This document shows, piece after piece, positions 1 to 36,249 of a stretch of 36,249 bases of DNA (position 1 is its first letter; each line of letters begins with the position of its first letter). This stretch comes from Deltaproteobacteria bacterium (GTDB lineage Bacteria; Myxococcota_A; Polyangia; Haliangiales; Haliangiaceae): assembly GCA_013812655.1 (NCBI GenBank), contig JACCTC010000277.1, positions 1 to 36,249 of the forward strand, written 5' to 3'. Made by a program: the position numbers and the translations under genes. The notes beneath the pieces are model-generated. The model saw only the letters and a list, made by a program, of their open reading frames with translations. It made no database searches and was not told where the DNA came from.

Positions 1-237
1 CCACAGGCGACGCCGGCCGTCTCACCCTCCCCCGCGCGGCGCAAGCCGGTTCGCTCGCCGCCTCCGCCTCCTCGCGCGGTCGTGCGCGCGGCACCGTCGC
101 CGGCCGCGTCCGCGCCGGTCACCACGCCGAGCGCTTCGCCCGCCAGCCCGAGTGCACCGGCAAGGCCGGCGACGAGCTGCACGCCTCCCTACTACTACGA
201 AGGCACCAAGAAGGTCTTCAAGCCGGCCTGTCTGTGA
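1..237 (+). CDS. C-terminal tail of a probable Ser/Thr protein kinase (partial)
   Basis: Frame 1 is open from the window edge to a TGA at 235-237, giving the last 78 residues of a protein. The visible part is a Pro/Ala/Ser/Arg-rich low-complexity linker followed by a short Cys-flanked tail (TSCTPPYYYEGTKKVF, then KPACL). Tails of this type, a proline-rich linker ending in a Cys-Pro-Pro-Tyr to Lys-Pro-x-Cys-Leu motif, are common at the C-terminus of myxobacterial Hanks-type kinases; this is from memory of the family. No kinase domain lies inside the window, so the assignment is an inference. The stop is 11 nt before the next start, so the two genes are probably co-transcribed. It could also be another PEGA or proline-rich envelope protein. 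Confidence 0.55.
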   Translation, partial: PQATPAVSPSPARRKPVRSPPPPPRAVVRAAPSPAASAPVTTPSASPASPSAPARPATSCTPPYYYEGTKKVFKPACL

Positions 238-248
238 AAGGAACCCCG

Positions 249-1163
249 ATGATCCGATGTCATGTGATCGGCACTGCCCTGGTGCTCGCCTGCTCGCTCG
301 CCAGCTCTCAGGCGTTCGCCGACGGACCCTCGAAGGAGGTCTGCCTCGACTCGCACAGCCGCGGTCAGGACGCGCGCGATGCCGGCAAGCTCTCGCTCGC
401 GCGCAAGCTGTTTCTCGCGTGCGCACAGTCGGCGTGCCCGTCGCTCGTGCAAGGCGACTGCGCGCGCTACACCGACGACCTCGCGCGCATGCAGCCGACC
501 GTGAGCTTCCTCGCGCGCGACGGCAGCGGTGCCGACCTCCCTGACACGACGATCTATGTCGACGAGATGCTGCTCGCGACCCGGCTCGACGACGGCAAGA
601 CCTACGACCTCGATCCGGGCAAGCACACGATCCGGTTCGTGCACCACGGCAAGGAGCAGACGGTGACAGTCGTCGTCGGCTCCGGCGAGAAGGGCCGCAC
701 GGTCGCGGCGACATTCGCGAGCCCGCCGGCCAGGCATGCGGTGACGGCCACCGAGCTCCGCACATCGCGCGGGTCACGCGATGACGGCATGCCCGCCACA
801 CCCGCGCGCTCGCGGGCGAGCCGGCCGACCGGCGCGAAGGTGCTGCTCGTCGTCGGCGCGATCGGCGCGATCGGCGGCGGCGCGCTCGGCATCGTTGGAC
901 TTACCCGCGTACCAGCGAGCTGCTCGCTAGGGTCGAACGAGTGCGCTGCGCCTCCGGGTGACCCGGCGTTCGACGACGCACGCAGCGCCGTCCAGCTCAC
1001 CAACATCGGCTTCCTCTCGGGAGGTATTGGCGTCGTCGCGATCATCGGTGGCCTCGTCTGGTACTTCCAGGGATCGAAGCAGGCGACGGAGTCCGACGAG
1101 CACGCCGTCGCGCCGTGGCTCGTCCCCGGCGGTGGTGGCATCGCGTTCCGTGGCCGGCTCTAA
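249..1163 (+). CDS. Secreted PEGA-like protein with two C-terminal membrane helices
   Basis: The protein has 304 residues. The start is ATG 249 because AAAGGA (237-242) lies 6 nt upstream; an in-frame GTG at 234 would add five residues. Residues 1-25 form a signal peptide (hydrophobic core, AFA-DG cleavage site). A Cys-rich stretch with several Cys in the first 80 residues follows, then a beta-rich segment around residues 85-160 with a GKHTIRFVHHG motif typical of PEGA-like surface domains. A basic linker leads to two hydrophobic segments, roughly residues 200-222 and 255-275. The order of signal peptide, PEGA-like domain and paired helices recurs in myxobacterial proteins that accompany Ser/Thr kinases, and the upstream partial gene fits that. 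The biochemical function is unknown. Confidence 0.8.
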   Translation: MIRCHVIGTALVLACSLASSQAFADGPSKEVCLDSHSRGQDARDAGKLSLARKLFLACAQSACPSLVQGDCARYTDDLARMQPTVSFLARDGSGADLPDTTIYVDEMLLATRLDDGKTYDLDPGKHTIRFVHHGKEQTVTVVVGSGEKGRTVAATFASPPARHAVTATELRTSRGSRDDGMPATPARSRASRPTGAKVLLVVGAIGAIGGGALGIVGLTRVPASCSLGSNECAAPPGDPAFDDARSAVQLTNIGFLSGGIGVVAIIGGLVWYFQGSKQATESDEHAVAPWLVPGGGGIAFRGRL

Positions 1164-1183
1164 CCGTGACTCCTGGAGGTTTC

Positions 1184-2116
1184 GTGGCAAACGTCGCTAC
1201 CGCTACCGTGCAAGTTCCCGTCGTCTCCCGCACTCGCTCGGCGACCATGAGTGGCCTGGCCGCGCGGGTCGGTACCCTGCTCGTGCAGGCGCCGCATCGC
1301 AAGGGCATCGTGTCGTCGCTCGCGCAGGTCCTCAACGGTCACGGCGCGACCCTGCTCGACTCGAACCACTACAGTGACTCCGCCGCCGGGATGTTCTTCC
1401 AGCGGATCCAGTTCGATCTCGCGTCGATCACGAGCGATCACCGCGCCGCGCTCGAGTGGGGACTCCGCGAGATCGGGCTGCAGTACGGCATGGCGTGGCG
1501 GATCTGGTACGGCGACCGCATGCGTCGCGTCGCGATCTTCACGTCGAAACAGGAGCACTGCCTCTACGACCTGCTGATCCGCCACCGTGCCGGTGAGCTC
1601 GGCTGCGAGATCACGATGGTGATCTCGAACCATCCCGATGCCGGTCCGGTCGCGCGGCACTTCGGCGTGCCGTTTTATCTGCTGCCGATCACGGCGGAGA
1701 CCAAGCCCCAGCAGGAGGCGGCGGCCGCGAACCTGATCGATAGCGCGGGGGTCGATCTGATCGTGCTCGCGCGTTACATGCAGATCCTGTCGCCGCGGTT
1801 CGTCGCGCGCTACCCGTCGCGGATCATCAACGTCCATCACTCGTTCCTGCCGGCGTTCATCGGCGCGAACCCCTACCGCCAGGCGCACGAGCGCGGCGTC
1901 AAGATGATAGGCGCCACGAGCCACTACGTGACGTCCGAGCTCGACCAGGGTCCGATCATCGAGCAGGCGACCGTGCGGTGCGCGCACCGCGACTCCGTAG
2001 ACGATCTGGTCCGCAAGGGCCGCGATCTCGAGAAGCAGGTGCTCGCGGCGGCCGTGCGCTGGCATCTCGACGACCGCGTCATGGTGCACGCGGGAAAGAG
2101 CGTGGTGTTCGACTGA
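1184..2116 (+). CDS. purU: Formyltetrahydrofolate deformylase
   Basis: This enzyme hydrolyses 10-formyl-tetrahydrofolate to formate and tetrahydrofolate in the cytoplasm, balancing the one-carbon pool. The 310-residue product has the family layout: an N-terminal ACT-like domain (about residues 25-105, beginning VGTLLVQAPHRKGIV) and a formyltransferase-fold catalytic domain. The formyltransferase catalytic triad is visible as Asn216 and His218 in INVHHSFLPAFIG and Asp254 in SELDQGPII, with the 38-residue Asn-to-Asp spacing seen in PurN. The start is GTG 1184, 4 nt after GGAGG (1175-1179); ATG 1247 would give 289 residues, closer to E. coli PurU (280), and cannot be excluded. The gene follows the preceding one by 20 nt. 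The next gene downstream belongs to the formate-dehydrogenase superfamily. Confidence 0.93.
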   Translation: MANVATATVQVPVVSRTRSATMSGLAARVGTLLVQAPHRKGIVSSLAQVLNGHGATLLDSNHYSDSAAGMFFQRIQFDLASITSDHRAALEWGLREIGLQYGMAWRIWYGDRMRRVAIFTSKQEHCLYDLLIRHRAGELGCEITMVISNHPDAGPVARHFGVPFYLLPITAETKPQQEAAAANLIDSAGVDLIVLARYMQILSPRFVARYPSRIINVHHSFLPAFIGANPYRQAHERGVKMIGATSHYVTSELDQGPIIEQATVRCAHRDSVDDLVRKGRDLEKQVLAAAVRWHLDDRVMVHAGKSVVFD

Positions 2117-2158
2117 GAGGACGTCTGACGTCGAGGCCGCCCGTGCTACCCATGGGGT

Positions 2159-4501
2159 GTGGACCGCGACGACACGCCACGGCCTGACACCAAGGTCGCG
2201 GACATCGAGCTGCGGGAAGTCCCGCGTGTCGCCGGTGGCCTCGCCGCGCTCGCGGCGACCACCCGTCATCTCGTGCGCGACGGCGCCGTCCGGCGCGGCA
2301 GCAAGGCGCTGCTCGCGATGAACCAGCCCGAGGGCTTCGACTGCCCGGGCTGCGCGTGGCCGGAGCCGGCCGCGGCACATCGCAGCAAGCTCGAGTTCTG
2401 CGAGAACGGCGCGAAGGCGATGGCCGAGGAGACCACGACGGTCCACGCCACCGCCGAGGTGTTCGCGGCGCTCTCGATCGACGAGCTCCGGCTGCTCTCC
2501 GACTTCGAGCTCGGCCAGCTCGGGCGCCTCACCGAGCCGGTGATTTTCGATCCGGCCGCAGGCGCTCCCGGCCGCCACTACCGGCCGATCAGCTGGGACG
2601 CCGCGATCGGCCTGCTCGCCGACGAGGTGCGGCGCGCCGGCCCAGGTCGCAGCGTGTTCTACACGTCGGGTCGCACCAGCAACGAGGCCGCGTTCCTCTA
2701 CCAGCTCGTCGGCCGGCTGTTCGGCACGAACAACTTTCCCGACTGCTCGAACATGTGCCACGACTCGAGCGGCATCGCGCTCTCCGAGGTCGTCGGCGTC
2801 AACAAGGGTTCGGTATCGCTCGTCGACTTCGACCACGCCGAGCTGATCTTCGTCGTCGGTCAGAACCCGGGCACGAACCACCCGCGGATGCTGACGACGC
2901 TGCGCGAGGCCGCGAAGCGCGGCGCGACGATCGTCGCGGTCAACCCGCTGCGCGAGGTCGGCTTGACCCGGTTCGCGCACCCGCAGAAGCCACTCGATCT
3001 GATGGGCGGCGTCGAGCTCGCGAAGCACTTCGTGCAGATCCAGATCGGCGGCGATCTGGCGTTCTTCCTCGGGCTCGGCAAGGCCGTGATCGAGCTCGAC
3101 GATGCGGTGTCGCGCGAGCGTCCCGCCCCGGCGGATCGGCCGACCGCCGGCAAGGGCGACCTCGCCGACGTCATCGATCTGATGTTCCTCGCCGAGTACA
3201 CCGATGGCTTCGACGCGTGGCGCGATCACGTGCGCGGCCTGGCGTGGGCAACGCTCGTCGAGCAATCCGGCGTCTCCGAAGCGACGATGCGCGAGATCGC
3301 CGGGCTCTACGCCGGCGCCAAGACCGTGATCACGTGCTGGGCGATGGGGTTGACCCAGCACAAGCACGCGGTCGCGACGATCCAGGAGATCGTCAACCTC
3401 ATGCTGCTGCGCGGCAACGTGGGCCGCCCCGGCGCGGGGCTGTGCCCGGTGCGCGGACACTCGAACGTCCAGGGTGATCGCACGATGGGCATCTACCACC
3501 TGCCCCGCCCGGCGTTCCTCGACGCGCTCGGCGAGGTCTTCGGGTTCGCACCGCCGCGCACACCAGGCCTCGACACGGTCGCGACGATCCACGCGCTCGA
3601 GCGTGGCGAGGTCGGTGTGTTCATGGCGCTCGGCGGCAACTTCCTGTCGGCGGCGCCGGACTCCGATCGCACGGCGCGCGGCCTCGAGCGCTGTGCGCTG
3701 ACCGCGAGCGTGTCGACCAAGCTCAACCGCACGCACCTGTATCCCGGGACCCGCGCGCTGATCCTGCCGTGTCTCGGCCGCAGCGAGCTCGATGTCCAGG
3801 CGAGCGGCCCGCAGTTCGTCACCGTCGAGGATTCGATGAGCATGGTGCACCGCTCGCAGGGCGTGCTCGCACCGGCGAGCCCCGAGCTACGCAGCGAGCC
3901 CGCGATCGTCGCGATGCTCGGACAGGCGCTGCTCGGTGATCGGGTGCCGTGGGGCGAGCTCGCTGCCGACTACGATCGCATCCGCGACCTCATCGCGCGC
4001 GTGGTGTCGGGGTTCACCGACTTCAACACCCGTGTCCGCACGCCCGATGGCTTCCAGCTCCCGAACGTCGCCCGCGATCGCACGTTCTCGTCGATCGGTG
4101 GTCGCGCGCGGTTCACGGTGAGCACGCCGCCGGACCTCACGCTGCCGCCGGGGCGGCTGCGGCTGATGACGATCCGCAGCCACGACCAGTACAACACGAC
4201 GATCTACGGGCTCGATGATCGATATCGCGGCATCCACGGCGAGCGGCGCGTCGTGTTCGTCAACCCGCTCGATCTCGCGGAGCTCGGGCTTGTCGAGCGT
4301 CAGGTCGTCGACCTCGTCAGCGAGTGGCAGGACGGCGAGCGGATCGCCAGGGCCTTCATCGTCGTCCCGTTCGACCTGCCGCGCCGCTGCGCCGCCAGCT
4401 ACTTCCCGGAGGCGAACGCGCTGGTCCCGCTCGATAGCGTGGCAGACCGCTCGAACACGCCGACCTCGAAGTCGATCGTGATCCGGATCCAGCCGGCCTG
4501 A
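2159..4501 (+). CDS. FdhF/YdeP-family molybdopterin oxidoreductase
   Basis: The 780-residue protein belongs to the molybdopterin-guanine-dinucleotide oxidoreductase superfamily, in the FdhF/YdeP branch (TIGR01701-like). Near the N-terminus is the branch hallmark GFDCPGCAWPEP (Cys62, Cys65) with a third Cys at 81 in FCENGAKA; this replaces the full four-Cys iron-sulfur motif of true formate dehydrogenases. SWDAAIGLLADE starts the cofactor domain, and Cys200 in NMCHDSSG sits where FdhF carries selenocysteine, so it is the likely Mo/W ligand. GQNPGTNHPRM and the C-terminal SHDQYNTTIYG with RGIHGERRVVFVN are MGD-binding segments. The start is GTG 2159, with no clear ribosome-binding site. In E. 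coli, YdeP is linked to acid resistance and its substrate is not established. It lies 42 nt after purU on the same strand, which makes formate a candidate substrate, by inference only. Confidence 0.9.
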   Translation: MDRDDTPRPDTKVADIELREVPRVAGGLAALAATTRHLVRDGAVRRGSKALLAMNQPEGFDCPGCAWPEPAAAHRSKLEFCENGAKAMAEETTTVHATAEVFAALSIDELRLLSDFELGQLGRLTEPVIFDPAAGAPGRHYRPISWDAAIGLLADEVRRAGPGRSVFYTSGRTSNEAAFLYQLVGRLFGTNNFPDCSNMCHDSSGIALSEVVGVNKGSVSLVDFDHAELIFVVGQNPGTNHPRMLTTLREAAKRGATIVAVNPLREVGLTRFAHPQKPLDLMGGVELAKHFVQIQIGGDLAFFLGLGKAVIELDDAVSRERPAPADRPTAGKGDLADVIDLMFLAEYTDGFDAWRDHVRGLAWATLVEQSGVSEATMREIAGLYAGAKTVITCWAMGLTQHKHAVATIQEIVNLMLLRGNVGRPGAGLCPVRGHSNVQGDRTMGIYHLPRPAFLDALGEVFGFAPPRTPGLDTVATIHALERGEVGVFMALGGNFLSAAPDSDRTARGLERCALTASVSTKLNRTHLYPGTRALILPCLGRSELDVQASGPQFVTVEDSMSMVHRSQGVLAPASPELRSEPAIVAMLGQALLGDRVPWGELAADYDRIRDLIARVVSGFTDFNTRVRTPDGFQLPNVARDRTFSSIGGRARFTVSTPPDLTLPPGRLRLMTIRSHDQYNTTIYGLDDRYRGIHGERRVVFVNPLDLAELGLVERQVVDLVSEWQDGERIARAFIVVPFDLPRRCAASYFPEANALVPLDSVADRSNTPTSKSIVIRIQPA

Positions 4502-4502
4502 A

Positions 4503-4518
4503 GAGCCAATGGCGGCTC
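4503..4518. terminator. Small hairpin between convergent genes
   Basis: GAGCC (4503-4507) and GGCTC (4514-4518) form a 5-bp stem with a 6-nt loop. It lies exactly in the 20-nt gap between the convergent oxidoreductase and PEGA genes. No T-run follows on either strand, so termination here is a guess from position and structure. Confidence 0.25.
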
Positions 4519-4521
4519 CAA

Positions 4522-5757
4522 CTACCAGTCGATCTGAACGGTCGCGCCGGCAGTCTCGGGAGACACGATCGGGGTCACCGCGAACTGCCGCTTCTTGGCG
4601 CGGCGGCCCGTCATCGCCGGGCGCTCCTCGGTGTCGTCGCTCGAGACCATGATGTAGATCAGCGCGCCTGCGCCGATCACGCCGAGGCCGATCGTCGTCG
4701 GGATCAGCCACTTGGTGCGGCTGTAACCCGAGCATGCGTCCTCGAACTTGCTCTGGTCCGACGGGTTCGTGAAGCGGTTGCTGCTGTTGCCGCACTGGCC
4801 GCTGCCGACCTTGCCCGAGCTATCGCGCGTGCCCATGTACTCGCCGAGCTCGGCGTTCTGGTACGAGCTGATCGGGCCGAAGTACGTGATGCCCCAGACG
4901 ACGCCACCGATCGCCGCGCCGCCGAGACCGACGGCTGCCGCGACCTTGAACATCGTCTTGTTGTTGCGGTGCGAGACCGTGTTCTCGCGGCCCTGGATCG
5001 GATCGGGCTGCGGGTTGATCACATCGACCGGCGACCCCGGGGTTGCCTTGGTCAGCTCGACAGCCTTGGTCGTCGGCTCGCCAGCGCGGATCGTGACGTC
5101 CTTCTCTTCCCAGAGCTGGTAGCCCTCGGCCTCGACGGCGACCCGATAGCGACCCTCCCCGAGCGAGATCGTCGCCTGGCCGCTGGTCAGGTTGCCCTTG
5201 CGCTCGCCGTTGATGAGGACCGTGCCGCGCTCCGCGTTCGCCTTGATGACGAGCGAACCGTCCGAGTCCTCGCCGGTGAGCTTCTTGTACGCGGTGCGTG
5301 CCCAGCTCGCGAGCGCCGGACCCTTGGTGTCCTTGAGCGGCAGCATCTCGTTCGGCAGCGACGACAGCTGCTGCCGCTTGCCAACGCTGACGAGCTTGAG
5401 CGTGACCTTGTAGCCGCTGCCGGTCGCCTCGATCTTGCCGAACAGCAGGACGTCGACGTTCATCTGCGCGCCGATCGGTGCCATGCAGTTCGGGTGCTCG
5501 CCGCCGCAGTTGTTCATCAGCTTCTCGTCGACCAGCTCGCGATTCTCGGTGCTGAGCGTGTAGGTCGCACTCGCGCTCGCGCGGCTCCGCAGCGCCGCGG
5601 TCAGGTCCTTGGCGACCTGGGTGTCGGCGTCATCGATCTTGCCGTTCGCACCAACCACGGCCTCGATGCCGAGGATCGCGACCTTCTGCTTGGCGGCCAT
5701 CGCGACCGACCCGAAGCAGGCGAGGAACAGGAGGACGAGTGGGAGCGCGCGTTTCAT
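4522..5757 (-). CDS. Secreted PEGA-domain protein with two C-terminal membrane helices
   Basis: The product has 411 residues. The start is ATG 5757, with GAGG just upstream, followed by a signal peptide (about residues 1-21, hydrophobic core, ending AMAA). Residues 22-175 look like a soluble domain that begins KVAILGIEAVVG and contains NCGGEHPNCMAPIGAQMNVD, resembling the TolB-N-like modules that precede PEGA in myxobacterial proteins. A PEGA domain follows at about residues 190-265 (GTVLINGERKG, GRYRVAVEAEGYQLWEE). After a linker come two hydrophobic helices (about 295-320 and 365-385) separated by a Cys-containing loop, then a basic tail ending in Trp. Gene order on this strand gives no partner; it is transcribed alone from the promoter noted at 5782-5809. 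The function is unknown, probably envelope-associated. Confidence 0.85.
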   Translation of the reverse strand: MKRALPLVLLFLACFGSVAMAAKQKVAILGIEAVVGANGKIDDADTQVAKDLTAALRSRASASATYTLSTENRELVDEKLMNNCGGEHPNCMAPIGAQMNVDVLLFGKIEATGSGYKVTLKLVSVGKRQQLSSLPNEMLPLKDTKGPALASWARTAYKKLTGEDSDGSLVIKANAERGTVLINGERKGNLTSGQATISLGEGRYRVAVEAEGYQLWEEKDVTIRAGEPTTKAVELTKATPGSPVDVINPQPDPIQGRENTVSHRNNKTMFKVAAAVGLGGAAIGGVVWGITYFGPISSYQNAELGEYMGTRDSSGKVGSGQCGNSSNRFTNPSDQSKFEDACSGYSRTKWLIPTTIGLGVIGAGALIYIMVSSDDTEERPAMTGRRAKKRQFAVTPIVSPETAGATVQIDW

Positions 5758-5781
5758 GGGGACCCTCGAGGCAAGGGCCAA

Positions 5782-5809
5782 ATTATACACAGATCTCGGA
5801 GTCGCCGAA
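5782..5809 (-). promoter_or_regulatory. Sigma-70-like promoter of the PEGA gene
   Basis: Read on the minus strand, a perfect TATAAT lies at 5787-5782, and 16 nt further upstream is TTCGGC (5809-5804), a poor -35 sharing only the leading TT. The -10 is in an unusually AT-rich patch and about 25 nt before the ATG at 5757, which leaves room for a short leader carrying the GAGG ribosome-binding site. Confidence 0.5.
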
Positions 5810-5863
5810 CGCGATCCTGGCCCCACCGTTTTCGCCGGGCTACCGTGTAGGTCCCCAAGGCCC

Positions 5864-7396
<1,533 letters not shown>

Positions 7397-7452
7397 CGGC
7401 GCGCGTGTGGTGTTGCGATCGTCCGCGCCTCGTACGATCATGGCGGCGCCCG

Positions 7453-8205
7453 ATGTCCGAGTCCGATACCGACGCCGACGAGAAGCGACGCGATAACCGC
7501 GAAGCGGTCACGCTGTGCGTCGAGTACGAGGGCGCCGATGATCTGATCGGCGACTTCACCGAGAACCTGTCGAGTGGCGGCACGTTCGTCGCGACCCACC
7601 GCGACATCCCGATCGGCACGCGGATCCAGCTCGTGCTGTCGTTCCCGGGTTTGCTCCAGCCGATCGCGATCGACGGCGTCGTGCGCTGGACGCGTCAGGC
7701 GGAGAACGCCGAGGGCGATGCCGGCGCCGGCATCGAGTTCGAGCCCGGGCCCGGTCGCGATCAGCTCGCCGCGGTGGTCGAGCGCATCCGCAACAAGGAT
7801 CCAAAGACCATCTCGCGGCTGTTCCGCGTGCTCGTCGTCGAGGACAATCGCCACGTCGCGCTGCTGATCCAGGAAGGCCTTCGTGGCTCGACCCGGCGCG
7901 ATTTCGGCGGCGGCGTCTCGTTCGTGTTCCGCGACGCCGAGGACGGCCGCGCCGCGATCGAGATCCTCCGGAAGGAGACCTTCGACGCGCTGATCATCGA
8001 CGTCTACCTGCCGATCCTCGACGGTCCGCGCGTGATCGCCGCCGCGCGCACCGAGCTCGGCCTCGTCGACCTCCCGATCATCGCGGTCTCTGCAGGCGGC
8101 GATGCCGCGCGGCGCTCCGCGCTCGACGCCGGCGCGAACATCTTCCTCGACAAGCCGATGCGCCTGCGCCAGGTCGTCGACACCATCGCCCGCCTGCTGT
8201 TCTGA
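7453..8205 (+). CDS. PilZ (TIGR02266-type) domain fused to a response-regulator receiver
   Basis: The product has 250 residues in two domains. Residues 10-115 form a PilZ domain of the myxobacterial TIGR02266 subtype: the RRDNR at its start and the NLSSGG motif match the RxxxR and (D/N)xSxxG signatures that bind cyclic di-GMP. Residues 118-250 form a receiver domain with the acidic pair in VVEDN, phospho-acceptor Asp183 in IIDVYLPILDG and the conserved Lys in LDKPM. There is no DNA-binding output, so the protein probably transmits phosphorylation to cyclic-di-GMP-linked behaviour through protein contacts. The preceding gene encodes a histidine kinase on the same strand and is the likely phosphodonor. 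The start is ATG 7453; upstream ribosome-binding sequence is weak. Confidence 0.9.
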   Translation: MSESDTDADEKRRDNREAVTLCVEYEGADDLIGDFTENLSSGGTFVATHRDIPIGTRIQLVLSFPGLLQPIAIDGVVRWTRQAENAEGDAGAGIEFEPGPGRDQLAAVVERIRNKDPKTISRLFRVLVVEDNRHVALLIQEGLRGSTRRDFGGGVSFVFRDAEDGRAAIEILRKETFDALIIDVYLPILDGPRVIAAARTELGLVDLPIIAVSAGGDAARRSALDAGANIFLDKPMRLRQVVDTIARLLF

Positions 8206-8284
8206 GCGCGAATGGCGCCGGCGCGCGGCACGGCCGCGGGAACACGCGCTTGGGACCACGGCCGAGCATGAGCCGGCCCCGCGG

Positions 8285-11068
8285 CTACTTCAGCTTCGCC
8301 TTGAGCTCGAGGGCCTCGGCGTTCTCGGGCTCGGTCTTCATCGCCTGCGCGAGCGCGGCCTTGGCTTCCTTGGTCTTGCCCATCGCCATCAGGGCGCGGG
8401 TCCGGCCGAGGTGTACGAGCGCGGGCCGCCGCGGTGGCGGGGTCAACGCCAGCATCGTGTCGTAGGTGAAGATCGCCTTGGGGCCATCGCCGAGCTCGAC
8501 GTATGCGCGCGCGAGGCCGGCGAGGATCTCGGGATCGTGCGGCGTGATGAACATCGCCATCTCACCGTAGGTGCGTACCTTGGCCCAGTTCGCGAGCTTG
8601 CTGTACTCGGCGACGAGCTTCTTGAGCGGCGCGACCTCCATCTGCTCGAGGAACGCGTAGTGCTCGAGCTCGGCGAGGCCGCGCGCGGTGTCGCCACGCT
8701 TGAGGTAGAGCTCGCTGAGCTGCTGGTACGCGAAGCTGCGCTCGGGATCGAGCTTCTGGGCCGCACATAGCTGCTTCTCGACCTCGGCCACGTTCTTTTC
8801 ACCTTCCGCGAGCTGGGCGAGCCGCGCGCGCAGGTCGGAGTTGTCGTGACCGTCCGCCGCGAGGCCCGCGAACAGCCGCTTGGCGCCTGGCGCATCGCCC
8901 TTGTGGATCGCGATCTCGGCGAGGATGTAGCGCGCGATCGGCTGCTTAGGATCGAGCGTCAGTGCGGTGGTCGCGGTCGCGCCGGCCTTCTCGGCATCGG
9001 CACCGTAGTAGTAGCCGAGCGCGAGGTTCGCGCGTGCCCGGGCATCCTTCGGTGCCGCATCGACGGCGACCTCGAGCTTGGTGACGTCATCGAAGCCGCG
9101 TGTCGGCAGCTTGAACGTACCGGCGTACGGCGCGAGCCGGATCTCGAGGTACTTGCGGAATTCGGCGTCGAGCTGCGGGATCGGCTTGCCGGTGATCGTG
9201 CGCAGCACCTCGGGCGTCTCCTTGCCCTTGCCGAACAGCTTCAGCCCCTCGACGATCTTGGAAAACCCGTAGGTCTGCACGAGGTACTCGATCGTGACCG
9301 CCGACTGGTAGTACGCGACGACGACCGCGTTCTGATCGGGCTGCATGAACTCCGAGTTGAGCGCGGCGATCGCGGGCAGCGTGCCGTGGAGCATCGCGCC
9401 GTAGAGGTCGGCGTCGTTCTCGCGGCGCCACTCGGGCCGCGCGATCAGCGTCTCGTACTCGCTGAGGCCCTCGGTGAACCAGCGCGGCACCCGCGAATTC
9501 GAGAGCTGGATCGCGAACACGTGCGCGAGCTCGTGCCACATCACCATCCCCCAGTTGATGTCCCCGTTCGCGGGGGACATCGCCGTGATCACCTGGCCGA
9601 AGCAGACGCCGAGCGCCGAGATATCCGGCAACCCGACGGTGCGCACACCGTACGCGGCGCGATCCGCGTAGAGCTCGAGCGTGATCGGCGTCTTCGGCGA
9701 GAACCCGTAGCGCTTCACCATGTCGGCGAATGCGCGCTCCATCGTCGGCTCGAGGTACCGCGAGAACACCGGCTTCTCCTCGTTCGCGTAGCGAATGCGG
9801 AAGCTCTTGGTCATCGCCGTCGTGTAGTGCTTCGGGATCGTCTCGCGGAACAGGTCGAGCGTGTTCGACGCGCGCACGTTGTACTGGTCGCCGACCCACG
9901 ACTTGTCGAGCCACTCGATGCCCTCCTTCTCCATGCCAAGGCGGAGGTAGCCGAGGCCCGCGCCGGCCATCGCCTCGTAGAAGTCGGGCTTCAGCTTGAC
10001 GGCCTCCTTCTCGAGCTCGACGGCCTCGACGTAGCGATGCTCGCGGACCGCCGAGCGCGCCACCACGCGATAGAGCTGCGCGTACGCCGGGTTGATCGCG
10101 AAGGCCTTCTTCTTCTCGGCCTCGTAGAGCCCGGTGTCATCGCGCAGCCAGTGGATCGTGGCCTTCATCGCGATCGCCTCGACGTCCTCCTTGTTGACCG
10201 CGAGCACGGTGTCGAGCGTCCTCGTCGCGCCCTCCCACTGGTTCTGATCGATCTCGATCGAGGCGCGCGCCTTGAGCGCCCGCGCGTTCTTCGGGTTCAC
10301 CGCGAGCGCTGCGTCGAGGTGATGGCGGACGGCGGCGAGGTCGTAGCGGGTCTCGAGGATCACCTCGGCCATCGCGGCATGCGCGTCGGGATGGTTCGGG
10401 TTGACCTTGAAGACCTCCTCGAGGGTCTGCTCGGCGAGGGCGGCGGCGTACTTCTGCAAGAACAAGTCTGCCCACGCGACGCCGATGTCCGTCATCTGCG
10501 GGCCCTTGCGCAGGGCCTCGCGGAACGCATCGTTGGCGAGCTGGATGTTCGCGGTGTACCGAGCCGCCGTCGCGAGCTGGTACATCTGGTGCGGATCGTC
10601 GAACGCGAGCTTGTTCGCATCCGACTCCTTGATCGTCAGCGTGAACAGCGTCCTGGCGCCCGCGATGTCGCCACCGGCCTGGCGCACGAGCCCGAGGGCG
10701 GTGCGCACGGCGCGGTCGTCGGGGCGATCCTTGAACAGCTGCTCGAGATCCTTGCGCGCGTCGGCGAGCCGGCCGGTGGCCTCGCGGACCTCCGCGAGCA
10801 GCAGCCGGGCCTCCGCGGCGAGCGGATCCTTGCCCTGTGCCATCGGCAAGAGCGTCGCCTCGGCGGCAGCGTGATCGCCGGTCGCGAGCTGGGCACGTGC
10901 GAGGAGCACCCGCGCCGCCGGGCGATCCTTGCCCGTGACCTTGGTGAGCTCGGCGATCGCGGTCTTGTAGTCGCCCGCGATCAGCTTGTCACGACCGGTC
11001 GCCAGATCCGCGACAGCGACGCGGCCCGTGGCAATCACGACGAGCAGAGCCAGGGCGCCGATCCTCAT
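8285..11068 (-). CDS. Secreted TPR protein with a gluzincin (MA-like) metallopeptidase domain
   Basis: This large protein has about 927 residues. ATG 11068 is preferred (GAGGG 10 nt upstream); ATG 11077 would add three residues. An N-terminal signal peptide ends near VAVAD. Residues about 25-430 are tandem TPR helices. The central domain carries WHELAH (His512, Glu513, His516) followed about 18 residues later by FTEGLSEYE, the third zinc ligand; this is the gluzincin arrangement of peptidase MA-like domains (PF13485-type). More TPRs fill about residues 690-925. TPR-flanked MA peptidases of this kind are frequent in Myxococcota but poorly characterised. It is expected to act in the periplasm or outside the cell on unknown substrates. 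It stands alone on its strand, convergent with the PilZ-receiver gene. Confidence 0.88.
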   Translation of the reverse strand: MRIGALALLVVIATGRVAVADLATGRDKLIAGDYKTAIAELTKVTGKDRPAARVLLARAQLATGDHAAAEATLLPMAQGKDPLAAEARLLLAEVREATGRLADARKDLEQLFKDRPDDRAVRTALGLVRQAGGDIAGARTLFTLTIKESDANKLAFDDPHQMYQLATAARYTANIQLANDAFREALRKGPQMTDIGVAWADLFLQKYAAALAEQTLEEVFKVNPNHPDAHAAMAEVILETRYDLAAVRHHLDAALAVNPKNARALKARASIEIDQNQWEGATRTLDTVLAVNKEDVEAIAMKATIHWLRDDTGLYEAEKKKAFAINPAYAQLYRVVARSAVREHRYVEAVELEKEAVKLKPDFYEAMAGAGLGYLRLGMEKEGIEWLDKSWVGDQYNVRASNTLDLFRETIPKHYTTAMTKSFRIRYANEEKPVFSRYLEPTMERAFADMVKRYGFSPKTPITLELYADRAAYGVRTVGLPDISALGVCFGQVITAMSPANGDINWGMVMWHELAHVFAIQLSNSRVPRWFTEGLSEYETLIARPEWRRENDADLYGAMLHGTLPAIAALNSEFMQPDQNAVVVAYYQSAVTIEYLVQTYGFSKIVEGLKLFGKGKETPEVLRTITGKPIPQLDAEFRKYLEIRLAPYAGTFKLPTRGFDDVTKLEVAVDAAPKDARARANLALGYYYGADAEKAGATATTALTLDPKQPIARYILAEIAIHKGDAPGAKRLFAGLAADGHDNSDLRARLAQLAEGEKNVAEVEKQLCAAQKLDPERSFAYQQLSELYLKRGDTARGLAELEHYAFLEQMEVAPLKKLVAEYSKLANWAKVRTYGEMAMFITPHDPEILAGLARAYVELGDGPKAIFTYDTMLALTPPPRRPALVHLGRTRALMAMGKTKEAKAALAQAMKTEPENAEALELKAKLK

Positions 11069-11178
11069 CGCGTGCATGCCCTCGAATCTGGGCGACGCAG
11101 GTACCCCTGTCAAACCCCGTTGTCGCCAGGTGGTCCTGCGGACGTGTGAGGGCACCGAACCAGGCACCAAGGTGACGC

Positions 11179-11703
11179 ATGCGGTATGGTCTGGCCGTGG
11201 CCGAGCCTTCGAAGGACACCGGGGTGAGCTCGCAGGGGCTCTACAACGCGTTCGACGCGTTCCTCAAGCAGGCGATCCGCGAGTACTACGACCGCAGCTG
11301 GACGACCCGGAAGGGCAACTTCATCGCACTCCTGATCGCGTCGGGCAGCACGTCGTTCGCGCTCGCCAAGGACTCGGTCGTCGACGGCTCGGGTACCAAG
11401 AAGGTCGCGCTCGGCGCCGGTCTCATGATCGCGCTGCGGATCGGGCTCAAGTACGCGCTCGGCGGGCCGCTCGGCCTCGTGCTGTCGGTCGCGGCGGGCG
11501 CTTCGATGATCGCGTACTTCGTGCGTAACCAGAAGGACATCGTCAAGCGCGTCGGGCTCTACAAGACCGTGATCGCCGACACCGCGAAGAAGTACGACGA
11601 GGTTCACGCAGGCTGGCGGGACGGCAAGTACCAGGTCAGCGATCGCAACCTCATGATCGACGGCCTGATGAAGCAGTTCATCGCCTCGATCGACGAAGCC
11701 TGA
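11179..11703 (+). CDS. Hypothetical membrane protein
   Basis: The 174-residue product begins at ATG 11179, preceded by AAGG (11169-11172); GTG 11197 is an alternative start. A charged, amphipathic N-terminal part (to about residue 45) precedes two or three hydrophobic segments: about 49-63, 75-95 and 97-115. A charged helical tail of about 60 residues ends the protein (KDIVKRVGLYKTVIADTAKK). There is no signal peptide and no motif I recognise. The gene heads a plus-strand run of four genes and ends 3 nt before the next start, so the two are almost certainly translated from one message. The function is unknown; the layout suggests an inner-membrane protein with cytoplasmic ends. Confidence 0.75.
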   Translation: MRYGLAVAEPSKDTGVSSQGLYNAFDAFLKQAIREYYDRSWTTRKGNFIALLIASGSTSFALAKDSVVDGSGTKKVALGAGLMIALRIGLKYALGGPLGLVLSVAAGASMIAYFVRNQKDIVKRVGLYKTVIADTAKKYDEVHAGWRDGKYQVSDRNLMIDGLMKQFIASIDEA

Positions 11704-11706
11704 CAC

Positions 11707-12519
11707 GTGGTTCGTCGCGTCATTCGGCACGTCGTTCGTCGCATCATTCGTCGCGGCTGGCGCCGCATCGGCCTGGCGGTGATCGTCGCGGTGATCGGGC
11801 TCGGGTCCGGCGAGGCACACGCGCAGCATGCCGCGAAGCCGGCCCAGCCGAGCGTCAAGCAGCGCATCGTCGGCATCCTCGACGTGCGGGGGCCATCGCC
11901 GGCCGACGAGGCGACGTTCGAGCGGAGCCTCGAGAGCCAGCTCGACACCGCTACCGACTGGCTCTCCCCGCGCGCGAAGATGCGCGAGCGGCTCCGCAAC
12001 TCGACGAAGTGGACCGAGGGCTGCCTCGTCCACCACTGCCTCCGCGAGGTCATGGTCCAGACCAACGCCGAGCTCGTGATCCTCGCGGCGCTGACTGGAT
12101 CGGGCACGAGCTTTGGCTTCGTCGTCACGCTGGTCCGGACCGATACCGGGCGCGTGGTCTCGCAGGCCACCGAGCGCTGCGACGTCTGCACGTTCAACGA
12201 GACGATGAACGCCGCGGTGCTCGCGACGATCGCGCTGCTGAACTCGGTCCCCGACAAGCTGCCCGACGAGTCGGCCCAGCAGGGCGCGGCGGTCGATCTC
12301 GCCGTCGACATGGCGGTGATGCCGGTCAAGAAGCAGCTGACCACCACGCGGCGCGCCACCTCGCGCGTGGGCCTGACCCTGACGATCGCCGGGCTCGTCG
12401 CGGCCGCTGCGGGGACCGCCACGTACCTGCTCGTCGACGGCAAGCCCGAGTACGGCCTCGCGACCGCGGCGGCGGGCGGTGGGATGGCCCTCGGCGGCAT
12501 CGTCGTGCTCGCGTTCTGA
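11707..12519 (+). CDS. Secreted protein with C-terminal paired helices
   Basis: The 270-residue product starts at GTG 11707, 3 nt after the preceding stop. Its N-terminus is exceptionally Arg-rich (VRRVIRHVVRRIIRRGWRR) before a hydrophobic core and an AHA-Q cleavage site near residue 39. The Arg-rich stretch is encoded by a 24-nt tandem repeat (11710-11757). A soluble domain at about residues 50-190 starts KQRIVGILDVRG and contains Cys pairs (CLVHHC, CDVC). Two hydrophobic helices follow at about residues 216-238 and 248-268. The domain resembles the TolB-N-like segments that precede PEGA domains in other myxobacterial secreted proteins, including the 4522-5757 gene here, but no PEGA domain is visible. 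The function is unknown. Confidence 0.75.
   Translation: MVRRVIRHVVRRIIRRGWRRIGLAVIVAVIGLGSGEAHAQHAAKPAQPSVKQRIVGILDVRGPSPADEATFERSLESQLDTATDWLSPRAKMRERLRNSTKWTEGCLVHHCLREVMVQTNAELVILAALTGSGTSFGFVVTLVRTDTGRVVSQATERCDVCTFNETMNAAVLATIALLNSVPDKLPDESAQQGAAVDLAVDMAVMPVKKQLTTTRRATSRVGLTLTIAGLVAAAAGTATYLLVDGKPEYGLATAAAGGGMALGGIVVLAF
11710..11757 (+). repeat. 24-nt tandem repeat inside a signal-peptide region
   Basis: Two 24-nt units (11710-11733 and 11734-11757) share a 17-nt core, GTTCGTCGCRTCATTCG, with a single difference. Because 24 is a multiple of three the frame is kept, and the units encode VRRVIRHV and VRRIIRRG. The repeat has lengthened the positively charged n-region of the secreted protein. 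Confidence 0.8.
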
Positions 12520-12625
12520 CCCGGTTCGCCCGTGGGACCGGTCACAGACGGCATGGCATGGCGGTGCGTGCCTGACGGCGTACTTCCCCTCTGCTTCGCT
12601 CCAGCTCCGATGATAGGGTCCTGCG

Positions 12626-14553
12626 ATGCGCACTCGCGCGTCTCGCCTCGCTCTGCTCGTCGCACGCCTGGTCGCGCCCGTGGCATTGCTTGCCCCGGCC
12701 GCTTGCTCCGATCCGCCACCCGTCACGGCGCTGTTCGCGCTGCCCGGTGACACGGCCGAGGACTTCTACGCGCTGCCGTTCCCGAGCGATCTGCGCCGCG
12801 ACACCGACGGCACGATCGACCTCTCGCTGTTTCCGACCAACAGCCTGATCGCGGATTCGTACCGCGTCGCCGCAGACCTGCTCGATGGCTTCGCGCTGAA
12901 CCCGACCGTGTTCGCGCGCTTCGATGGTCCGCTCGATCCGGCGAGCCTCCCCGACCCCGCCGGCTCGGTCGACGCCAAGGCCTCGGTGTACCTCGTCGAT
13001 GTCGATCCGGACTCGCCGGTACGTGGCGAGCGGGTGCCGGTGCTCGTGCGGTTTCGCGCCGAGCCGACGCAGACTTTGCTCGGCAACCACCTCGTCATCC
13101 GCGCATATCCGGGGTTCGGCCTCGCCGAGGGCAGGACCTACGCGGCCGTGATCACCGACCGGATGCGCGGCGAGGGCGGCGGCTCGCTGCACGCGTCGAT
13201 CACGTTCGACGCGCTGCTCGGCACCGGCACCACGGACGACCCGCAGATCGTGAACGCCCGCGAGGTCTACGCGCCATTACTCGCGTACCTCGACGAGCCC
13301 GGCGGCGACGACCGCGACGACGTCGTATCGGCCGCGGTGTTCACGACCCAGCACGCGACCCAGATCGTCCCCGCGCTGCGTGCCGGCGTGTTCGCGGCGC
13401 CCGCACCGGTCGCGACCGACATCGCGCTGTACACCCCGGGCCCGGGGTTCATGCTGTTCTCCGGCAACTACGTCGCACCGAACTTCCAGACCGGCGAGGT
13501 CCCGTACAACGTCGCGGGCTCCGGCGAGATCCGGGTCGGTCCCGACGGCGCGGCGATCGTCCAGCGCATGGAGCCGATGCGGTTCGCGCTGTCGGTGCCC
13601 GACGGCCCGGCGCCAGCGGCGGGCTGGCCGATCGCGATCTACTCGCACGGCACCGGGGGCAACCACATCGCGTTCTTCGAGGACGGCACGGCCGCCGCGC
13701 TCGCCGCCGAGGGCATCGCCGTGATCTCGACCGACCAGGTGCTGCACGGACCGCGCAACCCCGCCGGCGACGCGCAGATCGACTTCTTCAACATCGGCAA
13801 TCCCCACGCGATGCGCGACAACTCGCTGCAGGGCACCGCTGACGCCTTCGCGCAGCTCCGCCTCGTGCAGGGCATGTCGTTCAGCGACAGCGTCCGCACG
13901 ATCACGTTCGATCCGACGAAGGTCTACTTCTTCGGCCACTCGCAGGGCGGGCTGACCGGCCCCGGCTTCGTCGCGTTCGAGCCATCGCTGACCGGCGCCG
14001 TGTTCTCGGGCACCGGCGGCCTCCTGTACATGAGTCTCGTCCACAAGACCAAGCCGCTCGACGTCTCGATGCTGCTGCAGACGTTCCTCCGCGACGATCC
14101 CGTCGACGAGGACAACCCGTCGCTCGCGATGTTCCAGATGTGGGTCGAGCGCGCGGACGGCGCGAACTACGCGCCGATGTTTGTCCGCGAGCCGGCGACC
14201 GCGCCCGATGGCACGCGCCTCCAGCCGCGCAACATCTTCCAGACCGAAGGCTTCGACGACACGTACACGCCGAACGCTTCGATCGAGGCGCTCGCCGTCG
14301 CGATCGGTGGCGATCTGGTCGAGCTCGTCGACACCCGGGATCTCACCGGCCTCGCGCTGCGTGGACGAACCGCGAAGCGCCCCCCGTTCGCGGGTAACCT
14401 CGGGGGCGCGACCGCCGTGCTCGCGCAGTACCGTCAGCGGCCGGGCTCCGACGGCCACTTCGTCGTCTTCGATGTACCCGCCGCGGAACGCCAGGCCGCG
14501 AGCTTCCTGGGAACCCTGGCTCGTACCGGAACCGCGACGGTCGTGGAGGCTCC

Positions 14554-14557
<4 letters not shown>
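12626..14557 (+). CDS. Lipoprotein alpha/beta-hydrolase (putative lipase/esterase)
   Basis: The 643-residue product starts at ATG 12626, with AGGG (12615-12618) 7 nt upstream. A lipobox (PAAC) near residue 27 marks it as a lipoprotein. Residues 30-330 form a large N-terminal region with short Pro/Asp-rich beta segments, like the N-terminal part of VolA/SpeA-type bacterial lipases (LPGDTAEDFYALPFPSDLRRD). The alpha/beta-hydrolase fold follows, with an oxyanion-hole motif IYSHGTGG near residue 340 and the nucleophile elbow FGHSQGG, Ser439. A late Asp/His pair is plausible (the His in SDGHFVVFDV) but unproven. It is probably on the outer membrane or in the periplasm, acting on ester or lipid substrates. 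Its stop overlaps the next start (ATGA), implying translational coupling to the MshEN-type protein. Confidence 0.85.
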
Positions 14558-15327
<770 letters not shown>

Positions 15328-15345
15328 GATCGACGCTGAGCGCCG

Positions 15346-16827
15346 CTACTCGACGTCGCCGCCCTTGAGGCCATGACGCTTCAAGAGCTCGCGGAGGTGG
15401 TAGCGCGTCAGGCCGGCTTCCTGGGCGGACCGCGTGATGTTGCCCTCGTTGCGGGCCATCAGCGCCGACAGGTACGCGATCTCGAAGGCATCGACGACCG
15501 ACTGCTTCGCGCCCTTGAAGCCGAGGCCGGCCTTGAGCAGCGAGGCATCGAAGATCGCCGGGCCACTCTGCTGCGGCAGATCGACACCGGCGAGCTGGGC
15601 GGCGGCTCGCTGCGCCGCATGCGCACCGGCCTGCGCGAGATCGTGCGAGACGACGACGGACGGTCCCATCTCGCGACCGAACACGAGATCGGGCCGCGTG
15701 ATCACCGGGCCATCGGTGAGCGCGGCCGCGCGCTCGACGACGTTGCGCATCTCGCGGACGTTGCCGGGCCAGGCGTGGCTGATCAGCGCCGCCATCGCAT
15801 CCTGCGAGAACGACATCGTCATGCCGCGGCGACCGGCGATCTCGCGGAGGAAGTGGTTGGCGAGGCCCGGGATGTCCTCGCGGCGCTCGCGCATCGGCGG
15901 CAGCTCGACGTGGACGACCGAGAGCCGGAAGTACAGGTCCTCGCGAAACCGCCCGGTGTTCACCTCGTCGCGGAGATCGCGATTCGTCGCCGCCAGCACG
16001 CGGACGTCGACCTTGTGCGTGCGATCGCCACCGACCCGCTTGATCTCGCGCTGCTCGAGGACGCGCAGCAGCTTGGGCTGCAGCGTGATGTCGAGCTCGC
16101 CGATCTCGTCGAGGAAGATCGTGCCGCCGTTGGCCTGCTCGAAGCAGCCGACGTGCTGATTGACCGCGCCGGTGAAGCTGCCCTTCTCGTGGCCGAACAG
16201 CGTGGATTCGATCAGCTCGCGCGGGATCGAGCCGCAGTCGAGCACGACGAACGGCTTGCTCTTGCGCTGCGAGGCGTTGTGCAGCGCGCGCGCGACCATC
16301 TCCTTGCCGGTGCCGGTCTCGCCGGTGATGAGGCAGGTCAGCTCGCTCGGTGCCACCTTCTCGAGGTGGGCGAAGATCTCGCGCATCGCTGGCGAGGCGC
16401 CGAACATCGCGTCGAAGCGATCCTTCTTGGACAGCTCGATCTCGACGACATCCTGCGTGGACTGGAACTGGATGTTGGTGTGGCCGATCCGGAAGATCGT
16501 GCCCGGCCGCAAGTAGGCCTCGCGGACGCGGAGGTCACCGACGAAGATGCCGTTGCGCGAGTTGAGATCGCGCAGCCGGTAGCCGTCGTCACGGGCGGAC
16601 ACCTCGAAGTGGGTCCCCGAGACGGCTTTGTCCTGGACGACGAGGTCGCTGATGATGCTGCGCCCGCCGGTGACCCGGGGCTTGATCATCTCGACTTCTT
16701 TGCCCTGGTCCGGCCCGTTGACCACGACCAGCTTGCCCTTGCGGAGGCGCCGTACCGTTGCCCACTCGCCCTCGAACAGCGTGGTCAGGCCGGTGCCTGA
16801 CTCGAACTGGGAGCCGTCCTCTTCCAT
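15346..16827 (-). CDS. FHA-domain sigma-54-dependent transcriptional activator
   Basis: The 493-residue product (ATG 16827; GTG 16845 possible) has an FHA domain at about residues 30-125, with RSIISDLVVQDKAVSGTHFE and NSRNGIFVG, which recognise phosphothreonine. The AAA+ domain follows: GETGTGKE Walker A, the sigma-54-contacting loop as GSFTGA (the usual GAFTGA with Ala replaced by Ser, a variant common in FHA activators), GGTIFLDEIGEL Walker B and the R-finger region. A Fis-type helix-turn-helix closes the protein (ITRSAQEAGLTRYHLRELLK). The family turns on sigma-54 promoters in response to Ser/Thr kinase signalling and is expanded in myxobacteria. The ribosome-binding site is weak. It lies 45 nt downstream of the rhomboid-like gene on the same strand, so the two may share a transcript. 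Confidence 0.93.
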   Translation of the reverse strand: MEEDGSQFESGTGLTTLFEGEWATVRRLRKGKLVVVNGPDQGKEVEMIKPRVTGGRSIISDLVVQDKAVSGTHFEVSARDDGYRLRDLNSRNGIFVGDLRVREAYLRPGTIFRIGHTNIQFQSTQDVVEIELSKKDRFDAMFGASPAMREIFAHLEKVAPSELTCLITGETGTGKEMVARALHNASQRKSKPFVVLDCGSIPRELIESTLFGHEKGSFTGAVNQHVGCFEQANGGTIFLDEIGELDITLQPKLLRVLEQREIKRVGGDRTHKVDVRVLAATNRDLRDEVNTGRFREDLYFRLSVVHVELPPMRERREDIPGLANHFLREIAGRRGMTMSFSQDAMAALISHAWPGNVREMRNVVERAAALTDGPVITRPDLVFGREMGPSVVVSHDLAQAGAHAAQRAAAQLAGVDLPQQSGPAIFDASLLKAGLGFKGAKQSVVDAFEIAYLSALMARNEGNITRSAQEAGLTRYHLRELLKRHGLKGGDVE

Positions 16828-16872
16828 CGGGGCCGACCGTATCACGACGCCGGGAGCGGCGGCGCAAGCCCC

Positions 16873-17601
16873 TTAATTAAGCCACTTGTGCTCGTCGCGT
16901 GGTCGCGTCGGCTTCTTGCCTCCGTCGATCACCGAGAGCTTCGCGCGCGCCCGCCCGATCCGCCAGCGGCGGTAGACCAGGCCGGGCGAGAACCGCTTCG
17001 ACGTCATGATCGCGGCGGCGATCATCGACGCGGCGAACGCGGCCCCGAGCTCCCAGAACTGCTGGAGCCCGATGTAGAGCACGAGGAAGCCGATGAACCC
17101 GTACATCAGCTGGCGGCCGGTCAGCGGCAGCACGCCGAAGAACTGGACCGGCTGCCGCGCGTAGACGATGCCGAACGCGACGATCGACGCGTAGATGAAC
17201 GGGTCGAGGCCGGTGATCGGCATCTCGCGGCCAGTCACCCAGCCCATCGAGATGCCCGCGACCATGCCGACGAGCGAGGTCACCGCGAAGAACCGATAGA
17301 ACCGGGCTGTTCCCCAGAACCTCTCGAGGGTCGGGACGAAGCTCCACATCACGACGCCGTGGAGGAGGAGCGCGATGAACTGGGTCTCCAGGAAGATCCC
17401 GGTGACCAGCGTCCACACCCGGCCGTGCTCGAACACGTTCGACGGCGTGGCCGCGACGTACTCGGCGAGCTTGAGGCGCGCCTCGGGCCCAGAGAGGAGC
17501 CAGATCAGCGACAGCCCGATCTCGAGCCCGATGATCACGAGCGCGCCCGGGGTGATCCGGAGACCGGCGAGACGATCGCCAAGCCTGTTAGACGCGCTCA
17601 C
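16873..17601 (-). CDS. Rhomboid-fold membrane protein lacking the catalytic dyad
   Basis: The 242-residue protein has about six hydrophobic segments and the rhomboid sequence pattern: VWTLVTGIFLETQFIALLLH, then LERFWGTARFYRFFAVTSLV. Where active rhomboids have the GxSG nucleophile motif, this protein reads GLDPFIYAS, so the catalytic Ser is absent; the last helix (ELGAAFAASM) lacks the catalytic His. It therefore looks like a pseudoprotease of the iRhom/TMEM115-like type, perhaps binding rather than cutting membrane proteins. The C-terminal 45 residues are basic and cytoplasmic. The start is GTG 17601, with AAGG about 7 nt upstream. It precedes the FHA-sigma-54 activator and follows lipoprotein genes on the same strand. 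Confidence 0.82.
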   Translation of the reverse strand: MSASNRLGDRLAGLRITPGALVIIGLEIGLSLIWLLSGPEARLKLAEYVAATPSNVFEHGRVWTLVTGIFLETQFIALLLHGVVMWSFVPTLERFWGTARFYRFFAVTSLVGMVAGISMGWVTGREMPITGLDPFIYASIVAFGIVYARQPVQFFGVLPLTGRQLMYGFIGFLVLYIGLQQFWELGAAFAASMIAAAIMTSKRFSPGLVYRRWRIGRARAKLSVIDGGKKPTRPRDEHKWLN

Positions 17602-17651
17602 GATTCGACCTTAGCACAGGCCGCGGCGAAGGCCGCCGCGACCACGCGGGC

Positions 17652-18356
17652 TCACTCGCCGACGATCGGGATCATGATCAGGCCAAGATCCGTGATCTTG
17701 TTCGGCGCCGAGATCCGCTTGTTCACGAGCGCGGGAGTGTTGCTGATCGAGCGATCCGAGCTGTCGAGCGCCGCGACCGACACCGTGTAGTCGCCCGCGG
17801 GCAGCGCCGCGGTGTACGCCGAGCCCTGCGAGCAGGGATAGACATCGGTGTACGCCTGCGTGCTCCCGTTCAGCGTCGACGTGATGTCGACCGAGTCCGC
17901 GAGCGCCTCGGCGCACGACAGCGGGTCGCCCGTCACCTCGCCACGGAGCTGCCAGTCGAACAGGAAGAAGCCACCATCATCGATGATGGTCGTCGTGAAC
18001 GTGGCGTCCCGGCTCGTGATGTCGACGATCGCGGCCGTCGACTGCGCATAGAGCTGGGTGTTGTCGGAGTTCGTGATCTCGAGATAGACCTCGTACGCGT
18101 CGACCGGATACTCGTTCGTGCCGGTCCCGGCCGAGCACGGATACAGATCGATGATCGGCTGGCCGCGGCGCTGGTTCGCGCCATCGACCGGGTAGGCATA
18201 GACCGCGGTGGTATCGAAGCCTGCGGGGCATCCAAGGACGGCTCCGGTGGAGACCTCCTTGAACGACCAGTTCGCGGTGATCAGCCCCGCGTCCTCCGCA
18301 GCAACGCAACCGGTAGCCGCGTACGCCAACAATGCAGACAAGACAACTTTGCGCAT
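17652..18356 (-). CDS. Lipoprotein with two related beta-sandwich-like repeats (paralog 1)
   Basis: The 234-residue product starts at ATG 18356 with a strong ribosome-binding site (GAGGAGG, 6-7 nt upstream). The lipobox ATGC puts the lipidated Cys at residue 17. The mature part consists of two repeats of about 85-100 residues. Each begins with Trp and a hydrophobic strand (ANWSFKEV and DWQLRGEV), has a conserved Cys, then DLYPC or DVYPC, and ends in a YxV strand. Paired Cys suggest disulfides in the periplasm or on the surface. The next gene upstream (18465-19184) is a clear paralog with matching segments (LYAQSTxAIVD, DDGGxFLFDW). No enzymatic motif is present; it is probably a structural or binding surface lipoprotein. 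Confidence 0.82.
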   Translation of the reverse strand: MRKVVLSALLAYAATGCVAAEDAGLITANWSFKEVSTGAVLGCPAGFDTTAVYAYPVDGANQRRGQPIIDLYPCSAGTGTNEYPVDAYEVYLEITNSDNTQLYAQSTAAIVDITSRDATFTTTIIDDGGFFLFDWQLRGEVTGDPLSCAEALADSVDITSTLNGSTQAYTDVYPCSQGSAYTAALPAGDYTVSVAALDSSDRSISNTPALVNKRISAPNKITDLGLIMIPIVGE

Positions 18357-18418
18357 CTAGTGCCTCCTCAAGAATGGACGGTATCAGAACTTCAAGCGAA
18401 ACGTCTTACAACGGCAGT

Positions 18419-18443
18419 GCTCGCCACGACAGACGCGGCGAGC
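18419..18443 (-). terminator. Hairpin between the two paralogous lipoprotein genes
   Basis: GCTCGCC (18419-18425) and GGCGAGC (18437-18443) make a perfect 7-bp stem with an 11-nt loop. It lies 21 nt past the stop of the upstream paralog on the minus strand. There is no T-run after it, so it may be a weak terminator or a transcript-stabilising structure separating the two genes. Confidence 0.4.
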
Positions 18444-18464
18444 GTCACAGAACGAAGAAGTGTC

Positions 18465-19184
18465 TTACTGGTTCGCGATCGGGATCGTGATCAGACCGAG
18501 GTCTGTCACCTGATTCCGGTCGCGGATCGCCTTGCTGGTGAGTGTGGGGGCGGTGCCGAGCGCGCGATCCGATCGATCGAGCGCCGACACCGAGACTGTG
18601 TACGACCCGGCGAGCAACCCGGCGGTGAGCGCGGAGCCGTCGTCACAGTTGAACTTGTCACTGCGAGCCTCGGTCGTGCCCGAGAGCGTGCTGAGGATCT
18701 CGATCGAATCCGTACCGGCGCACGAGAGCGTGGCGTTGGAGGTCTCGCCGCGGAGCGTCCAGTCGAAGAGGAAGTATCCACCGTCGTCGAGGATGGTCGC
18801 GCTGAACAGCGCGTCGCGATCGATGACGTCGACGATCGCCGAGGTCGATTGTGCGTAGAGCGACTCGCCGCCGTTGCTCACGATCTCGAGCCATACCTGA
18901 TAGACGTCGGGCGGCAACAGCTCGCTCGCGTGGCGGCCGTCGCGGCAGTCGAACAGATCGACGAACGGCTCGCCCAGTGGCCGGAGGTCGCGGTCGACGG
19001 GCTGCGAGATCATGCGGACCGTGTCGAAGCCGGCCGGACAGTCCGTGCGGGTATTGGTTGCGATATTCTCGAACGACCACTCGGCGGAGATCGTCGCGGC
19101 GTCCTCGTAGCGATCTTCGGCGTAGACGACGCAGCCGGTGGCCGAGAGGGCCAGCAAGCATGTGGTGGTGAGGTGTTTGATCAT
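18465..19184 (-). CDS. Lipoprotein with two related beta-sandwich-like repeats (paralog 2)
   Basis: The 239-residue product starts at ATG 19184, 8 nt after GGAG; the reading frame is open further upstream but has no signal sequence there. The lipobox ATGC follows a short hydrophobic core. The mature protein repeats the layout of its neighbour at 17652-18356: a first unit from AEWSFENIATN through DLFDC, and a second from DWTLRGETS through DKFNC and SYTVSVSALD. Both paralogs also end alike (TDLGLI, then IPI). The pair therefore arose by gene duplication, after an earlier internal duplication. The role is unknown; location and Cys content suggest an outer-membrane or surface lipoprotein. Confidence 0.83.
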   Translation of the reverse strand: MIKHLTTTCLLALSATGCVVYAEDRYEDAATISAEWSFENIATNTRTDCPAGFDTVRMISQPVDRDLRPLGEPFVDLFDCRDGRHASELLPPDVYQVWLEIVSNGGESLYAQSTSAIVDVIDRDALFSATILDDGGYFLFDWTLRGETSNATLSCAGTDSIEILSTLSGTTEARSDKFNCDDGSALTAGLLAGSYTVSVSALDRSDRALGTAPTLTSKAIRDRNQVTDLGLITIPIANQ

Positions 19185-19366
19185 CGAACGGTCTCCGGCC
19201 CTCGCTTCGCGGTCGAAGGTGGCGGCGCAAGCTTTGGACGGACCAGCCGTCAGTTCCTTCACGGGCGAGACATAGGCAAGTCGCGCGCCATGTCACGCGA
19301 GGCGACTGCCATCACGTGTGATCGATCGCATCGATCAGCTCCCGGCGCGACAATCCACGCACGGCC

Positions 19367-19834
19367 CTACTCGCAGATGCAGGGCTGCTCGCCACAGTAC
19401 GAGACCAGCACGACGAGCTCGACCGCTCCCAAGCTCACGGTTTCACCCAGGATCACGCGGCGCTGCTCGGCGGCCGGCGCGATGTAGGACCCGGCGAGCG
19501 CGGGCCCGGTCTCGCACAGTGGGCTCACGGAGAGCAGGGCCTTGCCTGGTGGTAGCTCGAAGTTGGTCACGCCGTGGTTGTCGTTGCACGGCCATTCGTC
19601 GGAACCGGAGTGATCCGTGCCGTCTACGTGGACGACCCAGTCGAGCCGAATCTTCGTCACGGGGTTGGTGCCGTCCTTGCCCGAGTCACAATCGACGAAC
19701 TTGTCGGGGAGCGAGCTGCTCGCGGGACGCAGCTTCCACGACAGCTCGACGGCACCGCCATCGACCGTGTTGCAACCGTGAACCCCGAGACACAGAAGTG
19801 TCGCGATCGCCATACCGCGGGCGATTTGACCCAC
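19367..19834 (-). CDS. Small Cys-rich lipoprotein
   Basis: The 155-residue product is read from GTG 19834, which gives a positively charged n-region before the hydrophobic core and the lipobox VHGC; ATG 19813 would leave only 13 uncharged residues before the Cys. The mature domain is Cys-rich ([28 protein letters not shown]) and begins [13 protein letters not shown], resembling in style the WSF/WKL strands of the two lipoproteins downstream on the same strand. It may be a distant single-unit relative, but I cannot show homology by eye. It is divergent from tolQ, with a short spacer, so the promoters of the two must overlap or lie within the coding ends. Function unknown. Confidence 0.65.
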
Positions 19835-19865
19835 TGTTCCCGTGCGTGTTATCGCCAAGCCCGTG

Positions 19866-20567
19866 ATGAGCAGCAGTATGCCAGCCGGCCTCGCTGCGAG
19901 CCTCGACATTGCGCGGCTATTAGAGCAGGCGCACTGGGTCGTCAAAGGCGTGGTGATCACCCTGACGGTCATGTTCATCGTCGGCCTCTACATCATCATC
20001 TACAAGACGATGTATCTCCGCCGCGCAGCGAGCGAATCCGCGCGGTTCCTGGAGTCGTTCTGGCGCTCGCGCGACATCGAGCAGATCTACAAGCAGGCCC
20101 AGGCTCTGCGGAACAGTCCGATCTCGCAGATGTTCGTCGCCGGCTACACCGAGCTCGCGAAGCTCGCGTCCGACGACAACCTCAAGGACGATCGCGAAGG
20201 CAACCTGACCAACATCGAGCGGTCGCTCCGCCGCGCGCAGCTCTCCGAGACGCTCAAGCTCGAATCGATGGTGCCGTTCCTCGCGACGACCGGATCGGCG
20301 GCGCCGTTCATCGGCCTGTTCGGGACCGTCGTCGGCATCATGTTCGCGTTCGTCGAGATCTCGGCCGCGGCCGGTGCGGCGACGCTGAAGGTCGTCGGCC
20401 CGCATATCGCCGAGGCGCTGTTCGCGACCGCGATCGGCCTCGTCGCGGCGATCCCGGCGGTGATGGCGTACAACTTCTTCATGCGCCGGATCCGCGTGCT
20501 GCGCTCGGAGATGGAGACCTTCGAGCAGGACTACCTCAACATCATCAAACGGCACTTCCTGAGGTGA
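19866..20567 (+). CDS. tolQ: TolQ/ExbB-family proton-channel subunit
   Basis: TolQ forms the inner-membrane stator with TolR and uses the proton gradient to drive TolA. The 233-residue protein has the three expected membrane helices: one near the N-terminus ([19 protein letters not shown]), then two after the long cytoplasmic loop. The family hallmark appears as [20 protein letters not shown] followed by GIMFAF, and then [20 protein letters not shown]. The cytoplasmic loop has the typical charged helices ([14 protein letters not shown]). ATG 19866 is chosen; GTG 19842 and ATG 19878 are in frame, and no ribosome-binding site decides between them. It starts the operon tolQ-tolR-tolA-like-tolB. 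ExbB of a TonB system is the alternative; tolB downstream favours TolQ. Confidence 0.92.
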
Positions 20568-20568
20568 G

Positions 20569-20610
20569 CTGATGGGAGTGCGCTGATGGGAGGACGCCGA
20601 TGGGAATGAG
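20569..20610 (+). repeat. Three 14-nt tandem units carrying ribosome-binding site and ATG before tolR
   Basis: Three units of 14 nt, each containing CTGATGGGA or CCGATGGGA, place ATG codons at 20572, 20586 and 20600. Each ATG is preceded by a purine-rich site: GAGGTGA, GGGAG and GGGAGG. The first two ATGs open mini-frames of 4 and 7 codons (20572-20586 and 20586-20609). The first stop shares one base with the second ATG, and the second stop overlaps the in-frame ATG at 20606. The third ATG begins tolR. Confidence 0.75.
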
Positions 20611-21052
20611 CAGCGGCGGCGGCGGCGACAACGAGCTCAACGCGGAGATCAACGTCACCCCGCTGGTCGACGTCATGCTCGTGCTGCTGATCATCTTCAT
20701 GATCACCGCGCCGATGATGAACACCGGCGTCGACATCGATCTGCCGGCGGTCACCGCGCAGAACATCGAGGATCCCGAGGGCAAGCTCGTGATGTCGATC
20801 TCGGCGGATCAGAAGCTGCGGCTCGGCGGGACCGCGATCACGTGGACCGAGCTCGAGGTCAAGCTGAAGAGCAACGAGCGCGTACAGCGCGAGAGCCAGC
20901 TCTACATCGAGGCCGACAAGAACCTGCCGTACGCGGTCGTGATCACGGCGATGGCGGTCGCGAAGACCGCGGGCGTGACCAAGGTCATGATGCTCACCGA
21001 ACCCACGGATACCCTTCAGCTCTCCGAGCTCGATCAGAACAAGCAGCCCTGA
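20600..21052 (+). CDS. tolR: TolR/ExbD-family proton-channel subunit
   Basis: TolR partners TolQ in the inner membrane and couples proton flow to TolA. The 150-residue product has a short cytoplasmic start, [20 protein letters not shown] with the conserved proton-path Asp in the single membrane helix, and a periplasmic domain of about 105 residues containing [20 protein letters not shown], the usual ExbD/TolR ending region. The start is ATG 20600, 6 nt after GGGAGG (20588-20593); ATG 20606 is also in frame. The start region sits in the third unit of a 14-nt tandem repeat. It lies 32 nt after tolQ. Confidence 0.93.
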
Positions 21053-21079
21053 CGGACGTCTGATACCTGGACACTGGCC

Positions 21080-21847
21080 ATGAGCTTCAAGGACGGCGAG
21101 ATGCACGTGATGGCGGCCTTCGGGGCAGCCTTCCTCAGTGCTGCGCTGTTCGTGCCGACCGTGTGGATGGCCGACGCGCGCGCCGACCACACGCCGGTGC
21201 TCGAGGAGATGGAGGCGATCGAGGCGTCGATCGCGGTCAAGAAGGCGCCCGCGATGCAGCCGCAGAAGAAGACCCAGGCCAAGCCTGCCGTGGTCAAGCC
21301 CGATGGCGTGTCGCGCGACGAGACCAAGGTCGTCGACGACAAATCGTGCAAGCAGGACAGCGACTGTCCGGCGGGCAGGGTCTGCGTGAAGTCCGTCTGC
21401 AAGTTGCCCGACAAGGTCGCGAAGACCGAGACCGATCCGCTCGGCAAGTTCCGCCGGCCGACCGATGACGAGACGCCGACCGGCAAGCCGACGACCGAGG
21501 TCGGCACGTTCAACGACAACGAGCGCGGGTTCGCCGAGGAGACCAAGGGCCACCCGTTCTTCCAGAAGGTCGCGCGCGACTTCGTCGAGAACTTCGAGTA
21601 TCCCAAGATCCTCGCAGGCGAGTCGGCGACCGGATGCATCCACCTCCTGGCGGATGGCAAGATCGCCAAGTTCAAGGTCGATCCAAAGAGTGGTGAAGCA
21701 ACGCTCGATGACGCCGTCGAACGTGCGCTGAAGAAGATGCAGACGCTGCGCGCCTCCTCGCCGGAAGCGCCGCCGATCGAGTTGCTCAAACAGGCGACGA
21801 CGAGATGGATATGCTTCAACACCGGAAAACTGCAGCGCGCCGAGTGA
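21080..21847 (+). CDS. TolA-like periplasm-spanning protein with a Cys module
   Basis: The 255-residue product has one N-terminal membrane helix (about residues 9-32), a Lys/Pro/Ala-rich linker, and a C-terminal TolA/TonB-like domain ([20 protein letters not shown], then [19 protein letters not shown]). This is the arrangement of TolA, which spans the periplasm and transmits TolQR energy to TolB/Pal. Unusually, residues about 90-112 contain the motif [18 protein letters not shown], a disulfide-type module common in myxobacterial lipoproteins but not expected in TolA. Two starts are possible: ATG 21080 (used here, gives a charged n-region) and ATG 21101, 7 nt after AAGGA (21089-21093). The stop overlaps the next gene by 4 nt if tolB starts at GTG 21844. 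Confidence 0.82.
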
Positions 21848-23169
21848 CCGTAGGGGAACGAGGCCGTCTGGCCGAGAGACCGCGAAGGTCACGATTTCTA
21901 TTAATCGTCGGCCTGTTCGCCGTCGCTGGTCTCCAACCAGCCGCAGCCGAGGAACCCAAGGCGGGCGTCGTCATCGACGTCAACGCGGGGAAACGAACGC
22001 TCTACCCGATCGCGGTTCCGACGAGCCTCGAGGGTGATAGCGGCGTCGCGAAGGAGATCTCGACGGTCGCGTCGTTCGATCTGAATGTCGCGGGCGTCTT
22101 CAAGGTGCTCGAGCCGCGGTCGTTCCTCGCGGACCTGCGCGCCGAGGGCATCGGCATCGACCCGCAGAAGTGGAAGGACGTCGGCGCGTTCGGCGTGATC
22201 AAGTATCGCGCGACCGCCACCGACATCGAGTTCCGGCTCTACGAGGTCTCGAAGGGCGCGAACGCGTCGCTGACCAAGACGTACTCGCGCAAGCAGAGCA
22301 CCCGGCAGATTGTGCACCTGTGGTGCAACGAGGTCGTGAAGTTCTACACGGGCGAACCCGGCTTCTTTGGCTCGAAGATCGCGTTCACCGTGAAGGGTAA
22401 GGGTAGCAACGCCGTGTACGCGATGGACTTCGACGGCGCGAACGCGTTCAAGATCTCGAACAACAGCTCGACGAACATCCTCCCGGCATACTCGCCGTCG
22501 GGCGGACAGATCGCCTACACGTCCTTCATGCGCAACAACCCGGACCTCTACGTGGGTCCGGCAGGTGGTGGGCGGCCGAAGAAGCTGTCGAGCCAGCGCG
22601 GCATGAACACCGGCGCGGCGTGGTCGCCGGATGGCAGCAAGATCGCGCTGACGCTCTCGAAGGACGGCAATGCCGAGATCTACGTGATCAGCGCGAGCGA
22701 CGGCAGCGTGATCAAGCGGATCACGAACGACAAGTCGATCGACACGTCGCCCGCGTGGTCGCCGGATGGCAGCCAGCTCGCGTTCGTCTCCGACCGCAAC
22801 GGTGGCCCGCAGATCTTCGTGGTGTCATCCGCGGGCGGCACGCCGCGCCAGATCTCGTTCAACGGCAGCTACAACACGACGCCCGCGTGGTCGCCGCGTC
22901 CCGGCAAGCAGGTGATCGCGTACACGACACGCGATGGCGGCCGCTACGACATCGTCACGCTCGATCTCCAGACCAAGGCGATGACGCGGATCACCCAGAA
23001 CGAGGGCAACAACGAGGAGCCTTCGTTCTCGCCGAACGGCCGTGCGATCGCATTCGCGCGGACCGGTCAGGGCGTGTTCATCGCGAACGCCGACGGTACT
23101 GGCAAGGCGATCAAGGTGTGGGGCGGCTCGGCGACCGGCGTCGACTGGGGCCCAGCTCCGAAGGATTAA
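21844..23169 (+). CDS. tolB: Tol-Pal system beta-propeller protein TolB
   Basis: TolB is a periplasmic protein that contacts Pal and TolA. The product is 441 residues from GTG 21844, which overlaps the previous stop as GTGA; ATG 21805 and ATG 21811 are upstream alternatives. A basic n-region and hydrophobic core give a signal peptide ending PAAAEE. The TolB N-terminal domain follows (about residues 40-175, with [19 protein letters not shown]). A PD40/WD40-like propeller then fills about residues 180-435, with repeated blades such as [35 protein letters not shown] and [16 protein letters not shown]. Length and layout agree with the family (about 430 residues). It ends the tol operon; no pal gene follows before a gene on the other strand begins 4 nt later. 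Confidence 0.95.
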
Positions 23170-23173
23170 CCGG

Positions 23174-23668
23174 CTACGCGGTATGAGCGTCGAGATACGC
23201 TTGCAGCCGCTCGATCGTCAGCAACCCGACCGGCTCGCCGTGATCGACGACCAACGCGACGCTATGAGGTAGCGCGCGCAGCTGTGCGAGCACGTCTGCG
23301 AGGGAATCTGAGGGCGTGACCGTGACCACATCGTGCCGTGGCGCCTCGGAGATGCACGCGTGCGGTCCATTGCGCTCGAGGCCGAGCGCCACGTCATCAC
23401 GCGTCACGACGCCGACCGGCATCCCGTGATCGACGACAGGAAGCTGCGCATTGCGACCGGCGACCATCAGCAGCGCGACATCCTCGAGGGGCTGCTGAGG
23501 GGAGACGGTCTCGAGTCGGGTCAGCATCGCAGCACTCACGGGGATGGTCGCGAGCGTTGGATAGCCCAGCGAGCGAGCCATCGTTGTGAGCTTGCGGATG
23601 GCAGAGCTCGTGAGCTGACCAAGCGTACGGCGCAGCAAGCTGCCGTGCCTTCGATCGTCCGGTTGCAT
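23174..23668 (-). CDS. CBS-domain pair protein
   Basis: The 164-residue product contains two CBS motifs: about residues 42-100 (IPVSAAM, VSPQQPLEDVALLMVAGRNA, LPVVDHGMPVGVVTRDDV) and 105-160 (TVTPSDSLADVLAQLRAL, VALVVDHGEPVGLLTIERL). Such pairs bind adenine nucleotides or similar ligands and regulate partners. No other domain is present. The start at ATG 23668 is uncertain: the first 30 residues are not CBS-like and ATG 23581 would also give a complete domain pair. It is convergent with tolB, 4 nt apart. The target is unknown; no neighbour is an obvious client. Confidence 0.85.
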   Translation of the reverse strand: MQPDDRRHGSLLRRTLGQLTSSAIRKLTTMARSLGYPTLATIPVSAAMLTRLETVSPQQPLEDVALLMVAGRNAQLPVVDHGMPVGVVTRDDVALGLERNGPHACISEAPRHDVVTVTPSDSLADVLAQLRALPHSVALVVDHGEPVGLLTIERLQAYLDAHTA

Positions 23669-23896
23669 GGTTAGAGAGTTTGCACCTCACATGCCATGCG
23701 ACACGGGGCAGCCCCGCACACTGCGGAGACACCACCGCTCGGCCCCGTCGCGCTGAAACCTACACGTCCGTATACGCAGCCTCGACTGGTCGTGTAGATC
23801 GACGACGATCGGGCGAGAACCTCACCGTGCGGCGTGTCGGAGCCGCACGAATACGACAGGCTCCTAGCTGGATCGCTTCGTGCTCGAGGATCCAGC

Positions 23897-24400
23897 ATGC
23901 CCGCTCCGTTTCCCCACCAGTACAGCGCCACGATCAGCCGCACGTTCTCGTCGCGCGCCCGGGTCGAGGCGCCACCGCGTGCGCCCCTTCATGGTGGGCC
24001 GAGCAGTGAATTCGATGGTGATGCCGCGTCGTGGTCGCCCGAGCACCTGATGCTGTCCTCGCTGGGCACGTGCATGCTCACCACGTTCGAGGCGTTTGCC
24101 GCGCGTGACGAGATCGAGATCGCGAGCTGGAACGCGACCGTCAACGGAACGGTCGAGCGCACGCCCGAAGGTCTGATGTTCACCTCGATCGTGCTGTGTA
24201 TCGAGATGGCGATCAGCGGCAAGGTCCAGAACGTCGAGCGCACTCTCGAGGACGCGAAGGAGTACTGCCTCATCCTCAACTCGCTGCGGGTCCCGGTCGT
24301 GATCGAGACGCAGATCTCGACACCGGCCGGCTTGCTCGAGCTCGCGTCCATGGCCGATGGCAGTGGCGACCTCGATCGCGACCAGCCTCTCGCGAGCTGA
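23897..24400 (+). CDS. OsmC/Ohr-family peroxiredoxin-like protein
   Basis: The 167-residue product starts at ATG 23897, 7 nt after GAGG (23886-23889). It has the OsmC/Ohr fold signature: Cys59 in SSLGTCMLTTFEAF on the central helix and Cys124 in KEYCLILNSL. The two reactive cysteines of this family have nearly this spacing (Ohr about Cys60 and Cys124). The family reduces organic hydroperoxides with thiols in the cytoplasm. The N-terminal strand (PHQYSATISRTF) and SPEHLMLSSL fit the fold. The 228-nt region upstream (23669-23896) contains no convincing gene. Subfamily (OsmC, Ohr or YhfA-like) cannot be fixed by eye. Confidence 0.88.
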   Translation: MPAPFPHQYSATISRTFSSRARVEAPPRAPLHGGPSSEFDGDAASWSPEHLMLSSLGTCMLTTFEAFAARDEIEIASWNATVNGTVERTPEGLMFTSIVLCIEMAISGKVQNVERTLEDAKEYCLILNSLRVPVVIETQISTPAGLLELASMADGSGDLDRDQPLAS

Positions 24401-24437
24401 GCTCAGGTCAGCTCAGTCAGCTCGGGTCAGGTCAGGT
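24399..24437. repeat. Short imperfect direct repeat at convergent gene ends
   Basis: A run of GCTCAGGTCA, GCTCAGTCA and GCTCGGGTCA followed by GGTCAGG fills the gap between the OsmC gene and the convergent histidine kinase and runs over the latter's stop codon. It looks like slippage-prone sequence. No function is evident. Confidence 0.6.
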
Positions 24438-25934
24438 GGAGCGGGACAGGCCAGGCAGGACCACGAAGAACGCGGCCCCGTGGCCGGGCTTGCTTGTCGC
24501 CCAGACTCTCCCGCCATGACGCTGGACAATGCGATGCACGGTGGCGAGGCCGATGCCATCGCCGGGGAAAGCCGAGCTGTCGTGCAGGCGCTCGAATGGC
24601 GCGAACAGGCGATCGGCGTCACGCATGTCGAAGCCGACCCCGTTGTCGCGGATGAACAGCGCGGGGTCTCCATCGCTGTCGAGCACGCCGACCTCGAGCT
24701 GGACGGTGGCCTGCTGGGCGGAATACTTCCACGCGTTTCCGAGCAGGTTGGCGATCATCGCCTCGACCAGCACCGCGTCGCCGAAGCAACGGATCCCGGA
24801 CTCGATGACGATCTCGGCCGAGCGGCCGGGGTCACCGCGGCGGAGCTCGGCGACACACGCCGTCGCCATTGCCGAGAGATCGACGGGCACGAGCTTTAGC
24901 GGCGCCCGCCCGACGCGCGCGAGGCTCAACAGGTTCTCGACGAGCTTCGTCATGTGCACGACAGAACGCTGGATGTGGCTGAGGCGCTCGGAGATCTTGA
25001 GCGGTAGCTGAGACGACTCGCGCATCAACAGATCCGCGCTCATCTGCATGACCGCGAGGGGCGCCCGTAGGTCGTGGCTGACCATCGCGTTGAACGCCTC
25101 GAGATCGCGCACCGACTGCTCGATCACCCGCGTGCGCTCGGCAACTCGCTTCTCGAGCTCGCTGTTGAGCTGATGAACCGCCTCCTCCGCGAGCTTCTGG
25201 TCGGTGATGTCCTGGCAGACGCCGACGAGCCGGACCAGCGTGCCGGCGTCGTCGAGGACAGGATGCGCCCACGTGTGAAGGTGACGGATCGAGCCATCCG
25301 GTCGAAAGATCCGCTCGTCGTGCGAGTACGGGATGTGCTCGTGGAAGACGCGGTTCGTGGCCTCGACGACCCGTGCGCGATCATCCGGGTGGACCATCGT
25401 CAGGTATGCCTCGTAGCTCGGCGTGTATGTCTCGGGCGTCAGCCCATAGATCCGGTAGAGCTCCTGCGACCATGTCGCCGTCGGCTCGCTGATGTCCCAC
25501 TCCCACGTGCCGAGGTGCGCGACACCCTGGGTGTCGACCATCAGTTGCTCGCTCCGGCGCAACCGTTCCGCGTCGCGCTTCAACTCGGTCGTATCGGTCG
25601 AGAGGCACAGGCACCCGACGACGCGCCCGGCGCTGCGCAGTGGGGTAATCGTGCACACGAACCACGCGCGAATCCCGCCCGGTCCGGCCTCACCCCATTC
25701 AAAGCGAGCCGCGCTCCCCCCCGCAAGCACGCGATCTGTGGCGGCGTCGAACGTGTCGCGGAACGCTCCGAGGAACAGCTCGCCCGCCGAGCTTGCGAGG
25801 ACCGCGTCAGGCCACCGCCCGCATGCGGCTGCGTTGAGATACTGGAGCCGGCGATCGGCGTCCGTCCCGAACACGACATCCGGGCTCGCGTCGAAGATCG
25901 ACGCCAGCACTGCGCGCTCCCCGAGCTCGCTCAC
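24432..25934 (-). CDS. PAS-PAS sensor histidine kinase (soluble)
   Basis: The product is about 500 residues from GTG 25934, with ATG 25985 in frame upstream; no ribosome-binding site favours either. There is no membrane helix. Two PAS domains are visible: about residues 5-125 (LASIFDASPDVVFGTDADRR) and about 135-255, the second with the PAS-PAC pattern LGTWEWDISEPTATWSQELY and GVCQDITDQKLAEEA. A coiled coil leads to the H-box MVSHDLRAPLAVMQMS, His287. The ATPase domain has NLLGNAWKYS (N-box), RDNGVGFDM (G1), FAPFERLH (F) and GDGIGLATV (G2). It is divergent from the receiver-PAS gene at 26003, its probable partner. The cue may be redox, light or small ligands, which is unknown. Confidence 0.9.
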   Translation of the reverse strand: MSELGERAVLASIFDASPDVVFGTDADRRLQYLNAAACGRWPDAVLASSAGELFLGAFRDTFDAATDRVLAGGSAARFEWGEAGPGGIRAWFVCTITPLRSAGRVVGCLCLSTDTTELKRDAERLRRSEQLMVDTQGVAHLGTWEWDISEPTATWSQELYRIYGLTPETYTPSYEAYLTMVHPDDRARVVEATNRVFHEHIPYSHDERIFRPDGSIRHLHTWAHPVLDDAGTLVRLVGVCQDITDQKLAEEAVHQLNSELEKRVAERTRVIEQSVRDLEAFNAMVSHDLRAPLAVMQMSADLLMRESSQLPLKISERLSHIQRSVVHMTKLVENLLSLARVGRAPLKLVPVDLSAMATACVAELRRGDPGRSAEIVIESGIRCFGDAVLVEAMIANLLGNAWKYSAQQATVQLEVGVLDSDGDPALFIRDNGVGFDMRDADRLFAPFERLHDSSAFPGDGIGLATVHRIVQRHGGRVWATSKPGHGAAFFVVLPGLSRST

Positions 25935-26002
25935 GGTTGCAGCATCGCATGTCCACGTGACAACCGGCGGGTGCCGTGCTTGCATCAACTGCTGGAGAAC
26001 CC

Positions 26003-26890
26003 GTGTTGCGCAAACCGACAATCCTCGCGGTCGACGATACTCCCGCCAACCTCGTAGCGCTCGAGGCCGTGCTCGATCGCGACTTCACGTTGCTGTTCGC
26101 GCGCTCCGGACCGGAAGCCGTTGCCCTGATGCAACAGCCACACGATGTCGACGTGATCCTCATGGACCTCCAGATGCCGGGCATGGACGGCTTCGAAGCA
26201 GCTGCGCTGATCAAGAAGCTGCCCGGTTGCGAGGATGTGCCGATCGTGTTCATCACGGCCGTCTACCGCGAAGACCCGCACGTCAAGCGTGGGTACGAAG
26301 CTGGCGGCGTCGACTACTTCAGTAAGCCGTTCGATCCGGACCTGCTGCGCCTCAAGATGGGCATCTACGCCTCGTTCCGCCAGAAGGCCTCGGTGCTGAA
26401 GGAGCGCGAGCGCCAGATCAAGGAGACCGAGGAGCTGCTCAAGGCGGGCCGCAAGCTCGCTGGCCTGCTCGAGAGCCTACCGGTCGGTGTCCTCATCGCC
26501 GATGGCCAGGGACGGATCTGCCAGGCCAACGAGGCGGTCTCGCGGATCTGCAAGTCCGTCGAGCTGATCCAGAACGACGAGTACGGCACGATGCTCGGCT
26601 GGTGGGGTCACAGCGGGCAAAGCCTCAAGACGCCCGACGGTCCGCTCGCCGGTGCCCTGCAAGGTGAGAGCTGCCACAACGAGGTGCGCGAGATCCGTTG
26701 CGTCGACGGAACGACGAAGGCGGTGTTGATGTCGGCGTCGCCGTTGATGGGACTCGATCACCAGATCGCGGGTGCCGTCATCGTGATCCAGGACGTCAGC
26801 GAGCCGAAGCGGATCCAGGGCGAGCTCGAGGATCGGATCGCGCGGCTCGTGTCACTCGGCCTCGAGCTCGAGCAGAGCGCCCGGGACTGA
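26003..26890 (+). CDS. Response-regulator receiver fused to a PAS domain
   Basis: The 295-residue product starts at GTG 26003, 5 nt after GGAG (25994-25997). Residues 5-125 form a receiver: acidic pair in ILAVDDTPANL, phospho-acceptor Asp55 in VILMDLQMPGMDG, and the Lys in FSKPFDP. A coiled coil at about 128-160 (VLKERERQIKETEELLKAG) links to a PAS domain at about 160-280 (LESLPVGVLIADGQGRICQA, VIVIQDVSEPKR). No output domain such as kinase, GGDEF or helix-turn-helix follows, so it presumably passes the signal to another protein through the PAS domain or coiled coil. It is divergent from the PAS kinase and likely its partner. Confidence 0.88.
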   Translation: MLRKPTILAVDDTPANLVALEAVLDRDFTLLFARSGPEAVALMQQPHDVDVILMDLQMPGMDGFEAAALIKKLPGCEDVPIVFITAVYREDPHVKRGYEAGGVDYFSKPFDPDLLRLKMGIYASFRQKASVLKERERQIKETEELLKAGRKLAGLLESLPVGVLIADGQGRICQANEAVSRICKSVELIQNDEYGTMLGWWGHSGQSLKTPDGPLAGALQGESCHNEVREIRCVDGTTKAVLMSASPLMGLDHQIAGAVIVIQDVSEPKRIQGELEDRIARLVSLGLELEQSARD

Positions 26891-26904
26891 GTACAAGCTC
26901 CCGG

Positions 26905-28680
26905 TCACGCGCGCTTCTGGATGCCATCGAACGCGACGACGCTCGAGTTGCTGAGGCCCGCCGCGTTGGCCTCGTCTGTATCGAGGTGCAGATCGAGCGT
27001 GAACGCATCGTTGACGCGGACGAGCACGTCACCCATGGTCAGCTCCCGATCGCCTTCAGCGCGGATCCGGATGACGTCCTTGTCGCCGACGCCGAACGCA
27101 CGGGCCTCGGTCGGGTGCATGTGGACGTGCCGCATCGCCATGATCACGCCGCTTCCGATCGTGACGTCGCCCGCCGGGCCGCGGAGCTTGAGCCCGGGCG
27201 TGCCGTGGAGCTGGCCGGACTCGCGCAGCGGGGGATCGACGCCGAGCTGCAGGGCGTCGGTTCGCGACACCTCGATCTGCGTGGCCTTGCGGAGCGGGTT
27301 GATGATCGCGACGCTGCGGATCTCGCCCTTGGGTCCGATCAGATCGACGGTCTCGCGCGTCACGAACTGGCCGGGCTGCGTGACGTCTCGCCGGCGGCTC
27401 AGCTCGTAGCCCGCACCGAACAGCGCGTCGCAATCAGCACGCGAGAGGTGGACGTGCCGCACCGAGACCCCAACCGGAATCGGCTTGCTGTGGACGCTGC
27501 GCATCGCGGCCGTGGGACCGACGAGCCGCCGCACGACGTCGCGCGCGATCATGCGCTCCTCGTCGGTGGTGACCACGAGCACGCGCGCGCCGGCGTGGCG
27601 CGTGGCGACGTCGACGATGCCGCCAGCCTCGGCTGGCCGTCGCGTCCGATTGGCCTCTGGGTCGAGATCGACGCCCAGGAAGTTCATCCGCTCGCACACC
27701 CGCTCGCGCACCATGGCCGAGTTTTCGCCGATGCCGCCGGTGAACACGATCGCGTCGATGCCGCCGAGCTCGGCCGCGTATGCGCCGATGTACTTGCGGA
27801 TCCGGCGCACGAAGATGTCGACGGCGAGCCGCGCACGGACCTCGCCACGCTCGGCGGCCGCCTGGACGTCGCGGAAGTCGGCGCCGATGCCCGAGATGCC
27901 CGCGAGCCCTGATTGCTTGTTCAGCAGCTGCTCGACCTCCAGCACGCTGACGCCCTGCCGGATCATCGCGAGCGGCACCGACGGATCGAGGTCGCCGCAC
28001 CGCGTGCCCATCACGAGTCCCTCGAGCGGTGTCATGCCCATCGACGTGTCGATCGAGATGCCTCCTTCGATCGCCGCGATACTCGCGCCACCGCCGAGGT
28101 GACAGGTGACAAGCCGGAGCCGCGCGAGATCGGTGCCCAGGTACTCGGCTGCCGACTGCGCCATGAACTGGTGACTGGGACCGTGGAAGCCGTACCGCCG
28201 GATCCCGCGCTCGAGGTACAGCTCGTACGGCAGGCCGTAGACGTACGAGTCCTCCGGCATGCCGGCGTGAAACGCGGTGTCGAACACGGCGACGTGCGGG
28301 ATGTCGCCGAACGCCTCGCGCGCCGCTCGGATGCCGAGCAGATTTGCCGGATTGTGGAGCGGCGCGAACACGGCGCACTCCTCGATGATCGCCTCGGCAG
28401 CGATGTCGACGAGCGTTGGCGCGATCAGGCGCTCGCCGCCGTGCACGACGCGGTGACCGATCGCGTCGATCTTGAGCCCGGCGAGCACGTCGGCGACGAC
28501 GCGTAGCGCCGCGCTGACGTCGAGCGCCGCGACGGGCGTCTCCTTGCCGGCGCGCACGTGGACCGCGGCCGCGGTGCCCATGCGCTCGATGCGGCCCCGC
28601 GCGAGGCTCGCCTCGATGTCCATGTCGTAGACGTCGTACTTCAGCGAGGTCGATCCGGCGTTGATCACGAGGACGTTCAT
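26905..28680 (-). CDS. Fused acetate kinase and PduL-type phosphotransacylase
   Basis: This single 591-residue frame carries two enzymes. Residues 1 to about 395 are acetate kinase: NAGSTSLKYDVYDM at the start, GHRVVHGGE, FDTAFHAGMP, GFHGPSHQF, LGGGASIAAIEGG, GTRCGDLDP and FTGGIGENS. From about residue 398 a PduL-type phosphotransacylase begins: IPVGVSVRHVHLSRADCDAL, later RHVHMHPTEARAFGV, the His clusters that bind zinc in PduL. The fused protein should convert acetyl-CoA and phosphate to acetyl phosphate and then make ATP and acetate (or the reverse). PduL is not related to classical Pta. The junction has no stop or frameshift. The start is ATG 28680, with a weak ribosome-binding site. The region upstream on the same strand is a damaged PRPP-synthase-like gene. 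Confidence 0.93.
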   Translation of the reverse strand: MNVLVINAGSTSLKYDVYDMDIEASLARGRIERMGTAAAVHVRAGKETPVAALDVSAALRVVADVLAGLKIDAIGHRVVHGGERLIAPTLVDIAAEAIIEECAVFAPLHNPANLLGIRAAREAFGDIPHVAVFDTAFHAGMPEDSYVYGLPYELYLERGIRRYGFHGPSHQFMAQSAAEYLGTDLARLRLVTCHLGGGASIAAIEGGISIDTSMGMTPLEGLVMGTRCGDLDPSVPLAMIRQGVSVLEVEQLLNKQSGLAGISGIGADFRDVQAAAERGEVRARLAVDIFVRRIRKYIGAYAAELGGIDAIVFTGGIGENSAMVRERVCERMNFLGVDLDPEANRTRRPAEAGGIVDVATRHAGARVLVVTTDEERMIARDVVRRLVGPTAAMRSVHSKPIPVGVSVRHVHLSRADCDALFGAGYELSRRRDVTQPGQFVTRETVDLIGPKGEIRSVAIINPLRKATQIEVSRTDALQLGVDPPLRESGQLHGTPGLKLRGPAGDVTIGSGVIMAMRHVHMHPTEARAFGVGDKDVIRIRAEGDRELTMGDVLVRVNDAFTLDLHLDTDEANAAGLSNSSVVAFDGIQKRA

Positions 28681-28724
28681 GGTTGCGGTTGTACCGCGAC
28701 CCGGCCGCCTGCTGCGCGTCGCCG

Positions 28725-29316
28725 CTACAGCCGCTGGCGAACTGCGTGGGCGAGCGAATCGGCGACGCAGATCCGGTTCGACGCGTGCAGGATCGTGTCG
28801 CACGTGACGATGCCCGTCGCGCCGGCGGCGACGAGCTCCTCGTGCACGGCATCCGCGAACACCGCGTGGATCGCGACGCACATCGGGGGCGCGCTGCCAG
28901 CGGCGCGGAGCTGGCGCGTCGCCTCGACCATCGTGCGACCGGTCGACACGATGTCGTCGATGACGACCGGCGTGTGGTCACCGAGGAGATCGACCGCGCG
29001 CTCCGGTGACGACACCGGCGCGAAGTACTGCTGGGTCACACCCTCGCCAGGGTTGAAGCGACTGTTCTGACGCATGTACGCGAGGTACGGCGCGACCTGC
29101 GAGCGCCGAGGTCACGCGCGGTGCCCGTGAGGAAGTTGTCGGCGTGCAGGTTCCCGACGATCACGGCGGTGTCGGCGATGCGATCGAGCGGGATCTGACG
29201 TAGAGTTCGCCATCGGGAAATTGCCGGATCTCCGGATGGACGTCCGTGACCCCGAGACGAATTCCGAGCCGCTCTGCATGGGCTTCGCTGCCCGGCACGG
29301 CGATGAGAACAGGCAC
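28725..29316 (-). pseudogene. PRPP-synthase-like phosphoribosyltransferase, two frameshifts
   Basis: Joined across three frames, the sequence reads as a PRPP synthetase family protein. The first part, from GTG 29316, runs MPVLIAVPGSEAHAERLG to FPDGELYVR. The frame then changes near 29200, continuing IPLDRIADTAVIVGNLHADN to ARDLGA. It changes again near 29105, continuing QVAPYLAYMRQNSRFNPGEG to the end. Each change equals one lost base (modulo three), and a few residues appear missing near the second. The PRPP-binding loop VVIDDIVSTGRTM survives in the last part (ATG 29075 onward, 116 residues). Either the gene is decaying or the assembly has errors. It lies 44 nt upstream of the acetate kinase fusion on the same strand. 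Confidence 0.8.
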
Positions 29317-29319
29317 ATG

Positions 29320-29624
29320 AGCATGCTACCCGAGCCGGTCGTGACCCGGAGTCGTCGAACATCGTGCCGCGATTACGCTCCCGTGCAGGAACCGAGGTCG
29401 CGTCGGCGGATCGGCCACATCAGACGAATGCCACGTCCTGGTCGAACAGCTTTTTCGATCCGATTCACGATTACAGCGTCAGCATAGACGCGGACAATAC
29501 TGAAACTTAACGTGCTCGTGATTTGCAATCGCCATCGAGCTTTGGCATTGATGCTCCGCTTGGAACGAGGACAGGTTGTCGTGACGAGATCGGGGACAGG
29601 TGGTAGGGACGAAAGGTGGTGGTC
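29320..29624. other. Gene-free region of lower GC content
   Basis: This stretch of about 305 nt lies between the phosphoribosyltransferase pseudogene and the LuxR-type gene, which are divergent. Its second half (about 29440-29570) is visibly richer in A and T than the surrounding genes and probably holds promoters for both sides. I found no convincing promoter hexamers, RNA structure or open frame with protein-like sequence. Confidence 0.5.
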
Positions 29625-30296
29625 ATGCAGTGCAACGAGGCTTTGGTGGGGAGGACGTCGCATGTCCGGGTCATGCTCGTCGACGAGCATCCTGCATTCA
29701 GGCTCGGTGTCCGGACGTTACTCGAGCATGATGCCGCCCTCTCGGTGACCGCGGATGTCGGGAGCCAGCGCGAGGCCATGGCGTACGCGCGCGAGCCTGC
29801 ATTCGATCTCGCGATCGTGGGCGAGCTGACGCCCGTCGTCGCAGGCGTCGAGCTGACCGTAGGTCTCCGCGAGCACTGGCCCGCTTGCAAGATCCTGGGC
29901 CTCACCGCCACCGAGGAGCCTATTCAGATCGCGGCGCTGCTGCGCGCCGGCGCCTCGGGTGTCGCGCTGAAGGCGCAAGCGCTCGGCGAGATCCATGAGG
30001 CGGTGACCGCGGTCTCGCAAGGCACGCGATACCTCCCGCCCTCCGTGTCAGTAGAGCGCATCGACCAGCTGCTGGCGCACGACGCGAACCGACGGCTCGA
30101 GCGGCTGACCACGCGCGAGCGCGAGGTGTTCGAGCTCCTCGTCGCCGGCCATTCCAACGAGAGCATCGCCAGCAAGCTGTTCATCGCCCGGCGCACGGTC
30201 GAGACGCATCGCCAGCACATCACGCGCAAGCTCGAGGTCCACTCGCTACTCGAGCTGGTGCGACTCGCGGTGCGCCACGGGATCACGCGTATTTGA
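29625..30296 (+). CDS. LuxR/NarL-type regulator with a degenerate receiver
   Basis: The 223-residue product starts at ATG 29625, 8 nt after AAGG (29613-29616); GTG 29616 is in frame. The N-terminal 125 residues have the receiver fold: VRVMLVDEHPAFRLGVRTLL, LGLTATEEP and GVALKAQ. The position of the phospho-acceptor Asp is Gly66 (FDLAIVGELTP), so classical phosphorylation is not expected. The C-terminal LuxR helix-turn-helix is intact: LTTREREVFELLVAGHSNES, then SKLFIARRTVETHRQHITRK. It should bind DNA, perhaps constitutively or controlled by ligand or protein contact. A soluble histidine kinase follows 205 nt downstream, which is odd for a receiver without Asp. Confidence 0.88.
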   Translation: MQCNEALVGRTSHVRVMLVDEHPAFRLGVRTLLEHDAALSVTADVGSQREAMAYAREPAFDLAIVGELTPVVAGVELTVGLREHWPACKILGLTATEEPIQIAALLRAGASGVALKAQALGEIHEAVTAVSQGTRYLPPSVSVERIDQLLAHDANRRLERLTTREREVFELLVAGHSNESIASKLFIARRTVETHRQHITRKLEVHSLLELVRLAVRHGITRI

Positions 30297-30509
30297 TCTT
30301 CTGTTCGCAGAACTCGTAAGCGAGAGCACGTGTTCTGGTGACTCGATCCTCTCATCGTATAACTTTCCATCGAAGCAAGTTTTGCACTCCGAATCTCCGT
30401 CGAAGAACACGTAGAACTGCGGATAGCCGTGCTCGCGGTTGCCCGGTAAACAGAAGGTCAGAGTCGTTGCGGGGGCAGTGGTGACGAACAGGAGCACAAC
30501 GATGAGCAC
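30246..30509 (-). CDS. Possible small secreted Cys-containing protein
   Basis: On the minus strand a frame of 87 codons starts at GTG 30509 with a hydrophobic leader (MLIVVLLFVTTAPATT) that resembles a short signal peptide, followed by a Cys-containing segment (LTFCLPGN, YVFFDGDSECKTCFDGKLYD). It fills most of the gap between the LuxR gene and the histidine kinase and overlaps both ends of them. Codon third positions are GC-rich in the first 40 codons but not later. There is no clear ribosome-binding site. It could be a remnant or chance; listed because the leader is convincing. Confidence 0.25.
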   Translation of the reverse strand: MLIVVLLFVTTAPATTLTFCLPGNREHGYPQFYVFFDGDSECKTCFDGKLYDERIESPEHVLSLTSSANRRSNTRDPVAHRESHQLE

Positions 30510-31419
30510 GATCGAGCGCCATCACGGACAACCGTTCACCTACGACTACGACTTCGAGACGCCCGAGCCTGGAGAGCTCGCGCGAGGTTCGTTCGCGCAC
30601 GGCACCGGCACACTCGAGCTGACGCCAGCCGGCCAGGCGATGCTGTTCGACTCGGATCCCGAGATGGCCGAGACCGGACGCTACACGTCCGTCCCCGGTG
30701 ACGACGAACCTGCCCGGCTCGATGACTCGGGGGCGCGCAGCGTGCGCGTCGAGGACGTCGCGGAGATCGCGCACGATCTGAGAAGCCCGCTGTCGACGAT
30801 CGCGCTCGAGGTATCGACGATCCAGGAGAGCCTGACGGGCGAAGGAAACATCGAGGTCCGGAGCTCGCTCACGCGCGTCGAACGCAACATCGCAGCGCTC
30901 GATCACATGGTTCACGACCTGCTGGACCTCGCGTCGATCGACGGCCACCGTCTACGCATCCGCCGCAAGCCCGTCGACATCGCGGTGCTGGTCGTCGAGC
31001 TCGCCGAACGCGTCATCGCGACGCGTGATCGCAAACGCATCTTCCTCGACATCGCGGCGCCGATCGTGCTCCTCGCGGACGGTCCGCGGATCGAGCGCGT
31101 CGTCGCGAACTTGATCCAGAACGCGTTCAAGTACGCGCCGCGCGGCTCGCCGGTGACCGTGCAGCTCGAAGACCTCGGAGATCGCGCGCGGGTGTCGGTG
31201 ATCGACGAGGGTCCAGGCCTCAGCCGCGAGGAAGCTCGCTTCATCTTCGACAAGTTCCGTCGCACGCGTTCGGCAACCGTCGTCGATGGCAACGGGCTCG
31301 GCCTCTTCATCAGCAGCAAGATCGTCGAGGCCCACGGCGGCCGCATCGGCGTGTCGAGCACCTTGGGCAAGGGCTCGCGCTTCTACTTCGAGCTCCCGAT
31401 CGGGCCGGATCGCTTCTAG
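30502..31419 (+). CDS. Soluble sensor histidine kinase
   Basis: The 305-residue kinase starts at ATG 30502, 7 nt after AGGAG (30490-30494). There is no membrane helix. The first 85 residues are polar, acidic and without a recognisable sensor domain. The H-box is VAEIAHDLRSPLSTI with His91, followed by a dimerisation helix. The ATPase domain shows the N-box NLIQNAFKYAP, G1 VIDEGPGL, F-box FDKFRR and G2 GNGLGLFISSKI, ending in HGGRIGVSSTLGKGSRFYF. All catalytic motifs look intact. The neighbouring LuxR-type gene has no phospho-acceptor Asp, so its real target is probably elsewhere. Its last codon overlaps the stop of the convergent hydrolase gene (TAG and CTA share bases at 31416-31419). Confidence 0.9.
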   Translation: MSTIERHHGQPFTYDYDFETPEPGELARGSFAHGTGTLELTPAGQAMLFDSDPEMAETGRYTSVPGDDEPARLDDSGARSVRVEDVAEIAHDLRSPLSTIALEVSTIQESLTGEGNIEVRSSLTRVERNIAALDHMVHDLLDLASIDGHRLRIRRKPVDIAVLVVELAERVIATRDRKRIFLDIAAPIVLLADGPRIERVVANLIQNAFKYAPRGSPVTVQLEDLGDRARVSVIDEGPGLSREEARFIFDKFRRTRSATVVDGNGLGLFISSKIVEAHGGRIGVSSTLGKGSRFYFELPIGPDRF

Positions 31420-32390
31420 AACGCCTTGAGCGGCGTCACGCGGAGCAGCGTCGGGATCACCTTGCGGCTCGTCACGATCTGCATGTGCCCGTACTGCGAG
31501 CGGATGTAGAGCAACTTCGCACCGCGCTCGCGCTTCGTGAAGTCCCAGATCCCGTCGGGCATCTTCTCGCGCGCGACCGCGAACTTGTACTTCTTCGCGA
31601 AGCTCGCCGACGAGTCCGCCGTGCTCGCAGCGACGACGATCAGCTTGTGGTGGTCGGCGCGCTTGCCGCTCGCGATGAACTCGTCGAACGCGCGCTCGCC
31701 GGCGTACATCGCATCGAGCAGGATGATCTGATCGACGCCGCGGTGATCGACCCACTGCATCACCGTACGAAACGCACCGGAGTGCCCGATCACGACGATC
31801 GGACCGTCGGGCAGCTTGACGTTCGCGCGGGTGACGGCGCGCCGCAGATCGGTGAGCGCCGGCCACCGCACGGACTCCTCGTTCGAGGACGGCGCGTCGG
31901 GGACGATGAACATCGCGTTCTGGCGGCTCGCGCGAAACTGCTTCGCGAGCTCGTGGTTCTTCCACGCGCCATCCGCGTCGGTCCAGTAGCCATGCACGTA
32001 GACGACCGTGCCCGCGGTCTCGCGATCGTAGTCAGGCGGAACCCAGACGTGCACCGCGCCCTGCGCCGTCTTGATCCGGAAGTGGCGACCACCGAGCACG
32101 GTGTTCTCCTCCTTCTCAAGACGACCGGTGCCGTTGTCCCGAACGCGAGGGCGTGGTGGTCGCTGTGTCGACAGTCGCGCACGCGGCACGCTGGTTGCCG
32201 GTGCGGTCGTCGTCGGAGCGGGCTCGGGATCGGGGATCGAATCCGCCGGGTGGATCGGCGCGAGCTCGTTCTCGCCGGGCGTCCCGGCCTCGTCGATCGC
32301 CGGTTCCGCGAGCGGCAACGATTCCTCGGCACGCACGTCCGAGGACACCAGCCACGACAGCGCGAGCAACGCGACGACCGAACGATTCAT
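31416..32390 (-). CDS. Secreted alpha/beta hydrolase
   Basis: The 324-residue product starts at ATG 32390, overlapping the upstream gene's stop (ATGA). A signal peptide (about residues 1-21, ending VRA-E) precedes a Pro/Thr-rich linker to about residue 95. The catalytic domain begins HFRIKTAQGAVHVWVPPDYD. The oxyanion-hole region is VVYVHGYW, the nucleophile elbow is VVIGHSGAF with Ser204, and LLDAMYAGERAFDEFI and SQYGHMQIV are plausible acid and His regions. The substrate is unknown; extracellular or periplasmic ester hydrolysis is likely. Overlap with the preceding gene implies co-translation and a shared task. Confidence 0.82.
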   Translation of the reverse strand: MNRSVVALLALSWLVSSDVRAEESLPLAEPAIDEAGTPGENELAPIHPADSIPDPEPAPTTTAPATSVPRARLSTQRPPRPRVRDNGTGRLEKEENTVLGGRHFRIKTAQGAVHVWVPPDYDRETAGTVVYVHGYWTDADGAWKNHELAKQFRASRQNAMFIVPDAPSSNEESVRWPALTDLRRAVTRANVKLPDGPIVVIGHSGAFRTVMQWVDHRGVDQIILLDAMYAGERAFDEFIASGKRADHHKLIVVAASTADSSASFAKKYKFAVAREKMPDGIWDFTKRERGAKLLYIRSQYGHMQIVTSRKVIPTLLRVTPLKAF

Positions 32391-33556
32391 TGCTTGGGCT
32401 CCGCGGGCTTCGTGATCATGAGGTGGAGGTTCTTCTCGGCGTCGGGATAGCCGTAGCGGAAGGGCAGCTTGCGACGCGGCTGGCCGGCCCACAGCTTCAC
32501 CATCTCCTCGCCGATCACCGGATCGGCGTCGGGCAGGAACGGGCCCTTGAACGAGCCGTACGTGATCTGCTGAAAGCCCGCCTTGCGCGCGGGACGTGGC
32601 GCGATCCCGGTCGCGTCCGACGCCATCCACACCATGTTCGCGAGCAAGTAATCCCGGATCCCCGAGAACGCGCCGTTCCAGATCAGGTAGCTCGCCGCCT
32701 TGGTCAGCGCGACGATCTTGCCCTTCGCGAGCAGGTGCTTCTCGAGCGGCGAGCCCTTGAACGCCTTGTCGGCGAGGTTCGCGGCGACATGGCGGTGAAC
32801 GATCGTCGGCGCCGTCGGATCGCCGGCCTTGCGGAACGTCAGCTCCATGTTCGTGAACGCCTCGGAGAAGTCGGTGTCGACCCAGCCGCCCTTCTTCTTC
32901 TTCGCCTTCTTCGGCGCGAGCGCCTCGATCTCGGCCTGCGTCAGGTAGTGCAGCGTGCCGGCTTCCTCGAACGTGAAGTACTTCAGCGACACCGGCTCGT
33001 AGCCGAGCGCCGCCATGCCGGTGAGGTGAAACGACAGCTGCCCGGGGATACCGCCGCGCTCGAGCTTGCGCATGTTCTCGCTCGTCGAGTCGTTGAGCGT
33101 GAGTAGCCCGTAGATCGCGGCGCGATACGCCGCGAGCGTCTGCGCGAGCTGCCACTTCTTGTCGAGCTTGCCGAGTCGCCGCGGATCGCCGGCATGCTCG
33201 AGCGACATCGTCGTGATCTCGCGCGCGTCCGGATAGGTGACCAGCGCACTCACGAGATCGCCACCACCGAACGGATAGACGACCGTGTTCGGGATGCCGG
33301 CCGGCCGCACCGTCGCGAAGAAGGTCTGCGCGGGCGTGACGTACTTCTCGGTGAACCGCTCGTACCGCTTCGCCATCTCGACGCAGTGCTTGTCGACCGT
33401 CTTGGCGTCGAGGTTCGCGGGCACCGGATCAGCGCCCTTGCAGGCGACGACCCGGTAATACAGCTTCGCGTCCGCGATGAAATCGGCGCCATGGTCGGCG
33501 CGCGCGACGCCCGTGCTCGCCAGCACCAACGCGAAAACAGTCAGCGATCTCCGCAT
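32387..33556 (-). CDS. Secreted protein of unknown function
   Basis: The 389-residue product starts at ATG 33556, 5 nt after GGGAGG, with a signal peptide ending VARAD. The mature protein is soluble and mixed helical, with conserved-looking segments: AKLYYRVVACKG, TVVYPFGGGDLVSALVTYPD, EHAGDPRRL and FHLTGMAALGYEPV. I do not recognise the family. The local pattern of Gly-Gly-Asp and Tyr-Pro-Asp at about residues 90-110 and the Asn-Gly-Ala-Phe-Ser-Gly at about 295 could be binding surfaces. The stop overlaps the start of the downstream hydrolase, so the two form an operon. A Lys-rich insert (PKKAKKKKGG) sits near residue 220. Periplasmic or secreted location is likely. Confidence 0.78.
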   Translation of the reverse strand: MRRSLTVFALVLASTGVARADHGADFIADAKLYYRVVACKGADPVPANLDAKTVDKHCVEMAKRYERFTEKYVTPAQTFFATVRPAGIPNTVVYPFGGGDLVSALVTYPDAREITTMSLEHAGDPRRLGKLDKKWQLAQTLAAYRAAIYGLLTLNDSTSENMRKLERGGIPGQLSFHLTGMAALGYEPVSLKYFTFEEAGTLHYLTQAEIEALAPKKAKKKKGGWVDTDFSEAFTNMELTFRKAGDPTAPTIVHRHVAANLADKAFKGSPLEKHLLAKGKIVALTKAASYLIWNGAFSGIRDYLLANMVWMASDATGIAPRPARKAGFQQITYGSFKGPFLPDADPVIGEEMVKLWAGQPRRKLPFRYGYPDAEKNLHLMITKPAEPKQ

Positions 33557-33605
33557 GGGGCCTCCCAAGACATATGACGATCGATCGGACGGCGCCATTT
33601 CCTGA

Positions 33606-34187
33606 CTAATTCACGTCGCCGCGGCGATCGCTGGCAGACCCGGGCTTGGGCCCGACGAGGCTGTGCAGGACGGCCTTCGCGACCTCCTCGCCGCTCGTGT
33701 CGCGCAGCGTCACGGGCACGTCGTACTGGGCGCGGACCGCCGTGCGAGGGACCGGTGGCTCGCCGACGGCGGTGATCGCCCCGCGCGCCTTCTTCAGGTA
33801 ATCGATCTCCATGCCGCTGACGATGAACCGCGCGTCATCCGGTAGCGAGTACGCGAGCGCGACGTTGCCCGCGAGCTCGGCGAGGTTCGCGAGCGCGACG
33901 GCGTGCACGCAGTCGAGGTGGTTGCGGATCGCGCGGCGATCCTGCATCTGGACCTCGGCGTAGCCGGGCCGCAGCACGGTCACCGTCGCGTTGATGCTGC
34001 CGGTGTACGGCGCCATCCGGCCGACGAGCCGCGAGAACACGATCTTGCCGCCCGGGATCCCCGACAGGAAGTTCCAGGCATCGCGGATGAGGTTGCGGCT
34101 CCCATCGAGGCGCACCGTCGGCAGCAGCCTGGCGAGCGGCCGCCCCAGAGGCGTGATCAACGGCATGATGCGGTCGGCGAGGGACAT
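33606..34187 (-). CDS. DUF4442 hotdog-fold thioesterase-like protein
   Basis: The 193-residue product starts at ATG 34187, with AGGG about 8 nt upstream. It has the DUF4442/hotdog layout: an amphipathic N-terminal part, then SINATVTVLRPGYAEVQMQD, RAIRNHLDCVHAVALANLAE (the hotdog helix with the conserved Asn-His region) and strands DARFIVSGMEIDYLKKARG. Relatives include thioesterase-superfamily proteins acting on acyl-CoA or acyl-ACP; substrate here is unknown. It lies 49 nt upstream of the secreted-protein operon on the same strand but with its own likely ribosome-binding site. No membrane helix or signal peptide is evident. Confidence 0.83.
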   Translation of the reverse strand: MSLADRIMPLITPLGRPLARLLPTVRLDGSRNLIRDAWNFLSGIPGGKIVFSRLVGRMAPYTGSINATVTVLRPGYAEVQMQDRRAIRNHLDCVHAVALANLAELAGNVALAYSLPDDARFIVSGMEIDYLKKARGAITAVGEPPVPRTAVRAQYDVPVTLRDTSGEEVAKAVLHSLVGPKPGSASDRRGDVN

Positions 34188-34331
34188 CCGGCGGACCCTA
34201 TCAGAATCGTCGCCGGGATCCTGCGGGCTTTTGTTCGACGACCTTCACGGACGGTCCGGATCGCTCCGCTGATTTCGTGACCGACCCGACGCCGAAGTGC
34301 ATGCTCGGGGGAGTAGGATGCGCCTGCCCCC

Positions 34332-34985
34332 ATGACCATTCCACGCCTCGCATGCGCCGGACTCGTCCTCGCGCTGTCGGTCGGCGGTTGCAGTAGCCCC
34401 GCCAAGAAACAGCCCCTCACCCTCCAGGAGATGATCTCCGCGGATCCGCTCCCCCTCGCGAAGGGGTCGAAGTGGACGTACGCGGTGACCGTCACGCGGT
34501 TCGATCCCGAGCTCGACAAGGAGACGACCCGGACGCTGTCGTGGGTCACCGAGGTCGTCGATGCCAAGGAGAGCAACGGCGTCATCGCGTTCCGCGTGAA
34601 GGGCTGGCCCACCGATCTCGCGTCGAATGACTTCGGCGACACCCAGCCGGTCGCGACCGAGCGGACGATCTTGCGCAGCGGGAACAACTTCCTGTTCGGC
34701 ACCTCCGCCGAGCCGACGCTCGAGGGTGCCGAGGGCTGGTTCTCGTGGCCGGTGATCGATGGCCAGAAGATCTGCCCGAGCGCCGAGATGGTCTACTGCT
34801 GGTTGGTCACCGCGATCGACACCGGCTACAAGCTCACGTTCTACACCGGGCCCGACGAGCAATCGTTCGAGCTCGAGCCCAACACGGGCATCTCGCGCTT
34901 CCACTACGCGCACCACGGCACGACCAACGAGGTCGAGGCCAAGCTCGTCTCGTACACAAAATCCGGCAAAGCCGGCCGCCGGTAG
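34332..34985 (+). CDS. Lipoprotein of unknown function
   Basis: The 217-residue product starts at ATG 34332; no clear ribosome-binding site precedes it. The signal peptide ends in the lipobox VGGC, so the lipidated Cys is residue 20. The mature domain begins with a linker and then PLAKGSKWTYAVTVTRFDPE, a pattern seen in beta-rich lipoproteins that hold a lipocalin-like or calycin-like sheet. Two Cys (KICPSAEMVYCW) may form a disulfide. It stands alone, upstream of clpP, with 124 nt between. The function is unknown; it is probably an outer-membrane lipoprotein. Confidence 0.8.
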   Translation: MTIPRLACAGLVLALSVGGCSSPAKKQPLTLQEMISADPLPLAKGSKWTYAVTVTRFDPELDKETTRTLSWVTEVVDAKESNGVIAFRVKGWPTDLASNDFGDTQPVATERTILRSGNNFLFGTSAEPTLEGAEGWFSWPVIDGQKICPSAEMVYCWLVTAIDTGYKLTFYTGPDEQSFELEPNTGISRFHYAHHGTTNEVEAKLVSYTKSGKAGRR

Positions 34986-35109
34986 CCGCCGGGCGCGGCT
35001 CGCACGGGTCGGCCAGGCTACCTGCCCGAAGTGACAGGCGTTCATTTGGAGTCGGGGGGGCTCCGCGCGTTGCGCGTGCTCGTCGGCGCTCGTACAGTCG
35101 AGGCACGCC

Positions 35110-35736
35110 ATGAAGACGCCAACGATGAGCTACCTCGTCCCGACGGTCATCGAACAGACTCACCGCGGCGAGCGCGGGTGGGACATCTTCTCCCGTCTCC
35201 TCAAGGACCGGATCATCTTCCTCGGGACGGCGATCAATGACGACGTCGCGAACGTCGTGATCGCCCAGCTCCTGTTCCTCGACTCCGAGGAGCCCGAGAA
35301 GGACATCATGCTCTACATCAACTCGCCGGGCGGTCACGTCTCGGCGGGCCTCGCGATCTACGACACGATGCAGTACCTGCATTGCGACGTCGCGACGATC
35401 TGCATGGGCCAGGCAGCGTCGATGGGCAGCTTCCTGCTCGCAGCCGGCACCAAGGGCAAGCGCTACGCCCTGCCCCACTCGCGCGTCATGATCCACCAGC
35501 CGCTCGCGGGCTTCCAGGGTCAGGCCACGGACATCGAGATCCACACCAAGGAGATCTTGAAGACCCGCGACACGCTCAACGAGCTGTACGCGAAGCACAC
35601 GGGTCAGAACGTCGACAAGATCAAGAACGATACCGACCGTGACAACTTCATGTCGTCGTCGCAGGCCAAGGAGTACGGCATCATCGACGAGGTGTTGATC
35701 ACGGCCAAGAAGAAGCCCGACGAGACCAAGAAGTAG
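35110..35736 (+). CDS. clpP: ATP-dependent Clp protease proteolytic subunit
   Basis: ClpP forms the 14-subunit chamber that degrades proteins fed by ClpX or ClpA. The 208-residue product starts at ATG 35110 after GAGG; ATG 35125 ([11 protein letters not shown]) is an alternative near the mature start. The catalytic triad is Ser104 in [12 protein letters not shown], His129 in MIHQPLAG and Asp178 in DRDNFMS, with the same 25 and 49 residue spacing as in E. coli Clp[21 protein letters not shown] is the family handle region. It precedes clpX by 58 nt, the classic order, but no trigger-factor gene lies upstream, where a lipoprotein gene stands instead. Confidence 0.97.
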
Positions 35737-35794
35737 CTCGCGGGTGGCACTCACGGTGTTCTTGGCCCAGGCCGCGCGGTAGGCTCGAAGACCG

Positions 35795-36249
<455 letters not shown>

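Follow-up and report, generated by a model that had tools for sequence, protein, structure and literature searches.

A fused acetate kinase and PduL-type phosphotransacylase predicted to link acetyl-CoA to ATP formation in a Deltaproteobacteria bacterium

The closest described system is a group of multidomain proteins with the PduL domain (PF06130), which, in a passage of Erbilgin et al. 2016 (PMC4784909), are said to be mostly annotated as acetate kinases and to lack encapsulation peptides; the passage adds that the fusion may aid channelling, and both the architecture and the channelling idea have been in print since then. For PduL itself, the same source in excerpt describes two zinc sites, one formed by His48, His50 and Glu109 and the other by His157, His159 and His204, with Arg103 contacting phosphate. 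As regards acetate kinases, the portion available of PMC4390882 presents Asn211 of the Methanosarcina enzyme MtACK as important for its rate: the Ala variant keeps 145 of 883 units and the Ser variant 4.4, Gly not being among the variants shown there. The ADENOSINE motif separates ATP-type kinases from the pyrophosphate-type kinase of Entamoeba (PMC5517563, in the excerpt available). The fusion is not mentioned in the available portions of PMC4207490, PMC10823632, PMC7646526 and PMC9209496.

The window analyzed here is the whole stretch of 36,249 nucleotides from a Deltaproteobacteria bacterium, and its features are collected in Table 1. Translation of the minus-strand frame 28680..26905 gave 591 codons with a single terminal stop and none internal; both domains lie within this uninterrupted frame, which makes the product an AckA-PduL fusion. 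The Pfam profiles scored more than 200 bits over their respective cut-offs, with 433 bits against 22 for Acetate_kinase (PF00871, residues 3-380) and 234 against 25 for PTAC (PF06130, residues 402-576); the NCBIfam models agreed, with 425 bits against a cut-off of 293 for ackA (TIGR00016) and 243 against 209 for phosphate propanoyltransferase (NF011652). The motifs VSVRHVHLS and HVHMHP start at residues 405 and 518, respectively. The first-pass annotation, which had read AckA followed by PduL in a single frame with these motifs, is borne out by the frame and by both profile sets.

Table 1. Features of the fusion locus, in positions of the window.
Feature	Position	Strand	Evidence
AckA-PduL fusion gene, 591 aa, ATG start, stop codon 26905-26907	26905..28680	-	translation, profile scores
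Acetate kinase half, residues 3-380	27541..28674	-	PF00871 433 bits; alignment to 1g99/1tuu/2iir
Linker, residues ~384-401, in frame; 389-397 predicted disordered	27478..27531	-	alignment, predicted model
PduL phosphotransacylase half, residues 402-576	26953..27477	-	PF06130 234 bits; alignment to 5cuo
Phosphoribosyltransferase/PRPP-synthetase-like C-terminal piece, 44 bp upstream of the fusion	28725..29075	-	PF00156 39 bits

Of 95 related genomes, at least 39, the study genome among them, have one match spanning both halves (G029, where the halves are two pieces on one contig, was left out of this count). So do at least 79 of the 282 genomes of a phylum sample, again with the study genome; for the latter count, a row had to start no later than position 154 of the 601-position model and reach at least position 546, and one of the counted rows has a stop inside. 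These frequencies make an assembly error unlikely. Four of the fusion-bearing assemblies of the phylum sample are listed with one contig (G256, G230, G100 and G169). A frameshift or assembly artefact at the AckA/PduL junction is rejected, given the open frame and the like architecture in many independent assemblies. In a collection limited to a single genome for each species, both halves were matched in 43 of the 80 best loci, and these belong to Myxococcota, Deltaproteobacteria, Nitrospirota and Alpha-, Beta- and Gammaproteobacteria; among them, L076 and L077 are broken in frame, a masked stretch interrupts L057, and the Syntrophus-labelled loci of the collection are metagenome bins. The idea that the fusion is rare is rejected by these counts and by its presence in several phyla. 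It had been asked at the outset whether it might be widespread and already characterized: the first part holds, and the architecture is in print together with the channelling idea, but no biochemical study of an AckA-PduL fusion was among the literature matches listed, in a search with subscription journals mostly outside its coverage.

Among plasmids, 220 records matched, and in 4 of them the match covers 80% of the query or more. Public annotation can hide the fusion, which appears as "acetate/propionate family kinase" in the three annotated plasmid records examined; in a Sinorhizobium meliloti RU11/001 plasmid (L183), the fusion region is annotated as such a kinase plus a short PduL/EutD piece. 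In the kinase-domain tree (130 rows), fused and stand-alone sequences are split by one change with a branch support of 78, as obtained by a quick method with long-branch warnings, while in the PduL-domain tree (90 rows) the fused sequences are not on one side of a branch and the stand-alone PduLs need three changes; a single fusion event is allowed by the former tree and not shown by the latter. G001, which belongs to the same genus as the study genome, has no full fusion, and a divergent AckA-like match lies elsewhere in it. Its locus L136 is a PduL frame with a short N-terminal stretch resembling the first residues of AckA, and seems to be a fusion from which most of the AckA half has been lost.

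The catalytic set of MtACK, which we take to be N7, R91, H123, D148, H180, R241 and E384, is matched in the study fusion by N7, R77, H109, D134, H166, R227 and E374, on alignment to solved structures. Conservation was followed across 78 distinct fusions, 45 with two domains, 30 with three and 3 cut at the start: N7 and K14 (76 fusions, 2 gaps) as well as R77 and H109 (77, 1 gap) occur without substitution, and D134, H138, H166 and E374 are kept in 78 of 78. Variation was seen at S10 (73; 2 Ile, 1 Arg), S12 (73; 3 Thr), R227 (77; 1 Met) and E319 (68; 6 Gln, 4 Ala); the study fusion itself retains all the listed residues, including these four. By alignment, V79, L108 and P218 correspond to the MtACK pocket residues Val93, Leu122 and Pro232, a match pointing to acetate as the main acid substrate, and G316-I317 correspond to Gly331-Ile332 of the ADENOSINE motif, which suggests ADP/ATP rather than pyrophosphate as the phosphate partner. 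A pyrophosphate-type kinase is not indicated, G316-I317 fitting the ATP-type motif.

In the PduL half, alignment to 5cuo placed the zinc-ligand equivalents at H409, H411 and E470 and at H518, H520 and H565, with R464 in the place of Arg103. H409, H411, R464, E470, H518 and H520 are kept in all 78 fusions and H565 in 77, the other having a gap there; the zinc-binding histidines, on which the initial reading depended, are intact, as all ligands are present in the study fusion and, but for that gap, across the 78. An AlphaFold2 model of the study fusion, built from 38 aligned sequences, had a mean pLDDT of 88.5 and a pTM of 0.69, with residues 389-397 and 543-545 below 50. By Foldseek, the kinase half matched 2iir (TMt 0.90), and the PduL half matched 5cuo (TMt 0.97, rmsd 0.9), as expected for a PduL fold. 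The prediction had been proposed as a check on the two halves, and both folds look sound, with high confidence; judging from sequence and model, both halves are full-length and complete-looking. The linker of about 18 residues is all that precedes the PduL domain after the kinase half.

The assembly (8.1 Mb, 508 contigs, 93.5% complete) carries the fusion on contig C222, and no second AckA or PduL domain was found in it, the one match to each being in the study fusion. Two matches to PTA_PTB were found: one, above the cut-off, lies in an NADP-malic enzyme, a type of protein with a C-terminal Pta domain that has been described as nonfunctional (PMC7646526, in the excerpt available), and the other is below the cut-off. 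No true Pta was found in the assembly above the PTA_PTB cut-off, and the PduL half is the only likely phosphotransacylase found there. Domains, folds and residues together make it very likely that the protein is a cytosolic bifunctional enzyme, whose PduL and AckA halves would convert acetyl-CoA, phosphate and ADP to acetate, ATP and CoA. At its two-zinc site, the C-terminal PduL half would convert acetyl-CoA and phosphate to acetyl phosphate, and the N-terminal AckA half would transfer the phosphate of acetyl phosphate to ADP, yielding ATP and acetate. The fusion would set a 1:1 ratio and keep the sites near each other, and acetyl phosphate would then tend to be consumed before diffusing off. 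Such an enzyme would provide a route from acetyl-CoA to ATP for a bacterium without a true Pta, a pathway that metabolic reconstructions searching pta alone would miss.

A response regulator with a PAS domain, on the opposite strand, ends 14 bases from the stop of the fusion; upstream come a PRPP-synthetase-like gene that appears broken, a LuxR-type response regulator and a histidine kinase, and on the far side a second histidine kinase, OsmC and a CBS-domain protein. On three-frame reading, the PRPP-synthetase-like gene (28725-29362, minus strand) appears broken by a frameshift, its apparent N-terminal part being in another frame; the stretch in question, upstream of the C-terminal piece, is presumed to resemble the N-terminal part of a PRPP synthetase. 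The called proteins of the window were searched by tblastn (E 1e-6) against 56 related loci, whose flanks are short in some cases: the OsmC, CBS, PRPP-synthetase-like and response-regulator proteins were matched in none of the 56 other fusion loci, and proteins 4, 5, 6, 9, 11 and 16 and the histidine kinases (22 and 27) in 1 to 5 each. In neighbor clustering of 44 loci, every family other than the fusion was limited to 7 loci or fewer, and a conserved operon with the neighbors of the study locus was found by neither comparison. The region 23174-31419, where two histidine kinases, two response regulators, OsmC and the CBS-domain protein surround the fusion, may at a guess be a stress or low-oxygen island. 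Elsewhere, one family occurs near the fusion in 5 of the 44 loci, all from Proteobacteria (L051, L052, L053, L070 and L073), and is presumably a FabI-like enoyl reductase; fabI and a DUF3141 gene flank the fusion on a Polaromonas plasmid (L182), and a phasin gene is near it on a Paracoccus plasmid.

A stronger form of the coupling would be true channelling, in which acetyl phosphate made at the PduL site would stay in the protein until it reaches the kinase site, and the response regulators would also be shielded from it. Two consecutive enzymes fused across several phyla, the proposal already in print (PMC4784909, in its short passage), and the four two-component proteins encoded within 2 kb (two response regulators, two histidine kinases) are all in its favor. 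However, the linker is predicted to be disordered, and the stretch from position 383 to 402 inclusive, 20 residues long in the group of the study fusion, ranges from 15 to 24 residues among the 78 fusions; this disorder, together with the variable length, suggests a tether rather than a fixed, rigid tunnel. In view of the pTM of the model and the low confidence of the linker, the predicted domain arrangement is tentative. As for shielding, neither response regulator was matched in the 56 other loci, some with short flanks, and the histidine kinases were matched in 4 and 5 of them. Channelling in this strict sense is regarded as unlikely.

The acetate kinase and phosphotransacylase steps are both reversible, and the bifunctional enzyme could also work toward activation of acetate. 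AMP-forming acetyl-CoA synthetase is the usual high-affinity acetate activator, and a full-length one (975 bits) is present in the assembly, which argues against a protein that operates mainly in reverse, from acetate to acetyl-CoA. That direction is consistent with the reversibility of both steps, as stated in the excerpt of PMC4784909, and with the lack of any PFL-like or phosphoketolase (XFP_N) match in the assembly, which also weighs against the forward reading in that neither family names a feeder; on balance, a mainly reverse role seems improbable.

The reading as a complete bifunctional enzyme meets a difficulty in the PHOSPHATE2 motif, where the position of MtACK Asn211 is occupied by Gly197 in the study fusion, which thus lacks the Asn. 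Among 75 fusions, this position is Asn in 38, Gly in 17, Ser in 15 and His in 5, and among 51 stand-alone kinases Asn in 47, His in 2, Gly in 1 and Ser in 1; on these sequences, Asn is not strictly defining for acetate kinases. The kinase half is probably active, with an uncertain rate, and may be slow because Gly197 replaces Asn211. The altered position in 37 of 75 fusions, as well as the PduL frame of G001 with its apparent AckA relic, could indicate that one half is catalytically weak and serves chiefly as scaffold or regulator; however, the other checked residues of both halves are conserved in the study protein and nearly so across the 78 fusions, and such a role is considered very unlikely.

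Matches to microcompartment (BMC) proteins in the study genome lie on contigs C501, C82 and C425, away from the fusion on C222, which is not a microcompartment-encoded PduL. One of these loci, L179 (contig C501 of G000), comprises BMC-H, BMC-T, a EutN-type vertex protein and an aldehyde dehydrogenase, with no PduL match on the contig. It is extremely improbable that the fusion is the phosphotransacylase of this microcompartment: the fusion is the sole PduL match of the genome, a Haliangium ochraceum locus is among those lacking alcohol dehydrogenase and/or phosphotransacylase (PMC4207490, in the part available), and at least one fusion among the matches listed, that of G057 (contig C86), is about 13 kb from a BMC gene, but the study fusion is away from C501, co-occurrence with BMC genes is weak (28 of the 39 genomes with the fusion, 33 of the 56 without it; Fisher p 0.28), fused PduLs are described without encapsulation peptides (PMC4784909, in the same passage), and stand-alone PduLs are on a BMC-bearing contig in at least 7 of 12 cases, 8 of the 12 genomes holding a separate fusion as well. 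Because co-occurrence with BMC genes is weak, and the stand-alone PduLs are the ones often beside them, the fusion seems for the most part to be a cytosolic system of its own.

A variant of the fusion has a third domain: in 30 of the 78 proteins, a Crp-type, cyclic-nucleotide-binding-like domain precedes AckA-PduL in frame at the N-terminus (L039, L040, L041, L049, L050 and L072, the last from Magnetobacterium casense, are examples). Of these, 24 were called by motif, and a profile made from the 24 added 6; PF00027 scored 43-68 bits in all five three-domain proteins scanned, and a predicted structure of L039 (AlphaFold, mean pLDDT 80.8) matched structures of the Crp family and other cyclic-nucleotide-binding structures (ranks 46-50). 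The study fusion has no N-terminal PF00027 domain, its Pfam matches being AckA and PTAC alone. At what is presumably the canonical phosphate-binding Arg place of the cassette, known from the Crp family, the 26 readable cassettes (32 proteins examined) have Ala in 11, Thr in 8, Ser in 5, Val in 2 and Arg in none; in L020 and L135, an Arg is found one place earlier than usual. Nothing was found on a Crp-type or cyclic-nucleotide-binding domain fused to acetate kinase in the literature searched, which mostly excludes subscription journals; a paper on mycobacterial Crp acetylation came up instead. If the domain acts on the enzymes, the three-domain relatives would be a directly gated acetate switch. 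A tentative and somewhat doubtful view of the whole family would be that the fusions are a self-contained acetate-ATP module apart from microcompartments, perhaps of single origin and spread to several phyla, with the Crp-type subset as a switch gated by a ligand that is possibly not a cyclic nucleotide.

Compared with the multidomain proteins of Erbilgin et al. 2016 (PMC4784909), the study protein has the same fusion of PF06130 with acetate kinase; their short passage, where channelling is suggested, neither names a protein nor gives an assay of a fusion. The predicted overall reaction is the same as that of separate ackA and pta (or pduL) genes, but here it would be carried out by a single protein, in a genome in which no true Pta was found. 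With the PduL of Rhodopseudomonas palustris (5cuo), the C-terminal half shares the fold (rmsd 0.9), both zinc sites and the Arg103/R464 pair, whereas it is fused to a kinase and not encoded with microcompartment genes. Finally, the N-terminal half is like the AckA of Methanosarcina thermophila (1g99/1tuu) and of Thermotoga maritima (2iir) in fold and in the checked catalytic residues, and the study fusion differs from both in having Gly197 at the place of Asn211 and a PduL domain at its C-terminus.
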